A DNA stretch of 64,000 nucleotides from Tsukamurella tyrosinosolvens (GTDB taxonomy: Bacteria; Actinomycetota; Actinomycetes; Mycobacteriales; Mycobacteriaceae). Positions within the stretch are counted from its first letter, which is position 1; each line of letters starts with the position of its first letter. The stretch is from NCBI RefSeq assembly GCF_900104775.1, contig NZ_FNSA01000003.1, positions 4,340,001 to 4,404,000 of the forward strand. The letters run 5' to 3'. Made by a program: the position numbers and the translations under genes. Positions 1 to 64,000 of this stretch are shown piece by piece. The notes below the pieces were generated by a model, which worked only from the letters and a program-made list of their open reading frames with translations, had not been told where the DNA came from and searched no databases.

Positions 1-157
1 AGAAGCCGTCGGTCAGCACCGCGGAGTCGCCGTCGGCGATCAGCAGCGTCGTGACGCCGGCCCAGGTCACCGTGACGGGCGCCGTGGGCGGGGCGGCGGA
101 TTCGTCGACGAAGGCCTGATACGCCGCGAGATTCGGCCGGCCGGCTTTGATCCTCAT
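1..157 (-). CDS. MBL-fold hydrolase, N-terminal fragment (cut by window edge)
   Basis: The reverse strand opens with an ATG at 157 and stays open to the window edge, giving about 52 residues. The segment VTWAGVTTLLIADGDSAVLT followed by DGF resembles the start of metallo-beta-lactamase-fold hydrolases of the UlaG/YycJ kind, where a beta strand is followed by a loop leading to the first metal motif. The HxHxDH motif would lie beyond the edge, so the family call is tentative. It points away from the methyltransferase gene that ends at 183, with about 25 bases between them on the same strand. Confidence 0.5.
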   Translation of the reverse strand, partial: MRIKAGRPNLAAYQAFVDESAAPPTAPVTVTWAGVTTLLIADGDSAVLTDGF

Positions 158-182
158 CGGCCCATGATGGCACCGCGCCGGC

Positions 183-1010
183 TCAGGTGACCCGGCCCAG
201 GCCGACGTATCCGTAGTCGCAGCGGAGCTGCGCCTCGGTGAGGGGGTACTCGGGGCGCCACCGGCCGTACCGCACCAGCCCGGGCTCGAGGATCTCGGTG
301 CCGTCGAGCCACGACAGGATCTCGGCGCGGGGCCGCATGTGCAGCGGCGTGGAGGTCTGTTCGTAGCGGCGGCGCACCCAGTGCAGCTCGGCGGCGATCT
401 CGGGGTGCGCGGAGTCGTCGGAGAGGTGCGAGAGCGCGATCATGCTGCCCGGCACGACGGTCCGCCGATAACGGCGAAGCAGGCCGCCGGGGTCGTCCTC
501 GTCGCCGAGGAAGACGAAGGTGCCGACGGCGAGGAGCCCGACGGGCCGGTCGAAGTCGATGAGCCCGCGGGTCACCGGGTGCGTGAGCACCGCGTCGGCG
601 TCGCGAATGTCGAGTTTGAGCACCCCCGCGTGCGGATCGTCGCCGATGAGCTGGCGCCCGAGCTCGTACGCGATCGGCTCGCGGTGGACGAAGACGGTCC
701 GCGCCGCGGGATTGACCAGGCGCGCCAGCTCGTGGACGGTGCCCCCGGCCGTGATCCCCGACCCGAGATCGAGGAACTGCTCGACTCCCGCATTGGCCAT
801 CGTCTGCACCGCACGGCGCGCGAAGGTCCGGGTGAGCCGCGCACCGAGCGCCCAGTGCGGCGCCTCCCGCGCGATCTCCTCGCCCGCGTCCCGGTCGACC
901 GGCAGGTAGCTGGTGCCGCCGAGGAAGTAGTCGTACAGCCGCGAGCCGTTCGGCCGGTCCATGTCCAGCGGGATCGTCGACGGTGCGCCGGTCGGTTCGG
1001 GATTCGTCAT
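183..1010 (-). CDS. DUF574-type SAM-dependent methyltransferase
   Basis: The 275-residue product matches the actinobacterial S-adenosylmethionine methyltransferase family PF04672 (DUF574, SAV2177-like). Family hallmarks visible are RPNGSRLYDYFLGG near residue 20, the SAM-binding FLDLGSGI region near residue 80, and a C-terminal segment ending YGYVGLGRV. These proteins are soluble, abundant in actinobacteria and mostly without a known substrate, so no specific reaction is assigned. The start at 1010 gives the usual family N-terminus. It is divergent from the diguanylate cyclase at 1082, leaving about 70 bases for two promoters. Confidence 0.85.
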   Translation of the reverse strand: MTNPEPTGAPSTIPLDMDRPNGSRLYDYFLGGTSYLPVDRDAGEEIAREAPHWALGARLTRTFARRAVQTMANAGVEQFLDLGSGITAGGTVHELARLVNPAARTVFVHREPIAYELGRQLIGDDPHAGVLKLDIRDADAVLTHPVTRGLIDFDRPVGLLAVGTFVFLGDEDDPGGLLRRYRRTVVPGSMIALSHLSDDSAHPEIAAELHWVRRRYEQTSTPLHMRPRAEILSWLDGTEILEPGLVRYGRWRPEYPLTEAQLRCDYGYVGLGRVT

Positions 1011-1081
1011 CGCAACGTCGAATCTAATCGAAGAGCGCGCCCCGCGTAGAGTGCTGGGTCGAACCGCGAGCGAGGAGGGTC

Positions 1082-2398
1082 ATGCCGGGATCGTCACCGC
1101 TGGGTTTCCTCGCGCGGGGTGAATCCGTCGTCGCCCTGCTCGTGGACGAGTTCCTCATGTCGATCGCGGACGACGTGTATCTCCCGCTGCCGGCCGCCGT
1201 GGTCCGGGCGGACCTGCTGACGGCCTTCCAGTCGGTGATCGCCGCGCTCGGCGCCGACGACTTCGACCCGGCGGTGGGCCGCGACGTCGGGCGGCTGCTC
1301 GTCTCGCTGCAGATCACCGTGCCCGCGGGCGCGGCGGCGGGTGGCCGCGCCATCGCGACCCTCCCGGACGCGCTGGTCCGCGAACCGTCCGCGGAGGTCC
1401 GGCGCCGGACGTCCCTGATCCTGGCGGAGTACACCGCCGGCTACGCCGAGGCCCTCACCCGCCGGATCATCGACGGGCAGGCCGTGGTGCACCGGGCGGC
1501 GCAGCTGGCCCGGCGGTCCGCCGAGGAGCGCGAGCGCCAGGCGCAGGCACGGCTGCGGGTGATGTTCGAGCACGCCCGCTCCCCCGTCTTCGTGGCCGAC
1601 GAGCGCGGCCGCATCCTCGAGGCGAGCTCGGCGATGACCGTGATGATGGAGGCCAATCCGACGCTCCTCGGGGCGTCGGGCGACGACGTGCGGCCGTTGC
1701 TCGCCGAGGATCCCGCCGACGTGGAGCGGGTCCTGCGCGAGCTGGCCGAGGCCGACGACGAGAGCGTGACGCGGTTCCTCGAGCACCGTCGGCTGCACTT
1801 CCTGGGCGACTCCAGCGTCGGCCGCTGGGCGCTGAGCCGGGTGCCCGCGGAGGGCGACCGGCCGGCGCTGCTCGTGGGCGTCGGGCACGACGTCACCGAG
1901 TTGCGGGCCACCCATGCGCAGTTGAGTCACCTCGCCCATCACGACGCGCTGACGGGCCTGCCGAACCGGCGGCGGCTGCGCGAGGACCTCACGGACGCGC
2001 CCGCCGGCAGGGTCGGCTTCTGCCTCGTCGACCTCGACGGCTTCAAGGCGATCAACGACCGGCTCGGGCACGCGGTGGGCGACCGGCTGCTCGGCGCGAT
2101 CGCGACGCGGATCGGCACCGCGCTCACCGGCGTCGGCACCCTGTACCGCGTGGGCGGCGACGAGTTCGCGGTCCTCGTCTCGCCGCCCTTCCGGCCCGGC
2201 GACGCGGCGCAGCTCGTGCACCGCGCGCTGTCGACACCGGTCGAGCTGCCCACGTCCGACGGCGCCGAGGCGCACGTGGTGCGGGTCGGCGCGAGCGTCG
2301 GCACGACCACGACCGCGGAGGCCGGCACCTCGGTGGAGGCGCTCATCGTCGCGGCGGACGCGGGGCTCTACCGCTCCAAGGGGGCGAGGCGGGCCTGA
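1082..2398 (+). CDS. PAS-GGDEF diguanylate cyclase
   Basis: Predicted to make the second messenger cyclic di-GMP from two GTP. The 438-residue protein has an N-terminal helical region (1-150), a PAS-like sensor (about 155-270, FEHARSPVFVADERGRILEA) and a C-terminal GGDEF domain that starts at LAHHDALTGLPNRRRLREDL. The signature GGDEF is intact at 358-362, so it should be active. The product-inhibition RxxD motif expected nine to six residues before GGDEF is missing (TGVG there). No transmembrane segment is evident, so it is probably cytosolic. The ATG at 1082 follows a GAGGAGG Shine-Dalgarno. Its 3' end overlaps the convergent permease by about 31 bases. Confidence 0.9.
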   Translation: MPGSSPLGFLARGESVVALLVDEFLMSIADDVYLPLPAAVVRADLLTAFQSVIAALGADDFDPAVGRDVGRLLVSLQITVPAGAAAGGRAIATLPDALVREPSAEVRRRTSLILAEYTAGYAEALTRRIIDGQAVVHRAAQLARRSAEERERQAQARLRVMFEHARSPVFVADERGRILEASSAMTVMMEANPTLLGASGDDVRPLLAEDPADVERVLRELAEADDESVTRFLEHRRLHFLGDSSVGRWALSRVPAEGDRPALLVGVGHDVTELRATHAQLSHLAHHDALTGLPNRRRLREDLTDAPAGRVGFCLVDLDGFKAINDRLGHAVGDRLLGAIATRIGTALTGVGTLYRVGGDEFAVLVSPPFRPGDAAQLVHRALSTPVELPTSDGAEAHVVRVGASVGTTTTAEAGTSVEALIVAADAGLYRSKGARRA

Positions 2399-3764
2399 CG
2401 GCGCGCGTGCACGGTGCCCACGACCCACAGCAGCGCAACGATCGCCGCGGTCGAGAGCACCTGGTCCCGGACCCCGTCGTTCGCGATCGCCAGGGCCACG
2501 ATGCCCAGCAGCACCGCGAGGACGGCCCACGACAGGTAGGGGTAGCCCCACATCCGGAGCGGTAGCGGCGTCCCGTCGCGGTCCGCGCGGCGGCGCAGCA
2601 CGATCTGCGAGGCGATGGTCGCGAGCCAGGTGACGATGAGCGTCGACCCGACGACGGCGAGCAATCGGTCCAGCACCTCGGAGCCCCAGACGTACGTCGC
2701 GGGCACGGCGAGGAAGCCGATGACGGAGCTGGCGAGCACCGCGAGGACCGGGACGCCCGAGCCGTTGGCGCGGCCCGCGACCGCGGGCGCCATGCCGCGC
2801 TCGGCGAGCGAGTAGAGCATCCGCGAGCTGCCGTACAGGTTGGCGTTGAGCGAGCTGAGCAGCGCGACCACGATCACCACGCCGAGGGTCGTGCCGACCG
2901 CGGGCAGCCCGGCGGCGCGCAGCACGGCGACGAAGGGCTCCTTCGCGACGGCCGGGTCATCCCAGGGCAGGGCCAGCAGGATCACCGCGACGCTGCCGAC
3001 GTAGAAGACCAGGATCCGCCACACGGTCGCGCGGATCGCCCGCCCGACGGTGCGCTCGGGGTCCTGCGTCTCGGCGGCGGCGACCGCGACGATCTCGATG
3101 CCGCCGAACGCGAACGCCACTACCAGTAGGGCGGCCACGACGCCGCTGATCCCGTGGGGCGCGAAGTCGGTGAGGTTGCCGAGGCCCGGCGACGGCGCCG
3201 ACGTCCAGCCGAGCAGGTAGCCCACGCCGATGATCAGGAAGAGCGCCACGAAGACGACCTTGATCAGGGAGAACCAGAACTCGAACTCGCCGAAGCCGCG
3301 GACCCCGGCCAGGTTCAGCGCGGTCAGCGCGACCATGAACACCAGCGCCCACACCCAGACGGGCGGTCCGCCGGGCAGCAGCCCGTTCAGGATCGCCGCC
3401 GCGGCCACGGCCTCCGCGGCCACCACCAGGCACAGCTGCACCCACCACAGCCAGCCGACGGCGAAGCCGGCACCGGGGCCCAGCGCCCGGCCGGCGTAGT
3501 AGGAGAAGGCGCCGGGATTCGGGTCGGCGGCGACCATCTCGCCGAGCATCCGCATCACGGCGATGACGACGAGCCCCGCGACGGCATAGGCGATGAGCAC
3601 CGCCGGGCCGGCCAGGGCGATCCCCTTACCGGCGCCGACGAACAGCCCGGCGCCGATCGCGGAGCCGAGACTCATCATGATCAGGTGCCGGGCGCGGAGC
3701 CCTGCGTGCAGGCCGGGATCGGACGCCGCGGCCGCTCCGGTGCTCTCGCCCGACGGTGCCGCCA

Positions 3765-3765
<1 letters not shown>
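2368..3765 (-). CDS. APC-superfamily amino acid permease
   Basis: A 465-residue integral membrane transporter with about 12 hydrophobic segments. The first segment carries the APC signature (SLGSAIGAGLFVGAGKGIAL, about residues 33-52), and GVRGFGEFEFWFSLIKV is the conserved loop of the amino acid transporter branch (GabP/AnsP/ProY-like). It should import an amino acid by proton symport; the substrate cannot be read from sequence. Its ATG shares one base with the purL stop (TGATG), so translation is probably coupled to purL. Glutamine is the nitrogen donor for PurL/PurQ, so amino acid uptake would fit, but that is inference. Confidence 0.88.
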
Positions 3766-6032
<2,267 letters not shown>

Positions 6033-6054
6033 CAGCCCAGTTTAGACGGGTGAT

Positions 6055-7887
6055 TCACGGCCGGAGTTTCAGCCAGCGGTCCAGCACCACCAGCGCCTGT
6101 TCCGCGGGCTCCCCGTCGTCCGGGCGCAGCACCAGCTCGGGCCGCTCCGGCTCCTCGTAGGGCGCGCTGATGCCGGTGAACTCGGGGATCTCACCGGCCC
6201 TCGCCTTGGCGTACATCCCCTTGGGATCGCGCTGTTCGCACAGCTCGACGGGGGTGTCGACGAAGACCTCGACGAACGGCAGGCCCGCCTCCTCGTGCTG
6301 GGCCCGGATCCGGTCGCGGTCCTCGCGGTACGGACTGATCAGCGACGCGATCGCCACCGTGCCCGCGTCCGCGAGCAGTTGCGCGACGGCCCCCACGCGG
6401 CGCACGTTCTCGGCGCGGTCGGCGGCCGAGAAACCGAGGTCGGCGTTGAGCCCGTGCCGCAGGTTGTCGCCGTCGAGCCGGTAGGCGGGCACGCCCCGCG
6501 CGACCAGCAGGCGCTCGAGCTCGCACGCCACCGTCGACTTGCCCGACGCGGAGAGCCCCGTCAGCCAGACGGTGCCGCCGCGCGTCGCGCGGTCCTCGCG
6601 GCGCACGGCCGCGCCGTGCCAGACGACGGCACTGGATTTCAACGTGGGGCCGGTGATCATCCCGGCGGCGACGGTCTCGTTGGTCTGCGGGTGCACCAGC
6701 ACGAAGCTGCCGAGGGTGCGGCCCCGCCGGTACGGGTCGAAGAGGACGGGGCGGCGCGCGGTGAGCTGCACGCGGCCGATGTCGTTGAGCCCGAGCTCGG
6801 TGGCGTCCTGGTCGCGGTGCAGGGTGCTGGTGTCCAGCCGGTAGTCGAGCGCCTCCACCCGCACGGGCTCGGAACTGTGGGCGTGCAGCATCCGGTACTC
6901 GGCGCCGACGGTGAGCTTCGCGGTGTCGGAGAACCAGCAGACGGTGGTGTCCAGGTCGGTCGCGGACTGCGGCCGGTTGGCGGGCCGGCAGAGCACGTCG
7001 CCGCGGCCCACGTCGAGGTGGTCGGCGAGCCGTACGCACGCGGCCTCCCCCGCCTCCAGCCGGTCGGCCTTCGCCCCGCCGGGCCGGTACAGCTCGGCCA
7101 CCGTCGTGGTGAAGCCCGACGGGAGCGCGACCACCTCGTCGCCGACCGCGAACGCCCCGGACGCGACGGTGCCGGCCACGCCGCGGAAGTCGCTGTCGCG
7201 GGGGCGGATCACGTACTGCACGGGCAGGCGCGCGTCGATGAGGTTGCGGTCGCTCACCACGTGCACGTTCTCCAGGTGGTAGAGCAGCGACGGCCCGTCG
7301 TACCAGGGCGTATTGTCCGACCGCTCGGTGACGTTGTCGCCCAACAGGGCCGAGACCGGGATGGCCTCCACGTCGTGCACCTCGAGCTTGGCCGCGAACT
7401 CGGCGAACTCGGCGCGGATGGCGTCGAAGCGGGCGCGGTCGAAGCCCACCAGGTCCATCTTGTTGATGCACAGCACGACGTGTTCGACGCCGAGGAGCGA
7501 GGTGAGGAAGGCGTGGCGGCGGGACTGCCGGGTGAGGCCGTGCCGGGCGTCGACGAGGATCAGCGCCACGTCGGCGGTCGACGCCCCGGTGACCATGTTG
7601 CGGGTGTACTGCTCGTGGCCGGGGGTGTCGGCGAGGATGAACTTCCTTGTAGCGGTGGCGAAGTAGCGGTGGGCCACGTCGATCGTGATGCCCTGCTCGC
7701 GCTCGGCCCGCAGGCCGTCGGTGAGCAGCGCGAGGTCGACTCCCTCCTCGCCCCGGGCGGCGGTGGTCGCGGCGACGGCGCTGAGCTGGTCCTCCAGCAC
7801 GGCCTTGGATTCGTAGAGCAGCCGCCCGATGAGCGTGGACTTGCCGTCGTCCACGCTGCCGGCGGTCGCGATGCGCAGGATCTCCAT
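6055..7887 (-). CDS. cysNC: Bifunctional sulfate adenylyltransferase large subunit / APS kinase
   Basis: CysN is the GTPase partner of CysD in making APS from sulfate and ATP; the fused CysC domain phosphorylates APS to PAPS. In the 610-residue protein the EF-Tu-like GTPase motifs are clear: [10 protein letters not shown] (about 9-18), [12 protein letters not shown] (G3) and NKMDLVGFD (G4). The C-terminal third carries the APS kinase P-loop [11 protein letters not shown] and the [10 protein letters not shown] motif. The ATG at 7887 shares a base with the stop of a 20-codon minigene lying between cysD and cysNC. The fusion, as in mycobacteria, yields PAPS for reduction or for sulfotransferases such as the one at 11900-13057. 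Confidence 0.96.
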
Positions 7888-7949
7888 CAGAAGTAGCCCT
7901 CTCCGGTCTCCGCGACCACCGAGCCACTCACCAACATTCGCGCGTCCAT
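7887..7949 (-). CDS. 20-codon minigene linking cysD and cysNC
   Basis: A tiny reading frame fills the space between cysD and cysNC exactly. Its ATG shares one base with the cysD stop (TGATG at 7951-7947), and its own stop shares one base with the cysNC ATG in the same TGATG form. The peptide would be 20 residues ending EGYF, and cysD also ends EGYF. A 19-base repeat, TCCATCAGAAGTAGCCCTC on the plus strand, occurs at 7883-7901 and 7945-7963, so the junction looks like a tandem duplication. It may have no function beyond passing ribosomes from cysD to cysNC; product stability is unknown. Confidence 0.45.
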
Positions 7950-8863
7950 CAGAAGTAGCCCTCCTTCTTCCGGTCTTCCATGCCCGCCTCCGAGATCCGG
8001 TCGTCGGCGCGGGTCGCACCGCGCTCGGTGATGCGCGTGGTGGCGACCTCGGCCACGACGGCGTCGGGGGTGGTGGCGTCCGATTCCACGGCGCCGGTGC
8101 ACGTCGCGTCGCCGACGGTGCGGAAGCGCACGGTCCGGCGCTGGGGCGTCTCGCCGGGCTGGGGCGCGACGAGCGGTCCGGTCGACAGCAGCATCCCGTC
8201 GCGCTCGATCACCTCGCGCTCGTGCGCGTAGTACAGCGACGGCAGCGCGATCGCCTCGGCGGCGATGTACTGCCAGATGTCCAGCTCGGTCCAGTTGGAG
8301 AGCGGGAAGACGCGGATGTGCTCGCCCTTGGTGTGCAGGCCGTTGAAGATGTTCCACAGTTCGGGGCGCTGCGCGCGGGGGTCCCACTGCCCGAAGCGGT
8401 CGCGGAAGCTGAAGATCCGCTCCTTGGCGCGGGCCTTGTCCTCGTCGCGGCGGGCCCCGCCGAAGGCGGCGTCGAACCGCTGCTCGCCGATCGTGCGCAG
8501 CAGCGTCGCCGTCTGCAGCCGGTTGCGCGTGGCACCGGGACCGGTGGGCTCGACGACGGCACCCGAGTCGATGTCGTCCTGCACGCTGCCGACCACCAGC
8601 CGCAGGCCGCGTTCGGAGGCGAGTTGGTCGCGGAACGCGAGCACCTCGTCGAAGTTGTGCCCGGTGTCGATGTGCAGCACCGGGAACGGGATCGCGGCGG
8701 GCCAGAAGGCCTTGGCCGCGAGGTGCACCATGACCACCGAATCCTTGCCGCCCGAGAACAGCAGCACGGGCCGCTCGAAGGTGGCGGCCACCTCCCGGAA
8801 GACGTACACCGCCTCCGCCTCGAGGACCCGCAGATGATCCGCGGCGACCGTCGTCTCCACCAC
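7949..8863 (-). CDS. cysD: Sulfate adenylyltransferase small subunit
   Basis: CysD catalyses adenylation of sulfate to APS, driven by GTP hydrolysis in CysN. The 304-residue protein has the N-type ATP pyrophosphatase P-loop [13 protein letters not shown] (about 42-54), the [16 protein letters not shown] motif and the [14 protein letters not shown] segment typical of CysD. The start is a GTG at 8863 with CCGGAGG five bases upstream. It is the first gene of cysD-minigene-cysNC. An operator-like dyad lies 20-50 bases upstream and resembles one upstream of the sulfotransferase operon. Confidence 0.96.
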
Positions 8864-8883
8864 TCCAACCTCCGGTTCATATT

Positions 8884-8910
8884 TGGACCGCCATGGTCCA
8901 TTCTTGTTCC
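8884..8910. promoter_or_regulatory. Operator-like dyad in the cysD promoter
   Basis: TGGACC-N5-GGTCCA (8884-8900) is a perfect 6-base-arm dyad just upstream of the cysD GTG. The overlapping string TGGTCCATTCTTGTTCC (8894-8910) matches TGGTCCACATTTGTACC at 9930-9946 at 13 of 17 positions. The shared form TGGTCCA-N3-TTGTNCC suggests one regulator, plausibly the adjacent IclR protein, acts at both promoters. Confidence 0.5.
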
Positions 8911-8948
8911 GGAGATTAGAACGTGTTCTCGCCGCCTGTCAACACCTC

Positions 8949-9869
8949 TCAGCGACCGGGCTTACGGCCCCCGATCCGCACGGTGATGCGGTCGGCGGCG
9001 GCGATGAGGGCGGCCGCCCGCTCGGCGATCCCCGCCTCGTCCAGCTCGGCACTGACGTACAGGCTCGCCACCATCGCCTGCGCGCCGTCACCGTCGTAGA
9101 CGGGCGCCGAGATCACGCTGACGTTCTGCGACGCTCCGGCCGCGTCCGCCTCGCCCCGCAGGTGGACGCGGTCGCCGATGCCCGCGACCACCTCGCCGAG
9201 CAGCGCCCGCAACTCGGCCGGGATGTCGCCCGGCACGCCCGCCATGAGCCGGTACAGCTGCTGCCCCGCGGGGGTGAGCAGCTCGACGAGGTAGCCGTCG
9301 GCGCGGCAGGTCTCGATGACCCGCGCGAGCCGGTCCCCGTCGGCGCGGACCCGGTCGCGGGCGAGCCACCGTTCGAGCCGGCCGGTGCGGTCCCAGAGCA
9401 CGTACATGAGCCCGATCGGCGGGGTGAACGGGTAGCTGTCCCCCACCTTCACCATCGCGGGGCGACCGGGATCGACGGCCACGTCGAGCACCGTCACCCG
9501 GTCGCCGACGACGCCCGAGAGGGAGACCGGGTGCCCGTAGGCCTCCCAGAGCCCGGCGAGCACGTCGCCGCCGGCGGGGTCGGCCCGCAGCGAGGTGCGG
9601 GCGGCCCGGCCGAGCGGGATCAGCGCGGGCCCGAGGCGGTAGGTCTTGTCCCGGTCGTCGCGGATCAGGTACCCCGATTCGACCAGCGTGGCGGCGATGC
9701 CGAGGCACGTCGGCTTGCTCAGGCCCACGCGCCGCGCGAGCTCCGAGATGCCGAACCGCTCGCGCTCGTGCCGGGACAGGAAGTCGAGGACGGCCACCAC
9801 GCGCGCAGTCGGCGGCGACGTACGCCCCGCCGCCCCGGCCCGCTCCGCCGGCTCCACCGTTTCCGTCAT
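8949..9869 (-). CDS. IclR-family transcriptional regulator
   Basis: A 306-residue DNA-binding regulator with an N-terminal winged helix (RVVAVLDFLSRHERERFGISELARRVGLSKPT, split by the turn near residue 45) and a C-terminal IclR effector domain. The ATG at 9869 is preferred over an in-frame GTG at 9875 because AAGGAG lies five bases before it. It is divergent from the DUF1214/SDR/sulfotransferase operon and lies next to cysD, so it probably controls one or both through the motifs at 8884-8910 and 9930-9947. The ligand is unknown; IclR proteins often sense small acids or aromatic compounds. Confidence 0.88.
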   Translation of the reverse strand: MTETVEPAERAGAAGRTSPPTARVVAVLDFLSRHERERFGISELARRVGLSKPTCLGIAATLVESGYLIRDDRDKTYRLGPALIPLGRAARTSLRADPAGGDVLAGLWEAYGHPVSLSGVVGDRVTVLDVAVDPGRPAMVKVGDSYPFTPPIGLMYVLWDRTGRLERWLARDRVRADGDRLARVIETCRADGYLVELLTPAGQQLYRLMAGVPGDIPAELRALLGEVVAGIGDRVHLRGEADAAGASQNVSVISAPVYDGDGAQAMVASLYVSAELDEAGIAERAAALIAAADRITVRIGGRKPGR

Positions 9870-9929
9870 CGCCACTCCTTGACACTCGTCCGCGCCTGCG
9901 CCTACGGTCTGGAACAGGTTCTACCGCAT

Positions 9930-9947
9930 TGGTCCACATTTGTACCA
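9930..9947. promoter_or_regulatory. Operator-like dyad before the sulfotransferase operon
   Basis: TGGTCCACATTTGTACCA is an imperfect palindrome, with 14 of 18 positions agreeing with its reverse complement. It lies between the divergent IclR gene and the ATG at 9962. A second half-site-rich string, GGAACAGGTTCT, sits 12 bases to the left. Position and symmetry suit an IclR operator, and it is related to the cysD promoter motif. Confidence 0.5.
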
Positions 9948-9961
9948 CTATCGGAGGTGGG

Positions 9962-11128
9962 ATGTACAGCGATCCGCTCGTCGCGGCGATCACCGAGGCC
10001 GAGGGCCTCGTCGCCGCGGCACCGCACATCGAGACCGAGGCCGACCTGTTGGAGGGCCTGCAGTACCTCGCGCAGGGCGTGGCGGCCTGCGTGCACGGCG
10101 CCTTCCATTTCGACAAGGACCACCCGTTCCTGCTCAGCGGCACCGGGCCGTTCACCAAGATGGGCCTCGACAACCCGGACACGCTGTACTTCGGCGCGCG
10201 GGTCGACGGTGCGCACGAGTACGTCGTCACCGGTCGGCGCGGCACCACGTGCGATATCAGCTTCCAGGTGCTCGGCGGCGGCGAGTACACCGACGACAAC
10301 GTGCCGGCCAGCACCGTCGCCTTCGACGACCGCGAACTGACCGTCGACGCCGACGGCCGCTTCGAGGTGCGGTTCGGCCCCGGGGAACCCGTCCCCGGCT
10401 CCTACTACCGACTGCCGCCCGGCAAAGCGCAGCTGGTGATCCGCGAGGTCTTCGACGACTGGGCGGCGGAGCGCAGCACCTTCGCCATCGCGCGCACCGA
10501 CACGGTGGGCACCGCCCCGCCGCCGGTCACCCCCGAGCTGATGGCCAAGCGGTACGCCGCCGCGGGAAAGCAACTGGTGAACCGCGTGAAGACCTGGCTC
10601 CAGTTCCCCAAGTGGTTCTACGACCCCCTGCCGGTGAACACGCTGACGGCCCCGCGGCTCACGCCCGGCGGGCTCGCCACCCAGTTCTCCTCGGTGGGGC
10701 ACTACGACCTCGCCGATGATCAGGCGCTGATCATCACGATCCCCCGCGGCGACGCGCCCTACCTGGGCTTCCAGCTCGGCAGCCTCTGGTACATCTCGCT
10801 CGACTACATCCACCACCAGACCTCGCTCAACGGCGCGCAGGCGCAGGTGGATCCGGACGGCATGATCCGGATCGTCGTCGCGCAGAACGACCCCGGCGTG
10901 ACCAACTGGATCGAGACGCTCGGCCACCGTCGCGGCTACCTCCAGTTCCGCTGGCAGCGCACCGCTTCCCCGCTGTCGGCCGCCGACGGTCCCACCGCGC
11001 AGGTGGTCCCGCTCGCGGACGTCGCGCAGCATCTCCCCCACTACGCGGCCAACCGCATCGAGGGCGCCGCGTGGCGCGCCCGGATCGCGGAGCGGGCGCG
11101 GCTCATCGGCGAAAGGATGGTCGGCTGA
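9962..11128 (+). CDS. DUF1214-domain protein
   Basis: A 388-residue protein of the DUF1214/DUF1254-related group, recognisable from the C-terminal third: DDQALIITIPRGDAPYLGFQLGSLW and the WIETLGHRRGYLQFRW segment. No signal peptide or membrane segment is seen. The ATG at 9962 has GGAGGTGGG directly upstream. Family members are common in mycobacteria beside steroid or lipid catabolic genes, but no reaction is established. It starts a tightly coupled operon: its stop overlaps the SDR start (TGATG), and the SDR overlaps the sulfotransferase. Action on the same hydrophobic or hydroxylated substrate as these two partners is inference. Confidence 0.78.
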   Translation: MYSDPLVAAITEAEGLVAAAPHIETEADLLEGLQYLAQGVAACVHGAFHFDKDHPFLLSGTGPFTKMGLDNPDTLYFGARVDGAHEYVVTGRRGTTCDISFQVLGGGEYTDDNVPASTVAFDDRELTVDADGRFEVRFGPGEPVPGSYYRLPPGKAQLVIREVFDDWAAERSTFAIARTDTVGTAPPPVTPELMAKRYAAAGKQLVNRVKTWLQFPKWFYDPLPVNTLTAPRLTPGGLATQFSSVGHYDLADDQALIITIPRGDAPYLGFQLGSLWYISLDYIHHQTSLNGAQAQVDPDGMIRIVVAQNDPGVTNWIETLGHRRGYLQFRWQRTASPLSAADGPTAQVVPLADVAQHLPHYAANRIEGAAWRARIAERARLIGERMVG

Positions 11129-11907
11129 TGGCCGGGCTGGGACTCGACGGCAGGGTCGTCGTCATCGCGGGGGCCGGGCCGGCCCTCGGCGCGGTGCTCG
11201 CCCGACGGTTCGCCGACGAGGCCGCGCAGGTCGTCCTCGTCGCACGGACAGCGGAGCGGCTGGAGGCCATGGCCGCCGAGATCGACGGCGCTGTCGCGAT
11301 CCCCGCGGACATCACCGACGAGGAGTCGCTCGCCGCGCTGGCGACGCAGGTGCAGGAGCGGTTCGGCCGGGTCGACGCGGTGATCAACAACGCCTTCACG
11401 TATCCGTCCATGCAGCGCCTGGTGAAGACCGACCCGGCGCACATCCTGCAGAGCGTCGACCTCATGGCGCTCGGCGCGCTGCGCACCGTGCTCGCCTTCC
11501 GCGAGGCCCTCGCCGCCGCGGACGGCGGCGGGGCCGTGGTGAACGTGAACTCGATGGTGATCCGCCACTCCGACCTGCGCTACGGCGGCTACAAGGCCGG
11601 GAAGACGGCGCAGCTCGCGCTCGCGCAGTCCCTCGCCACCGAGCTCGGCCCCGAGGGCATCCGGATCAATTCCGTGGTGCCGGGATGGATCTGGGGCGAC
11701 ACGCTCAAGGCCTACTTCGAGTACCGCGCGAGCACCAAGGGCGTCACGGTGGAGGAGGACTACGCCGACGCGGCGAGCAACTCCGACCTGCGTCGCCTGC
11801 CCACCGAGGACGAGGTGGCCTCGGCGGTCCTGTTCCTCGCCTCACCCCGCGCGTCCGGCATCACGGGCCAGACGCTCGACGTCAACTGCGGAGAGTTCCA
11901 TGTCTGA
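11128..11907 (+). CDS. SDR-family oxidoreductase
   Basis: A 259-residue classical short-chain dehydrogenase/reductase. The cofactor loop is AGAGPALGAVLARRF (about 11-25), with the NNA motif in VINNAF. The catalytic region has Ser in NVNSM and the YxxxK pair in YGGYKAGKTA, so it looks active. It probably oxidises an alcohol or reduces a ketone with NAD(P)(H). The start overlaps the DUF1214 stop by one base and the end overlaps the sulfotransferase ATG by eight bases, so the three genes are translated as a unit. Confidence 0.88.
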   Translation: MAGLGLDGRVVVIAGAGPALGAVLARRFADEAAQVVLVARTAERLEAMAAEIDGAVAIPADITDEESLAALATQVQERFGRVDAVINNAFTYPSMQRLVKTDPAHILQSVDLMALGALRTVLAFREALAAADGGGAVVNVNSMVIRHSDLRYGGYKAGKTAQLALAQSLATELGPEGIRINSVVPGWIWGDTLKAYFEYRASTKGVTVEEDYADAASNSDLRRLPTEDEVASAVLFLASPRASGITGQTLDVNCGEFHV

Positions 11908-13057
11908 GATCATCACGTCCGTCGGCACGGTCGACGACCTGCACGAGTCCGCGATGCGGCGCACCGGGCTCAGCGACTTCGGCGACCCGTCGGACGGCTA
12001 CCGCGAGGCCCTGCAGGTCCTCCTCGACTCCTACCGTGAGGAGGCGGCGCTCACCGAACTCGGCTCGAAGCTCTCCCGGGTGTTCCTCCGCGGCGCGCTC
12101 TCGGCCCGGCTCATCAGCGAGGCGGCGTTCGCGGCGAACCCCGCGCACGCCGAGACCGCCATTGAGCGACCGATGTTCGTCACCGGCCTCCCCCGCTCGG
12201 GAACGACGGCGCTGCACCGCCTGCTCGACGCCGATCCCGGTAACCAGGGCCTGCAGATGTGGCTGGCGGAGGTGCCGCAGCCGCGGCCCCCGCGCGCGAC
12301 CTGGGCGGAGAACCCTGTGTACCGGCTCCTCGACGAGCAGTACGCGCAGCACCACACCGAGCACCCGGAATTCATGGGGCTGCACTACATGTCGGCCTCG
12401 GAGGTCGAGGAGTGCTGGCAGCTGCTGCGTCAGTCCGTCCACTCCGTCTCCTACGAGTGCCTCGCGCACGTCCCGTCGTACGCCGCGTGGTTGGCGGAGC
12501 AGGACTGGACGCCCGCGTACCGTCGGCACAAGCGCAACCTGCAGCTGATCGGCATGAACGATCCCGGCAAGCGGTGGGTGCTCAAGAATCCGAGCCACCT
12601 GTTCGCGCTCGAGGCCGTGCTCGAGGTGTACCCGGACGCCCTGATCGTGCAGTGCCACCGGCCGGCCGAGACGATCATCGCCTCCGTCTGCTCGCTCGCG
12701 CAGCACGCCACGGAGGGCTGGTCGACGGCGTTCACCGGCGCGACCATCGGCGCGGACCAGTTGGACACCTGGGCCCGCGGGCTCGCCGCCTTCGACCAGG
12801 CCCGCGCGCGGCACACCGCCGCGGGGCGCGGCGCCCAGTTCGTGGACGTGGACTACCGCGACCTCGTCGCCGACCCGCTCGGCACCGTCGGGAACATCTA
12901 CGGATCGTTCGGCCTGGAACTGACCGGCGATGCGCAACAGGCGATGTCGGCGATGCACGACGCCAGCCGATCCGGCGCCCGGCGCCCCAACCACTCCTAT
13001 GCACTGGAAGACTACGGGCTCACGGAGGATGCGGTTCGCGCGCGCTTCGCCCGCTGA
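11900..13057 (+). CDS. PAPS-dependent sulfotransferase family protein
   Basis: A 385-residue member of the bacterial sulfotransferase family (PF13469 type). The 5'-phosphosulfate loop is FVTGLPRSGTTALHRLLDAD (about 93-112), and the 3'-phosphate binding region is CHRPAETIIASV with the Arg/Ser pair. It should move sulfate from PAPS to a hydroxyl of a small or lipid substrate in the cytosol. The cysD/cysNC operon 4 kb away makes PAPS, and the promoters share a motif, so donor supply and use may be linked. Acceptor unknown. It ends the three-gene operon and is followed by a lipoprotein gene with its own -10. Confidence 0.85.
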   Translation: MSEIITSVGTVDDLHESAMRRTGLSDFGDPSDGYREALQVLLDSYREEAALTELGSKLSRVFLRGALSARLISEAAFAANPAHAETAIERPMFVTGLPRSGTTALHRLLDADPGNQGLQMWLAEVPQPRPPRATWAENPVYRLLDEQYAQHHTEHPEFMGLHYMSASEVEECWQLLRQSVHSVSYECLAHVPSYAAWLAEQDWTPAYRRHKRNLQLIGMNDPGKRWVLKNPSHLFALEAVLEVYPDALIVQCHRPAETIIASVCSLAQHATEGWSTAFTGATIGADQLDTWARGLAAFDQARARHTAAGRGAQFVDVDYRDLVADPLGTVGNIYGSFGLELTGDAQQAMSAMHDASRSGARRPNHSYALEDYGLTEDAVRARFAR

Positions 13058-13084
13058 GCGCCCGCCGGGCCTACCCTCGGGACC

Positions 13085-13624
13085 ATGGCGAATCGAGGAG
13101 GAATCCGGACCGCGACCACCGCGACCGTCGTAGCGGCCGCCCTCACCGCGACCGCCGCGTGCGGCCAGTCCGGAAACGGCGGGCACGAGAGTCCCCCGAG
13201 CAGCGCGTCCCCCGCGGTGGTGGCGCCACAATTGCGCGTGGTGACCTCCGCCGAACCCGTCGGATCCAGGGCGTGTCCCACCGCGACCCCGGCACCGTCG
13301 GCGACGGCGGAGCTCTGCGAGCGCACCGGCCCGATGCTCTACCGGCTCGAGCCGTCGGTGACGCACGCGCCCGCGACCGACGCGGGCGTCACGGAGCAAT
13401 CCGGGCAGTGGCTCGTCACGTTCCAGCTCGACGCCGCCGACAGCCGCGCGGTCGCCGAGACCACCGCCCGCAATGTGAACAAACAGCTGGCGATCGTGGT
13501 CGGGGCGCGCGTCGTGTCCGCGCCGGTGATCCGCAGCGGCATCGACGGCGGCCGGATCCAGCTGGCGGGCGGCTTCACCGAGCAGCAGGCCCGCGACCTC
13601 GCACAGCAGCTGAAGCCGTCCTGA
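13085..13624 (+). CDS. Lipoprotein with SecD P1-head-like domain
   Basis: A 179-residue secreted lipoprotein. The signal peptide ends with TATAACG, so Cys26 would be lipidated. A Ser/Pro-rich linker follows, and the C-terminal part (about 115-178) resembles the head of the SecD P1 domain: VTFQLDAADSRA, NKQLAIVVGARVVSAPVI, then GGRIQLAGGFTEQQARDLAQQL. SecD uses this subdomain at the outer face of the translocon, but here there are no transmembrane helices. A role in late secretion or cell-envelope protein handling is possible but unproven. TACCCT lies seven bases before the ATG, suggesting a leaderless mRNA. Confidence 0.65.
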   Translation: MANRGGIRTATTATVVAAALTATAACGQSGNGGHESPPSSASPAVVAPQLRVVTSAEPVGSRACPTATPAPSATAELCERTGPMLYRLEPSVTHAPATDAGVTEQSGQWLVTFQLDAADSRAVAETTARNVNKQLAIVVGARVVSAPVIRSGIDGGRIQLAGGFTEQQARDLAQQLKPS

Positions 13625-13662
13625 CCGCGGGCGGTCGGGACGGCTTCGACTGTGGGAGAGGG

Positions 13663-15009
13663 TCAGTGCGCGGCGGCCACCTTCGTATCCGGGCCGGCGG
13701 GTCCCTCGGCGCCGTGGTCGTCGACCATCGTCGCCTCGTCGAACGGGTCCTGCTTGTCGAGCACGCGCTGGGTCTGCGCCAGGTCGACCGTGGAGGTCCA
13801 CTTGCCGATGAGGAGCGTGGCGATCGCGTTGCCGGAGAAGTTGGTGAGCGCGCGAGCCTCCGACATGAACCGGTCGATGCCGACGATCACGCTGACGCCG
13901 CCGAGCAGCTCGGGGCGGTGGCTCTGCAGGCCGCCCGCCAGGGTCGCCAAGCCGGCGCCGGTGACGCCCGCAGCGCCCTTCGACGCGATCATCATGAACA
14001 GCAGCAGCGAGAACTGCTCCGCGTAGCTCAGCGGCGAGCCCATCGCGTCGGCGATGAACAGCGAGGCCATGGTCAGGTAGATCGCGGTGCCGTCGAGGTT
14101 GAAGGAGTAGCCGGTGGGCACCACGATGCCGACCGTCGTCTTCTCCACGCCGGCGTGCTCCATCTTGGCGATGAGCCGCGGCAGGGCCGACTCGCTCGAG
14201 GACGTCGCGACGATGAGCAGGTACTCGCGGCCGAGGTACCGCGCGAGCTTGAACACCGACAGGCCCGTGACGAAGCGCAGCAGCGTGCCGAGCACGACGA
14301 AGACGAACAGCGCACAGGTGATGTAGAAGGCGAGCATCAGCCAGCCGAGCTGGATGACGGCGTCGAAGCCCGTCGCCCCGACCACTGCCGCCATCGCGCC
14401 GAAGGCGCCCACAGGGGCCAGCCAGAGCACCATCACCAGCACGCGGAAGACCAGCTTCTGCAGCACGCCGATCGCGCGCACCACCGGCTCACCCGCGGGG
14501 CCCATGGCCTGCAACGCGAAGCCCACGAGCAGGGCGACGAACAGCGCCTGGAGCACGCTGCCCGCGGTGAGCGCCGAGAACAGCGTCTCCGGGACGATGC
14601 CCTGGATGAAGCCCCAGGTTCCGCCCGCGGCGTGCGCCTGGTCCGCGTACTTCGCGCCGACGGTCGGGTCGGCGTGGATGCCGAGCCCGGTGCCGGGCTT
14701 GAGCAGGTTGCCCACCACGATGCCGATCCCGAGCGCGAAGGTCGACATGCCGATGAAGTAGCCGAGCGCCAGGCCGCCGATCTTGCCGACGCTGGCCGCG
14801 GCCCGCACCGAGCCGATGCCGAGCACGATGGTGCAGAAGATCACCGGGCTGATCATCATCTTGATCAGGCTGACGAACAGGTCGCCGAGGGGTTTGAGCC
14901 CCTTGCCGAACTCGGGGGCCACCAGGCCCACGATCACGCCGGCCACCACGGCGATGATCACCGCGATGTAGAGCCAGTGCGTCCTGTCGCGTTTTCCTTG
15001 AGCCGCCAC
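13663..15009 (-). CDS. dctA: C4-dicarboxylate transporter DctA
   Basis: A 448-residue sodium/proton:dicarboxylate symporter for succinate, fumarate and malate. Family motifs include SSSESALPRLIAKMEHAGV (the serine-rich hairpin), GYSFNLDGTAIYLTMA (the NxxDGT-type substrate and cation site) and GIDRFMSEARALTNFSGNAIAT. About eight membrane helices plus two re-entrant loops are expected. The start is a GTG at 15009 with AAGGAGGA four to five bases upstream. It is divergent from a CitA/DcuS-type sensor kinase, its likely regulator, with a CRP-like site in the shared promoter region. Confidence 0.95.
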   Translation of the reverse strand: MAAQGKRDRTHWLYIAVIIAVVAGVIVGLVAPEFGKGLKPLGDLFVSLIKMMISPVIFCTIVLGIGSVRAAASVGKIGGLALGYFIGMSTFALGIGIVVGNLLKPGTGLGIHADPTVGAKYADQAHAAGGTWGFIQGIVPETLFSALTAGSVLQALFVALLVGFALQAMGPAGEPVVRAIGVLQKLVFRVLVMVLWLAPVGAFGAMAAVVGATGFDAVIQLGWLMLAFYITCALFVFVVLGTLLRFVTGLSVFKLARYLGREYLLIVATSSSESALPRLIAKMEHAGVEKTTVGIVVPTGYSFNLDGTAIYLTMASLFIADAMGSPLSYAEQFSLLLFMMIASKGAAGVTGAGLATLAGGLQSHRPELLGGVSVIVGIDRFMSEARALTNFSGNAIATLLIGKWTSTVDLAQTQRVLDKQDPFDEATMVDDHGAEGPAGPDTKVAAAH

Positions 15010-15062
15010 GGCGTCCTCCTTGATCGATGGGCTGAAAGAGCCTGGATAGATCTTGCGAGAAC

Positions 15063-15078
15063 TGTGACCTGCGGCACA
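15063..15078. promoter_or_regulatory. CRP-like site between dctA and its sensor kinase
   Basis: TGTGACCTGCGGCACA fits the actinobacterial/E. coli CRP consensus TGTGA-N6-TCACA with one mismatch. It lies 54 bases upstream of the dctA GTG and 31 bases upstream of the kinase GTG. Catabolite control of dicarboxylate uptake would be normal. Confidence 0.4.
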
Positions 15079-15108
15079 GCTTGTGTTCATTGTGTAAACG
15101 TCGTACCT

Positions 15109-16662
15109 GTGAGGAACAGAGCACGCAGCGTCGCCGCCCAGTCGTTCCTGGCCCAGGTGGCGATCCTGCTGACCATCGCCGTGGGCGCGTCGTGGCTGGT
15201 CGTGACCCAGGCGCGGGACGACGGTGACCGTACCGCCCGGGCGCAGACGCGGGCCGCCGCGGTAGCGCTGGCCGCGTCCCCGTCGACGGTGGCGGCGCTC
15301 GCCGCCCCGGACGGGCCGGCGGTGATGCAGCCCGTCGCGGAGCGGGTCGGGGCACTGGGCGGCCTCGACTTCGTCGTGGTCATGCGCCCCGACCGCACCC
15401 GCCTGAGCCACGCCGACCCCGCGCTCATCGGCGGCAAGTTCACCGGCAGCATCGACCGAGCGCTCGCGGGCGAGACGTTCACGGAGACCTACGCGGGCAG
15501 CCTCGGCCCGTCGATCCGCACCGTCACGCCCGTGCACGACGCCTCCGGCACCCTCGTCGGGCTGGTCTCCGCGGGCGTGACCCGCGCCCGGCTCGGCGAC
15601 CAGGTGCGCGACGCGCTGCCCCGGATCCTCGCCGTCGTCGCAGCGGCGCTGCTCCTGCTGGTCGCGCTCTCGGCCCTCGCGCAGCGGCGGCTGCGCCGCC
15701 AGACCCTCGGGCTCTCCGCGCACGACCTGCGTGGCCTCTACGAGCACCACGACGCGGTGCTGCACACCCTCTCCGAGGGCCTCATCGTCTTCGACGCGGA
15801 CGCGCCCGACGGTCCCGCCCGGGTGGTCAACGACGAGGCACGACGGCTCCTGGAGCTGCCGGACGGCGACGTCGGGCAGAACGACCTGCCGCCCTCGCTG
15901 CGCGGCGCCGCCGACCTGGAGGACGAGCTGCACGTGACCGGCAACCGGGTGCTCCTGGTGAACCGCCGCCCCGTCACCGGCCCGACCGGCCCGATCGGCA
16001 CCGTCCTCACCGTCCGCGACCGCACCGAGCTGCAGACGGTTCTCGGCGAGCTCGATACCGCCCGGTCCCTCGCCGACGCCCTGAGCGCGCAGGCGCACGA
16101 GCACGCCAACCGGCTGCACTCCGTGGTCACGATGATCGAGCTCGGCGAGGACGCCGCGGCGGCGGACCTGGCGGTCGCCGACCGGTCCGCCTCGCAGCAG
16201 CTCATCGACCGGCTCGCCGGGGACCCCGCGCCGTCCGCCGTCGCGCTGCTCGTGGCGAAGACCGCCGCGGCGTCCGCGCTCGACGTCGAGCTGACCGTCG
16301 CGGAGGGCACGGACCTCGCCCGCGCCCCGCTCCCCGACGTCCAGCTGCTGACGCTCCTGGGCAACCTGGTGGACAACGCGATCGACGCCGCGGGGCCGGG
16401 CGGCTGGGTGGAGCTCTCGGCGTCGAGCCCCGGCGGGGTGTGGGAGCTGCGCGTGGCCGACAGCGGCCCCGGCATGTCCGCCGACGAGTTCGGCCGTGCC
16501 CGCACGCGCGGCTATTCGACGAAGGACCGCAGCGGTCGCCTGCACGGCGGCGGGCTCGGTCTTGCGCTGGTCGATCAGGTGGTGCGGCAGGCGGGTGGCA
16601 CCATCGAGGCGGAGCGCGCGCCGTCGACGGTGACGGTGCGCCTGCCGGAAGGAGAGCGATGA
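15109..16662 (+). CDS. CitA/DcuS-family sensor histidine kinase
   Basis: A 517-residue membrane kinase. Helix 1 (about 12-32) and helix 2 (ILAVVAAALLLLVALSAL, about 168-185) flank an extracytoplasmic PAS-like sensor containing FVVVMRPDRTRLSHADP, typical of citrate/dicarboxylate sensors. A cytosolic PAS-like region follows, then an H-box EHANRLHSVVTMIELG (phospho-His in HEHAN) and the ATPase motifs NLVDNAIDAA, DSGPGM and GGGLGLALV. The GTG start at 15109 is the only plausible one downstream of the dctA promoter. Its stop overlaps the regulator start (ATGA). It probably senses C4-dicarboxylates and controls dctA. Confidence 0.9.
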   Translation: MRNRARSVAAQSFLAQVAILLTIAVGASWLVVTQARDDGDRTARAQTRAAAVALAASPSTVAALAAPDGPAVMQPVAERVGALGGLDFVVVMRPDRTRLSHADPALIGGKFTGSIDRALAGETFTETYAGSLGPSIRTVTPVHDASGTLVGLVSAGVTRARLGDQVRDALPRILAVVAAALLLLVALSALAQRRLRRQTLGLSAHDLRGLYEHHDAVLHTLSEGLIVFDADAPDGPARVVNDEARRLLELPDGDVGQNDLPPSLRGAADLEDELHVTGNRVLLVNRRPVTGPTGPIGTVLTVRDRTELQTVLGELDTARSLADALSAQAHEHANRLHSVVTMIELGEDAAAADLAVADRSASQQLIDRLAGDPAPSAVALLVAKTAAASALDVELTVAEGTDLARAPLPDVQLLTLLGNLVDNAIDAAGPGGWVELSASSPGGVWELRVADSGPGMSADEFGRARTRGYSTKDRSGRLHGGGLGLALVDQVVRQAGGTIEAERAPSTVTVRLPEGER

Positions 16663-17345
16663 CGATCCGGGTGCTGGTGGTCGACGACGAACCGCAGATC
16701 GCCCGCGCGCACGCCGAATACGTCCGGCGCATGGACGGTTTCGAGGTCGCCGGGGTCGCCGGAACGGCCGCCGCCGCGCTCGGTGAGGTCCGACGGTCCG
16801 CCGTCGCGGGCCCGCCCGTCGACCTGGTGCTCGCGGACGTGGGCTTGCCGGACCGCAGCGGGCTCGACCTCGCCGCGGACCTCGCCGCCGTCCGCCCGCG
16901 GCCCGACGTCATGGTGATCACCTCGGCCCGCGACATGGAGACGGTCCGCGGCGCGATGGCGAGCGGCGCGATCCTCTACCTCATCAAGCCCTTCACCTTC
17001 GCCGCCTTCGCGGACCGGCTGCGCCGCTACCTCTCCTTCCGCGACGCGCTGGGCGGCGGCGACGTCGGCCAGCGGGAGGTGGACGCCGCGTTCGCCGCGC
17101 TGCGCGAGGCCCCCGCCGAGACGACGGCCCCGAAGGGGCTGGCACCGTCGACCCTGGAGGCCGTCACCGGCGCGCTGCGGCACGCCGACGGGCCCCTCGG
17201 TGCCGCCGACGTCGCCGCCCGGACGGGGATGTCGCGGGTGACCGCCTGGCGCTACCTCGAGCGCCTCGCGGACGACCGGCTGTGCGAGCGGGTCACCGAG
17301 TACGGCGGCCGTGGACGCCCGGAGGTGCGCTACCGCTGGTTGTGA
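16659..17345 (+). CDS. CitB/DcuR-family response regulator
   Basis: A 228-residue two-component regulator. The receiver domain has the acidic pair DDE (9-11), phospho-acceptor Asp60 in VLADVGLPDRSG, the Thr/Ser switch in VITSA and Lys in YLIKPF. The C-terminal part carries a winged-helix region (DVAARTGMSRVTAWRYLERL) and ends GRGRPEVRYRWL, the usual end of the CitB family. Its ATG overlaps the kinase stop. It probably activates dctA across the divergent promoter. Confidence 0.9.
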   Translation: MTIRVLVVDDEPQIARAHAEYVRRMDGFEVAGVAGTAAAALGEVRRSAVAGPPVDLVLADVGLPDRSGLDLAADLAAVRPRPDVMVITSARDMETVRGAMASGAILYLIKPFTFAAFADRLRRYLSFRDALGGGDVGQREVDAAFAALREAPAETTAPKGLAPSTLEAVTGALRHADGPLGAADVAARTGMSRVTAWRYLERLADDRLCERVTEYGGRGRPEVRYRWL

Positions 17346-17349
17346 CGGC

Positions 17350-19227
17350 CTAGCCGGAGATGCCCTTGGCCGCCGACGAATCGCGCGTGGTCAGGTAGTC
17401 CTGGTGGAGCATCCGGCGGGTGATGCGCGGGGTGAAGGTCCGGCCCAGTGCGCCGACGACGCCGAGCGGCGTGTTCACCCGGGTGGGCCGGTCGCGCATC
17501 GCCTTGATGATGATCCGGGCGGCCTTCTCGGGGCTGATCACATGCGCGTCGTCGTAGGCCTCGGTCGGCGCGATCATCTCCGTGCGGACCAGCGGCATGT
17601 GGACGTTGGTGAAGGTGATGTGGTCCGACAGGGTCTCGGTCGCGGCGATGTCGGTGAACGCGTCGAGCGCCGCCTTGCTCGCGACGTACGCCGCGAACCG
17701 CGGTCCGCGGGCGAGCACGCCGATGCTCGAGATGTTCACCACGTGCCCGAATCCCCGCTCCCGCATGTGCGGCAGGAGGGCGAGGATCATGCGGACGGCG
17801 CCGAAGTAGTTGACGTCCATGGTGCGCTCGAAGTCGTGCATCCGGCCGGTGGAGGCCTTCACCGAGCGACGGATCGACCGGCCCGCGTTGTTGATGAGGT
17901 AGTCGACGTGACCGTGATCGTTGAGGATCCGCGCCACGGTCGCGTCGACGACGTCACCGTCGGTCACGTCGCACACGTAGGCGGACGCCTCGCCGCCGGT
18001 CGCCCGCACCTGCTCAGCGGTGGCCTCCAGCTCGGCAGCGTTGCGCGCCAGCAGGATCACGCGCGCCCCGCGCTCGCCGAGTTCGATCGCCGTCTGGCGG
18101 CCGATGCCCGACGAGGCGCCGGTGATGACGACGTGCCGGCCGGCGATCGGGTCGCGCCGGCGGAGCCGTGCCGGATCGAGCTGCTCGCGCCAGTAGCCGA
18201 ACAGCCGGGGCCCGTACTCCCTGAGCGGAGGCACCTCGATCCCGGTGCCCTCCAGCGCCCGTTGCGTCGGCTCGGAGGTGTAGGTGGCGGTGAAGCCGAG
18301 GTTCTCGAAGGCCTTCGGCGGGATGCCGGCCTGCTTGAGGAACGTGTCCCGCACGACGCCGACCTTGCCCGTCCCGCTGACCCGGAGGGCGGGGTCAACC
18401 ACGCGGCGCGGCACCCGGCCCACCGCGCGGGGCGCCCCGGCGGGTTGGGCGATGGCCCGGTAGAGGTCCAGGACGCTCTGCGGCTCCGGATTCACCAGGT
18501 GGTAGGTCCGCCCGGTTCCCTCCGGGCGCAGCATGAGTTCGACCAGGGCCTCGGCGACGTAATCGACCGGCACCACATTGGTATCGCCGGTGTCCGGCAG
18601 CACCATCGGGACCATCGACGGCACGCGTCGCAGCGCGTCGAAGGCGGGGAAGAAGTAGTAGGGGCCGTCGACCTTGTCCATCTCGCCGGTGCGCGAGTCG
18701 CCCACCACGATGGCCGGCCGGTAGACGCGCCAGCGCAGGCCATCGGCCTCACGGACCAGCTTCTCGGACTCGAACTTCGTCCGGTGGTACGGCGACGGGA
18801 ACCTCTGCCCGAGGTCGAAGTCGTTCTCTCCGAACGTCCCTCGGTAGTCGCCGGCGACCGCGACGGAGGAGACGTGGTGCAGCTCGGCGCCGGCGCGACG
18901 CGCCAGCTCGATCACGGCGCGGGTCCCCTCGACGTTCACCCGGTCGTTCGCCGCGTCGCCCGCAGCCATGTCGTAGACCGCGCCGAGGTGCAGGACCGCG
19001 TCGATCCCCGCGGGCTCGGCCTCGATCCCGAGGCCGGGGGCGCCGAGATCGCCGGGCAGGATCCGGACGCGGTCCTCGCCCCAGCGGGCGCGCCACGCGT
19101 CGAGCTTCCACGCCGACGACGGTCGCACCAGCAGGTGGACCACCGCCTCGGGATCCCGTTCCAGCAGCAGGGGGACGATCCGGCGGCCCAGGAAACCGGT
19201 GGCGCCGGTGATCAGGTAGGTACTCAT
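17350..19227 (-). CDS. Acr1-like fatty acyl-CoA/ACP reductase (two fused SDR domains)
   Basis: A 625-residue fusion. Residues 1-370 are an extended SDR (TGATGFLGRRIVPLLLERDP cofactor loop; YHRTKFESEKLV with the catalytic Tyr/Lys). Residues about 375-625 are a classical SDR (ITGASSGIGRQTA; NNAGRS; Ser/Tyr/Lys in NISSIG and YVASKAALDAF). This layout is that of mycobacterial/Acinetobacter Acr1 enzymes that reduce long-chain acyl thioesters to aldehydes for wax or alcohol formation. ATG at 19227 with a GAGGAG upstream. A 36-bp palindrome lies 30 bases upstream. It converges with the citrate-type regulator four bases away. Confidence 0.85.
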   Translation of the reverse strand: MSTYLITGATGFLGRRIVPLLLERDPEAVVHLLVRPSSAWKLDAWRARWGEDRVRILPGDLGAPGLGIEAEPAGIDAVLHLGAVYDMAAGDAANDRVNVEGTRAVIELARRAGAELHHVSSVAVAGDYRGTFGENDFDLGQRFPSPYHRTKFESEKLVREADGLRWRVYRPAIVVGDSRTGEMDKVDGPYYFFPAFDALRRVPSMVPMVLPDTGDTNVVPVDYVAEALVELMLRPEGTGRTYHLVNPEPQSVLDLYRAIAQPAGAPRAVGRVPRRVVDPALRVSGTGKVGVVRDTFLKQAGIPPKAFENLGFTATYTSEPTQRALEGTGIEVPPLREYGPRLFGYWREQLDPARLRRRDPIAGRHVVITGASSGIGRQTAIELGERGARVILLARNAAELEATAEQVRATGGEASAYVCDVTDGDVVDATVARILNDHGHVDYLINNAGRSIRRSVKASTGRMHDFERTMDVNYFGAVRMILALLPHMRERGFGHVVNISSIGVLARGPRFAAYVASKAALDAFTDIAATETLSDHITFTNVHMPLVRTEMIAPTEAYDDAHVISPEKAARIIIKAMRDRPTRVNTPLGVVGALGRTFTPRITRRMLHQDYLTTRDSSAAKGISG

Positions 19228-19256
19228 GTGTGCGACTCCTCGGGGAGGCTCTCAGC

Positions 19257-19292
19257 AACTGACTTTGAAGTAACCTTACTCCAAAGTCAGTT
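19257..19292. promoter_or_regulatory. 36-bp near-perfect palindrome upstream of the acyl reductase
   Basis: Outer arms AACTGACTTTG and CAAAGTCAGTT are perfect over 11 bases. An inner pair AGTAA/TTACT continues the symmetry, so 32 of 36 positions agree with the reverse complement. It lies 30 bases before the reductase ATG and just after the preceding racemase-like gene. Size and nested symmetry suit a TetR-like operator; no regulator gene is adjacent. Confidence 0.55.
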
Positions 19293-19306
19293 CCGCGCCA
19301 GCCCCG

Positions 19307-20344
19307 TCACTCCACTGTGAGCAGGTTCTCCAAGTCGGAGGCGTCCACGAGCGGATCCTCCAGGTCGACCACCAATCGCGAGTGCGCGATCAGCCGCGCA
19401 CGGCCCGTGATGGCCGAGTGCAGCGCCGAGTACTCGCCCACCCGACCCGCGGACCGGACGGTGCCGACGAACCGGTTGCCCCGCGGGGAGATCGTCTCCA
19501 GCGACTGCCCCTCGGCGATCTGGCCCCGCCGGTGCATCAGCGCGAGGCGGGCCGAGGTACCGGTTCCGGTCGGGCTGCGGCACAACACGCCGGGGTGGAC
19601 GTACGTCGCCGACGGCGACTCGTAACGGCCGTCGCCGATCGGCCGGACCTCCCCGGTGAAGTGCGCGAACGACAACGGCCCTACGTCACCGAGATCGGGG
19701 TGCTCCTGCAGCAGGTCCGGTCGCGCCGCCCGTACGAACGCATCGCCGAACGCGGTCAGGGCGATCTGTTCGTCGGAGGCGAGGGTGAAGTCGTGGGCAC
19801 TCGCGTCGATGACGGCGTAATACGCGCCGCTCCACACCAGGTCGAATCCGACGCTGCCGTAGTACGGCACGTCGACGGCGAGCCCCTCCCGCGCGACGTA
19901 CGCGGGTTCCCCCTGAGTGGTGATCGATTCCACGCGACCGCCCCTGACCTCGGCCTCGATCCGGGCGAGGCCGGCGGGCGATTCCAGCACCACGTTCTGC
20001 GTGCCCTCCCGCATCGGGATGGCACCGCTCTGCAGCAGCGCCGTCGCCGTGCAGATCGTGTTGGAACCCGAGTACATCGGGTACCCCATGGCCTCCATGA
20101 TGATGTAGCCCGCCTGGGCCTCGGGGCGCCCCGGCTCGACGATGAGGTCCACCGACATCGCGGGGTCGCCGTAGGGCTCCGAGAGCAGCAGGCGCCGCAG
20201 CCCGTCGCCCTCGGCCTGCAGGTACCGGGCCTTCTCGCGCACCGTCGCTCCCGGGATCGGCCCGATGCCCGCGACGACGATCCGACTGACGTCGCCGCCC
20301 GACTGCGTGTCGATCAGCTCGAGCGAGCACTCACGCCGCAGCAT
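19307..20344 (-). CDS. Proline-racemase-fold protein with Ser/Thr at the catalytic positions
   Basis: A 345-residue protein of the proline racemase / hydroxyproline epimerase / trans-3-hydroxyproline dehydratase superfamily. In racemases and epimerases two cysteines act as acid/base, in MCGH-type and SPCGTGTS-type motifs. Here the first motif reads MYSGSNT (Ser92) and the second CRSPTGTGTSARLA (Thr259). Thr at the second site occurs in trans-3-hydroxyproline dehydratases, which keep the first Cys; Ser plus Thr is unusual. The activity cannot be assigned, and dehydration seems more likely than racemisation. Its start overlaps the MDR gene by 14 bases, so the two are co-translated. Confidence 0.75.
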   Translation of the reverse strand: MLRRECSLELIDTQSGGDVSRIVVAGIGPIPGATVREKARYLQAEGDGLRRLLLSEPYGDPAMSVDLIVEPGRPEAQAGYIIMEAMGYPMYSGSNTICTATALLQSGAIPMREGTQNVVLESPAGLARIEAEVRGGRVESITTQGEPAYVAREGLAVDVPYYGSVGFDLVWSGAYYAVIDASAHDFTLASDEQIALTAFGDAFVRAARPDLLQEHPDLGDVGPLSFAHFTGEVRPIGDGRYESPSATYVHPGVLCRSPTGTGTSARLALMHRRGQIAEGQSLETISPRGNRFVGTVRSAGRVGEYSALHSAITGRARLIAHSRLVVDLEDPLVDASDLENLLTVE

Positions 20345-21425
20345 GGGGCGCCCCCACGTCCGCCCAGTGCCGGTCGGGCACGACGACCAGCTTGCCGACG
20401 TAGCCCTTGCCCAGGAAGGCCCGTTGCGCGTCGTGGATCCGCGAGAGCGGATAGGTGCCGGACAGCAGCGGCCTGATCGCGCCCGACTCGATGTACCCGA
20501 GCAGCCGCCGGAACGCGCTGCGGGTGCCCTGCGAGGAGCCGTGCAACTCCAGTTGCTTGAGGTACATCGTGCGCAGGTCCAGCTGCACGACGGGGCCGCC
20601 GATGGCGCCCGCGGTGGTGTACCGCCCCTCGGGCCGGAGGATCCGCAGCAGGTCGTTGAACATCGGACCGGCCACGAGGTCGGCGACCACGTCGACCGGC
20701 GCGTCCACCACCTGCTCCACGGCGGCGACGAGGTCGGCGCCGTCGTCCCGGATCAGGACGTCCGCTGCGCCGATGTCACGCAGCGCCCCCTCCTTGCCGC
20801 GGCTCGACACCGCGTACGGCACGGCGCCGCGCACCCGCGCGAGCTGGAGGATCGCCGAGCCGACGCCGCCGGAGGCACCGGTGACGACGACCCTCTCCCC
20901 CGAGGCCAGCCGCGCCCGGTCGAGCATCTGCTCCGCGGTGAGGTACGCGCAGCAGAAGGTCGCCAGCTCGGCGTCGTCGATCGGGGCGTCGGTGCGGTAC
21001 GCGTTCTCGGCCGGGACCGCGACGTACTCCGCGTATCCGCCGTCGCGGCCGTGGCCGATGTAGTCGATGTCGGCCAGGCTCTCGTCGCCCTCCGGCCGGT
21101 TGTAGATGCTGAAATCGACGATCACGCGCTCGCCGACCCGGTCCGCGTCCACCCCGTCGCCGACCGCGGCGATCCGCCCGACAATGTCGGCGCCCTGGAT
21201 CCGGGGGAAGGTCAGTGTGGACCTCCCGCGGCGCCACGTCGAGACGGAGGCGGGGTCGGTCTCGGTGCCGTACGCGCCCTCGCGGACCCACACGTCGGTG
21301 TTGTTCATGCCGCAGGCGTGCACGTCGATGAGCACCTCGCCGGGGGCGGGGCTGGGCAGCGGCACGTCCTCGCGGTAGACCAGGTTGTCCAACCCGCCGT
21401 GGGCGACCAGCTGAACGGCCCTCAT
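20331..21425 (-). CDS. MDR-family (quinone/enoyl reductase-like) oxidoreductase
   Basis: A medium-chain dehydrogenase/reductase of 364 residues from the ATG at 21425. A GTG at 21479 would add 18 residues. The Rossmann loop is VTGASGGVGSAILQLA. The GHE zinc-ligand motif is replaced by QGADIVG, so it resembles zinc-independent quinone or enoyl-thioester reductases rather than alcohol dehydrogenases. It should use NADPH to reduce an activated double bond. It overlaps the racemase-fold gene and begins under 100 bases after the SdpA-like gene on the same strand, so it may be part of the peptide operon or a separate small-molecule unit. Confidence 0.82.
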   Translation of the reverse strand: MRAVQLVAHGGLDNLVYREDVPLPSPAPGEVLIDVHACGMNNTDVWVREGAYGTETDPASVSTWRRGRSTLTFPRIQGADIVGRIAAVGDGVDADRVGERVIVDFSIYNRPEGDESLADIDYIGHGRDGGYAEYVAVPAENAYRTDAPIDDAELATFCCAYLTAEQMLDRARLASGERVVVTGASGGVGSAILQLARVRGAVPYAVSSRGKEGALRDIGAADVLIRDDGADLVAAVEQVVDAPVDVVADLVAGPMFNDLLRILRPEGRYTTAGAIGGPVVQLDLRTMYLKQLELHGSSQGTRSAFRRLLGYIESGAIRPLLSGTYPLSRIHDAQRAFLGKGYVGKLVVVPDRHWADVGAPHAAA

Positions 21426-21521
21426 CGTCGCAGGAGCACCGGATCGATCTGATGACTCCACCCCTTCGATGCTAACCACGAGCCCGTCCGCCGTCAGCCG
21501 TTTCGTGACGTCAGCTACAGA

Positions 21522-22070
21522 TCAGGCGAGTGGGACGAACTCCGAGACCAGGACGTGCTGAGGGTCCTCGGAGTCGTCGTACCCGGAGTACCGGATCACC
21601 GCGAACTGGAAGCCCTCGAGGTCGGGGCCGGAGTCGTCCCCCGCGGCGCCCACCACCGACGCTCGGACGAACTCCCGCAACATGCGGTACGCGGCCTTCG
21701 TCTCGACATCGCCGCGGGATGCGGCCACACCCACCTCCGTACAGACGTCGGACAAGGCCTTGTCGCGGCGCCGCTCCGGGAAGAAGAGTGCGTGCCGCCA
21801 CGTCCTCCGGCGCGACGGGACCGTCTCCCGCCACTCGGTCACGCCCCCGTCGGTCCCGACGGTCCGGTGGACGACGTGGAAGTCGTGCCGCGCGGGCTCC
21901 GGCGCGAAGAAGCGCCAATTGGGGATGAGGATCCCGATCGGATCCAGGCGCCGCACCCGGTCGAACATCTTGTTGGGATGCTGGGCCGCCGCGGTGACCA
22001 GCAGCGCGCCCGCGAGGCCCCACTCGACGGACCGCGCGGGCAGCCGGGCGCCGCCGTCACGCCCGGACAT
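21522..22070 (-). CDS. SdpA/DUF5819-like partner of the HTTM protein
   Basis: A 182-residue protein. A short hydrophobic stretch near the N-terminus (about 15-30, EWGLAGALLVTAAAQ) is followed by the segment IPNWRFFAPEPARHDFHV (about 49-66). This W-x-FF-P-x-P pattern is what SdpA-type and DUF5819 proteins show beside HTTM (SdpB-like) proteins; the match is by eye. The rest is predicted globular and acidic. It may be membrane-anchored and help mature or export the peptide encoded upstream. ATG 22070 overlaps the HTTM gene by 14 bases. An upstream in-frame start at 22142 would add 24 Arg-rich residues and is unlikely. Confidence 0.62.
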   Translation of the reverse strand: MSGRDGGARLPARSVEWGLAGALLVTAAAQHPNKMFDRVRRLDPIGILIPNWRFFAPEPARHDFHVVHRTVGTDGGVTEWRETVPSRRRTWRHALFFPERRRDKALSDVCTEVGVAASRGDVETKAAYRMLREFVRASVVGAAGDDSGPDLEGFQFAVIRYSGYDDSEDPQHVLVSEFVPLA

Positions 22071-23895
22071 GCTCGCCACCCACCGTCGACTCGGACGCCA
22101 CGAACGCGCGGATCTCCGCCGCGACCCGGCGTGCGTGCGCACGGTCGTAGAGCAGGCCGTCGTGGTCCGCCCCGTCGATCACGGCGCGCCGGGACCGGAT
22201 CCCGCCGGCGGCGTACTCGTCCTGGAGCTCCCGGTGCACGGGGTCGTTGGCCTCGCTGGTCTCCGCCGTGACCACCAGGCGGGGGACGTCGGTCGTGGGC
22301 GGCGCGCCGCCGCACACCGCGAAATCCGCGACGAGGCCGCGCCATTCGTGCCGCGCGGTCACCCACAGCCCCTGTTCGCGGAACCGGTCGAGCGCCGCCG
22401 CGCGCACGGCCCGGGGCAGGCGGTCGAGGGACGCGGGACGCTGTGCCAGCGGGCCCAGGCCCAGCCGCATGGACCAGGCGATGATGCCGAGCGCGGGTCC
22501 CAGCCGACTGGTGCCGGTCGCCTGAGCCGGCGAGCGGCGGAGTTGGTCCGGGTGACTCGCGTCGAGCAGGCTGACGGTGCCGACGGCGGCACCCACCTCG
22601 CCGGCGGCGCGCAACGCGAGGTATCCGCCGACCGAATGTCCCACCAGGTGAACCGGCCTGCCGTCGCCCTCCGCCCGCGCCAGGTCGACGAGCCGCCCCA
22701 CCTCCGCGTCGAGACCGGGGCCCGAGGGCGGGGCGGCGGCCCGGTCGACGATGACGACGCGGTGGTCCTCGGCGAGGTCGGCGGCGATCCACTCCCAGCC
22801 TTCCGGCACCGCGCCCAGGCCGTGCACGAGGATCACCGCCGGTGCGTCCGGACCGGCCGCCCCGTCGGCTACCCGGTAGCGCAGCGCCCCGCCGCGGGTG
22901 GCGAGGACGCGCTCGTCCCCGCGGCCGGCGCGGACCCGGCGGCGGCGACGCGCGTTCTCCACGGCGAGAAGGGCCGCTCCGCCCACGGCGGCGAGAGCGA
23001 CGGTGCGCGGGAAGGCGTCGCTGCGTGGGGATTCGCCCGCGCGGGCACCACCGGGCCGGTATTCGCGGTCGGTCGCGTACAGCAGCGGCGGGTACATCGC
23101 GGTGAACGCCCAGAGGAACCGCCCCAGCCCCATCACCCGGGTGTTGGCGAGGTGGAAACAGCCCATCGCCAGAGCGAAGAACGGCGCGGGACGACCCCCG
23201 AGCAGGTGTGCGGCGGGGAACAGGCACTCGCACGCGAGGACCCCGCGCTCGAGGAGAGCCGTCGTGCGGGGGTGTTCGTGGAACAGCCTCCACGCCAGGG
23301 GATCACCGTAGGTCCGGGTGCGGGTCACCTCGATCACCGCGCGCCCCGACCGCCACACCGGGCTGGTGAGCTTCACCCAGCCGGAGGCGCCGTAGGACAG
23401 CGTCGCCTGGGCGGCCAGGTACCACAGGCAGGCGTCCACCCACCGCGCGTCGCGGCCGCGGAGGCGCGCGAGAGCACAGGTCGCGGACACGAGAAACGAG
23501 ACGTGGTCGGCACCGTCGGCGCCGAAATGGTTGCGCGGCTGCAGGATCGCGGAGGACGCGCCGAGCGTCGCGTTCGCCGCGCACCGCACCCGCGGCGCGG
23601 TGGGAGCCAGCACTGCAGCGGCGGCCGCGAGCCGCAGTACGTGCAGCGCGTTCGTCGCGGCGGGACCGGAGACGGCGTCGACCGGCGGACCGAGGCGCGG
23701 TGCGCGGGTGAGGAAGTCCTCGCGGTCGAGACGCCAGTCGGCGAGGCCGCCGGGGCGGCGGTCGATGTCGCGCGCGAGGTACTCGGCGGAGGCGATCGCA
23801 TGACAGGCGGCGGCGAGCCGCTCGGCACCGTCGAGCGCACCGTCGCGCCCGATCGACGGGCGGCGCAACGGGATCCGGTTCAGCATCGAGAGCAT
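22057..23895 (-). CDS. HTTM (SdpB/VKGC-like) membrane domain fused to an alpha/beta hydrolase
   Basis: A 612-residue fusion. Residues 1-310 are a multi-pass HTTM domain: hydrophobic segments at about 82-100, 128-145, 155-172, 215-265 and 295-312, with NHFGADGADHVSF (122-134). YGASGWVKLTSPVW follows; its Lys175 aligns by eye with the catalytic-base Lys218 region of human gamma-glutamyl carboxylase. Residues 335-612 are an alpha/beta hydrolase with VILVHGLG, nucleophile Ser421 in GHSVGG, acid candidates at 545-551 and His578 in DGADHDG, so it should be active. It probably acts on the upstream peptide. No Shine-Dalgarno is visible before ATG 23895 or 23886, and a hairpin ends 11 bases upstream. 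Confidence 0.75.
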   Translation of the reverse strand: MLSMLNRIPLRRPSIGRDGALDGAERLAAACHAIASAEYLARDIDRRPGGLADWRLDREDFLTRAPRLGPPVDAVSGPAATNALHVLRLAAAAAVLAPTAPRVRCAANATLGASSAILQPRNHFGADGADHVSFLVSATCALARLRGRDARWVDACLWYLAAQATLSYGASGWVKLTSPVWRSGRAVIEVTRTRTYGDPLAWRLFHEHPRTTALLERGVLACECLFPAAHLLGGRPAPFFALAMGCFHLANTRVMGLGRFLWAFTAMYPPLLYATDREYRPGGARAGESPRSDAFPRTVALAAVGGAALLAVENARRRRRVRAGRGDERVLATRGGALRYRVADGAAGPDAPAVILVHGLGAVPEGWEWIAADLAEDHRVVIVDRAAAPPSGPGLDAEVGRLVDLARAEGDGRPVHLVGHSVGGYLALRAAGEVGAAVGTVSLLDASHPDQLRRSPAQATGTSRLGPALGIIAWSMRLGLGPLAQRPASLDRLPRAVRAAALDRFREQGLWVTARHEWRGLVADFAVCGGAPPTTDVPRLVVTAETSEANDPVHRELQDEYAAGGIRSRRAVIDGADHDGLLYDRAHARRVAAEIRAFVASESTVGGEHVRA

Positions 23896-23906
23896 GACGT
23901 GGGAAG

Positions 23907-23937
23907 GGCCGCGCCCCGCGAGGGACGGGGCGCGGCC
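23907..23937 (-). terminator. GC-rich intra-operon hairpin (attenuator-like)
   Basis: A perfect 12-base stem, GGCCGCGCCCCG pairing with CGGGGCGCGGCC, closes a 7-base loop between the precursor-like gene (stop at 23951) and the HTTM gene (ATG 23895). No U-run follows, as is common in high-GC actinobacteria. It could terminate most transcripts after the peptide or stabilise its 3' end, giving excess peptide over enzyme. Confidence 0.65.
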
Positions 23938-23950
23938 ACCTGCCGTCCGG

Positions 23951-24145
23951 TCAGAACGCGCCGGCTGCCGCCGCGAAGTTGGCGTCGCCGCCCATGCCCG
24001 CGACGTCGACACCGCCCCCGCCGCCGGCCGCGAAGCCCACGCTGGTCACGGGCGCGGTCGCGCCCACGTACGCCGGCCGATCGAGGTCCACGGGGGTCCC
24101 CGCGAGGACAGCGCTCCGGTTCACCTTCGAAATCATCTCCGTCAT
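23951..24145 (-). CDS. 64-residue precursor-like peptide (putative RiPP or SDP-like)
   Basis: An ATG at 24145, with a GAAGG sequence nine bases upstream, opens a 64-codon frame. Residues 1-30 are mixed polar/hydrophobic (MTEMISKVNRSAVLAG, then DLDRPAYVGA), like a leader. Residues 37-64 are small and neutral: a five-Gly run at 41-45, VDVAGMGGD, and AAAAGAF at the end. There is no Cys, no Lys after residue 7, only one Glu and no signal peptide. The size, the two-part composition, the hairpin behind it and the HTTM/SdpA-like genes downstream make it a good candidate for a ribosomally made, modified peptide. Modification and activity are unknown, and a false small ORF cannot be fully excluded. 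Confidence 0.6.
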   Translation of the reverse strand: MTEMISKVNRSAVLAGTPVDLDRPAYVGATAPVTSVGFAAGGGGGVDVAGMGGDANFAAAAGAF

Positions 24146-24450
24146 GAGAAAACCCTTCGTCTCCGCCGCCGAGCGGCGTCGTCGGATGTTGGGGTGAACG
24201 TCCCCGTCCTGCTGCTCGAATCGGGAACGGCGCGAAGGTAGCTCCGCCCGCGCGGGAGCGTCAACGGCTTCGCGGCGCGCGGGCGCACCGATCACGGGGC
24301 GCGCGGGCCAGGATCCGCTTCCCGTACATCGTCCGAACAGTGGCTTTACCGCCCGATTACGGTGCACGGATCGGCGCGGAGCACGGTTGCCCTTTTCCCA
24401 ACCCAGTGTGCCTCAGATCACTTGTCGGACCTCGGCGCGATACTGCCGCC
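24146..24450. promoter_or_regulatory. Divergent promoter region of the peptide operon and dinB
   Basis: This 305-base gap holds the promoters of the precursor-like gene (leftward) and dinB (rightward). The dinB -10 (GATACT, 24439-24444) is clear. The middle is very GC-rich (around 24245-24310) with several short inverted GC strings. I see no coding frame, tRNA, riboswitch or long repeat in it. Confidence 0.5.
24439..24444 (+). promoter_or_regulatory. dinB -10 element, leaderless type
   Basis: GATACT ends exactly six bases before the dinB ATG at 24451, so transcription would start at or next to the A of the start codon. No Shine-Dalgarno is present, as expected for a leaderless mRNA. Confidence 0.5.
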
Positions 24451-25662
24451 ATGAGCATGGACGCGCGGGCCGAGGCGTCGATCCTCCATGCCGATCTCGA
24501 CTCCTTCTACGCTTCGGTCGAGCAGCGCGACCACCCGTGGCTGCGCGGCCGGCCCGTCCTCGTCGGCTCGGGCGTCGTGCTCGCCGCCAGCTACGAGGCG
24601 AAGGCGAAGGGCGTCCGCTCCCCGATGCCGCACCGCGAGGCCCTGGCGCTCGCGCCGTTCGCGATCACCCAGCCGCCCCGGTTCGACGCGTACATGGAGG
24701 CCAGCCGCCGGGTCTTCGAGATCTTCCGGGACACCACCCCGCTGGTCGAGGGCCTGTCCGTCGACGAGGCCTTCCTCGACGTGGGCGGCCTCCGCGGCAT
24801 CCGCGGCACTCCGGTGGAGATCGCGGCCCGGCTGCGCGAGCGGGTGCGCACGGAGGTCGGGCTGCCGATCACGGTCGGCGTCGCGCGCAGCAAGTTCCTC
24901 GCCAAGGTCGCCAGCGCCGTCGGCAAACCCGACGGGCTGCTCGAGGTCCCACCGGGCACGGAGCTGCAGTTCCTGCACCCGCTGCCCGTGCGGCGGCTGT
25001 GGGGCGTGGGCCCCAAGACCGAGGCCAAGCTGCACGAGGTGGGGGTCGGCACCGTCGGGCAGATCGCGGAGCTGGGCGAGCACCGCCTGGCGTCCTTCCT
25101 CGGGCGGGGCACCGCGCGACACCTGTACGCGCTGTCCATGGCGCACGACCCCCGCCGCGTCGACACCGGACGGCGGCGCAAGTCGATCGGCGCGCAGCGG
25201 GCCCTGGGCCGCCGGATGACGTCGGAGACGGAGATCGAGGGCACCGCCCTCGCGATCGTGGACCGCCTGGGCGAGCGACTGCGCGCCGCGGGGCGCGTGA
25301 CGCGGACCGTCGAACTACGGCTGCGGTTCGACGATTTCACGTCCGTCACCCGGTCCCGCTCCCTGCGTGAACCGACCGACCGGACGGAAGTCGTGCTCGC
25401 CACCGCGCGGGGCCTGCTCGACGAGGCGATGCCGCTCGTGCGCGAGCGCGGCTGCACCCTGATCGGGCTCTCGTTGGCGAACCTGGAGAACCACGGCGCG
25501 GTGCAGCTGGCCCTGCCGTTCGACGGCGGCGAGCACGACGCCGACCTGGACCTCGCGATGGACTCGCTGCGCACCCGGTACGGGCGTGCGGCCGTGACCC
25601 GCGGCTCGCTCCTGCACCGCCCCCTCGGCCCGGACGCACCGATGCTGACCGAGCAGGACTAG
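24451..25662 (+). CDS. dinB: DNA polymerase IV (Y-family)
   Basis: A 403-residue translesion polymerase that extends past damaged or mispaired bases with low fidelity. Catalytic motifs are HADLDSFYASVEQ (about 13-25) and LSVDEAFLDV (about 105-114). The helix-hairpin-helix/thumb region has RRLWGVGPKTEAKL. The little-finger domain ends with VQLALPF, a classical beta-clamp-binding motif that would bring it to the replisome. The ATG at 24451 (an ATG at 24457 is the alternative) is six bases after a GATACT -10. No convincing SOS box is seen. Confidence 0.95.
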   Translation: MSMDARAEASILHADLDSFYASVEQRDHPWLRGRPVLVGSGVVLAASYEAKAKGVRSPMPHREALALAPFAITQPPRFDAYMEASRRVFEIFRDTTPLVEGLSVDEAFLDVGGLRGIRGTPVEIAARLRERVRTEVGLPITVGVARSKFLAKVASAVGKPDGLLEVPPGTELQFLHPLPVRRLWGVGPKTEAKLHEVGVGTVGQIAELGEHRLASFLGRGTARHLYALSMAHDPRRVDTGRRRKSIGAQRALGRRMTSETEIEGTALAIVDRLGERLRAAGRVTRTVELRLRFDDFTSVTRSRSLREPTDRTEVVLATARGLLDEAMPLVRERGCTLIGLSLANLENHGAVQLALPFDGGEHDADLDLAMDSLRTRYGRAAVTRGSLLHRPLGPDAPMLTEQD

Positions 25663-25679
25663 ACGCGCCGTCGGCCCGA

Positions 25680-27152
25680 TCAGCCCTGGGCGGACCGCCA
25701 CTGCGCGGCGGCCCGCTTCTCCTCCGCGACGCGGGCGGCGAACGCCTGCCGGGCGGCGAGGTGCTCCGGGTTGCGGCGCAGCACGAGGTACGCGGCGCCG
25801 ACGATGAGGAACCAGATCGGGGTGACCAGCATGGCCTGCAACGTGTCGGTCTCGCGGGTGAAGGCCCACAGCAGGAACAGGAAGAAGGCGAAGATCACCC
25901 ACGGCATCACGGTGCCGAGCGGCATCTTGAACGCGCTCTCGGCGTGCGCCTGCGGGCGCCGCGACCGGTACACCAGGTAGCTGACCAGGATGATCGTCCA
26001 GACGAACATGAAGCACAGCGACGAGACCGTGGTGACCACGGTGAATCCGGCGGACTTGTCCAGACCGAAGCCGAGTAGCACCACCGACGACAGCAGCATC
26101 ACGCCCGTGAGGAAGAGCGCGTTCTGCGGCACCTTGCGACCGGAGAGCTTGGCGAAGACCTTCGGGGCGTCGCCCTCGGTGGCGAGGCCGTAGACCATGC
26201 GCGAGGTGGAGTAGATGCCCGAGTTCGCCGACGACATGGCGGAGGTGAGCACCACCGCGTTCACCAGGTGCGCGGCGGCGCCGAGCCCGGCGAGGGTGAA
26301 GAGCATGACGAACGGGGACTCGTCCTTGCTGAACCGGTCCCACGGCACGACCGACATCAGGATCACCAGCGAGCCGACGTAGAAGAGCAGGATGCGGATC
26401 GGGATCGCATTGATCGCGCGGGGCAGGTTCTTCTCGGGGTTCTTGGTCTCGGCGGCCGCGGTGCCCACGAGCTCGATGCCGACGAACGCGAAGACGGCGA
26501 TCTGGAAGCCCGCGACGAAGCCCATGAAGCCCTGCGGGAAGACGCCGCCGTGCTCCCACAGGTTGGCGAGCGAGGCGCGCGCACCGTCGTGCTCGAAGCC
26601 GGTGATGATGAGCACCGCGCCGACGACGATGAGCGCCACGATGGCGATGATCTTGATCATGGCGAACCAGAACTCGGTCTCGCCGAAGGCGCGGACCGTC
26701 GGCAGGTTGAGGCCGATGAGCAGCACGATCACGGCGACCGCGGGGATCCACGGCGGGATGTCCTTCGCCCAGAAGGTGATGTAGACGGACGCGATCACGA
26801 CCACGTCCGCGACGGCGGTGACCACCCAGCAGAACCAGTAGGTCCAGCCGGTGAAGTGCGCGGCCCACGGGCCGAGGATGTCGCCGGCGAAGTCGGAGAA
26901 GTTGCGGTATCCGGTGCGGCTGAGCAGGAGCTCGCCCATCGCGCGCATGACGAAGTAGAGCATGAAGCCGATCACCATGTACACGAGGATCACCGACGGC
27001 CCGGCGACCGAGATCGTCTTGCCGGAGCCCATGAACAGGCCGGTGCCGATGGCGCCGCCGATCGCGATGAGCTGGATGTGGCGGTTGCTCAGGGCTCGGG
27101 TGAGCTGCTCACCCTCCTCCGGGTCGGACGGTGCCGCAGGTGACGTGGTCAT
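25680..27152 (-). CDS. cycA: D-serine/D-alanine/glycine transporter CycA
   Basis: A 490-residue APC-family proton symporter. Similarity by eye to E. coli CycA is very high, including NRHIQLIAIGGAIGTGLFMG, GPSVILVYMVIGFMLYFVMR, the TGWTYWFCWVVTAVADVV region and FAGFQIAVFAFVGIELVG-type segments. Twelve helices are expected. It should import D-alanine, D-serine and glycine; in mycobacteria CycA also takes up D-cycloserine. The ATG at 27152 gives the conserved N-terminus. It converges with dinB, with 17 bases between the stops. An N-terminal and a C-terminal extension account for the extra 20 residues. Confidence 0.92.
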   Translation of the reverse strand: MTTSPAAPSDPEEGEQLTRALSNRHIQLIAIGGAIGTGLFMGSGKTISVAGPSVILVYMVIGFMLYFVMRAMGELLLSRTGYRNFSDFAGDILGPWAAHFTGWTYWFCWVVTAVADVVVIASVYITFWAKDIPPWIPAVAVIVLLIGLNLPTVRAFGETEFWFAMIKIIAIVALIVVGAVLIITGFEHDGARASLANLWEHGGVFPQGFMGFVAGFQIAVFAFVGIELVGTAAAETKNPEKNLPRAINAIPIRILLFYVGSLVILMSVVPWDRFSKDESPFVMLFTLAGLGAAAHLVNAVVLTSAMSSANSGIYSTSRMVYGLATEGDAPKVFAKLSGRKVPQNALFLTGVMLLSSVVLLGFGLDKSAGFTVVTTVSSLCFMFVWTIILVSYLVYRSRRPQAHAESAFKMPLGTVMPWVIFAFFLFLLWAFTRETDTLQAMLVTPIWFLIVGAAYLVLRRNPEHLAARQAFAARVAEEKRAAAQWRSAQG

Positions 27153-27303
27153 GATTCGGGACCCTAATCGCTTCGGTGAGGCGCAGTTCACTCGGGGAGC
27201 CGCCACGGCCCCGCCGCCTCCTCCTCGCGGCGCACCGCCGGGCGGCCATTTTGTTCAGCTGGTTGTACGGCGTTCGATCTAGTGTTAGCTTCAGAGCATC
27301 GGA

Positions 27304-27319
27304 TGTGACGCCGGTCACG
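27304..27319. promoter_or_regulatory. CRP-like site upstream of the sugar-acid operon
   Basis: TGTGACGCCGGTCACG fits TGTGA-N6-TCACA with one mismatch at the last base. It lies 26-41 bases upstream of the TTG start of the MHS transporter. Cyclic-AMP control of a sugar-acid catabolic operon would be ordinary. Confidence 0.45.
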
Positions 27320-27344
27320 AGCCGATGGTTCGAAGGAGACGCCG

Positions 27345-28805
27345 TTGTCGACCACCACCACCTCGCCCGAGCAGGACCCCGAGTACGCCGCCAACCTCAA
27401 GCGCGCGACCCTGGCCTCCAGCATCGGCAGCGCCCTCGAGTACTTCGACTTCGCGCTGTACGGCCTCTCCACCGCCCTGATCTTCAACGTGCTGTTCTTC
27501 CCGCAGGGCGATCCGGCGATGGCGACGGTGGCGGCCTTCGCGACCTTCGGCGTCGGCTTCGCCGCCCGTCCCTTCGGCGGCCTCTTCTTCGGCCGCCTCG
27601 GCGACAAGGTCGGCCGCAAGGCGGTGCTGGTCATCACGATCATGCTGATGGGCGGCGCCTCCACCCTGATCGGCCTGCTACCCACCTACGAGTCGATCGG
27701 CATCTGGGCGCCCATCATGCTGGTCACGCTGCGGCTGCTCCAGGGCTTCGGCGCCGGCGCCGAGCAAGCGGGGTCGACGGTGCTCATGGCCGAGTACGCG
27801 CCGGTTAAGCGGCGCGGCTTCTTCTCGGCGCTGCCCTTCATCGGCATCCAGGCCGGCACGCTGCTCGCCGCGCTGGTCTTCACCCTGATCAGTCAACTGC
27901 CCGAGGAGGCGATGCTCAGCTGGGGCTGGCGCATCCCCTTCCTCTCGTCCTTCCTGCTGATCCTGCTCGCCGTCGCCATCCGGATGAAGCTGCAGGAGAC
28001 GCCGACCTTCGTCGAGCTGGAGAAGCACGAGCAGGTCGCCGACAAGCCCGTCCGCGAGCTGTTCAAGCACGGCTTCCCCGGCGTGCTCGTGGGCATCGGC
28101 CTGCGGATGGCGGAGAACGGCGGCTCGTACATGTTCCAGGCGCTGGCCCTGTCCTTCTTCGTCAGCGTCACCGGGCCCGGCGCCGACAAGGGCGTGCTCA
28201 CGTGGGGCGTCACGATCGGCTCGCTCATCGGCGTCTTCTCCGTCCCGTTCACCGGGCACCTCTCCGACCGGTTCGGCCGCCGCGTCGTCTACCGCGCCGG
28301 GGCCCTGTTCCTGCTCGTCTACGCGCTGCCCGCCTGGTGGGCGCTGACGCTGCACAACCACGCGATCGCGGTCGCGGTCATCGCGATCGGCATCGGTGTG
28401 GGCGTGAACTCGATGCTCGGCCCGCAGTGCGCCCTGATCCCCGAGATGTTCGGTGCGCGGCACCGGTACCTGGGCGTGGCCATGGCCCGCGAGATCTCCG
28501 CCGTCCTCGCCGGCGGCGTGGCGGGCGTGCTCGGCGCCTACCTGATCAAGGTCACCGACGGGAACTGGCTCGTGCTCGGCCTGTACATGGTCGCGCTGTG
28601 CACCATCACCGCCGCGAGCACGTTCCTCGTGCCCGAGACGGTGGGCCGCGACCTCACCCGCACCGACGACGCCGTGAAGATCTCGGACGCCGAAGCCGGC
28701 GCGGGGTACGCCGTCCCCGGCACCGCCGCGCTGAGCACGCTCGACTTCCCCTCCCCCGCCCCGGTTCCCGCTCCCGCGACGCCGGCGCCGTCCGCCGCGC
28801 ACTGA
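27345..28805 (+). CDS. MHS-family MFS transporter
   Basis: A 486-residue major-facilitator transporter of the metabolite:H+ symporter branch (ShiA/ProP/KgtP-like). Marks are the N-terminal ATLASSIGSALEYFDFALYG and the motif-A loop GRLGDKVGRKAVLV, plus the second-half GHLSDRFGRR loop. Twelve helices. The start is a TTG at 27345 with GAAGGAGA six bases upstream; no ATG or GTG fits. It leads an operon with gluconate-5-dehydrogenase-like and L-idonate-5-dehydrogenase-like genes, so its substrate may be a sugar acid such as idonate or ketogluconate (inference from context). The C-terminal tail is Pro/Ala-rich. Confidence 0.88.
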   Translation: MSTTTTSPEQDPEYAANLKRATLASSIGSALEYFDFALYGLSTALIFNVLFFPQGDPAMATVAAFATFGVGFAARPFGGLFFGRLGDKVGRKAVLVITIMLMGGASTLIGLLPTYESIGIWAPIMLVTLRLLQGFGAGAEQAGSTVLMAEYAPVKRRGFFSALPFIGIQAGTLLAALVFTLISQLPEEAMLSWGWRIPFLSSFLLILLAVAIRMKLQETPTFVELEKHEQVADKPVRELFKHGFPGVLVGIGLRMAENGGSYMFQALALSFFVSVTGPGADKGVLTWGVTIGSLIGVFSVPFTGHLSDRFGRRVVYRAGALFLLVYALPAWWALTLHNHAIAVAVIAIGIGVGVNSMLGPQCALIPEMFGARHRYLGVAMAREISAVLAGGVAGVLGAYLIKVTDGNWLVLGLYMVALCTITAASTFLVPETVGRDLTRTDDAVKISDAEAGAGYAVPGTAALSTLDFPSPAPVPAPATPAPSAAH

Positions 28806-28814
28806 AAGGCCCCC

Positions 28815-29585
28815 ATGCCCAGCGACACCTCCGCCTTCGACCTGACGGGCCGCACCGCGCTCGTCACCGGCAGCACCCGCGGCATCGGCCGACGCCTCGC
28901 CGAGGGCCTCTCGGCGGCGGGCGCCACCGTCATCGTGCACGGCCGCGACCTCGCCGCGGCCCGCCTCGCCGCCGGGGAGATCAGGACCGGGAACCCCGTG
29001 CACGCCACGGCCTTCGACGTGACCGACGAGGCCGCGGTCGACGCGGCGATCGGCGGGATCGAGGCCGAGCACGGCACCCCGGACGTGCTGGTCAACAACG
29101 CGGGCATGCAGATCCGGCACCCACTCACCGAGTTCCCGGCCGCCGACTGGAACGCCCTGATCGCCACCAACCTCACGAGTGCCTTCCTCGTCGCGAAGCG
29201 CGTCGCGGCGGGCATGATCGCGCGCGGCAGCGGACGGATCGTCAACGTCGGCTCGGTGCAGTCGCAGCTCGCGCGGCCGAACATCACGCCCTACGCGGCG
29301 ACCAAGGGCGGCATCGTCATGCTGACCAAGGGTCTCTGCGCCGAGCTCGCGCCGCACGGCATCACCGCCAACGCCATCGCCCCCGGCTACTTCGCCACCG
29401 AGCTGACGCAGGCCCTCGTGGACGACGCCGAGTTCTCCGCGTGGGTGGCCGGCCGCACCCCGGCCGCGCGCTGGGGCGACGTCACGGACCTGGTGGGGCC
29501 GCTGGTCTTCCTCGCGTCCGAGGCGTCCGCGTTCGTCAACGGGCAGGTCCTGTACGTCGACGGCGGCATGACGGCCGTCGTATGA
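28815..29585 (+). CDS. SDR dehydrogenase, gluconate 5-dehydrogenase-like
   Basis: A 256-residue classical SDR. FDLTGRTALVTGSTRGIGRR is the cofactor-binding N-terminus, VNNAGMQIRHPLTEF is the NNAG region with the RxPLxEF extension typical of gluconate 5-dehydrogenases/IdnO. The active site has Ser in NVGSVQS and YAATKGG (Tyr/Lys). It would interconvert 5-ketogluconate and gluconate with NAD(P)H. The downstream idonate-dehydrogenase-like gene makes the pair look like the E. coli idn pathway (idonate to 5-ketogluconate to gluconate). A kinase for gluconate is not in the window. Confidence 0.85.
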   Translation: MPSDTSAFDLTGRTALVTGSTRGIGRRLAEGLSAAGATVIVHGRDLAAARLAAGEIRTGNPVHATAFDVTDEAAVDAAIGGIEAEHGTPDVLVNNAGMQIRHPLTEFPAADWNALIATNLTSAFLVAKRVAAGMIARGSGRIVNVGSVQSQLARPNITPYAATKGGIVMLTKGLCAELAPHGITANAIAPGYFATELTQALVDDAEFSAWVAGRTPAARWGDVTDLVGPLVFLASEASAFVNGQVLYVDGGMTAVV

Positions 29586-29596
29586 AGGAGAACGCT

Positions 29597-30628
29597 GTGA
29601 ACCTGGGCGTCGTCGCGTACGCGGCCGATGACCTCCGCGTGGAGGAGCTCCCCGAGCCGGTGCCCGCCCCCGACGAGGCCGTGATCACGATCGACTACGG
29701 CGGGATCTGCGGGTCCGACCTGCACTACTGGCTGCACGGCGCCGCCGGGACCTCGATCCTGCGCGCCCCGATGGTGCTCGGGCACGAGGTCGTCGGCACC
29801 GTCGCGCGGGCCGCGGCCGACGGGTCGGGGCCCGCGGCGGGGACGCCCGTCGCCGTGCACCCCGGCACACCGCACGGGGTCGACGGGGTGCCGTACCCGG
29901 CGGACCGCCCGAATCTCGCGCCCGCGTCCACGTACCTGGGCTCGGCGGCGCACGTCCCGCACTGCGACGGGGCCTTCGCCCGCCGCGTCGCGCTCCCCAC
30001 CCGGATGCTGCGCGTGCTGCCCGCGGGGATCGCCCCGCGCGACGCCGCGCTCATCGAGCCCGCCGCGGTCGCCTGGCACGGCGTGGAGCGGGCCGGCGAC
30101 GTCGCGGGCAAACGGGTGGCGGTGATCGGCGCGGGCCCGATCGGGCTGCTCGCGATCGCGGTGGCGCTGCACCACGGCGCCGCCGAGGTCGTCGCCACCG
30201 ACGTCGCCGCCGAACCGCGCGAACGCGCGCGGGCGCTGGGCGCCGCCGTGGTGCTCGACGCCCGCGAGTCCGAGGCGATCGCCGCCCTGCACGCGGATGT
30301 GGTGATCGAGTCCTCCGGCACGGTGCCCGGTCTGCACGCCGCCGTCGACGCTGCGGCGCGCGGCGGCGTCGTGGTGCTGCTCGGGCTGCAGCGCGCGGGC
30401 GACATCGACTTCCCCGCGGCGCAGGCCATCACCCGCGAGCTGGATCTGCGCGGGGCGCTGCGGTTCAACGACGAGATCGACGACGTGATCGCCGCGCTCG
30501 CCGACGGCTCGCTGGACGTGCGCGGCGTGGTGACCCACGTGCTGCCCGCCGCGGACGCTCTCGAGGCGTTCGCCATCGCCCGCGACGCCGCGGCGTCCGG
30601 CAAGGTGCTGCTGGACTTCCGGGGCTGA
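29597..30628 (+). CDS. L-idonate 5-dehydrogenase-like MDR enzyme
   Basis: A 343-residue zinc-type dehydrogenase. GGICGSDLHYW and APMVLGHEVVGTV carry the catalytic zinc ligands (Cys in ICGSD; His-Glu in GHE), and the Rossmann loop is VIGAGPIGLLAIAVAL. Compared with E. coli IdnD the segment that holds four structural-zinc cysteines is replaced by a Cys-free loop (PHGVDGVPYPADRPN). It probably oxidises L-idonate to 5-ketogluconate. GTG 29597 is chosen because AAGGAG lies six bases upstream; an in-frame ATG at 29582, overlapping the previous stop, would add five residues. Confidence 0.82.
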   Translation: MNLGVVAYAADDLRVEELPEPVPAPDEAVITIDYGGICGSDLHYWLHGAAGTSILRAPMVLGHEVVGTVARAAADGSGPAAGTPVAVHPGTPHGVDGVPYPADRPNLAPASTYLGSAAHVPHCDGAFARRVALPTRMLRVLPAGIAPRDAALIEPAAVAWHGVERAGDVAGKRVAVIGAGPIGLLAIAVALHHGAAEVVATDVAAEPRERARALGAAVVLDARESEAIAALHADVVIESSGTVPGLHAAVDAAARGGVVVLLGLQRAGDIDFPAAQAITRELDLRGALRFNDEIDDVIAALADGSLDVRGVVTHVLPAADALEAFAIARDAAASGKVLLDFRG

Positions 30629-30641
30629 TCCGCGACGGATC
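30627..30641. terminator. Small convergent hairpin
   Basis: GATCCG-CGA-CGGATC is a perfect 6-base stem with a 3-base loop between the convergent dehydrogenase and M18 aminopeptidase genes. The stop codon of the former lies in its left arm. It is short and has no U-run, so terminator function is tentative. Confidence 0.35.
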
Positions 30642-30649
30642 GACCAGGC

Positions 30650-31927
30650 TCAGGTGGGCGCGAGGAAGGCCGCGAGCGCCGCCGAGTAGTACCCGATGTC
30701 GGCGGAGCCCATGAGCTCGCGGGCGCTGTGCATCGCGAGCTGGGGAGCGCCCACGTCGACCGTGGTCAGGCCGGTGCGGGCCGCGGTGATCGGGCCGATC
30801 GTCGAACCGCAGGGCAGGTCGGCGCGGTGCACGTACCGCTGCAGCGGCACCCCGGCCTGCTCGGCGGCGACGGCGAACAGCGCCTCGCCGTCGGAGTCCG
30901 AGGCGTAGCGCAGATTCTGGTTCACCTTGAGCACGGGGCCGCCGTTCACGGCGATGTGGTGCGCGGGCTCGTGCCGGTCCGGGTAGTTCGGATGCGTCGC
31001 GTGCGCCATGTCGCCGGACGCCACCGCGGACAGGCTGAGCGTGCGCAGGAAGTCCTCGCGGCTGAGGCTGTGCGACAGGCCGATCCGCTCCAGCACCGTG
31101 ATCAGGAAGTCGGACGCGGCGCCGCGGTCGGAGCCCGAGCCGACCTCCTCGTGGTCGAACAGCGCCAGCACGGGCACGATCCCGTCGACCGGCGCGCCCG
31201 CCAGCAACGCCTCGGTGCCCGCGTAGCAGGTGCCCTGGTTGTCGAGCCGGGGCGCGGAGACGAGGGCACCGTCGGCCCCGACCGTGCGCGAGGGCGCCAG
31301 GTCGTGCGTCATCAGCTCGAAACCGAGCACGTCGTCGGCGGCGTACCCCTCCGAGGCGGCGACGCGCGACAGGAAGCCGCCCGCGCCGGAGGTGCCCCAG
31401 ATCGCATGCAGGTGCCGCTGCGGGTCGAGCTCGACGCCCTTGCGGTTCTCCGAGAGGTGGATCGCCAGCTGGGGCACGCGCAGCAGCGGCTCGTCGATGC
31501 GCACCAGCGTGTGCACGACCCTGCCGCCCTCGCGCACGGCGATCCGCCCCGAGACCCCGAGGTCGCGGTCGAGCCAGGAGTTGAGCCACGCCCCGCCGTA
31601 GGGCTCGAGGAGCACCTGCGCCAGCCCGGCCGATTCCGCGTCGTGATGCTGCTTGACGCGCAGGTTCGGGCTGTCGGTGTGGCCGCCGACGATGCGGAAC
31701 GCGGGGAGCTCCCCGTGCTCGCAGTGCGACGAGTCGAAGGCGATGATCGAGCCGCCGCGCACCACGAAGTACTTGCCGGGCCCCGGCCAGACGTCGTGCT
31801 CGACGAGCTCGGTGTACCCGGCGTCACCGAGGCGGCGGGCCACCGTCCGGCACACGTGGAACGGCGACGGCGACGCGTCGACGAAGGCGCACAGGCCCTC
31901 GGCGCTCGCTCCGGTGGCGGCGGTCAT
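30650..31927 (-). CDS. M18-family aminopeptidase
   Basis: A 425-residue cytosolic metallo-aminopeptidase (aspartyl aminopeptidase family; Rv0800/PepC-like). The co-catalytic zinc motifs are visible: [13 protein letters not shown] (His/Asp), APRLDNQG (bridging Asp), [15 protein letters not shown] (Glu pair) and the C-terminal [15 protein letters not shown] (His). These proteins remove N-terminal, often acidic, residues from peptides and form large tetrahedral complexes. Its ATG shares one base with the purQ stop, so it is translated together with purS and purQ, as in related genomes. Confidence 0.93.
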
Positions 31928-32601
31928 CAGGCCGACAGCACCGCGTCCAGCGCGGAGTAGAAGATGCCCAGGCCGTCGTCCGACGGTCCGGTGAGCGCTT
32001 CGGTGGCGTGCTCCGGGTGCGGCATGAGGCCGACGACGCGGCCGTCGGCCGAGGCGATGCCCGCGATGCCGCGCATGGCGCCGTTCGGGTTGCCGGCGGC
32101 GTAGCGGAAGGCCACGCGGCCCTCGCCCTCGAGCTCGTCGAGGGTGCGCTCGTCGGCGACGTAGCGTCCCTCGCCCGACTTGAGCGGCACCAGGATCTCG
32201 GCACCCGGCTCGTAGCGGGAGGTCCAGGCGGTGTTCGTGGCCTCGACGCGCAGCCACTCGTCGCGGCAGATGAAGTGCAGGCCCTCGTTGCGCACCAGCG
32301 CGCCGGGGAGCAGGCCCGCCTCGCAGAGGATCTGGAAGCCGTTGCAGATGCCCAGCACCGGCATGCCCTTGCCCGCGGCCTCGACGACCTCGGTCATCAC
32401 GGGCGCGAGGGAGGCGATGGCGCCGGCGCGCAGGTAGTCGCCGTAGGAGAAGCCGCCGGGCACGACGACCGCGTCGACGCCCTGGAGGTCGTGGTCCTTG
32501 TGCCAGAGCGAGACGGCCTCGCCGCCCGCCCGCTCCACCGCGCGCGCCGCGTCGACGTCGTCGAGCGTGCCGGGGAAGGTGATGACGCCGACCCGGGTCA
32601 T
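31927..32601 (-). CDS. purQ: Phosphoribosylformylglycinamidine synthase, glutaminase subunit
   Basis: PurQ hydrolyses glutamine and passes ammonia to PurL in FGAM synthesis. The 224-residue class I amidotransferase has the nucleophile Cys in [11 protein letters not shown] and the His/Glu of the triad in [25 protein letters not shown] is the typical N-terminus. It sits between purS and the M18 peptidase with overlapping starts and stops on both sides (ATGA with purS, TGATG with the peptidase). Confidence 0.97.
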
Positions 32602-32837
32602 GCGTCGACCCGGGTGACGGTGAAGTCCTCGATGACGGTGTTCGCGAGCACGTCGGCCGCGATCTTCTCGAGCTGGTCGTCGCTGAGGTCGCCCTCGACC
32701 TCGAGCTCGAACCGCTTGCCCTGCCGCACATCCGCGACGCCGGCGAAGCCGAGGCGGTCGAGTGCGCCGACGATCGCCTTCCCCTGCGGGTCCAGGATCT
32801 CGGCCTTCGGCATCACGTCCACCACAATCCGTGCCAC
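32598..32837 (-). CDS. purS: Phosphoribosylformylglycinamidine synthase, PurS subunit
   Basis: A 79-residue small subunit that bridges PurQ and PurL in the FGAM synthase complex. [22 protein letters not shown] and the central [14 protein letters not shown] segment are typical. The start is GTG at 32837 with GAGGGAG nine bases upstream. It leads the purS-purQ-aminopeptidase operon; its stop overlaps the purQ ATG. Confidence 0.95.
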
Positions 32838-32908
32838 GTTGCGGCTCCCTCTCGATTCGACCGCGCGCTCGGGGTGTCGATCGCGCTGTGTCCATGAGTT
32901 TACCGGCG

Positions 32909-32914
32909 CATACT
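32909..32914 (+). promoter_or_regulatory. -10 element of the MBL hydrolase gene, leaderless type
   Basis: CATACT ends six bases before the ATG at 32921, and no Shine-Dalgarno is present. The spacing fits a transcript starting at the start codon. Confidence 0.45.
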
Positions 32915-32920
32915 GGCGAC

Positions 32921-33565
32921 ATGCGACTCACCCACTTCCACCATTCGTGCGTCCTCGTGGAGATGTCCGAGACGCGCGTGCTCTTCGACCCCGGTACCTT
33001 CTCCCACGGCTTCGAGGGGCTCACCGGGCTGGACGCGATCGTCGTCACCCACCAGCACCCCGATCACATCGACCCCGCCCGGATCGACGCCCTCGTCGAC
33101 GCCAATCCCGACGCGCAGCTGTTCGCCGATCCGACCACCGCGGCCGCGCGCGGCGGCCGCTGGATCGCGGCACTCCCCGGCCACGACTACGGCATCGGCA
33201 ATCTCATCGCGAGGGCCGTCGGCGGTACGCACGCCGTCATCCACCCCGACCTGCCGACGATCGACAACACGTCGATCCTGCTGGGCGACGAGGAGCGCAT
33301 CGGCCGCTTCTACCACCCCGGGGACGCGCTGTTCGTGCCCGACGTGCCCGTCGACGTGCTGGGCCTGCCCGTGAACGCGCCGTGGTGCCGGATCAGCGAG
33401 ACCGTCGACTTCTTCCGGGCGGTCCGCCCCGCCGTCGCGGTCCCCATCCACGACGCGCTGCTCTCCGTGGAGGGCTCCGGGATCTACCTCGGCCGGCTCA
33501 CCGACATGCGCCCCGACGGTGCCGAGCTCGTCCCGTGGGACGCGGAGGACGTGCGCGAGTTCTAG
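32921..33565 (+). CDS. MBL-fold metal-dependent hydrolase
   Basis: A 214-residue UlaG-like metallo-beta-lactamase-fold protein. The metal motif is [10 protein letters not shown] (about 44-53), preceded by [12 protein letters not shown] later His in FYHPGDALF and Pro-rich [10 protein letters not shown] complete the usual set. Proteins of this kind hydrolyse lactones or phosphodiesters; the substrate is unknown. It is divergent from purS and probably transcribed alone. Confidence 0.88.
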
Positions 33566-33570
33566 GCGGC

Positions 33571-33594
33571 GGCCGCCGATCCGGCCGGGCGGCC
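33571..33594 (+). terminator. Hairpin after the MBL hydrolase gene
   Basis: GGCCGCC and GGCGGCC form a 7-base stem around a 10-base loop a few bases after the stop at 33565. GC-rich and without a U-run; a plausible actinobacterial terminator. Confidence 0.4.
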
Positions 33595-33618
33595 CCGGCA
33601 CCCCTGCACACCGTGATA

Positions 33619-33630
33619 TGACCTAGGTCA
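33619..33630. promoter_or_regulatory. 12-bp palindrome upstream of the MatC-like transporter
   Basis: TGACCTAGGTCA is a perfect palindrome 26-37 bases before the GTG start at 33656, in an AT-richer patch with a possible -10 (CATATT). It could be an operator for a GntR-type or similar dimeric regulator. Confidence 0.4.
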
Positions 33631-33655
33631 CATATTTCGGAAGGGGAACTTCACG

Positions 33656-35020
33656 GTGTCACCCGAGGTGATCGCGCTCGCCGTCCTCGTCGTCGTCTTC
33701 CTGATCGCGACGGTCCGCGGCGTCAACATGGGCGCACTGGCCCTCGTCGCCGCCTTCGTCGTGGGCCTCGCGGTGTTCGGCGTCGACTCGAAGGAGGTCC
33801 TCAAGGGCTTCCCCGCCGAGCTCTTCGTCATCCTGGTCGGCGTCACGTACCTGTTCGCGCTCGCGAAGAACAACGGCACCGTCGACTGGATCGTGCACGG
33901 CGCCGTGCGCGCGGTCCGCGGCCGCGTGGCGCTGATCCCCTGGGCCATGTTCGCGGTGTGCGCCGCGGTGACCGCGATCGGCGCGGTCAGCCCGGCGGCC
34001 GTCGCGATCGTCGCGCCGGTGGCCGCGGGCTTCGCCCTGCGCTACCGGATCCACCCCGTGCTCATGGGGATGATGGTCGTGCAGGGCGCCACCGCCGGAA
34101 GCTTCTCCCCCATCGGCATCTTCGGGTCGATCACGAACGGGGTCGTCGACGCGAACGACCTGCCGGGCAGCCCGCTCTTCCTGTTCGGCTCGACCTTCGT
34201 CGCGTGCGCGGTGATCGCCGTCGTCGCCTTCGCCGCCTTCGGCGGGCGCGAGCTGATCGCCCGGGGCGCCGACGCCGACGCCCTGGCCACTCTCGGCGCG
34301 ACCGCCGAGTCCGCCGCGCACGCCGCGACCTCGGCCGCCCGCCCCACGACCGAGCCGCACTCGGCCGCCGAGGTGCAGCGGCTCGGCGAGGAACCCTCCG
34401 ACGACGGCCACGACGACGTGACCAGGCTCGATGCGCAGCGGATCGGCACCCTCGCCGGGCTGGTGGCGCTCATCGTCGGCGCCCTCGGCTTCGACCTCGA
34501 CGTCGGCTTCACCGCCCTGGCGATCGCGGTCGTCCTCACCCTCGCGTTCCCGGAGTCCGCGAAGGACGCCGTGGAGAAGATCAGCTGGAGCACCGTGCTG
34601 CTCATCGCGGGCATCGTCACGTACGTCGCGCTGCTGCAGAAGGAGGGCGTGGTCGACTGGCTCGGCGACGGGGTCGCGAAGGTCGGCTCGCCACTCGTCG
34701 CGGCCCTGCTGATCTGTCTCATCGGCGCCGTGGTCTCCGCGTTCGCCTCCACGACCGGCATCATCGGCGCGCTGATCCCGCTGGCCGTGCCCTTCCTGCT
34801 GACCGATCAGGTGAGCGCCGTCGGACTGATCGCCGCGCTCGCGATCTCGAGCTCCGTCGTCGACTGCAGCCCGTTCTCCACCAACGGCGCCCTGGTGGTC
34901 GCGAACACCGAGCCCGACCTCCGCGACATGGTCTTCCGGCGGCTCATGCAGTGGGGGATGTCGATCGTCGTGCTCGGCCCGCTCCTCGCGTGGGCCGTGC
35001 TCGTCGTGCCGACGGCCTGA
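33656..35020 (+). CDS. MatC-type dicarboxylate transporter (SLC13-like)
   Basis: A 454-residue membrane protein with 11-12 hydrophobic segments. The N-terminal half resembles the dicarboxylate carrier MatC domain (malonate uptake in rhizobia). Conserved loops are VSPAAVAIVAPVAAGFALRY with VVQGATAGSFSPIGIFG, and in the second half VVDCSPFSTNGALVVANT. A hydrophilic His/Asp/Glu-rich linker (about 215-260) separates the halves. GTG start at 33656 with GGAAGGGG upstream. Substrate is probably a dicarboxylate; no metabolic gene flanks it. Confidence 0.8.
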   Translation: MSPEVIALAVLVVVFLIATVRGVNMGALALVAAFVVGLAVFGVDSKEVLKGFPAELFVILVGVTYLFALAKNNGTVDWIVHGAVRAVRGRVALIPWAMFAVCAAVTAIGAVSPAAVAIVAPVAAGFALRYRIHPVLMGMMVVQGATAGSFSPIGIFGSITNGVVDANDLPGSPLFLFGSTFVACAVIAVVAFAAFGGRELIARGADADALATLGATAESAAHAATSAARPTTEPHSAAEVQRLGEEPSDDGHDDVTRLDAQRIGTLAGLVALIVGALGFDLDVGFTALAIAVVLTLAFPESAKDAVEKISWSTVLLIAGIVTYVALLQKEGVVDWLGDGVAKVGSPLVAALLICLIGAVVSAFASTTGIIGALIPLAVPFLLTDQVSAVGLIAALAISSSVVDCSPFSTNGALVVANTEPDLRDMVFRRLMQWGMSIVVLGPLLAWAVLVVPTA

Positions 35021-35049
35021 CCGGCGCCCGGCCGCGGGCGGTCAGGCCG
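35013..35049. terminator. Bidirectional terminator containing both stop codons
   Basis: Perfect 11-base arms CGGCCTGACCG and CGGTCAGGCCG enclose a 15-base loop with a further CCCG/CGGG pairing. The TGA of the MatC-like gene (35018-35020) and the stop of the convergent DUF2334 gene (35042-35044) both lie in the arms, so one hairpin can serve both transcripts. Confidence 0.7.
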
Positions 35050-35740
35050 CGACGAGGACCCGGGCGCGGTGCTCGTAGACGACGGGGGCCGCGCCGTGAT
35101 GCAGCGCGAGGTCGACGGCGTCGAGCATCGTCCGAGAGACGGTCGACGAGGCCAGCCGGCGGGCGTCGACCGCCAGGCGGAGCGTGCCGCCCCGTCGGGC
35201 GATGCGGTTGGCCTGGGCGAGCAGCGCCCGGCACCACCAGGGCTCGCTGAGGAAGCCATCGCCGATACCGAGCACGCGGGCCTTCTCCTCCTCACCGGTG
35301 ACGAGGTCGGCGATCGCGGTGTACCCGAGGTTGAGCCGGAAGCCGGCGTCCGGCAACGCGAGGACCGCGCCGGTGGACGCGTTCCAGCGGGGTGCGGCGA
35401 AGACGCGGGTGCGCAGCCCCACCGTCTCCAGCACGCGGTCGGCGGCGGCGAGGCGCAGCGCGGCCTCATGGGCGCCGAGGGTGGAGAACTCGGCGCGGCG
35501 GCGCTTCGTGGCCGCCTGGTCGTAGCCGTTGAGCACGATCGCGTCGCCCGCGGCGCGGCGCTCCCGCAGGAAGGACTGGGTCGACGGGTCGTCGACCAGC
35601 TTGTACTTGCCCTTCAGGCGGGGCGCCACGAGCAGCGAGACGGGCACACCGCGCTCGTCCATCTGCGCTGCGAACCGTTCCGCGTCCGCGCGGGTGGCGT
35701 CGGAGAGGGCGGAGACGGAGACGTACAGCGGCGAGCTCAT
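35042..35740 (-). CDS. DUF2334 polysaccharide-deacetylase-like protein
   Basis: A 232-residue protein of the DUF2334 group, which has a polysaccharide-deacetylase (NodB-like) fold. YVSVSALSDATRADAERFAAQMDERGVPVSLLVAPRL is the usual N-terminus (read as one strand plus helix), followed by NGYDQA and APRWNAST. The canonical NodB metal triad is not obvious, so enzymatic activity is uncertain. No signal peptide. It is convergent with the MatC-like gene across a shared terminator. Confidence 0.78.
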   Translation of the reverse strand: MSSPLYVSVSALSDATRADAERFAAQMDERGVPVSLLVAPRLKGKYKLVDDPSTQSFLRERRAAGDAIVLNGYDQAATKRRRAEFSTLGAHEAALRLAAADRVLETVGLRTRVFAAPRWNASTGAVLALPDAGFRLNLGYTAIADLVTGEEEKARVLGIGDGFLSEPWWCRALLAQANRIARRGGTLRLAVDARRLASSTVSRTMLDAVDLALHHGAAPVVYEHRARVLVAA

Positions 35741-35808
35741 ATCCGCAGTGTGCGCGCCCCAGGTGTCCCGTTCGGGGATGGAAGGTTACGTGTCGCCCAA
35801 CTGCGCGG

Positions 35809-36300
35809 TCAGGCGGGCAGCACTGCCTCGATCGCGGAGACGACGGTGTCCGACTCCGGTTCGGTGCGGGGCCGGAAGCGCTGCACGCTCGCGTGATCCG
35901 GAGCGACGAGGAACTTCTCGAAGTTCCACTGGATGTCGCCGGCCTCGCCCTCGGCGTCCGGGGTCTTGGTCAGTTCGGCGTAGAGCGGGCTCCGGTTCTC
36001 GCCGTTGACCTCGGTCTTCGCCAGCAGCGGGAACGTCACGCCGTAACTCGTCGAGCAGAACGTCGCGATCTCCTCGGCGGTGCCGGGCTCCTGGCCCGCG
36101 AACTGGTTGCAGGGCACGCCGAGCACCGTCAGGCCGCGGTCGGCGTACCGGGTCGCGAGGGCCTCGAGGCCGGCGTACTGCGGCGTCAGGCCGCACTTGC
36201 TGGCGACGTTGACGACGAGGACGGCCCGGCCGGCGTAGTCGGCGAGGGAGGTGGCGGCACCGTCGAGCGTGGTGAGGGCGATGGAGTCGAGAGCGGTCAT
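35809..36300 (-). CDS. Glutathione-peroxidase-family peroxidase
   Basis: A 163-residue thiol peroxidase. The catalytic Cys36 is in NVASKCGLTPQY; Gln and Trp of the active-site tetrad are in NQFAGQEPG and IQWNFEKFLV. The resolving-Cys region FCSTSYGVTFPLL is present. Actinobacteria of this order use mycothiol and lack glutathione, so the reductant is probably thioredoxin (family knowledge). It detoxifies peroxides in the cytosol. It is divergent from a MarR regulator gene. Confidence 0.92.
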   Translation of the reverse strand: MTALDSIALTTLDGAATSLADYAGRAVLVVNVASKCGLTPQYAGLEALATRYADRGLTVLGVPCNQFAGQEPGTAEEIATFCSTSYGVTFPLLAKTEVNGENRSPLYAELTKTPDAEGEAGDIQWNFEKFLVAPDHASVQRFRPRTEPESDTVVSAIEAVLPA

Positions 36301-36345
36301 GCGCCCGAGCCTACGCGGGATGTAACGCAGGACACATCTATCTCG

Positions 36346-36355
36346 ATTGCGCAAT
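36346..36355. promoter_or_regulatory. MarR-type operator candidate
   Basis: ATTGCGCAAT is a perfect 10-base palindrome, followed directly by a further TTGCGC in the same phase (GGTTGCGCCA). It lies 27-36 bases before the GTG of the MarR gene and between divergent genes, which suits autoregulation. Confidence 0.45.
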
Positions 36356-36381
36356 GGTTGCGCCAGAGTTATCGTTTTTGG

Positions 36382-36876
36382 GTGCAAGCAACCTCCACGG
36401 ACGTGACTCCGGAAGACCTCACCGCGGTCTTCAGCGAGTTCATGGGCCGACTCATGTGCAATGTCACGCAGGAGAGTCTGGGCACGATGCTGTCGTCGGA
36501 CATCACCGCGCACCAGTTCCACATCCTGCTGCAGCTCACGGCCGCCGAGGCCCCGCTCCCGATCAACCGGCTCGCCGACGATCTGGGGCTGTCCGTCGCC
36601 GCCACGGGACGGAACGTGGAGAAACTTGTCCAGCTCGAGATGGTGGATCGGCGTGAGGACGCCTCGGACCGCCGGATCAAGAACCTGACCATCACCGACC
36701 TCGGGCGAAAAACAGTTGCGTCCGCGGTCAGCGACAAGCACCGTGAGGTGCTGAGTTTCGCGGAGCGCCTCCCGCTCGCGCTGCGCATCAGGCTGCACGA
36801 CGTGATGGTCGAGATCCTCGACGAGGGCCTGATCCCTCCGAACCCCTTCTTCACCGCAATGAAAGAGAACGCATGA
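36382..36876 (+). CDS. MarR-family regulator
   Basis: A 164-residue winged-helix regulator. The recognition region is INRLADDLGLSVAATGRNVEKLVQLEMV followed by the wing RREDASDRRIKNLTITDLGRK (quoted as two pieces of one domain). The GTG at 36382 gives a natural N-terminus; TTATCG lies seven bases before it, suggesting a leaderless mRNA. Its stop overlaps the ATG of a DHA2 efflux pump, so it very likely represses that pump and itself in response to a toxic ligand. Confidence 0.9.
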   Translation: MQATSTDVTPEDLTAVFSEFMGRLMCNVTQESLGTMLSSDITAHQFHILLQLTAAEAPLPINRLADDLGLSVAATGRNVEKLVQLEMVDRREDASDRRIKNLTITDLGRKTVASAVSDKHREVLSFAERLPLALRIRLHDVMVEILDEGLIPPNPFFTAMKENA

Positions 36877-38480
36877 GTACCGAGAACACGCTCGACAAGA
36901 GCGGGATCCCGCACGCGGGTGAGGGCCTCGACCGTCGCGTCCTGATGGTGGCCGGCGTGGTCGTCCTCGGGTCGATCATGGCCATCCTGGACATGACGAT
37001 CGTGGCCGTCGCGCAGAACACCTTCCAGGCCCAGTGGGGCGCGTCGCCCGCCACGGTCGCCTGGACGATGACCGGGTACACCCTGGCGCTCGCCGCCGTC
37101 ATCCCCGTGACCGGTTGGGCCGCCGACCGATTCGGCACCAAGCGGCTGTACATGGCCGCGACCGCGATGTTCGTGGCGGGTTCGGCGCTGTGCGCCACCG
37201 CGACGTCGATCGACCTGCTGATCCTGTACCGGGTCCTCCAGGGCCTCGGCGGCGGCATGCTCATGCCGCTCGGCATGATGATCCTGACCCGGGCCGCCGG
37301 CCCGGAGCGCATCGGCCGCGTCATGGCCGTGCTCGGCATCCCGATGCTGCTCGGCCCCATCGGCGGCCCCATCCTCGGCGGCTGGCTGATCGAGTCCTTC
37401 TCGTGGCACTGGATCTTCCTGATCAACGTCCCGATCGGCGCGATCGCGATCGTCTACGCCTGGTTCGTGCTGGACAAGGACGAGCCCGTCAAGGGCCAGA
37501 AGTTCGACCTCGTCGGTTTCGTGCTGCTCTCGCCCGGCCTCGCGCTGTTCCTGTTCGGTGTCTCCTCGATCCCCGAGGCGCAGTCGGATTCGTCGATGTA
37601 CACCGGCCGGGTCATCCCCGCCACCGTCGTCGGCCTGGTGCTGATCGTCGGGTTCGTGTTCTGGGCGCTCCGCGCCAAGCTGCCGCTGCTCGACCTGCGG
37701 CTGTTCAAGAACCGGAACATGACGGTCGCCATGATCACCTTCGCGATGTTCGCGATGGCGTTCTTCGGCAGCTCGATCCTGTACGCGCAGTACTTCATCG
37801 GCATCCGCGGCGAGTCGACCCTCATGGCCGGCCTGCTGCTCGCCCCGCAGGGCCTCGGCGCCATGCTGACCATGCCGATCGCCGGCGTGCTCACCGACAA
37901 GATGGGCCCGGGCAAGTTCGTCATGACCGGCCTCGCGCTGATCACCGGCGGCATGATCGCCTTCACGCAGCTCACCGCGGAGACCCCGTACTGGATCCTG
38001 CTGGGCTCGCTGCTCATCCAGGGCCTCGGCATGGGTATGACGATGATGCCGACGATGTCGGCCGCGATCCGCACCCTGGCACCCGAGTCCATCTCCCGCG
38101 GTTCCACGCTGACGAACATCGTCCAGCAGATCGCCGCGTCGATGGGTACCGCGATCTTCTCGGTGCTGTTCACCAACTGGCTCACCAACGCGGGCCCGGC
38201 CATGCAGACCCCGCAGGGCGAGAAGCACACCGGTGCGCTGGCCTTCGGCCTGAACTCGAGCCCCGAGGCCCGCGAGGGCGGCATCGCGATGTTCCAGGGC
38301 GAGACCGGCTTCTCGAAGTTCCTGCACGACAACCTGCCGTTCGCGGCGGAGGCCTTCGGGAACACGTACTTCGTGGCCGCGGTCCTGGTCGCGCTGTGCA
38401 TCATCCCGGCGTTCTTCCTGCCCCGTTCGCACGAGGCCGACACCGAGGCCGCCGAGCGGCAGATGGTCATGCCGCACTGA
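36873..38480 (+). CDS. DHA2-family MFS drug efflux pump (EmrB/QacA type)
   Basis: A 535-residue, 14-helix proton-drug antiporter. Motif A is GWAADRFGTKRLYM; motif C, the antiporter signature, is LGIPMLLGPIGGPILGGWLI; helix 1 has ILDMTIVAVAQNTF with the conserved Asp. It should export lipophilic compounds. Its ATG overlaps the MarR stop and a strong terminator follows at 38499, so the regulator and pump form a two-gene operon. Confidence 0.93.
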   Translation: MSTENTLDKSGIPHAGEGLDRRVLMVAGVVVLGSIMAILDMTIVAVAQNTFQAQWGASPATVAWTMTGYTLALAAVIPVTGWAADRFGTKRLYMAATAMFVAGSALCATATSIDLLILYRVLQGLGGGMLMPLGMMILTRAAGPERIGRVMAVLGIPMLLGPIGGPILGGWLIESFSWHWIFLINVPIGAIAIVYAWFVLDKDEPVKGQKFDLVGFVLLSPGLALFLFGVSSIPEAQSDSSMYTGRVIPATVVGLVLIVGFVFWALRAKLPLLDLRLFKNRNMTVAMITFAMFAMAFFGSSILYAQYFIGIRGESTLMAGLLLAPQGLGAMLTMPIAGVLTDKMGPGKFVMTGLALITGGMIAFTQLTAETPYWILLGSLLIQGLGMGMTMMPTMSAAIRTLAPESISRGSTLTNIVQQIAASMGTAIFSVLFTNWLTNAGPAMQTPQGEKHTGALAFGLNSSPEAREGGIAMFQGETGFSKFLHDNLPFAAEAFGNTYFVAAVLVALCIIPAFFLPRSHEADTEAAERQMVMPH

Positions 38481-38498
38481 TCATCGCCTGATCCGACG

Positions 38499-38529
38499 AG
38501 TGCCCGGTCCCCGATGGGGGCCGGGCACT
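38499..38529 (+). terminator. Strong terminator after the efflux pump
   Basis: AGTGCCCGG and CCGGGCACT form a perfect 9-base stem, extended by CCCC/GGGG with a short GAT loop. The right arm is followed by TTCTCGTTT. It stands between convergent genes and can serve both directions. Confidence 0.75.
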
Positions 38530-38548
38530 TCTCGTTTCCGCGGGAGCT

Positions 38549-39046
38549 CTACCGGGTGACGGTGAAGGTCACGCTCGGCAGCACGGTGAAGAGCCTCTCG
38601 ACCGGCGCCATGTAGCGGCTGATCGCCGCGGCGTCGCCACGGTCTCCCGCGGCGCAGCTGTAGGCGACGGTCTTCCGCGGCGCGGCCCGGCCCATCTCGT
38701 AGGTCAGCCGGCTCGTGGACGCTCCCGGGCAGGGCGTGCCCGTGGCCGGGGCGGGGATCGACGGGGCGGTCTGCACGAGCGCCCGCTGCGCCGCGTGGTC
38801 GAGGCGCTTCGTCTCCGTCCTCGCGGGTTTCGCCGTCCCGTCGGCGGTGCCGTACCCGCCCACCTTCGCCGTCGCGACGCCGCCGCGCACGGTGATGACG
38901 TACTCGACGTGGTACTCCGGCGCCGTGGCCGGCCCGACGGAGGAGTAGGTCACCGTCGGGCCCGCGGCGCCCGGGGCCGCCTGGGCCGGAGCGGCGGCGA
39001 CCAGCGGGAGCGCGGCGCAGGCGAGGCCCGCGAGGAGCTTCTTCAT
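38549..39046 (-). CDS. Small secreted protein of unknown function
   Basis: A 165-residue protein with a clear Sec signal peptide (MKKLLAGLACAALPLVAAA) and likely cleavage after AQA near residue 23. The mature part is about 140 residues with two cysteines (PCPG and YSCAAG), which could form a disulfide. YHVEYVITVRGGVATAKVGGY suggests beta structure. I do not recognise the family. It is followed by the oligopeptidase B gene start region only at a distance; it reads toward the shared terminator at 38499. Confidence 0.7.
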   Translation of the reverse strand: MKKLLAGLACAALPLVAAAPAQAAPGAAGPTVTYSSVGPATAPEYHVEYVITVRGGVATAKVGGYGTADGTAKPARTETKRLDHAAQRALVQTAPSIPAPATGTPCPGASTSRLTYEMGRAAPRKTVAYSCAAGDRGDAAAISRYMAPVERLFTVLPSVTFTVTR

Positions 39047-39055
39047 GACTGCAAG

Positions 39056-41146
39056 CTACTGCGCGGCGCCCAGCCTGTCGAGGACCCAGGCGTACTCGAA
39101 GGCGGTCTCGCGCCACTTCGCGTAGCGCCCGCTGACGCCGGCGTGCCCGGCGACCATCTCCGTCTTGAGCAGGATCTGCTCGCCGGACGTGCTGTGGTCG
39201 AGGAGCTTCGCCACCCACTTCGCGGGCTCGGTGGGGAGCACGCGGGTGTCGTTGAGCGAGGTGGTGGCGAGGATCGCCGGGTAGGGCCTCGCGGCGACGT
39301 TCTCGTACGGCGAGTAGTCGCGCATGTAGCGGTACACCTCGGCGCTCTCGAGCGGATTGCCCCACTCGTCCCACTCCCCCACGGTGAGCGGCAGGCTCGG
39401 GTCGAGGATCGAGGTGAGCGGGTCCACGAAGGGCACGTCGGCGACGATGCCGGAGAAGAGCTCCGGCGCGAGGTTCGCCACCGCGCCGACGAGCAGGCCG
39501 CCGGCGCTGCCGCCCATGGCGACCAGCCGCCGCGGCTCCGCGCGGCCGGTATCGACGAGATGTCGTGCGACGTCGACGAAGTCGGTGAAGGTGTTCCGCT
39601 TCTCCAACTGCTTGCCGTGGTCGTACCAGGCGCGGCCCATCTCGCCGCCGCCGCGCACGTGCGCCACGACGAAGACCACGCCCCGGTCCATGAGCGAGAG
39701 CCGGGCGACGGAGAACCAGGGATCGAGGGTGGCCTCGTAGGAGCCGTAGCCGTACAGCAGGGTGGGCGCGGGCCCGTCGCCGACGTCCTTGCGGCACACC
39801 ACGGACACCGGTACCTCCGCGCCGTCACCGGCGGTCACCCAGAGGCGCTCGGCCGTGTACAGCGCGGCGTCGTAGCCGGGGACGTTGGCCCGCTTGAGCA
39901 CCGTCTGCTCCCCCGTCGCCGGGTCCAGCTCGAGGACGGTGCCCGGGGTCACGAAGGACTCGTAGGCCAGGCGCAGCCGCGGCGCGTCCCACTCGGGATT
40001 CGCGGCGGGGCCGAGATTCACGAGCTCCTCGCCCGGGTCCCATTCGGCGAACTCCGGTGCGGCCGTGGCGTCGGCGAGCGCGAGCCGCGGCAGGCCGCCC
40101 CGCCGGTACCCGAGGGCGAGCCGTCGGGCGAAGGCGTCCACGTACTCGAGCCGCACGTCGTCGCGGTGCGGGACGAGGACCGTCCATTCGTCCGGGGCGT
40201 CGACGGGGGCCGACGCCAGCTCGAAGTTGATGCCGGTGCGGTTGTGCAGGAACAGGAAGCGGTCCTCGCCGCCGAGCACCGCGTGCTCGACCGAGTACTC
40301 GACGTCCTCCTCGCGGGGGCGCAGGAGGCGGAACTCGCCCGTGGGGTCGGTCGCGTCGAGCACGTGCGTCTCGGAGCTCAGCGTCGACGAGGCCGCGATC
40401 ATGAGGTACTTCTCACTGCGGGTGAGGCCGATGCCCACGCCGAAGCGTTGATCCGCCTCGTGGAAGACCCGCACATCCTCCGCGGCGGAACCGATCTCGT
40501 GCCGCCAGATGCTGTCGGCGCGCCAGGCGTCGTCGACGGTGGTGTAGAACAGGTGCCGCCCGTCGAGGGCCCAGGTGGCCCCGTAGAAGGCGCCCTCCAC
40601 CGTGTCCGGCAGCAGCTCCCCGGTGTCGATGTTCCGCACCCGCAGCGTGAACCGCTCCTCACCGGAGGTGTCGAGCGAGAAGGCGAGGAGGGTCCCGTCG
40701 GGCGAGACGGAGGCGGCGCCGACGGCGATGTACTCGTGCCCCTCCGCCTCGACGTTGAGGTCCAGCAGCACCTGCTCGCCCGGCAGCGGATCGTCGGACA
40801 GGACCGGCGGGGTCCAGTCGTCGGGGCCGGCGATCGGTGCGCGGCAGTGGATCCCGTACTGCTTGCCCTCGACGGTGCGCGCGTAGTACCAGTGGCCCCT
40901 GCGGCGCTGCGGAACCGACATGTCGGTCTCCTGGGTGTGCGCCTTGATCTCGCCGAAGATCGCCTCCCGCAACGGCTCGTGGGCCGCGGTGGCCGCCTCG
41001 GTGAAGGCGTTGTGGGCGCGCAGGTAGTCGAGCACCTCATCGTTCTTGGTGTCGGCGAGCCAGGCGTAGTCGTCGATCACGGTGTCGCCGTGGAAGGTCC
41101 GTGAGGACGGGACCTTCTTCGCGACGGGCTGGGCCGGGGCGCTCAT
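39056..41146 (-). CDS. ptrB: Oligopeptidase B (S9A prolyl oligopeptidase family)
   Basis: A 696-residue serine peptidase with an N-terminal beta-propeller and a C-terminal alpha/beta hydrolase domain. The nucleophile Ser is in [14 protein letters not shown]; the catalytic His is near [26 protein letters not shown] and [13 protein letters not shown] are typical of oligopeptidase B. It cuts short peptides after basic residues in the cytosol. Its ATG overlaps the purC stop (ATGA); the M. tuberculosis purC-ptrB pair has the same order. Confidence 0.92.
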
Positions 41147-42033
41147 GCCGCTCCGCCCGGCCAGTCGGCGAAGCTCAGGCCCGAGATGCGCTCGTACGCC
41201 TCGATGTAGCGGGCGCGGGTGCGCTCGACCACGTCGGCGGGCAGGGGCGGCGGCGGGGTGCCCGCGTCGGTGGACCAGCCGGATTCCTTGGTGAGCCAGT
41301 CGCGCACGATCTGCTTGTCGAAGCTGGGCAGCGCCTTGCCGGGCTCGTACAGCGCGCCGTCCCAGTAGCGGGAGGAGTCGGGCGTGAGCACCTCGTCGGC
41401 GAGGAGGAGGTCACCGTCGGAGCTGCGTCCGAACTCGAACTTGGTGTCCGCGAGGATGATCCCGCGCTCGCGGGCGATATCGGCGCCGCGGGCGTAGACG
41501 TCGAGGGTTAGCTCGCGCAGGCGCGTCGCGAGCTCGAGGCCGACGTCCTCGGCGACGCGCTCGAAGGAGACGTTCTCGTCGTGGTCGCCCACGGCGGCCT
41601 TGGTGGCGGGAGTGAAGATCGGCGGATCGATGCGGCTGCCGTCGACCAGGCCCTCCGGCAGTGGCACGCCGCACACCTCACCGTTCGCGCGGTACTCCTT
41701 GAGGCCGGAGCCGGTGAGGTAGCCGCGGGCGACGCACTCCACCGGCACCATGTCGAGCCGGCGCGTGACCAGCGCGCGGCCGAGCACCGACTCGGGGATG
41801 CGCGGGTCGTCGGCAGGCCCGGCGAGGTGGTTCGGCACGCCGAGCGCGTCGAAGAAGAAGACCGACATCGCCGTGAGCACGCGTCCCTTGTCGGGGATCG
41901 GCGTGTCCAGGATGTAGTCGTAGGCGCTGATCCGGTCGCTCGCGACGAGCAGCAGGTGCTCGTCGTCGATCTCGTACAGCTCGCGGACCTTGCCCGAGTA
42001 GATCGGCGTGTATTCGCTCAGTTCAGGACGCAC
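41143..42033 (-). CDS. purC: SAICAR synthetase
   Basis: PurC joins aspartate to CAIR in purine synthesis. The 296-residue enzyme has [20 protein letters not shown] (nucleotide loop), [33 protein letters not shown] and LADTKFEFG, all family signatures. The start is a GTG at 42033. The first 60-bp repeat of the DUF559 unit begins 24 bases upstream (42057), so that unit lies between purC and its old operon neighbour purB. Confidence 0.97.
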
Positions 42034-42056
42034 TCCGCCACCCTATCTCCCTCCCA

Positions 42057-42116
42057 ATTGAACACCGTTTCTGACAGTAAAACCGCAGGTCGGCGCGAAC
42101 AGAAACGGTGTTCAAT
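42057..42116. repeat. 60-bp palindromic repeat, left copy
   Basis: The arms are perfect 16-base inverted repeats, ATTGAACACCGTTTCT and AGAAACGGTGTTCAAT, around a 28-base centre containing AACCGCAGGTCG. The right copy at 43057-43116 lies exactly 1000 bases away and is identical at 54 of 60 positions, in the same orientation. The pair brackets the DUF559 gene. Confidence 0.9.
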
Positions 42117-42143
42117 CGTCCGACGGATCCGATCAGGAGGCTG

Positions 42144-43061
42144 GTGCGTCCAATTCATATGATGGAACGCACGCAGGATCTGCTCAGGGACCGCTCCGAC
42201 CGCAGTGTCCGCGACGCCACCACGTCGGTGATCCACGGCGTGCGCGCGGACGGCGGCGCTTCGGCCACGATCGAGGGGGTCCGAGCCGCTCTGCTGACCG
42301 CCTACCCGGAGGGAGCATTCTGCGGATGGAGTGCCGCGGAGTTGCACGCGGTGCCGTACTCGGCGGGGCATCCACCGGAGTTGTGGCTGCCGGAACAGCG
42401 CCGGCGCACGGGCGTGATCGTCCGGTGCGGCCATCTCCCCGTCGAGGACGTGACGACCGTATCGGGCTGGCCCGCCACGACCACCGTGCGCACCGTGGTC
42501 GATCTCGCGCGGCTCACCCGGAACGACGAGGCGGTGGTGGCGGTCGACCAGTTCATCCGTCGCGATGCCACCGGTAGGTCCATCACCACCAAGCGCGCGA
42601 TCCTGCAGTACCTCGACGACCATCCGGGAATCTACGGCGGCACCCGGGTCCGGGAGGTCCTCGCGGAAGCGGATGCCGGTTCCCAATCCCCTTGGGAGAC
42701 CTACGGCCGGCTCGTAGTGCACCGTTCCGGGCTCGGCTTCTTCCGGACCCAGCAGCCGATTCCCGGGACGCCCTACCACGCCGACCTCGGCTCCGGGAGA
42801 TATCGCGTCGCGATCGAGTACGACGGTGGGTATCACCGAACGGACGAGCAACAACGGGCCGACGTCCTTCGCTGGAACGCGATCACCGGCCAGGGCAGGG
42901 GGCTGATCCGCGCGACCTCCTCGACGCTTCTCAGCGGACGGGCCGAATTCCTGGACCGCGTCGCCCGGGAGCTACGGACGCGGGGATGGAGCGGACCGTC
43001 GCCCGTGAACCCGAGACTCACGCTCCCGAACCGCCCGGCACGCCGAACGTCCGCCGATTGA
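42144..43061 (+). CDS. DUF559 nuclease-like protein with AbiEi-type N-terminal region
   Basis: About 305 residues from GTG 42144 (AGGAGG three bases upstream); ATG 42159 is possible, and the frame is open from a GTG at 42108 inside the left repeat. The N-terminal half, with FCGWSAAELHAVPYSAG and TTTVRTVVDLARLTR, resembles type IV antitoxin AbiEi-like proteins. The C-terminal part is a DUF559 (Vsr-like PD-(D/E)XK) domain: SPWETYGRLVVHRSGLGFF, HADLGSGRYRVAIEYDGGYH. Glu, Asp and Glu of such a nuclease site are present. Its stop codon (43059-43061) lies in the right repeat. It is codirectional with neither pur neighbour. A self-mobilising or stability function is inference. Confidence 0.75.
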   Translation: MRPIHMMERTQDLLRDRSDRSVRDATTSVIHGVRADGGASATIEGVRAALLTAYPEGAFCGWSAAELHAVPYSAGHPPELWLPEQRRRTGVIVRCGHLPVEDVTTVSGWPATTTVRTVVDLARLTRNDEAVVAVDQFIRRDATGRSITTKRAILQYLDDHPGIYGGTRVREVLAEADAGSQSPWETYGRLVVHRSGLGFFRTQQPIPGTPYHADLGSGRYRVAIEYDGGYHRTDEQQRADVLRWNAITGQGRGLIRATSSTLLSGRAEFLDRVARELRTRGWSGPSPVNPRLTLPNRPARRTSAD

Positions 43062-43116
43062 ACACCGTTTCCGACATCAAAACCGCAGGTCGCGGTGAAC
43101 AGAAACGGTGTTCAAT
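43057..43116. repeat. 60-bp palindromic repeat, right copy
   Basis: Same orientation and length as the left copy at 42057-42116. The 15 outermost bases of the arms are perfect (ATTGAACACCGTTTC / GAAACGGTGTTCAAT). The centre contains ACCGC-AGGTC-GCGGT, a second nested stem. It ends eight bases before the purB stop, so a purB transcript would carry this hairpin at its 3' end. Confidence 0.9.
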
Positions 43117-43124
43117 TCCAGAGG

Positions 43125-44552
43125 TCAGAGGATGGGGGCGGGGGTGTAGCCGGCGGCGGTGGGGTACTTCGCCGTCAGGGCCTCGACGTCGGCGACGACC
43201 TGGGCGACCTGGGCCTCGGCGGCGCCGGTGAAGGCGGCGCGATCGGCGAGCGCCTCGTCGAGCTGGGCGCGGGTGAGGCCGAGGCGGGCGTCGCCGGCGA
43301 GGCGATCCAGCAGGTCGGGCTCCTTACCCTCCTCGCGCATCGCCAGGGCGACGGCGACGGCGTGCTCCTTGATCGCCTCGTGCGCGACCTCGCGGCCGAC
43401 GCCCGCGCGCACCGCGGCCATGAGCACGCGGGTGGTGGCGAGGAAGGGCAGGTAGCGGTTGAGCTCGTTCTCGATCACGGCCGGGTAGGCGCCGAACTCG
43501 TCGAGGACGGTCAGGAAGGTCTCGAAGAGGCCGTCGATCGCGAAGAACGAATCCGGCAGCGCCACGCGGCGGATCACGGAGCAGAAGACGTCGCCCTCGT
43601 TCCACTGCGAGCCCGCCATCTCGGCCGCCATCGAGCCGTAGCCGCGCAGGATCACCGTGAGCCCGTTGACGCGCTCGCACGAGCGGGTGTTCATCTTGTG
43701 CGGCATCGCGGAGCTGCCCACCTGGCCGGGCTGGAAGCCCTCGGTGACCAGCTCGTGCCCGGCCATGAGGCGGATCGTCGTGGCCATCGACGACGGTCCC
43801 GCCGCCACCTGGACGAGCGCGCTCACCACGTCGTGATCGAGCGAGCGCGGGTACACCTGGCCCACCGACACGAACGACTCCGAGAAACCGAGGTGCTCCG
43901 CCACGCGCGACTCCAGGGAGGCGAGCTTGGCGGCGTCGCCGCCGAGGAGGTCGAGCATGTCCTGCGACGTGCCCATCGGGCCTTTGATGCCGCGCAGCGG
44001 GTAGCGGCCGATGAGGTCCTCGAGCCGGGCGATGGCGACGAGCAGCTCGTTGGCCGCCGATGCGAAGCGCTTACCCAGCGTCGTGGCCTGCGCCGCGACG
44101 TTGTGCGAGCGGCCCGCCATGACCACGGACGAGTACTGCGCCGCGCGCTCGGCCAGCCGGGCCGCCACGGCCACGGCGTGGTCGCGGACGTACTCGAGCG
44201 AGCGCAGCACCTGCAGCTGCTCGACGTTCTCCGTGAGGTCGCGCGAGGTCATGCCCTTGTGGATCTGCTCGAACCCGGCGAGGTCGCTGAACTCCTCGAT
44301 CCGGGCCTTCACGTCGTGCCGGGTGATCCGCTCGCGTTCCGCGATCGACGCCAGGTCCACCTGGTCGACGACCTTCTCGTAGGCCTCGACGGCACCGTCG
44401 GGAACGTCGATCCCGAGGTCGCGCTGCGCCTTGAGCACCGCGATCCACAGCTGGCGCTCCAGCACGATCTTGTACTCCGGCGACCACAGCTCGCGCATGC
44501 GCGGGCTGGCGTACCGGTTGGCGAGGACGTCGGGGATGCGGGGAGTGCTCAC
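43125..44552 (-). CDS. purB: Adenylosuccinate lyase
   Basis: PurB cleaves SAICAR to AICAR and adenylosuccinate to AMP, releasing fumarate. The 475-residue enzyme has the fumarase/aspartase signature GSSAMPHKMNTRSCERV (about 285-300), the HKGMTSRDLTEN segment and AGRSHNVAAQATTLGKR with the catalytic His. The GTG at 44552 gives the conserved MSTPRIPDVLANRYAS start; GGAGG touches it directly and GAGAAT lies six bases upstream, so initiation may be leaderless. It is now separated from purC by the DUF559 unit. Confidence 0.97.
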   Translation of the reverse strand: MSTPRIPDVLANRYASPRMRELWSPEYKIVLERQLWIAVLKAQRDLGIDVPDGAVEAYEKVVDQVDLASIAERERITRHDVKARIEEFSDLAGFEQIHKGMTSRDLTENVEQLQVLRSLEYVRDHAVAVAARLAERAAQYSSVVMAGRSHNVAAQATTLGKRFASAANELLVAIARLEDLIGRYPLRGIKGPMGTSQDMLDLLGGDAAKLASLESRVAEHLGFSESFVSVGQVYPRSLDHDVVSALVQVAAGPSSMATTIRLMAGHELVTEGFQPGQVGSSAMPHKMNTRSCERVNGLTVILRGYGSMAAEMAGSQWNEGDVFCSVIRRVALPDSFFAIDGLFETFLTVLDEFGAYPAVIENELNRYLPFLATTRVLMAAVRAGVGREVAHEAIKEHAVAVALAMREEGKEPDLLDRLAGDARLGLTRAQLDEALADRAAFTGAAEAQVAQVVADVEALTAKYPTAAGYTPAPIL

Positions 44553-44586
44553 CCTCCGATTCTCTCACGTGCGGGTCCGGGGCCCG

Positions 44587-45198
44587 TCACGGAAGGGCGG
44601 GCGCCAGATCGTCGATGACGGTGGCGAGCGCGTCACGGACCGCGCGGGGCACGTCGGCCCCGTGCGTGGTGAACGCGGCGAGGGCGGCACCGTCCTCGAT
44701 GGCCATCAGCCGCTCGACACACGGGCCCGTGACCCGGCGACCGGAGCGCGTGAGCACCTCGACGTGCAGCTCCGCCAGCACGTTCCGCACCTGCGCCTGC
44801 AGCCGCGTGAGCTCGGGATCGCGGGCGCACAGCACCATCCGCTCATAGCGCGAGACGAGGGCGCCGCGATCGGCCGCGGTGTCGCAGGCGAAGAAGATCG
44901 AGGCGAGGAGCTTCGCGAGGGCGGAGTCACCGCGCTTGCGGCGGCTCACCGTCTCGACGCGGCCGCGGACCGCGGCCACGTCCAGCTCCCCCGCGTAGGC
45001 GACGGCGTTCGAGAGCAGGTCGCCGAGCGACTCGAAGTAGTAGGTGGTCGCGGCCAGCGGGATGTGGGCGCGGTGCGCGACGGCGCGGTGCCGGACCGAT
45101 TCGAAGCCGCCCTCGACGAGGAGCTCTCCGGCCGCCGCCACGAGGGCCGCGCGCCGGCGCTCACCCTTGGGCGTGGTCGCGGCTGTCATCAGAGACAT
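44587..45198 (-). CDS. TetR-family regulator
   Basis: A 203-residue regulator. The N-terminal helix-turn-helix is ALVAAAGELLVEGGFESVRH then RAVAHRAHIPLAATTYYFES, close to the TetR consensus, and the C-terminal part is an all-helical ligand domain of the kind labelled TetR_C_17-like. The start at 45198 (ATG) or 45189 (ATG) cannot be decided; neither has a clear Shine-Dalgarno. It sits between purB and purD on the same strand, 34 bases from purB. Its target and ligand are unknown. Confidence 0.85.
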   Translation of the reverse strand: MSLMTAATTPKGERRRAALVAAAGELLVEGGFESVRHRAVAHRAHIPLAATTYYFESLGDLLSNAVAYAGELDVAAVRGRVETVSRRKRGDSALAKLLASIFFACDTAADRGALVSRYERMVLCARDPELTRLQAQVRNVLAELHVEVLTRSGRRVTGPCVERLMAIEDGAALAAFTTHGADVPRAVRDALATVIDDLAPALP

Positions 45199-45276
45199 GC
45201 TGCCAGCACGTCCCGCTCCACCAGACGGTTTCGACCAAATCGTCGGCACCCATCCGGACCGACGAGGTCAAATGCG

Positions 45277-46521
45277 CTACTGCAAGGCCTGGTGGCCGAT
45301 GTCCGTGCGGAAATGACTGCCCGGCAGCTTGATCCGCTCGAGCTTCGCGTAGGCGTCGGCGCGGGCCGCCGCCAGGTCGTCGCCGACGCCGACCACGTTG
45401 AGCACCCGGCCACCGTTCGAGACCAGGCGTCCCTCGCCGTCGACGGCCGTTCCGGCGTGGTAGATCCCCGCGCCCTCGGCACCCGTGATGACGTCGCCCT
45501 TGCGCGGCGAGGCGGGGTAGTTCTCGGCGGCGAGGACGACCGTGATGGCGGCACCGTCGCGCCACCGGAGCGGGGGCAGCGCGCCCAGCGCACCCGTGGC
45601 GGTGGCGTTGAGCGCCTCGCCCAGTGGGGATTCGAGCAGGCTCAGCACGGCCTGCGTCTCGGGGTCGCCGAAGCGGCAGTTGAACTCGACGACGGCCGGG
45701 CCCTCCGCGCCCATCGCCAGCCCCGCGTACAGCAGGCCGGAGAACGGAGTGCCGCGGCGCACCATCTCGCGCGCGACGGGGCGCACGACGGTCTCGACGA
45801 TCTCCTCCGTCGCGCCCGCGGGCAGCCACGGCAGGGGCGCGTAGGCACCCATGCCACCGGTGTTGGGGCCGGTGTCGCCGTCGCCGACGCGCTTGTGGTC
45901 CTGCGCGGGCAGCAGCGGCACCACGTCCTCGCCGTCGACGAGACAGAACAGGGAGACCTCGGGGCCGTCGAGGAAGGACTCGAGCAGCGCGGGCCGGCCG
46001 GACTCGATCAGGTCGGCGGCGTGCGCACGCGCGGCGGCGCGGTCGGCCGTCACGACGACGCCCTTGCCCGCGGCGAGCCCGTCGTCCTTGACGACCCAGG
46101 TGGGGCCGAAGCGGTCGAGCGCGGCGTCGATGTCCGCCGGGCTGTCGACGATCTCGCTGCGCGCGGTGCGCACGCCGGCGGCGTCCATCACGTCCTTGGC
46201 GAAGGCCTTGGAGCCCTCGATCTGCGCCGCGGCGGCGGACGGGCCGAAGACGGCGATGCCGCGGGCGCGGACGGCGTCGGCGACGCCGAGGACCAGCGGG
46301 ACCTCGGGGCCGATCACCACGAGGTCGGCGCCGAGCTCGGCGGCCAGGGCCGCCACGGCGTCGCCCGAGGAGGCGTCCACGGCGTGATTGGTCGCGATGG
46401 CCGCGGTCCCCGGATTACCCGGGGCCGCATGCAGCTCGGTGACCTGCGGGTCACGGGACAGCGCGTCGAGGAGGGCGTGTTCGCGGCCGCCGGTGCCGAT
46501 GACGAGTACTCGCACGGCCAT
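45277..46521 (-). CDS. purD: Phosphoribosylamine-glycine ligase
   Basis: PurD (GAR synthetase) joins glycine to phosphoribosylamine with ATP. The 414-residue ATP-grasp enzyme has the N-terminal [17 protein letters not shown], the [13 protein letters not shown] loop, [12 protein letters not shown] and [17 protein letters not shown], which holds the metal ligands. ATG 46521 gives the full N-terminus. It is divergent from the HIT gene. Confidence 0.97.
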
Positions 46522-46542
46522 GACACTACCGGGACCCTCCAC

Positions 46543-46548
46543 TAGCCT
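46543..46548 (+). promoter_or_regulatory. -10 element of the HIT gene, leaderless type
   Basis: TAGCCT ends six bases before the ATG at 46555 and there is no Shine-Dalgarno, matching the pattern at 24439, 32909 and 50540. Confidence 0.45.
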
Positions 46549-46554
46549 GGCCGT

Positions 46555-46956
46555 ATGGCATCCGTCTTCTCGAAGATCATCGCCGGCGAGCTCCCGGGCC
46601 GGTTCGTGTACCAGGACGATTCGGTGGTGGCGTTCCTGACCATCGGGCCCCTCACGCAGGGTCACGTGCTGGTGGTGCCGCGCGAGGAGGTCGACCACTG
46701 GGAGTCCATCGACGACGCGCTGTGGCAGCACCTCAACGACGTCGCGCGCAGGATCGGGCGGGCGGTCAAGCGCGCCTTCGATGCGCCGCGCGCGGGCCTG
46801 ATCGTCGCCGGCTTCGAGATCCCGCACCTGCACCTGCACGTCTTCCCGGCGTACGGACTCACCGACTTCGACTTCACCAACGTCGACCCGAACCCGAGCG
46901 CCGATTCGCTCGACGAGGCGCAGACGAAGATCGTCGAGGCGCTCGCCGCGGAGTAG
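46555..46956 (+). CDS. HIT-family protein
   Basis: A 133-residue histidine-triad nucleotide hydrolase/transferase. The triad is PHLHLHVFP (about 96-104), after the core [19 protein letters not shown] and [16 protein letters not shown]. Such proteins hydrolyse adenosine phosphoramidates or dinucleoside polyphosphates. In M. tuberculosis an HIT gene (Rv0759c) also faces phoR, so the neighbour supports the phoPR assignment. It is convergent with phoR, with six bases between the stops. Confidence 0.93.
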
Positions 46957-46962
46957 TGCCGG

Positions 46963-48390
46963 TCAGCGGGGCAGGCGCACCGTGAAGGCCGCGCCCTTCC
47001 CCGGGGCGGTGTCGACGGTGACGGTGCCCCCGTGCCGCTCGACGATGCCGTGCACGATCGACAGGCCCAGTCCGGCGCCGCCGCTGCCGCGGCTGCGCGA
47101 GGAGTCGGTGCGGTAGAAGCGCTCGAAGACGCGCGCGGCCTCGCCGGGCTCCATGCCCGGTCCGGTGTCGGTGACGGACAGGACCACCGCGTCGGGTTCC
47201 TCGGTGACCCGGACGCGCACCGTCGCCTCGTCGGGCGTGTGCCGCAGCGCGTTCGAGACGAGGTTGGTGACCACTTGGTGCAGGCGGTCCCGGTCCCCCG
47301 TCAGCGCGACGGTGCCGGCACCGTCGGCCTCGAGCGCGATGTCGCGACCCGGCTCGCGGGCCTGCGCGGCGTGGACCACGTCGTCGGCGACGGCGGTGAG
47401 GTCGACGGCGTCGGCGGCGAGCGGGCGGCGCGCGTCGAGGCGGGCGAGCAGCAGCAGGTCCTCGACGAGCAGGCCCATCCGCTCCGCCTCGGATTCGATG
47501 CGGGACATGACGAAACCGGTGTCGTCGGTGGCGCCCTGCCGGTACAGCTCGGCGAAGCCGCGGATCGAGGTCAGCGGCGTACGGAGCTCGTGCGACGCGT
47601 CGCCGACGAAGCGGCGCATCCGCTCCTCGTCGGCGCGGGCCCGCTCCTCCGACGACGCGACCCGGTCGAAGGAGTCCTGCACCTGGTGCAGCATCGTGTT
47701 GATCGACGTCGACAGCCGGCCGACCTCGGTGTGCGGCGGCGCCTCGGGGACGCGACGGGTGAGATCGCCCGCGGCGATGGCCTCCGCGGTGGCCTCCACC
47801 TCCTCGAGCGGGCGCAGCGAGCGGCGCACCACGAGGTACCCGAGGCCGCCCGCGATGATGAGGACGCCGCCGCCGATGAGCAGCTCCAGCACGATCATGG
47901 CGCGCAGGGTGGAGTCGACGTCGGAGAGCGTGACCGCGACGAAGGCGACCCCGTACTGCGAGCTCGACTGCACGACGCGCCACTGCGGCCCCTGACCCCC
48001 GACCGAGTGCACGGTGACGGCGTCGCCGTGCAGGTCGCCGAGGCCGGAGAGGTCCGGCTGCTCGGTGAAATCGGGATTGCTGATCCGCAGCTGCGTGCCG
48101 TCGGGCAGGAAGACCGCCTGGTAGAAGCGCGTGGGCGGCGGCTTGCCGCCGCGTACCGGCTCGGGCAGGTTCGGTTTCGGCCGGGCCCAGGTGTCGGCGG
48201 CCTGCCGCAGCGTCTGATCCTCCCGCGAGACCAGCCGGTCCTTCATGGCCGCCGTCAGCGCGGTCCCGGAGGCCAGCAGGCCGAGGAAGACGAGGCCGAC
48301 GACCACCGCGACCAGCGAGAGGCGCAGCGGGACGCGGGAGGCGAGCGATGTCGGCCCCTTCGCGGGCGGGGCCACCGCGGGTGAAGCCAT
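46963..48390 (-). CDS. phoR: Sensor histidine kinase PhoR
   Basis: A 475-residue membrane kinase. Helix 1 (about 25-47, LSLVAVVVGLVFLGLLASG) and helix 2 (about 162-184) flank a periplasmic sensor of some 115 residues. HAMP (RRSLRPLEEVEATAEAIAAG) is followed by the H-box DASHELRTPLTSIRGF and ATPase motifs NLVSNALRHT, DTGPGM and GLGLSIVHGI. The start at 48390 is six bases after phoP. Identity rests on phoP and the conserved phoP-phoR-HIT order. In mycobacteria PhoR responds to acid/chloride-type signals and controls lipid and virulence genes. Confidence 0.9.
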   Translation of the reverse strand: MASPAVAPPAKGPTSLASRVPLRLSLVAVVVGLVFLGLLASGTALTAAMKDRLVSREDQTLRQAADTWARPKPNLPEPVRGGKPPPTRFYQAVFLPDGTQLRISNPDFTEQPDLSGLGDLHGDAVTVHSVGGQGPQWRVVQSSSQYGVAFVAVTLSDVDSTLRAMIVLELLIGGGVLIIAGGLGYLVVRRSLRPLEEVEATAEAIAAGDLTRRVPEAPPHTEVGRLSTSINTMLHQVQDSFDRVASSEERARADEERMRRFVGDASHELRTPLTSIRGFAELYRQGATDDTGFVMSRIESEAERMGLLVEDLLLLARLDARRPLAADAVDLTAVADDVVHAAQAREPGRDIALEADGAGTVALTGDRDRLHQVVTNLVSNALRHTPDEATVRVRVTEEPDAVVLSVTDTGPGMEPGEAARVFERFYRTDSSRSRGSGGAGLGLSIVHGIVERHGGTVTVDTAPGKGAAFTVRLPR

Positions 48391-48396
48391 CGCGGC

Positions 48397-49104
48397 CTAC
48401 CTCGGTTCGCGGAGCACGTACCCCACGCCGCGGAGCGTGTGGATCAGTCGCTTCTCGCCCGTGTCGACCTTGCGGCGCAGGTAGGAGACGTAGGACTCCA
48501 CGACGTTGACGTCGCCGCCGAAGTCGTAGTGCCAGACGTGGTCGAGGATCCGCGGCTTGGACAGCACGACCCCCGCGTTGACCATGAAGTAGCGCAGCAG
48601 CGTGAACTCGGTCGGCGAGAGCGCGACCAGCTCGCCCGCCTTCCACACCTCGTGCGTCTCGTCGTCGAGCTCGAGGTCGGCGAAGGTCAGGCGGGTCGTG
48701 TTCTCGGCCTCGCCAAAGCCGTGCCGGCGCAGCAGGACGTTGATCCGGGCGACGACCTCCTCGAGGCTGAACGGCTTGGTGACGTAGTCGTCGCCGCCGA
48801 GGGTGAGTCCGGCGACCTTGTCCTCGACCGAGTCGCGGGCGGTGAGGAAGAGCGCCGGGGCGTCGATCCCGTCCTGCCGCAGCCGCTTGAGCAGGCCCAG
48901 ACCGTCCATGCCCGGCATCATGATGTCGAGCACCATGACGTCGGGCCGGAAGGTGCGCACCCGGTCGAGCGCGGCCGGGCCGTCCTGTGCCGCCTCCACG
49001 TCGAAGCCCTGGAACTTCAGGCTGACCTGCAGCAGTTCCCGGATGCTCTGCTCGTCGTCGACCACGAGCACGCGCGGCTTGGTTTCGTCTTTCGCACTGG
49101 ACAC
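48397..49104 (-). CDS. phoP: Response regulator PhoP
   Basis: A 235-residue OmpR/PhoB-class regulator. The receiver has DDE (16-18), phospho-Asp60 in MVLDIMMPGMDG and Lys in YVTKPFSLEE. The winged-helix C-terminus (VLSKPRILDHVWHYDFGGDV, VVESYVSYLRRKVDTGEKRL) is nearly identical to M. tuberculosis PhoP as I recall it. The start is GTG at 49104. A direct repeat of the PhoP-box kind lies 44 bases upstream (49148-49165), consistent with autoregulation. Confidence 0.94.
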   Translation of the reverse strand: MSSAKDETKPRVLVVDDEQSIRELLQVSLKFQGFDVEAAQDGPAALDRVRTFRPDVMVLDIMMPGMDGLGLLKRLRQDGIDAPALFLTARDSVEDKVAGLTLGGDDYVTKPFSLEEVVARINVLLRRHGFGEAENTTRLTFADLELDDETHEVWKAGELVALSPTEFTLLRYFMVNAGVVLSKPRILDHVWHYDFGGDVNVVESYVSYLRRKVDTGEKRLIHTLRGVGYVLREPR

Positions 49105-49147
49105 ACCGCCATAGTGCACGCCCGGGCGCCCTGGACTCTGACGACTC

Positions 49148-49165
49148 GCTGTCAGTTCCCTGTGA
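49148..49165 (-). promoter_or_regulatory. PhoP-box-like direct repeat before phoP
   Basis: Read on the minus strand, TCACAGG-GAAC-TGACAGC is two 7-base units spaced by four bases. The M. tuberculosis PhoP box is TCACAGC-N4-TCACAGC, so each half has one mismatch. The site suits binding of a head-to-tail PhoP dimer and autoregulation. Confidence 0.6.
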
Positions 49166-49205
49166 ACGTGACGGCGTGGCCTCGTGTTCGGCGCGTTCAG
49201 CCTGT

Positions 49206-49532
49206 TCAGCGCAGGGAGTCGAGGATCTCCTGGGTCACCGGGTCGACGATGTCCTGCACCTCGGGGTGCTTGGAGACGTACCGCTTGACCAGCGGGCACA
49301 CCGGGACGACGCGCTTGCCGGCGGCGCGGGTGTCCTCGAGGGCGTCGTGCACCAGGATGCCGCTGAGGCCGCGGCCGGAGAACTTCTCGTCGAGCTCGGT
49401 GTGCGGGAAGATGCGCTGCTCACCGCGGTCGATGAAGACCGTGAAGCCGGCGAGCTCCCCGTCGACGGTGATGTCGTAGCGGCCCTCGGCGTCGTTGCGG
49501 GCGACGGCGACGGTCTCGGTGTTCTCGGTCAC
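49206..49532 (-). CDS. Small GNAT-like N-acetyltransferase (YjdJ type)
   Basis: A 108-residue single-domain protein of the compact GNAT family PF14542. AEGRYDITVDGELAGFTVFI and PHTELDEKFSGRGLSGILV (the acetyl-CoA loop, with the xxGRGL turn) are typical, and PLVKRYVSKHPEVQDIV is the conserved end. Substrate unknown. The start is GTG at 49532, overlapping the pirin stop (GTGA), so the two are co-translated. Confidence 0.85.
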   Translation of the reverse strand: MTENTETVAVARNDAEGRYDITVDGELAGFTVFIDRGEQRIFPHTELDEKFSGRGLSGILVHDALEDTRAAGKRVVPVCPLVKRYVSKHPEVQDIVDPVTQEILDSLR

Positions 49533-50533
49533 TGCGGGTTCCTCCTGCGGGGCTTGAGCCGGGTGGTGGGGAGCGGCGGCGCGGGCAGGTACTGATCGTC
49601 GCGCCATCCGCTCACACTGCCGAAACGCGCGGCGCGCGCCTGCCATTCCTCGCGGTACTCGACGATCTCGTCGTGGGTGCGACCCACGAAGTTCCACCAC
49701 ATGACGATGTCCTCGTCGAAGGGGACGCCGCCGAGCAGGACGACCCGGGCGTCCTCCTCGGTGGGGTTGTGCAGGCGCAGGCCGCCGAGCCCCGGACCGG
49801 CGTAGCCGAGATCGCCCCAGGCGAGCGAGACACCGTCGAACAGCAGGCGCTGCGTGTCGAGCAGGACTCCGTGCTCGAAGGCGGGGTCGACCGCGAGGCT
49901 GACCCGCGCGCCCGGGCGCAGGGTCAGCTCCGCGCCGAGCAGCGGGGTCGCCGTGACGACCGGCGACGTGCTGCCCGCGAGCTCGCCGATGAAGACGCGG
50001 GCGGTGCCGCCCGGGCCGCCGGACCGCACGTCGGGCAGGTCGACGGCGGGCGGTGCGTAGTGCTGGAAGCCGTTGGGCGCGTTGCGCGCCCGGTCGGGCA
50101 GGGCGAGCCACAGCTGCACGCCGTGCAGGCGCGTGGTCTGCGGCGTGGAGACCTCGGAGTGGCTGATGCCGTAGCCCGCGGACATGAGGTTGATCTCGCC
50201 CGGCAGGACCGGCGCCTCGACGCCGGCGCTGTCGCGGTGCTCGATCTCGCCCTCGAACAGCCAGCTCACGGTCTGCAGGCCGGTGTGCGGGTGGGGCGGG
50301 ACGTTCATGCCGCCGGAGCGATCCACCTCGTCGGGACCGTAGTGGTCGGCGAAGCACCACGCCCCGATCATGGAGCGTTCGTGCGTGGGGAGGGTGCGGC
50401 GCACCGTCATCGCGCGGGGGCCGCCGAGCGGCACCTCCCGCGCCTCGATCACCTCCACCCCGGCAGCGGAGGCCGGGCCGTCCACGCCGGCCCCGCACTC
50501 GACCTCTTCGGGCTGTCGGTCGACGTTGCTCAT
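49529..50533 (-). CDS. Pirin-family protein
   Basis: A 334-residue two-cupin protein. The N-terminal cupin carries the metal ligands in PPHPHTGLQTVSWLFEGEIE and EHRDS; GEINLMSAGYGISHSE is the family signature. The pirin C-terminal domain ends VMWWNFVGRTHDEI. Bacterial pirins bind iron and some have quercetinase activity; the role here is unknown. ATG 50533 lies seven bases after a TAGGCT that overlaps the -10 of the divergent AhpD-like gene. Confidence 0.92.
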   Translation of the reverse strand: MSNVDRQPEEVECGAGVDGPASAAGVEVIEAREVPLGGPRAMTVRRTLPTHERSMIGAWCFADHYGPDEVDRSGGMNVPPHPHTGLQTVSWLFEGEIEHRDSAGVEAPVLPGEINLMSAGYGISHSEVSTPQTTRLHGVQLWLALPDRARNAPNGFQHYAPPAVDLPDVRSGGPGGTARVFIGELAGSTSPVVTATPLLGAELTLRPGARVSLAVDPAFEHGVLLDTQRLLFDGVSLAWGDLGYAGPGLGGLRLHNPTEEDARVVLLGGVPFDEDIVMWWNFVGRTHDEIVEYREEWQARAARFGSVSGWRDDQYLPAPPLPTTRLKPRRRNPQ

Positions 50534-50539
50534 GACCGC

Positions 50540-50546
50540 TAGCCTA
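50540..50546. promoter_or_regulatory. Overlapping divergent -10 elements (pirin / AhpD-like)
   Basis: The seven bases TAGCCTA contain TAGCCT on the plus strand, six bases before ATG 50552, and TAGGCT on the minus strand, seven bases before ATG 50533. Both mRNAs would be leaderless and the two promoters cannot easily be occupied together. Confidence 0.5.
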
Positions 50547-50551
50547 GTGCC

Positions 50552-51016
50552 ATGCCAGCCCAGCGCGTGCGGATCGACAAGGCCTCCCCCCGGATCTACA
50601 AGCAGTTGATCGCGGTCTCCACGGAGGTGGCCGAGGCGGCGGCGGCCGCCGGAATCGGCCGCGACGTGGTCGAATTGGTGAACCTGCGGTGCTCGCAGCT
50701 CAACGGCTGCGCCTACTGCCTGGACCTGCACGCCCGCGCCGGTCGTGCGGCGGGGCTCAGCGACCAGCAGCTCGACGTACTGGCGGCCTGGCGGGAGGCA
50801 CCCGCGCTGTTCGACGACGTGCAGCGCGCAGCGCTCGAGATCGCCGAGCTGGTGACGCAGTTGCCGCCGCACCACGCGGCGGACGTCGCCTACGACCGCG
50901 CCACCGACGTGCTCGACGAGGCGCAGACCTCCGTGCTCATCTGGGCCGCGGTGACGATCAACGCCTTCAACCGGGTGTCCGTGGTCAGCGGGTACGAGGT
51001 GCGGCACCGCGTGTGA
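50552..51016 (+). CDS. Carboxymuconolactone-decarboxylase/AhpD-like protein
   Basis: A 154-residue helical protein. The redox motif CAYCLDLHARAG (Cys-x-x-Cys with a nearby His, about 51-62) is that of AhpD-like alkylhydroperoxidases rather than true carboxymuconolactone decarboxylases. It may reduce peroxides using a dihydrolipoyl or similar donor. It is divergent from pirin. Its stop codon lies in the first unit of an 18-base tandem repeat. Confidence 0.9.
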   Translation: MPAQRVRIDKASPRIYKQLIAVSTEVAEAAAAAGIGRDVVELVNLRCSQLNGCAYCLDLHARAGRAAGLSDQQLDVLAAWREAPALFDDVQRAALEIAELVTQLPPHHAADVAYDRATDVLDEAQTSVLIWAAVTINAFNRVSVVSGYEVRHRV

Positions 51017-51064
51017 GCGCGGTGTCGCGTGTGAGCGCGGCGCCGCGTGTGAGCGCGGCGCCGC
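51011..51064. repeat. Three 18-bp tandem repeats across a stop codon
   Basis: The unit GTGTGAGCGCGGCGCCGC occurs three times without spacing (51011-51028, 51029-51046, 51047-51064). Copies two and three are identical; copy one differs at two positions. Each has an in-frame TGA, and the first TGA ends the AhpD-like gene. Confidence 0.85.
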
Positions 51065-51074
51065 TGCGCGCGAT

Positions 51075-51440
51075 CTAGAGGGCCGGCTCGTAGGAGATCT
51101 GGTAGCCGTTCGGGGCGATGACGGCGAGGCCGCGGCCGACGTCCACGCGGTAGGTGTAGCCGTTGTTGACGGCGCTGTACGACGAGCCGTTCGACCACAC
51201 GACCGGCGCGGTCACGGCGAGGCCGTTGCCCTTGCCGAAGCCGCGGTACTCCGTGCGCCCGTCGCCCTGCCAGCGGCAGATCGACACGCTGGAGCTGGGG
51301 GTCTCGAGGTGCGTGACGGTCCATTGATGCACGTCGCAGCCGTTCGGCGAGGCATTGGCGGCCCCCGGCGCGACGGCGGCGATCCCTGCAGCTGCCGCCA
51401 GGGCGGCGGTGGCGGCGACGATCTTCGTGCGGATGATCAT
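51075..51440 (-). CDS. Small secreted protein of unknown function
   Basis: A 121-residue protein with a Sec signal peptide (TKIVAATAALAAAAGIAAVA) and likely cleavage after ANA near residue 30. The mature part of about 90 residues has two cysteines (GCDVHQWTV and SICRWQG) and GRGLAVIAPNGYQISYEP at the end. I do not recognise a family. ATG 51440 has GAAGGAG upstream. It is divergent from a lipoprotein gene. Confidence 0.72.
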   Translation of the reverse strand: MIIRTKIVAATAALAAAAGIAAVAPGAANASPNGCDVHQWTVTHLETPSSSVSICRWQGDGRTEYRGFGKGNGLAVTAPVVWSNGSSYSAVNNGYTYRVDVGRGLAVIAPNGYQISYEPAL

Positions 51441-51492
51441 GACGACTCCTTCTCCGTGGACGTTCGCTGACCTCCACACCGTCGCGCGCAGG

Positions 51493-51511
51493 TCTTGAGC
51501 CTAGCTCAAGA
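51493..51511. promoter_or_regulatory. Perfect 8-base-arm dyad between divergent exported-protein genes
   Basis: TCTTGAGC-CTA-GCTCAAGA is a perfect inverted repeat midway between the secreted protein (start 51440) and the lipoprotein (start 51573). It could be an operator for one or both. Confidence 0.4.
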
Positions 51512-51572
51512 GACGCTTAAGGCGCAGGTCAGGAGCGGTCGTTGCGTCTCGCATCCGGGCGCTGGACGGACG

Positions 51573-52400
51573 ATGATGAACCGCATGAGAATCGCCGTCC
51601 CCCTGCGGATCACCGGGCTCGTCGCCGTGGCGGCGGTCGCGGCAGCGGCGGCGTGCGGCACCCCGGCACCGTCGAGCGCCCCCGGTTCCCCGTCGTCGAG
51701 CGCTGCACCGGCTCCACCCGCGTGCGATGCGGACACGGTCACGGGGCGCTCCGACTACGGGGCTCCGTTGCGCTGCCTGCTGCACGACGCCCGATTCCCG
51801 CGCTTGACGTTCGACTACTCCGATCCGGGATTCGCCGGCCCTGACGGCCGGAACCAGGTCATCGTCGTGAGAGAGGGCGATCGGCTCGTCCAGACGATCA
51901 CCGAGCGCGCGGTCTCCCCCGCGCCGGGGCCGCCCTTCGCCCCGCGATGGGCGAACGACGGCGACGGCCAACTGGCCGTCGTCACCAACTCCGGCGGTTC
52001 CGGCGGAGTCGGCCTCGCGGTCTGGCGGGCGCGCGGCCCCGAGGGGCCGTTCGTCCGTGGCGGTGAGCTGTTCGGGTTCCCGTGGCGGACGGCGACGACC
52101 GAGGAGGGCTACACAGCCCTGTACGCCCACTCGTCGGCCACGAGCGGCGCGTACACGATCTTCCGGCTCGCCGGCGATCGGGTCGTCCGCCTGCTGAATC
52201 TTCCGGTTGCGGTCGTGGGCTCGGCCGACACCAGCCTCGGCGGGGACGGCCCTGTCGTGACCGATCGCAACACCTCCTGCCGTGCGGTCGCGCCGACGCC
52301 CGCGCAGGCCCAGGCGCTCGGCGAGGCGGGCGTGACCGCCGCCGGGTACGGGGAGCGGCTGTGTCGCCAGGACTGGGTGGGCCGGACCTACGCGGGGTGA
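51573..52400 (+). CDS. Predicted lipoprotein of unknown function
   Basis: A 275-residue protein with a lipoprotein signal (LVAVAAVAAAAACGTP; Cys28 lipidated) and a Ser/Pro/Ala linker (30-50). The mature region contains four further cysteines (PPACDAD, LRCLLHD, TSCRAV, RLCRQDW). No catalytic motif is recognised. Starts at ATG 51573, 51576 or 51585 are possible; none has a strong ribosome-binding site. It is followed 55 bases later by an alpha/beta hydrolase gene on the same strand. Confidence 0.7.
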   Translation: MMNRMRIAVPLRITGLVAVAAVAAAAACGTPAPSSAPGSPSSSAAPAPPACDADTVTGRSDYGAPLRCLLHDARFPRLTFDYSDPGFAGPDGRNQVIVVREGDRLVQTITERAVSPAPGPPFAPRWANDGDGQLAVVTNSGGSGGVGLAVWRARGPEGPFVRGGELFGFPWRTATTEEGYTALYAHSSATSGAYTIFRLAGDRVVRLLNLPVAVVGSADTSLGGDGPVVTDRNTSCRAVAPTPAQAQALGEAGVTAAGYGERLCRQDWVGRTYAG

Positions 52401-52455
52401 CGGTCTCCACCCACGGGCGGATGCCGCGCACCGTCGGGCGTGGTTGGGTGAGGGC

Positions 52456-53295
52456 ATGACGGAACGGATCACGAAGTTCACGCGGTCGGGTCTCACCTTC
52501 CCGGTCGTCGACAGCGGACCGATCGACGGCGAGATCGTCGTTCTGCTGCACGGCTTCCCACAGACGCCGACCTCCTGGGAGGAGACGGCGGCGCACCTGC
52601 ACGCGCAGGGGTACCGCACCGTCGTGCCGTGGCAGCGGGGGTACGCGCGGACCGCGAGCCCGGCGCGACGCTGGCAGTACCGCAGCTCCGAGCTGGCGGC
52701 CGACGTCGCGGCGCTGCTGGAGCGGACCGGGCCGGCGCACCTCGTCGGGCACGACTGGGGATCGTCGACGGCGTGGCTGACGGCCGCGACGTACCCGCAC
52801 CTCGTGCGCACGCTGACCGCCGTCTCGGTGCCGCACCCGCTCGCCTTCCTGCGCGCGTTCCTCCGCTCCGACCAGGTGCTGAAGTCGTACTACATGTACC
52901 TCTTCCAGATCCCCGCGGTGCCGGAGCTGCTGGCCCGACGGTTCCCGGGGCGCTTCGAGGCCTTCCTCCGCGCGAGCGGCATGCCCGACGACGCCGTCCG
53001 CACCGTCGTGGACGAGGTGCTGACGCCCGGGCTGCTCGGCGGCGGCCTGAACTACTACCGCGGCATGCCGTTCACCGCGGTGAAGCCCGGTGAGGGTACC
53101 CGGGTGGCGTGCCCGGTGACGTACATCTGGAGCACCGACGACGTCGCGCTGACGCGCGCCGGGGCCGAGCTCGCGGGCGAGTACGTCGACGGGCCGTACC
53201 GGTTCGTAGTACTCGACGGCGTCAGCCACTGGATCCCCGACGAGCGGCCGGAGCAACTCGCAGCGGAGATCGTGGGCACGGCGGCGCTGGCCTGA
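52456..53295 (+). CDS. Epoxide-hydrolase-like alpha/beta hydrolase
   Basis: A 279-residue cytosolic hydrolase. The oxyanion segment is LLHGFPQTPTSWEE and the nucleophile elbow is GHDWGSSTAW, where Asp rather than Ser is the nucleophile, as in epoxide hydrolases and haloalkane dehalogenases. The final His is in DGVSHWIPDERPE, again the epoxide-hydrolase form. The ATG at 52456 is preceded by GAGGG. Substrate unknown. Confidence 0.88.
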   Translation: MTERITKFTRSGLTFPVVDSGPIDGEIVVLLHGFPQTPTSWEETAAHLHAQGYRTVVPWQRGYARTASPARRWQYRSSELAADVAALLERTGPAHLVGHDWGSSTAWLTAATYPHLVRTLTAVSVPHPLAFLRAFLRSDQVLKSYYMYLFQIPAVPELLARRFPGRFEAFLRASGMPDDAVRTVVDEVLTPGLLGGGLNYYRGMPFTAVKPGEGTRVACPVTYIWSTDDVALTRAGAELAGEYVDGPYRFVVLDGVSHWIPDERPEQLAAEIVGTAALA

Positions 53296-53319
53296 TTCCC
53301 TCCTGCGAACACATTCCGT

Positions 53320-53334
53320 TCGAATCATATTCGA
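53320..53334. promoter_or_regulatory. TCGAAT/ATTCGA dyad in an AT-rich promoter patch
   Basis: TCGAAT-CAT-ATTCGA is a perfect dyad upstream of the small ORF at 53411, in the most AT-rich patch of this region. A half site TCGAAC follows near 53372 and TAGACT near 53379 may be a -10. It resembles the actinobacterial SOS box (TCGAAC-N4-GTTCGA) but has the wrong spacing. Confidence 0.3.
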
Positions 53335-53410
53335 TATTGTGATGAATTCGTGACCGTACTCTCGAACATCTGCGGTAGACTGGAGCCATCATCGACCGCG
53401 GGGGTGCGTC

Positions 53411-53710
53411 ATGAACGGCAGCGCAGGGTCTGACCACGTCAGCTGGTTCGAGGTGGCGGAGCGACGCATCGCGGAGTGCGCGCTCGCGACCGCGATCGCC
53501 GAGGAGATCGCCGAGCTCGAAGCCGCGGATGCTGCTGCGCACGAGACCACGTCGCTGTCGGACGAAGGGCCTTCGGGGTGGGGCGGGCGCGTCTCCTCGC
53601 GTGCACGGCGGGCCGCCGCGATCCGTCCGTCGTCGGTCCGCCCCAGCGAACGCCACGTCGCCCGGCGGCATCGAATCACGGCGCATCCCCTCGCGGCGCG
53701 CTCGCCCTAG
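53411..53710 (+). CDS. Small protein of unknown function (possible gene remnant)
   Basis: A 99-residue frame. The first half (WFEVAERRIAECALATAIAE, then EIAELEAADAAAHE) is a predicted amphipathic helix; the second half is Arg/Ser/Pro-rich and low in complexity. I do not recognise it. The helix and the preceding AT-rich promoter recall the N-termini of actinobacterial DUF222/13E12-repeat HNH proteins, so a truncated copy is possible, but I cannot show it. It is convergent with the acetyltransferase gene, 24 bases away. Confidence 0.4.
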   Translation: MNGSAGSDHVSWFEVAERRIAECALATAIAEEIAELEAADAAAHETTSLSDEGPSGWGGRVSSRARRAAAIRPSSVRPSERHVARRHRITAHPLAARSP

Positions 53711-53734
53711 CGCTCGGGTGTTCGAACCATCCCG

Positions 53735-54223
53735 CTAGAGGATGCGCTGCATCAGGACGAGGTCCAGCCAGCGGCCGAATTTGATGCCCACCTGGGGCAT
53801 CTGGCCGGTGACGCGGAACCCGAGCTTGCGATGCAGGGCGACCGAGGCGTGGTTGGACTCCTCGATGGCCGCGACGACGACGTGGACGTCGGCCTGCTGC
53901 GCGCGCTCGATGAGCGCGTTCATCAGCGCCTCGGCGATCCCGCGCCGGTAGAAGCCGTCGGCGACGTACACCGAGTTCTCGACGGTGTGCTTGTACCCCG
54001 ACTTGGCGCGGAACGGACCGTACGAGGCGTAACCACCCAGCTCACCGTCGACGATGGCGACGAGGACGGGGAAACCACCCGCGCGGCGCTCGGCCAGCCA
54101 GGCCTCGCGCTCGGCGAGATCGGCCTTCTCCTCCGACCAGATGGCGGTCGAGTTCTCCACGGCATCGTTGTGGATGACGAGGATCGCCGGCAGGTCGCTC
54201 GGCTGGGCGTCGCGGATCTCCAT
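53735..54223 (-). CDS. GNAT acetyltransferase, phosphinothricin-acetyltransferase-like
   Basis: A 162-residue enzyme of the Pat/Bar/MnaT branch. IRDAQPSDLPAILVIHNDAV, GGYASYGPFRAKSGYKHTVE and NSVYVADGFYRRGIAEALM are typical; the last piece is the acetyl-CoA loop. Such enzymes N-acetylate small amines, for example phosphinothricin or methionine sulfoximine. The natural substrate here is not known. ATG 54223. Confidence 0.9.
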   Translation of the reverse strand: MEIRDAQPSDLPAILVIHNDAVENSTAIWSEEKADLAEREAWLAERRAGGFPVLVAIVDGELGGYASYGPFRAKSGYKHTVENSVYVADGFYRRGIAEALMNALIERAQQADVHVVVAAIEESNHASVALHRKLGFRVTGQMPQVGIKFGRWLDLVLMQRIL

Positions 54224-54302
54224 GCGGCCAGCTTATTGCTCGGCGACGAAGATGCAGAACGGGTAGGCGCGCTCCCCGGCAGGGCGCCGGTCCTCGGGAC
54301 AC

Positions 54303-55181
54303 CTAGTCGGCGACGATGCGGGGCGTCTCGGAGGCCTTCGCGGTGAACTCGGGAGCGCGCTTCTCGAGGAAGGCGGCCACGCCCTCCTTGCCGTCGCCGA
54401 TCGACGAGTAGTACATCGCCAGCGAGTCGGCCAGGTGCGCGTCGAGCGGCTTCGCGGAGCCGAGGCCGCGGTAGATGAGCTGCTTGTTGAGCGCGACGCC
54501 GGCGGCGGAGCGGCCCTTCACCCAGGAGCGGGCGAGCTCCTGCGCGGCGGGCACCAGCTCGTCGGGCTCGTGCAGGCTGCGGACGAGGCGGCCCTCGCGC
54601 GCCTGCTCGGCGGTGAGGATGTCGGCGGAGTACACCCACTCCAGCGCCTGCGCGGGGCCGACGATGCGCGGCAGGAACCAGCTGGAGCACGCCTCCATGA
54701 CGATGCCGAGCCGGCCGAACACGAAGCCGATGCGGGCCTTCGTCGACGCGAGGCGGGTGTCCATCGCGAGGGTCATCGTCGCGCCGATGCCGACCGCGGG
54801 GCCGTTGATCGCGGCGATCACGGGCTTGGGCAGCGAGTAGATCGCCAGCGTGAGCTTGCCGCCGGTGTCGCGCACCCCGTCCTGGAACGGCGCCTGGTCG
54901 TACGCAGCGGCGAACTCCTCGGGCGTCGGCCGCACCGACTCGTCGAGCCCGAAGACGTTGCCCTCACCCGTGAGGTCCATGCCCGCGCAGAAGGCGCGGC
55001 CCGCGCCGGTGACGACGACCGCGCGCACCTCGTCGCGCCGCGCGTGGACCTCGAAGAACTCGGTCAGCTCGCGCGCCATGGTGACGCTGAAGGCGTTGAG
55101 CTGATCCGGGCGGTCGAGCACGAGGGTGGCGATGCCGTCGTCGTCGAGCGTCCAGCTGATGGTCTCGAAGGAAGCAGTCAT
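54303..55181 (-). CDS. Enoyl-CoA hydratase/isomerase-family protein
   Basis: A 292-residue crotonase. The CoA-binding and oxyanion segments are GAGRAFCAGMDLTGE and KPVIAAINGPAVGIGATMTL; the position of the usual second catalytic Glu is in RLGIVMEACSSWFLPRIVG. These read as a hydratase or isomerase of beta-oxidation-type reactions; the CoA substrate is unknown. It lies just before tRNA-Thr on the opposite strand and is divergent from it. Confidence 0.9.
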   Translation of the reverse strand: MTASFETISWTLDDDGIATLVLDRPDQLNAFSVTMARELTEFFEVHARRDEVRAVVVTGAGRAFCAGMDLTGEGNVFGLDESVRPTPEEFAAAYDQAPFQDGVRDTGGKLTLAIYSLPKPVIAAINGPAVGIGATMTLAMDTRLASTKARIGFVFGRLGIVMEACSSWFLPRIVGPAQALEWVYSADILTAEQAREGRLVRSLHEPDELVPAAQELARSWVKGRSAAGVALNKQLIYRGLGSAKPLDAHLADSLAMYYSSIGDGKEGVAAFLEKRAPEFTAKASETPRIVAD

Positions 55182-55223
55182 GGCGCAACGATATGCTGTG
55201 CCCCGACGGCCGCGAGGCCGCCC

Positions 55224-55298
55224 GCCTCCCTAGCTCAGTGGTAGAGCACCGCTCTTGTAAAGCGAAGGTCGTCGGTTCAATCCCGACGGGGGGCTCCA
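55224..55298 (+). tRNA. tRNA-Thr (anticodon TGT), CCA encoded
   Basis: A cloverleaf folds: acceptor GCCTCCC with GGGGGGC (one G-U), D arm, anticodon loop CTTGTAA with TGT at 55256-55258, and T arm GTCGG-TTCAATC-CCGAC. The 3' CCA is encoded at 55296-55298. The first anticodon-stem pair is a C-A mismatch (55249/55265). It reads threonine ACA/ACR codons. No integrase or attachment-site duplication is seen beside it. Confidence 0.95.
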
Positions 55299-55311
55299 CG
55301 AAAGGGGCAGC

Positions 55312-55479
55312 ATGTCGACCACCGTGCAGGTCATCCTCATCACTGCACTGGTGCTCGGCCTCGTCGCCCTGGTCTTCGGCCTGGTGCACCTGTGGAACAC
55401 CAAGGTCGAGGGCACCGCGCGCGAGCAGAAGATCGACGGCTTCTTCGACCGGCTCAGCGATCGCTTCTTCGACCGCTGA
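55312..55479 (+). CDS. Small single-pass membrane protein
   Basis: A 55-residue frame starting at ATG 55312, 13 bases after the tRNA, with AAAGGGG upstream. VQVILITALVLGLVALVFGLVH is a membrane helix (about 5-26), followed by a charged cytosolic tail ending DGFFDRLSDRFFDR. I do not recognise a family; its position suggests co-transcription with tRNA-Thr. Confidence 0.6.
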   Translation: MSTTVQVILITALVLGLVALVFGLVHLWNTKVEGTAREQKIDGFFDRLSDRFFDR

Positions 55480-55512
55480 GCCGAGTCGCTTGGCCGACCG
55501 TCAGCCGGACCG

Positions 55513-57219
55513 TCAGCCGCGCAGGGCCGAGGCGAAGATGCCCGGCAGCTTCAGCCACGAGGGCTTCGCCGCGAACTCGGTGAGGCGACGGCCCGTCGTC
55601 GCGCCGGTGCGGTTGGTGACGAACCACGGCGGCTTCGGCGACATCGACAGCTCGCCGCCCGCGAACGAGCGGGGCGACGGGCGGAAGGGCCCGCGCACGA
55701 CGGTCCGCTCCACGTCGTCGAGGAGCAGCGCGTTGTGGACCACGCCGATGCCGCTCTGCACGTCGTCGATGGTGTGGCCGGGGAACGCGCCCCAGGACGC
55801 GCGGGCGGTGAGGTAGCCGACGCCGGTCCAGGCGTTGACCGCGATGGTGCCGTAGCGCAGGTCGGCGATCGCGCGATCGAACGCCGCGCCGAGGGCCTTG
55901 ATGGTCGCGGGGTCGGCGACGATGTTCACGCCGAGCGTGCCCTCGAAGTCCTCGTTGGCGGCGCGGACGGCCGTCGCGAGGAACGACGCGGCGTCGCCGG
56001 GCAGCTCGAGGACGCCGTAGACCGGAGCGAAGTACTCGGTGTGCATCGCCTCCTCCGTGCCGTCGGCCCGGAGGCCGAAGACGAGGGTGCGGGCACCGTC
56101 GGGCCCGACGGCCTGCGCCCGCTCGCCGTACCCGGCCCGGGCGGCGGCGACGCGGTCGGCGGAACCCGGGTAGTAGTCGCGGCGCGACGGTGCGCGGTCG
56201 AAGGCCTCGCGCAGCTCCCGCAGGAACTCCTCCTTCTGCGGCCAGTCCGCGCTGATCACGGCCACCTGCGAGGCGACGCAGTTGTAGCCGTTGTTGTGCA
56301 GGCGCTGCGTGGCGAGGTGCTCGGCCTGGAACCGCAGGTCGGCGGCGGACCACTCGCCGGGGACGACGATCGTCGGCGAGACGCCGCCCAGCTCGCTGGT
56401 GATCGCCTTGTCGAGCAGCGGACGGTTCTCCGCCTTGCGCTGCGCGCCCTCGTCGCCGGTTCCGAAGACGATGGCGTCGTGGGTGCGGGCACTGCCGGTC
56501 ATGTGCACGGTGGTGATGCCGGGATGGTTGACCAGGGCGCCGCCCACGTCGGCGCCGCCGGTGACGATGCAGACCACGCCGCGGTCGATGAGCGGGGCGA
56601 AGGCGGCGCGGTAGGTGTCGAGCAGCGGGTCGGTGACCGGGTTGAGCTTGAGCAGCACGACGCGGTTGTCGGCGTAGAGCTGGTACAGCGTGTCGAGCGG
56701 CGGGATGGAGAAGATGTTGCCCGCGCCGAGGACGCCGGCGATGCCGTGCGTGATCGTCGGGTCGAGCTCGCCGAGGCCGGCGCGCTCGCGGACGGTGGCG
56801 GCGTCCACGCCCGGCACCGTCCAGACCTGCGCGGAGAAGCCGCTGAGCAGGAGCTGGTCGAAGGCGCTGTGCGGCAGCACCTCCACGGCCGAGCGGCCGC
56901 CGGGCGCGGCGCTGATGGTGAAGCCGTCGACCGGGCTGCGGCCCTCCTCCAACGCCTGGAGCGACGCGGCGAGGGCCTCGCAGGCGGTGATCACGGAGTA
57001 CGGGCCGGAGAGCCACTCCTCGCCGAGGAGCGTCGAGTCGGCGGGCAGGCCCTTGATGCCCGCCGCGGCGTCGACCCACTGCCGGGCGACGGCCGCGGTG
57101 GCCTCGCGGACCTCGTCGAGCAGGGCGCGACGTTCCGCCAGCGACGTGGCGGCCCACGTGCGCTCGCCCTGCTGCAGGTCGGCGACGGCGGCGTCGAGGA
57201 CTGATTCGGTGGTGGTCAT
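55513..57219 (-). CDS. Aldehyde-dehydrogenase-family protein (568 residues)
   Basis: A 568-residue ALDH-superfamily enzyme, longer than the usual 480-500. The active-site Cys is in HNNGYNCVASQVAVI and the Glu/Gly segment is SELGGVSPTIVVPG; NAWTGVGYLTARASWGAFPG is near the C-terminal domain. It should oxidise an aldehyde with NAD(P)+, substrate unknown. Start ATG 57219. It is divergent from a PucR-family regulator at 57387, which probably controls it. Confidence 0.87.
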   Translation of the reverse strand: MTTTESVLDAAVADLQQGERTWAATSLAERRALLDEVREATAAVARQWVDAAAGIKGLPADSTLLGEEWLSGPYSVITACEALAASLQALEEGRSPVDGFTISAAPGGRSAVEVLPHSAFDQLLLSGFSAQVWTVPGVDAATVRERAGLGELDPTITHGIAGVLGAGNIFSIPPLDTLYQLYADNRVVLLKLNPVTDPLLDTYRAAFAPLIDRGVVCIVTGGADVGGALVNHPGITTVHMTGSARTHDAIVFGTGDEGAQRKAENRPLLDKAITSELGGVSPTIVVPGEWSAADLRFQAEHLATQRLHNNGYNCVASQVAVISADWPQKEEFLRELREAFDRAPSRRDYYPGSADRVAAARAGYGERAQAVGPDGARTLVFGLRADGTEEAMHTEYFAPVYGVLELPGDAASFLATAVRAANEDFEGTLGVNIVADPATIKALGAAFDRAIADLRYGTIAVNAWTGVGYLTARASWGAFPGHTIDDVQSGIGVVHNALLLDDVERTVVRGPFRPSPRSFAGGELSMSPKPPWFVTNRTGATTGRRLTEFAAKPSWLKLPGIFASALRG

Positions 57220-57386
57220 GGCGCGCTCCGGTCTGACGGTCGGTCCGGCGTGAGCCGGGTCACTGTTCTCCCTCGAGTCTGGTCGCCGGCGGCGGCCCGG
57301 GCATCGTGCGGGAGTTCCGGGTCCCACCACGTCGCGTTGTGCTCGCGCACAGCGACCGGGCCCGGGCGGACGGTTACCATCGAGGG

Positions 57387-58574
57387 GTGTCGACGATCAC
57401 AGCACCGTCCGGTGCCTCCCCCGCGGAGTTCGCCCGGCTGCTGGTGGACGACGTGGAAGCGCTCACCGACGAGCTGGTGGAGTGCATCCTCACGGGCGAG
57501 CACGCCTACGCCGAGAGCACGCTGATCACCCCGGACGAGCTGCGCGAGGCTGTGCACGCGAACCTCGACTCGGTACTGCGTCAGCTGGGCGGCGACCCCG
57601 ACGAGGACCTGCACGCCGCCCGCGCCACCGGCCGGCTCAAGGCCGAGTACGGCTTCCCGCTGGCCGCCCTCCTGCACGCCTACCGGCTCGCGGGGCGCCT
57701 CGTGTGGGACCACATGCGCGCCGCGTGCACCGACCATCCCGAGCTCCTGCCCGACATCGGCGGCGACGTCTGGCGCATCATCGACGACTACTCGACCGCG
57801 GCCGCCGAGGAGTACGGGCGCGCGGTCGCCGATCGCACCACCCGGCACGCCGAGCTCCTTCGCGTGGAGCTGCGCGCCCTGCTCGACGGCGTGCTCGAGC
57901 CCGGTCGCCTGCACGCCGCCGCGCAGACGCTGCAGCTCCCCGTGACCGGCACGTTCCTCGTCGTGTGCGCGGAGGCCGGGGCCGGCGCCGCCGACGAGCC
58001 GTACGCGGGCGTCGACCGCCGGCTGCGGGACCGACTCGTCGCCTCGCACTGGATGTCGGACGTGCAGACCCGCATCGGGCTGCTGAGCCTGAGCACACCG
58101 CACCTCCTGCCACAGGTCCTGGAGCTGCTGCGCACCGAGGCGAGCGGCCGCGTGGGCATCAGCGCCCCCTTCGCCACGCCGCTCGAGGCGCGCGACGGGC
58201 TGCGGCAGGCGGAGCTCGCGATGGCCAGCCTGGTCCCCGGCGCGGCGACGACCGAGACCTACGGGCGGTCGGCGCTGCCGCTCGCGCTCGCGCACTCCCC
58301 GGCCGCGGCGCGGGAACTGCGGGACGCGGTGCTCGGCCCCGTGCTCGCGCTGCCGGAGGCCGACCGGGAGGCGCTCATCGGCACCGTCCGGGCCTGGTTC
58401 GACTGCGGCGGCTCCCTCGTCGCCACCGCCGAGCAGCTGCACTACCACCGGAACACGATCAATCACCGGCTGCGCCGGATCGAGCAGCTGACGGGGCGGG
58501 ATCGTTCCGACCCGCGGGCCGCCGCGGAGCTCTACGCCGCGGTCCTCGCCGACCGGTTGTTCGGACCGGAGTAG
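57387..58574 (+). CDS. PucR/CdaR-type transcriptional regulator
   Basis: A 395-residue regulator. The C-terminal HTH_30 (PucR) domain is WFDCGGSLVATAEQLHYHRN then TINHRLRRIEQLTG (about 335-370), and the middle holds a GGDEF-like degenerate domain common in the family. The GTG at 57387 is the start. PucR proteins often activate catabolic genes next to them; the divergent aldehyde dehydrogenase is the obvious target, and an amine oxidase follows downstream. Confidence 0.88.
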   Translation: MSTITAPSGASPAEFARLLVDDVEALTDELVECILTGEHAYAESTLITPDELREAVHANLDSVLRQLGGDPDEDLHAARATGRLKAEYGFPLAALLHAYRLAGRLVWDHMRAACTDHPELLPDIGGDVWRIIDDYSTAAAEEYGRAVADRTTRHAELLRVELRALLDGVLEPGRLHAAAQTLQLPVTGTFLVVCAEAGAGAADEPYAGVDRRLRDRLVASHWMSDVQTRIGLLSLSTPHLLPQVLELLRTEASGRVGISAPFATPLEARDGLRQAELAMASLVPGAATTETYGRSALPLALAHSPAAARELRDAVLGPVLALPEADREALIGTVRAWFDCGGSLVATAEQLHYHRNTINHRLRRIEQLTGRDRSDPRAAAELYAAVLADRLFGPE

Positions 58575-58664
58575 CCGGCGAACCGGCGCGCGGTGGTCGA
58601 CCGATCCGTACAATCAGTCATACGACCGACTTTATTGCGGCGCCCGCCGCGGAACGGAGACGCC

Positions 58665-59984
58665 ATGACGAACGACCCCGAGCACACCGCCGAGGAGCGC
58701 ACCGTCGTCGTGGTCGGCGCGGGCGTCGCGGGACTGCGCACCGCGCTCGGCCTGCACGACCGCGGCGTCGACGTCCTCGTGCTCGAGGCGGCACCCCGCG
58801 TCGGCGGCCGTGTCCTCACCGAGACCACCGCGCTCGGCAGCCACGTGGACCTGGGAGGGCAGTGGATCGGCGCGGGCCATCACCGGTTCACCGCGCTCGC
58901 CGCCGAGCACGGCGCGCAGGTCCACCCCATGGAGACGCCCCGGCTGCCGAGGCTCGTGGACGGCCCGCGCACCGTCGGACTCGCGAGTCCGACGTTCCTC
59001 CTCGCCGGCGCCGCGCTCGCCGCGTGGGAGGGCCTCGTCCGCCTCGGCGGCCCCCACCTCGGGCACGACGTCCTCGTCGGAGACCTGCTGCGCCGCGTCC
59101 CGGGCCGCGCCCGCCGACTCCTGCGGGTGCTGTTCGAGATCGCCTCGACCGCCGACCCGGAACGGCTCACCCTGCGCGACTTCGCCGCCACCGTCCGCAC
59201 CATGGAGGGACTGACCACCGCCATGACCACGCGGGGCGGGGCGCAGGACTCCCTGGTGGTCGACGGTGCCGGCACCCTCGCGGTCCGGATGGCCGAGCGG
59301 CTCGGGGACCGCGTCCGCACGGAGCGCCCCGTGCTCGCGATCCACCGCGACGACACGGGCGCGACGGTCCACACCGCGACGGGAACCGTCCGCTGCCGCC
59401 ACGTCGTGGTCACCGTTCCCCCGCCCGTCGCCGCGGCGATCGAACACCGTCCGCCCCTGCCCGCGGAGCGCTCCCGCGCCGAGCGGGGCATGTACATGGG
59501 CTCGGTCTACAAGGCCCTCGCGGTGTACGAGCGGCCCTTCTGGCGCGAGCGCGGGCACGCCGAGATGATCGCGATCGACGACCCGGGCGTGGGCGTCTTC
59601 GACACCTCGCCACCGTCGGCCGGCGGCCCCGGGCACCTCTGCCTGCTGGTCGGCGGGACCGACGCGCGCACGCTCGACGACCTGAGCCCGGCGGACCGTC
59701 GGGACGCGCTCCTCGGGCGCCTCGCGCACCACCTCGGCGAGGGCGTGCGGGCCCCGGCGAGCTGGCACGAGAAGTCCTGGCACCTCGACGAGTACGTCGG
59801 CGGCGGCTACCTCGCCTTCCCCGACCCGGCCGCGGGCGGGTTGCCCTTCCCCCTCGGCCACGCGCCCGCGGGCACCGTCCACTGGGCCGGCACCGAGACC
59901 GCCGGCGAGCACGCCGGCTACATCGAGGGCGCCCTCGAATCGGGCGAGCGGGCCGCCGCGGAGGTCCTCGCCGCGCTCGCGTGA
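58665..59984 (+). CDS. Flavin monoamine oxidase-family enzyme
   Basis: A 439-residue FAD amine oxidase. The dinucleotide loop is VVVVGAGVAGLRTALGLHDR with GGRV downstream, and the C-terminal FAD segment is HWAGTETAGEHAGYIEGALE. It should oxidise an amine to an aldehyde plus ammonia and peroxide. The aldehyde dehydrogenase 1.5 kb away could use the product, so an amine catabolic set under PucR control is plausible but unproven. ATG 58665 has GGAGAC upstream. Confidence 0.9.
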   Translation: MTNDPEHTAEERTVVVVGAGVAGLRTALGLHDRGVDVLVLEAAPRVGGRVLTETTALGSHVDLGGQWIGAGHHRFTALAAEHGAQVHPMETPRLPRLVDGPRTVGLASPTFLLAGAALAAWEGLVRLGGPHLGHDVLVGDLLRRVPGRARRLLRVLFEIASTADPERLTLRDFAATVRTMEGLTTAMTTRGGAQDSLVVDGAGTLAVRMAERLGDRVRTERPVLAIHRDDTGATVHTATGTVRCRHVVVTVPPPVAAAIEHRPPLPAERSRAERGMYMGSVYKALAVYERPFWRERGHAEMIAIDDPGVGVFDTSPPSAGGPGHLCLLVGGTDARTLDDLSPADRRDALLGRLAHHLGEGVRAPASWHEKSWHLDEYVGGGYLAFPDPAAGGLPFPLGHAPAGTVHWAGTETAGEHAGYIEGALESGERAAAEVLAALA

Positions 59985-60123
59985 GACGGGCGCGGGGGCG
60001 GCGCCGATCCCGACGCGAATCACAGGGCCGCGAGCGGGCCGGAACCGGGCGTGATCTGGCACAGTAACGAACCGAGGTGCGTGCCACGACACCGACGTGA
60101 CAGCCCCGAGGAGGTGCCCCACC

Positions 60124-61551
60124 ATGAAGCCCGCGTTCCGCGATCGCCTCGCGCACGCAGTCCAGGCCCTGACCGGCCGGAACGCCGCCACCGTCGACAC
60201 CGCAGGAATGCCGGTACTGACGCCGCTGCAGCCCGTCGATCTCCGCGACAACGAGACCGTCGGCGAGGTCCTCGAGGTCGCGATGAAGGTCGGCGAGGTC
60301 CTCCTCGACTCGGGCACGGGCGCCGTCGACACCGAGGCGCAGGTGCGGTACGTCGCGGCCACCTACGGCATCGACGACGTGACCGTGAGCGTCACCTACA
60401 ACGCGATCACCGTCTCCGTGCAGCGCGGGCGCGGCCTGCCCCCGTCGACCTACATCCGGATGGTGAGCCACCGCTCCCTCGACTACACCCGGCTCTCCCA
60501 GGTCGACACCCTGGTGCGGCGCATCGGCCGCGGCCGGATCCGCCCCGACCAGGCGCTCGCGGCCCTCGAATCGATCATGACCGCCGGGCACCCCTACCCG
60601 CGCGCGGTCGCGACGTTCGGCTGGGCCCTCATGGCCGGCGCGTTGACGCTGCTCCTCGGCGGCACGCCGGTCCTCGCGGCGGTCGCCTTCGTCAGCACCG
60701 CGATCATCTATGCGGTCAACGTGCGGCTCAGCCAGTGGGGGCTGCCCTACTTCTTCCAGCAGGTCGTGGGCGGTTTCCTCGCGACGCTGCCGGCCGCGCT
60801 GATCTACCGGCTGTCCGTCGAGTACGGGTGGGACGTGCAGCCCTATCGGGTGATCGTCGCCGGAATCATCGTGCTCATGGCCGGGCTGTCGCTCGTCGGC
60901 TCGGTCCAGGACGCCATCACCGGCGCACCCGTCACCGGCGCGGCCCGGTTCTTCGAGGTGGTCGTGTTCACGGGCGGCGTCGTGGCCGGCGTCGGCATGG
61001 CGCTGAGCGTCACCGCCCAGCTGGGCGCGACGCTGCCGCCGCTGCAGCAGCAGCCCTTCGACTACGCACCGCTGCCGATCTTCGTCGCGTCGTCGGGCGT
61101 GGCCGCCGCCGCGTTCGCGCTCGCCGGGTACGCGCAGCTCCGGGCGCTCACCGCGTCCTTCCTCGCGGGCTGCGCGGGCGCGCTCGTCGCCGGGTCCGTC
61201 CTGAACCTCGGCCTCGGGCCGATCGTCTCGTCGACGGTGGCCGCCACCGTCGTCGGACTGGCCGGCGGTCTCCTCGCCCGACGGGCCGTGGTGCCCCCGC
61301 TCATCGTCGCGGTCGCGGGCATCACGCCGCTGGTCCCCGGCCTCGCGGTGTACCGCGGCCTGTCGGAGCTGATGGAGGGGCAGACCACCTCCGCCCTGAC
61401 CAACATGGCGACCGCGCTGACCGTCGGATGCGCCCTCGCCGCGGGCGTCACGCTCGGCGAATGGGTGGCCCGGACGCTGCGCCGGCCGCAGCTCCCGCCG
61501 AACCTGCGGCCCCACATCGGGGGCATCACGTTCCGCCGGGTCCGCGACTGA
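60124..61551 (+). CDS. ThrE-family threonine/serine exporter
   Basis: A 475-residue membrane protein. The N-terminal 165 residues are a soluble domain (PF06738 type: VLLDSGTGAVDTEAQVRYVA), followed by about ten helices of the two ThrE halves (PF12821 type near the C-terminus: LARRAVVPPLIVAVAGITPL, VPGLAVYRGL). It should export threonine and serine, as ThrE of Corynebacterium does. ATG 60124 with GAGGAGG upstream. Confidence 0.9.
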   Translation: MKPAFRDRLAHAVQALTGRNAATVDTAGMPVLTPLQPVDLRDNETVGEVLEVAMKVGEVLLDSGTGAVDTEAQVRYVAATYGIDDVTVSVTYNAITVSVQRGRGLPPSTYIRMVSHRSLDYTRLSQVDTLVRRIGRGRIRPDQALAALESIMTAGHPYPRAVATFGWALMAGALTLLLGGTPVLAAVAFVSTAIIYAVNVRLSQWGLPYFFQQVVGGFLATLPAALIYRLSVEYGWDVQPYRVIVAGIIVLMAGLSLVGSVQDAITGAPVTGAARFFEVVVFTGGVVAGVGMALSVTAQLGATLPPLQQQPFDYAPLPIFVASSGVAAAAFALAGYAQLRALTASFLAGCAGALVAGSVLNLGLGPIVSSTVAATVVGLAGGLLARRAVVPPLIVAVAGITPLVPGLAVYRGLSELMEGQTTSALTNMATALTVGCALAAGVTLGEWVARTLRRPQLPPNLRPHIGGITFRRVRD

Positions 61552-61606
61552 AACGTTTCGCGGGTAAACTGTCCTTGCTCGTCCATTCCCGAACGAAGGT
61601 GCGTTC

Positions 61607-61768
61607 ATGCCCCCGAAGACCACGCAGGACATCAGCGAAGACGAACTCGAGCCCGTAGCGGACGAGACGGCTTACCAGGCCCAGCGGGTCGTCGCGGCGT
61701 ACGCCGAGGACGCCGACGAGTGCCGGATGCTGCTGTCGATGCTCGGCATCGGCCCCAAGGAGGCGTAG
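61607..61768 (+). CDS. Small conserved-type acidic protein upstream of otsA
   Basis: A 53-residue frame at ATG 61607, with GAAGG upstream, ending eight bases before otsA. The sequence is acidic and helical ([20 protein letters not shown], ending [13 protein letters not shown]). Mycobacteria carry a similarly short ORF (Rv3489) before otsA, so the position supports a real gene. Function unknown. Confidence 0.65.
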
Positions 61769-61775
61769 CCCACCC

Positions 61776-63221
61776 ATGACCGCTGCGGCGTTCGGAACAT
61801 CTGATTTCATCGTCGTGGCGAACCGGCTTCCGGTCGACGTCGAGAAGGCCCCCGACGGGACGCTGAACTGGAAGGAATCGCCGGGCGGCCTCGTCACCGC
61901 GCTCAAACCGATCCTCAGCGCCCGCAACGGCGCGTGGGTCGGCTGGCCCGGCGCCCCCGACGTGGGCGGCGAGCCCATCGAGGGCGAGGACATGCTCCTC
62001 GTGCCGGTGAAGCTCAGCGCCCAGGAGGTCGAGGAGCACTACGAGGGCTTCTCCAACGGCAGCCTGTGGCCGCTGTACCACGACGTCATCGTCAAGCCGG
62101 AGTACCACCGCGAGTGGTGGAACACGTACGTCGAGGTCAACCGGCGGTTCGCCGAGGAGACCGCCAAGGTCGCCGCCGAGGGCGCGACCGTGTGGGTGCA
62201 GGACTACCAGCTGCAGCTGGTCCCGAAGATGCTGCGGATGCTGCGGCCCGACGTGAAGATCGGCTTCTTCCTGCACATCCCCTTCCCGCCCGTCGAGCTC
62301 TTCATGCAGATGCCGTGGCGGCGCGAGATCATCGAGGGCATCCTCGGCGCCGATCTCGTCGGCTTCCACCTGCCCGGCGGCGCCCAGAACTTCCTCTACC
62401 TCGCCAGCAAGCTGGCCGGGTACCCCACCAGCAAGAACTCGATCGGCGTGCGGTCCAAGTTCGGCGTGGTCACCGTCGGCTTCCGGTCCGTGCGGGTGGG
62501 CGCCTTCCCGATCTCGATCGAGTCCGCCGAGCTCGCGGCCACCGCGAAGCTCCCCGAGACGAAGCAGCGGGCGCGGGCGCTGCGCAAGGAGCTCGGCAAC
62601 CCCGAGAAGATCCTGCTCGGCGTCGACCGGCTCGACTACACCAAGGGCATCGACGTGCGGCTGCGCGCCATCGGCGAGCTGTACGCCGAGGGGCGGCTGG
62701 ACCCGGAGCGGCACGTCTTCGTGCAGCTGGCGACCCCGTCGCGCGAGCGCGTCGAGTCCTACAAGGTGATGCGCGACGACATCGAGCGCCAGGTCGGCCG
62801 CATCAACGGCGACTTCGGCCGCGTCGGCCGGCCCGTCGTGAGCTACGTGCACCGGCCCGTGCCGCGTCGCGAGCTGCTGGCCTTCTTCGCCGCCGCCGAC
62901 GTCATGCTCGTGACGCCGCTGCGCGACGGCATGAACCTCGTGGCCAAGGAGTACATCGCCTGCCGCAACGACTCGACGGGCGCGCTGGTGCTCAGCGAGT
63001 TCACCGGCGCCGCCGCCGAACTCCGGCAGGCCTACCAGTGCAACCCGCACGACCTCGAGGGCGTGAAGAACGCCATCGACGAGGCCGTGCACCAGGAGCC
63101 CGAGGAGGGCAAGCGCCGCGTGCGCACCATGCGCCGCCAGGTCCTGCAGTACGACGTCGACCGCTGGGCCCGCTCCTTCCTGCAGACGCTCGCCGGCACC
63201 GTCGACGAGACGCGGGGATGA
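61776..63221 (+). CDS. otsA: Trehalose-6-phosphate synthase
   Basis: OtsA makes trehalose 6-phosphate from UDP-glucose (or ADP/GDP-glucose) and glucose 6-phosphate. The 481-residue GT20 enzyme has the N-terminal [12 protein letters not shown] with the glycine loop [57 protein letters not shown] and [16 protein letters not shown]. Its stop overlaps the otsB ATG. Trehalose feeds stress protection and mycolate glycolipids in this order. Confidence 0.96.
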
Positions 63222-63991
63222 GCCTGCCCGGCTCGGTCCGCGACGCCCTCGGGCGGTTCGCCGCGCTGCCGACGGTGCTCGTGGCCACGGACTACGACGG
63301 GGTCGTCGCGCCGATCGTCGCCGACCCCGCGGCCGCGTTCCCGCTGCCGGGGACCGTCGCCGCGCTGGAGGCGCTCGCCGGGCTCCCCGGGGTGACGGTG
63401 GCGGTGGTGTCCGGCCGCGACCGCGCGACGCTGGGGCGGCTGTCCGGTGCCGGCGAGGGCGTCGTGACCGTCGGGAGCCACGGCGCGGAGTGGGCGGAGG
63501 GTTTCGAGGCCGCCCTCTCCGCGGAGCTGGTGGAACTGCGGTCGACGGTGCTCGCCGACCTCACCGCGATCGCCGAGCGCTTCCCCGGCGCGGCCGTCGA
63601 GCCGAAGCCGCTTGGCGCCGCGCTGCACGTGCGCAACGTCGTGGATCCGGCCGCGGGGCCGGTCGCGCTGGAGGAGGCCCGACGGGGCCCCGCCGCCCTG
63701 TCCGGCGTGCACGCCACGGAGGGCAAGGCCGTGCTGGAGCTGACGGTGCTCGACGCCTCCAAGGGCCGGGCGCTGCAGACGCTGCGCAAGCGCACCGGCG
63801 TCGCCGCCGTGCTGTACCTCGGCGACGACGTCACCGACGAGAAGGCCTTCGCGGTGCTCACCGGCGCCGACGACGTGTCGGTCAAGGTCGATCCGGATCC
63901 CGCCGTGGCCACCGGCGCCCGCTTCCGCGTCGACGGCCCCGCCGATGCGCGCGCGGTCTTCGAGGAACTGCTGGCGCTGCGTCGCGGCTGA
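63218..63991 (+). CDS. otsB: Trehalose-6-phosphate phosphatase
   Basis: OtsB removes the phosphate from trehalose 6-phosphate. The 257-residue HAD-family enzyme has motif I as DYDGVVAPI (Asp25/Asp27; the usual Thr/Leu after Gly is Val-Val), motif II in VVSGRD and motif IV in [12 protein letters not shown]. Start overlaps the otsA stop. At 257 residues it is a minimal single-domain form, shorter than mycobacterial OtsB2. Confidence 0.94.
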
Positions 63992-64000
63992 CTCGGGCCT

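Follow-up and report, generated by a model that had tools for sequence, protein, structure and literature searches.

A three-gene operon of Tsukamurella tyrosinosolvens with the features of a minimal linaridin cluster and a precursor without PxxxTP

Background

Linaridins are RiPPs that bear dehydrated residues and, in type A, also D-residues. Their clusters are described as containing LinL, an HTTM protein and an alpha/beta hydrolase, and LinL is the marker typically used for finding them (corynaridin paper, PMC9927463). The same paper cites an earlier analysis that covered 561 linaridin clusters and calls the exact mechanism of LinH and LinL unclear. GrmL, a LinL, is reported to be required and has been proposed to be an epimerase, the function of grmL otherwise being called unknown (PMC10373908). 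A dehydratase role of LinH/LinL is doubtful because a review assigns dehydration in cypemycin and some other RiPPs to kinases and lyases (PMC10880069).

The window analyzed here is a stretch of 64,000 nucleotides from T. tyrosinosolvens (contig NZ_FNSA01000003.1). A sequence-only reading had proposed an undescribed peptide operon in it and compared this operon with the SDP toxin system. A literature search on Tsukamurella linaridins gave no paper among the matches listed; the operon may already be among the clusters of the 2020 linaridin survey.

Results

The three leftward genes of the sequence-only reading, the last two overlapping, were confirmed as open reading frames (Table 1). The overlap spans 14 bases, and the order on the one strand is precursor (LinA), LinH and LinL, so that a short precursor with a linaridin-like leader lies upstream of LinH. 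Gene order, linaridin homology of all three parts and conservation of the peptide are backed by sequence. On this basis, the operon is very probably a minimal linaridin RiPP cluster in which LinH and LinL would modify the core and a Gly/Ala-rich peptide would be released; the pathway assignment is drawn from sequence comparison, and the chemistry is proposed. The label "undescribed" does not hold, since the HTTM-hydrolase fusion and its 182-residue neighbor correspond to LinH and LinL of the linaridins, a known RiPP class. Because the operon has a stripped-down linaridin machinery without the usual motif, it is regarded as a variant of this class and not as a new kind of toxin operon.

Table 1. 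Positions of the operon, its parts and the downstream genes in the window
Feature	Position	Strand	Remarks
LinA-like precursor peptide	23951-24145	-	64 aa
Precursor leader	about residues 1-33	-	aligns with Streptomyces linaridin precursors
Predicted core, TSVGFAAGGGGG...AAAAGAF	about residues 34-64	-	putative boundary, placed because the leader/core region aligned with P-V-M-A-T-P
13-bp GC hairpin, precursor/LinH gap	23907-23937	-	folding compared with shuffles
LinH-like fusion (P0002)	22057-23895	-	612 aa
Membrane helical domain, HTTM type, residues about 17-323	22927-23847	-	profile comparison
Alpha/beta hydrolase domain, residues about 327-605	22081-22917	-	G-H-S-V-G elbow, His578
LinL-like protein (P0003)	21522-22070	-	182 aa
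Alcohol dehydrogenase	20331-21479		downstream of operon; Pfam
Proline-racemase family	19307-20344		downstream of operon; Pfam
Reductase	17350-19227		downstream of operon; Pfam

The LinL-like protein groups with the LinL family, also with the member adjoining a curated CypA-family precursor, and is 27-50 % identical to the proteins of 74 non-Tsukamurella LinL loci. In the LinL tree, which was rooted at midpoint, the three rows from Tsukamurella are nested within the set as a clade (100/100). P50, W52, F54, F55, A56, P57 and P59 are invariant in the LinL alignment (62 rows), and the motif reads W-R-F-F-A-P-E-P in the window. The structure model has a pLDDT of 81.9, and the single N-terminal helix may act as a membrane anchor. 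A DUF5819 match remained below the cut-off of that model.

The LinH-like protein had been read as an HTTM domain fused to an intact hydrolase. The fusion, the GHSVG elbow and the C-terminal His are present, and the protein thus combines the two linaridin components that occur fused or split elsewhere. The Pfam HTTM match on the membrane part is weak (E 0.0072, 16.4 bits, below the cut-off of 27.7), and the model had no match in the whole genome at E <= 0.001; a profile comparison with hhalign did relate the domain to an SdpB-like HTTM protein of the actinobacterium G224 (probability 96 %, E 4e-9). Lys175 in this domain is among the invariant columns of a 25-row alignment (A8). The structure model has a pLDDT of 88.3. 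The protein is 70 % identical to its copy in the genome G125. In G201, the LinH gene is split over two reading frames and the end of the peptide is shifted, possibly as a result of assembly error or decay.

For comparison, the gene content around 76 named LinL loci was determined using one reference protein per neighbor. HTTM protein and hydrolase are encoded at 74 of them, at 42 of these 74 in one ORF by the present scan. Candidate PxxxTP precursor ORFs, 69 in total, are spread over 43 loci out of the 74 that have an HTTM match. This count depends on a script that excluded Arg/Pro-rich ORFs and chose starts, on the removal by hand of a spurious seventieth ORF (L068_2540_2836), and on the precursors of L071 and L072 lying too far upstream to be included. 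At locus L157 (genome G525), a curated precursor of the cypemycin family (98.4 bits, cut-off 35) directly precedes an HTTM-hydrolase fusion of 617 AA and a LinL of 188 AA, which match the proteins of the window (phmmer 2e-35 and 7e-17, respectively); a flavoprotein, a methyltransferase and an ABC ATPase come after LinL (Pfam). In G107 and G062, which belong to the family of the window but have split genes, the precursor is hit by two linaridin models of NCBIfam, with E values of 4e-6 to 3e-5 and scores under the curated cut-offs.

The peptide itself is strongly matched in three of 16 Tsukamurella genomes, own genome counted, the other two being G125 (88 %) and G201 (87 %); matches in the remaining 13 are at 5.6e-5 or weaker. 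Both copies adjoin the same two enzymes. The co-occurrence of peptide and fusion in other genomes, which had been suggested as a check, was therefore found, and the reading as a peptide operon holds. Base differences by codon position amount to 5/5/28 between the peptide genes of G000 and G125 and to 6/6/22 between G000 and G201, including the out-of-frame last residues of the G201 copy. Because two congeners keep the peptide and most differences lie at third codon positions, the comparison indicates a true gene beyond a chance ORF.

The leader-like N-terminal half, the Gly/Ala-rich C-terminal half and the lack of Cys noted in the sequence-only reading were all recovered. The predicted core is the richest in glycine among the cores compared and contains one Thr, one Ser, two Asp and no Glu. 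PxxxTP is absent, and A-P-V-T-S-V stands in its place. The LinL-linked peptides of L074, L079 and L082, which have the same leader type, also lack the motif, so it is not universal. The type A combination of C-terminal Cys and LinD decarboxylase was not found, the window reference search including no decarboxylase reference and Pfam giving no flavoprotein decarboxylase among the six flanking genes.

The linaridin models of NCBIfam did not match the window peptide, and a profile built from the full set of 69 precursors reached it at E 2.5 only. A profile of 37 sequences ranked it first among the ORFs of the window (E 0.0083), with a bias toward this peptide since the rows were picked for V/I-N leaders. 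A regular expression for the leader, written after the sequences were seen, matched 14 of the 4,699 ORFs that the window and the 76 loci contain. All 14 are precursor-like, and one lies on the opposite strand in L080. The fairer test is a search with the leader alone against 5,411 ORFs from 74 LinL loci, in which the best 12 matches were all precursor-like. As far as these sequences allow a comparison, the leader resembles linaridin leaders and is closest to those of Streptomyces type B-like loci.

This resemblance also bears on the SDP comparison, under which the operon would encode a cannibalism toxin, with the peptide as a divergent SdpC, the fusion as an SdpB variant and the small protein as SdpA. 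The relationship of the HTTM part to the SdpB-like protein of G224 would fit, as would a W-x-F-F-x-x-x-P stretch common to LinL and SdpA and co-placed by hhalign. The W-x-FF-P-x-P motif of the supposed SdpA-like protein is present, but SdpA (PF17418) was unmatched in this genome at E <= 0.001 and matched in one of 198 genomes of the phylum, and hhalign between LinL and SdpA was not significant (probability 0.3-0.4 %). Furthermore, the leader is linaridin-like, the absence of a signal peptide stands when judged by eye, and the SdpC-SdpA-SdpB order seen by eye at L141 differs from that of the operon. An SDP operon is thus highly improbable. The link to SdpB is confined to the HTTM part at superfamily level, and this part is fused to a hydrolase and found in a linaridin context.

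The precursor/LinH hairpin has a z of -3.14, and 2 of 200 shuffles fold equally well. In G125 the stem is conserved, one C-G pair being replaced by U-A through a compensatory change; the hairpin was not seen in G201. No T-run terminator was found, and consensus scans for promoters and terminators were likewise empty. Possibly, the hairpin is an attenuator that would yield precursor transcript in excess over enzyme transcript.

No dedicated ABC transporter of the linaridin type was found in the 64-kb window: references for the linaridin-type ABC transporter, methyltransferase and oxidoreductase had no match in it. None is annotated near the operon in the incomplete table of NCTC13231 either. 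The downstream dehydrogenase, racemase and reductase genes were weighed as cluster members because linaridins can hold D-residues, and were rejected. In the congeners G086, G178 and G148, the dehydrogenase and racemase genes come immediately after dinB, with no alignable copy of the operon; this comparison used blastn only, and the L142 alignment overlaps the end of LinL by about 20 bases.

Missing neighbor genes, the lost PxxxTP, the broken frames of G201 and the patchy distribution within Tsukamurella could also mark a decaying cluster, formerly complete, whose processed peptide is no longer made. Against this, selection on the core is suggested by the third-position excess and by fewer differences between G000 and G125 in the core (2 of 31 residues) than in the leader (6 of 33). 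Leader-bearing peptides beside LinL lack the motif elsewhere too. Among 63 full-flank LinL loci, the transporter was not seen at 18, including two of Tsukamurella, and transporter, methyltransferase and oxidoreductase are all absent at 11, nine of them, whether intact or decayed, outside Tsukamurella. Decay is considered unlikely, and a minimal linaridin cluster is the preferred reading.

Discussion

In such a cluster, the leader would dock the precursor onto a putative membrane-bound LinH-LinL complex, which would abstract alpha-protons of core residues. These residues may be epimerized and/or the two core Ser/Thr dehydrated. The leader would then be cut off, presumably near A-P-V, and a Gly/Ala-rich core, about 31 residues long, would be released. 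Export would rely on an unlinked transporter, and the product could perhaps be an antimicrobial or signalling peptide.

For the Tsukamurella clade, a more tentative and rather doubtful proposal is that LinH/LinL are mainly or only a peptide epimerase, yielding a product rich in D-residues and free of further tailoring from a core that offers a single Thr and a single Ser, with the HTTM Lys serving a GGCX/SdpB-related proton abstraction. The clusters of Streptomyces atratus and gelaticus, which combine LanB/LanC with LinG/LinE/LinL, would fit because the Lin trio is retained there alongside a separate dehydratase. If true, linaridin and SDP maturation would share one ancestral chemistry. GGCX uses a Lys in its HTTM membrane domain, and the HTTM-type domain of LinH has an invariant Lys. 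HTTM is described as the membrane domain of the vitamin-K-dependent carboxylase (PMC5343777). Even so, it is barely credible that the operon lies outside the linaridins and encodes a GGCX-like carboxylase for the Asp/Glu side chains of a small regulatory peptide, as enzymes of these families also work on linaridin precursors and Asp is the only one of these two residues in the predicted core.

With its three genes and few tailoring steps, the probable minimal linaridin cluster is compact and suited to asking for the roles of LinH and LinL. Its precursor lacks PxxxTP, and therefore motif-based searches can miss linaridin members. In addition, a tempting SDP label is corrected for actinobacterial pairs of HTTM and W-x-FF-A-P-x-P genes.

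Compared with known systems, the operon shares with SdpABC the HTTM superfamily of SdpB, whereas SdpA was unmatched and a secreted SdpC-like precursor is missing. Corynaridin of Corynebacterium lactis likewise has LinL, an HTTM protein and an alpha/beta hydrolase and, in the description given, no methyltransferase or decarboxylase; in contrast to the window, HTTM protein and hydrolase are encoded separately, the cluster also holds an SDR and an ABC transporter, the C-terminal part of the precursor has seven Thr, and PxxxTP is kept (PMC9927463). The type A linaridins cypemycin and grisemycin share precursor, HTTM-hydrolase fusion and LinL in the same order, as seen at L157. However, this locus has a flavoprotein decarboxylase, a methyltransferase and an ABC ATPase, none of which was seen alongside the operon, and type A precursors keep PxxxTP and a C-terminal Cys; the window peptide has neither, and without this Cys no AviCys ring would be expected. 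The Streptomyces type B-like clusters differ in having several precursors each, in retaining P-V-L-[AS]-T-P (L067, L071, L131) and in having methyltransferase, transporter and oxidoreductase (L067, L071), none of which was seen at L074 and L131, as in the window. These clusters (L071, L074, L067, L131) have the closest leaders and similarly Gly/Ala-rich cores, and their LinL proteins are 40-50 % identical to that of the window.

Operon organization and annotation

Judged by its sequence, the operon is a minimal linaridin cluster whose precursor is aberrant. The sequence-only reading had correctly described a leftward three-gene peptide operon, which encodes a 64-aa precursor peptide, a 612-aa fusion of an HTTM membrane domain with an alpha/beta hydrolase (LinH-like) and a 182-aa LinL-like protein. 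The latter two genes share a 14-base overlap. Tsukamurella tyrosinosolvens NCTC13231 has 100% identical copies of the 182-aa protein and of residues 1-365 of the fusion; there, the precursor and 182-aa protein genes are labelled 'hypothetical protein' and the fusion gene 'alpha/beta fold hydrolase'. The NCTC13231 record NZ_LR134464.1 is filed as a plasmid and is probably a piece of the chromosome, since it holds purine biosynthesis genes together with the operon region.

A 13-bp stem lies between the precursor and LinH genes (folding z -3.14). This hairpin is kept in the Tsukamurella genome G125 with a compensatory pair change and is not kept in the Tsukamurella genome G201. Stems of this kind in RiPP operons often hold the precursor transcript in excess.

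Coordinates of the operon, its flanks and related loci
Feature	Sequence	Positions	Strand	Remark
Three-gene operon	window	21522-24145	-	
Precursor gene	window	23951-24145	-	
dinB	window	24448-25659	+	divergent from operon
Alcohol dehydrogenase	window	20331-21479	-	flanks operon
Alcohol dehydrogenase and proline-racemase genes	window	19307-21479		adjoin operon
Second, divergent lin-like operon	L053 (Tsukamurella G053)	5497-8545		73-aa peptide, fusion (28%), LinL (37%), helix-turn-helix protein (HTH_20, Pfam)
LinH, full-length fusion	L080 (Actinacidiphila)	4005-5978		G-H-A-L-G, not G-H-S-L-G
Class I lanthipeptide genes directly before split LinG-LinE-LinL	L060 (S. atratus, NZ_CP108284.1)	2311-9355		lantibiotic dehydratase, LanC, Cys-containing short ORF

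The precursor gene and its distribution in Tsukamurella

Among 16 Tsukamurella genomes, the peptide was strongly matched beyond the window's own genome (G000) only in G125 (E 4e-29) and G201 (1e-28), while the remaining 13 gave matches at E 5.6e-5 or weaker. Both strong copies adjoin the fusion and the 182-aa protein, which bears out the co-occurrence proposed earlier as a check. Base differences by codon position were 5/5/28 between G000 and G125 and 6/6/22 between G000 and G201, and the former pair differs in 2 of 31 predicted core residues and 6 of 33 leader residues. By these sequence comparisons the 64-aa peptide is a true gene. The G201 copy (Tsukamurella sp. PLM1) leaves the reading frame at the end of the peptide, and its fusion is split over two frames, possibly through assembly error or decay.

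In the congeners G086, G178 and G148, the dehydrogenase directly follows dinB and no intervening copy of the operon genes could be aligned; the operon is therefore inferred to be a mobile or often-lost module. The racemase gene was seen in 6 of the 16 genomes, three of which have no lin genes at the site. In the second lin-like operon of G053, the hydrolase elbow reads by eye as A-H-R-S-A-A instead of G-x-S-x-G.

Relationship to curated linaridins

The NCBIfam model NF033752 (cypemycin-family RiPP) matched 2 of 394 genomes of the class, one of them, G525, above the cut-off (98.4 bits vs 35). Genes downstream of the G525 precursor encode a fusion of 617 aa (profile E 2e-73; 2e-35 by phmmer from the window protein) and a LinL of 188 aa (8e-28; 7e-17), followed by a flavoprotein, a methyltransferase and an ABC ATPase. 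In G107 and G062, from the window's own family, a P-V-M-T-T-P precursor precedes separate HTTM, hydrolase and LinL genes and matches two linaridin models at E 4e-6 to 3e-5, under the curated cut-offs. The G107 cluster is flanked by genes resembling, by eye, those for ribosomal proteins L1 and L10/L7.

The window peptide matched no linaridin model, and its likeness to linaridin precursors is carried by the leader. Residues 1-35 served as the query for 5,411 ORFs (30-150 aa) taken from 74 loci, with both Tsukamurella loci excluded. The top 12 matches were all precursor-like ORFs upstream of LinH (first E 0.016), and match 13 was unrelated. The full-length peptide gave a like pattern (first E 2e-4, 12 precursor-like ORFs in succession). 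A profile of 37 V/I-N leaders ranked the peptide first of 428 window ORFs (E 0.0083; next, unrelated, 0.96), whereas a profile of all 69 precursors did not (E 2.5). At the aligned boundary the peptide has A-P-V-T-S where the comparison has A-P-V-M-A-T-P. Its predicted 31-residue core has one Ser, one Thr, no Cys and 32% Gly; of the 69 comparison cores, 17 have at most two Ser/Thr, 51 lack Cys, and the highest Gly share is 28%.

Of 396 genomes sampled from the phylum, 8 had LinL, counting the window's own. In the 62-row LinL tree, partly weakly supported at deeper joins, the three Tsukamurella proteins form one 100/100 clade, and the closest by tree path are those of Streptomyces WMMB 322 and abyssalis, both with V-N leaders.

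Proposed maturation

For linaridins, dehydration is listed, as are D-residues for type A members, and the grisemycin LinL, GrmL, is described as indispensable and as a possible epimerase (PMC10373908). The membrane domain of gamma-glutamyl carboxylase (GGCX) is an HTTM domain (PMC5343777). Lys175 of LinH is invariant in 25 aligned rows. GGCX presumably requires a Lys at the corresponding position. Together, this literature and Lys175 would point to abstraction of alpha-protons by LinH/LinL, leading to epimerisation and perhaps also to dehydration where a beta-hydroxyl is present. Counting against such a reaction, a review (PMC10880069) assigns kinases and lyases a role in dehydrating cypemycin; Pfam scanning of six operon neighbours found no kinase or lyase genes. 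Linaridin maturation is called mechanistically unclear in PMC9927463. Since the core of the window peptide offers a single Thr and a single Ser, epimerisation may be the main reaction in this system. The hydrolase retains G-H-S-V-G and His578 and could perhaps release the leader, but one relative (L080) has Ala for the elbow Ser.

Comparison with known systems

The sequence-only reading had likened the three genes to the SDP operon (SdpA/SdpB/SdpC). That interpretation is half right. The peptide operon stands, and the HTTM part of LinH is related to an SdpB-like protein from the same locus as SdpA (96%, E 4e-9). SdpA (PF17418) has no match in the window's genome and is present in 1 of 198 phylum genomes, and LinL aligned with that SdpA at a probability of 0.3-0.4%, which makes an SDP operon very unlikely, although the W-x-F-F stretches of both are paired by the aligner in a larger alignment.

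Searching the 76 named loci with LanB and LanC from L060 gave two matches, L086 and L088, which have the same arrangement. By gene content, L060-type loci would be lanthipeptide-linaridin hybrid clusters, and since a lantibiotic dehydratase and LanC directly precede LinG-LinE-LinL, a function of the Lin enzymes other than dehydration is suggested.

Plasmid records matched by tblastn numbered 15 for the 182-aa query and 17 for residues 1-365 of the fusion, each including 11 from Streptomyces and one from NCTC13231. Four annotated Streptomyces regions hold PxxxTP short peptides, HTTM-hydrolase (fused or split), the 182-aa homologue, a SAM methyltransferase, an ABC transporter and a FAD oxidoreductase in varying gene order. 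In a fifth, from S. atratus, lanthipeptide genes take the place of this set, and the Rhodococcus region has neither. The corynaridin paper (PMC9927463), which compares corynaridin with grisemycin and legonaridin, describes LinL, an HTTM protein and an alpha/beta hydrolase as shared enzymes. Scanning named genomes with a LinL alignment gave 76 loci, 74 with both HTTM and hydrolase (within one ORF in 42 of the 74; exceptions L121 and L132). Based on one reference sequence per neighbour, 46, 45 and 35 of the 63 full-flank loci have the methyltransferase, ABC transporter and oxidoreductase, respectively. None of these references matched within the 64-kb window, and both Tsukamurella loci are among the 11 of 63 that lack every one of the three. 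The operon is of value mainly as a simple system in which to test LinH/LinL.
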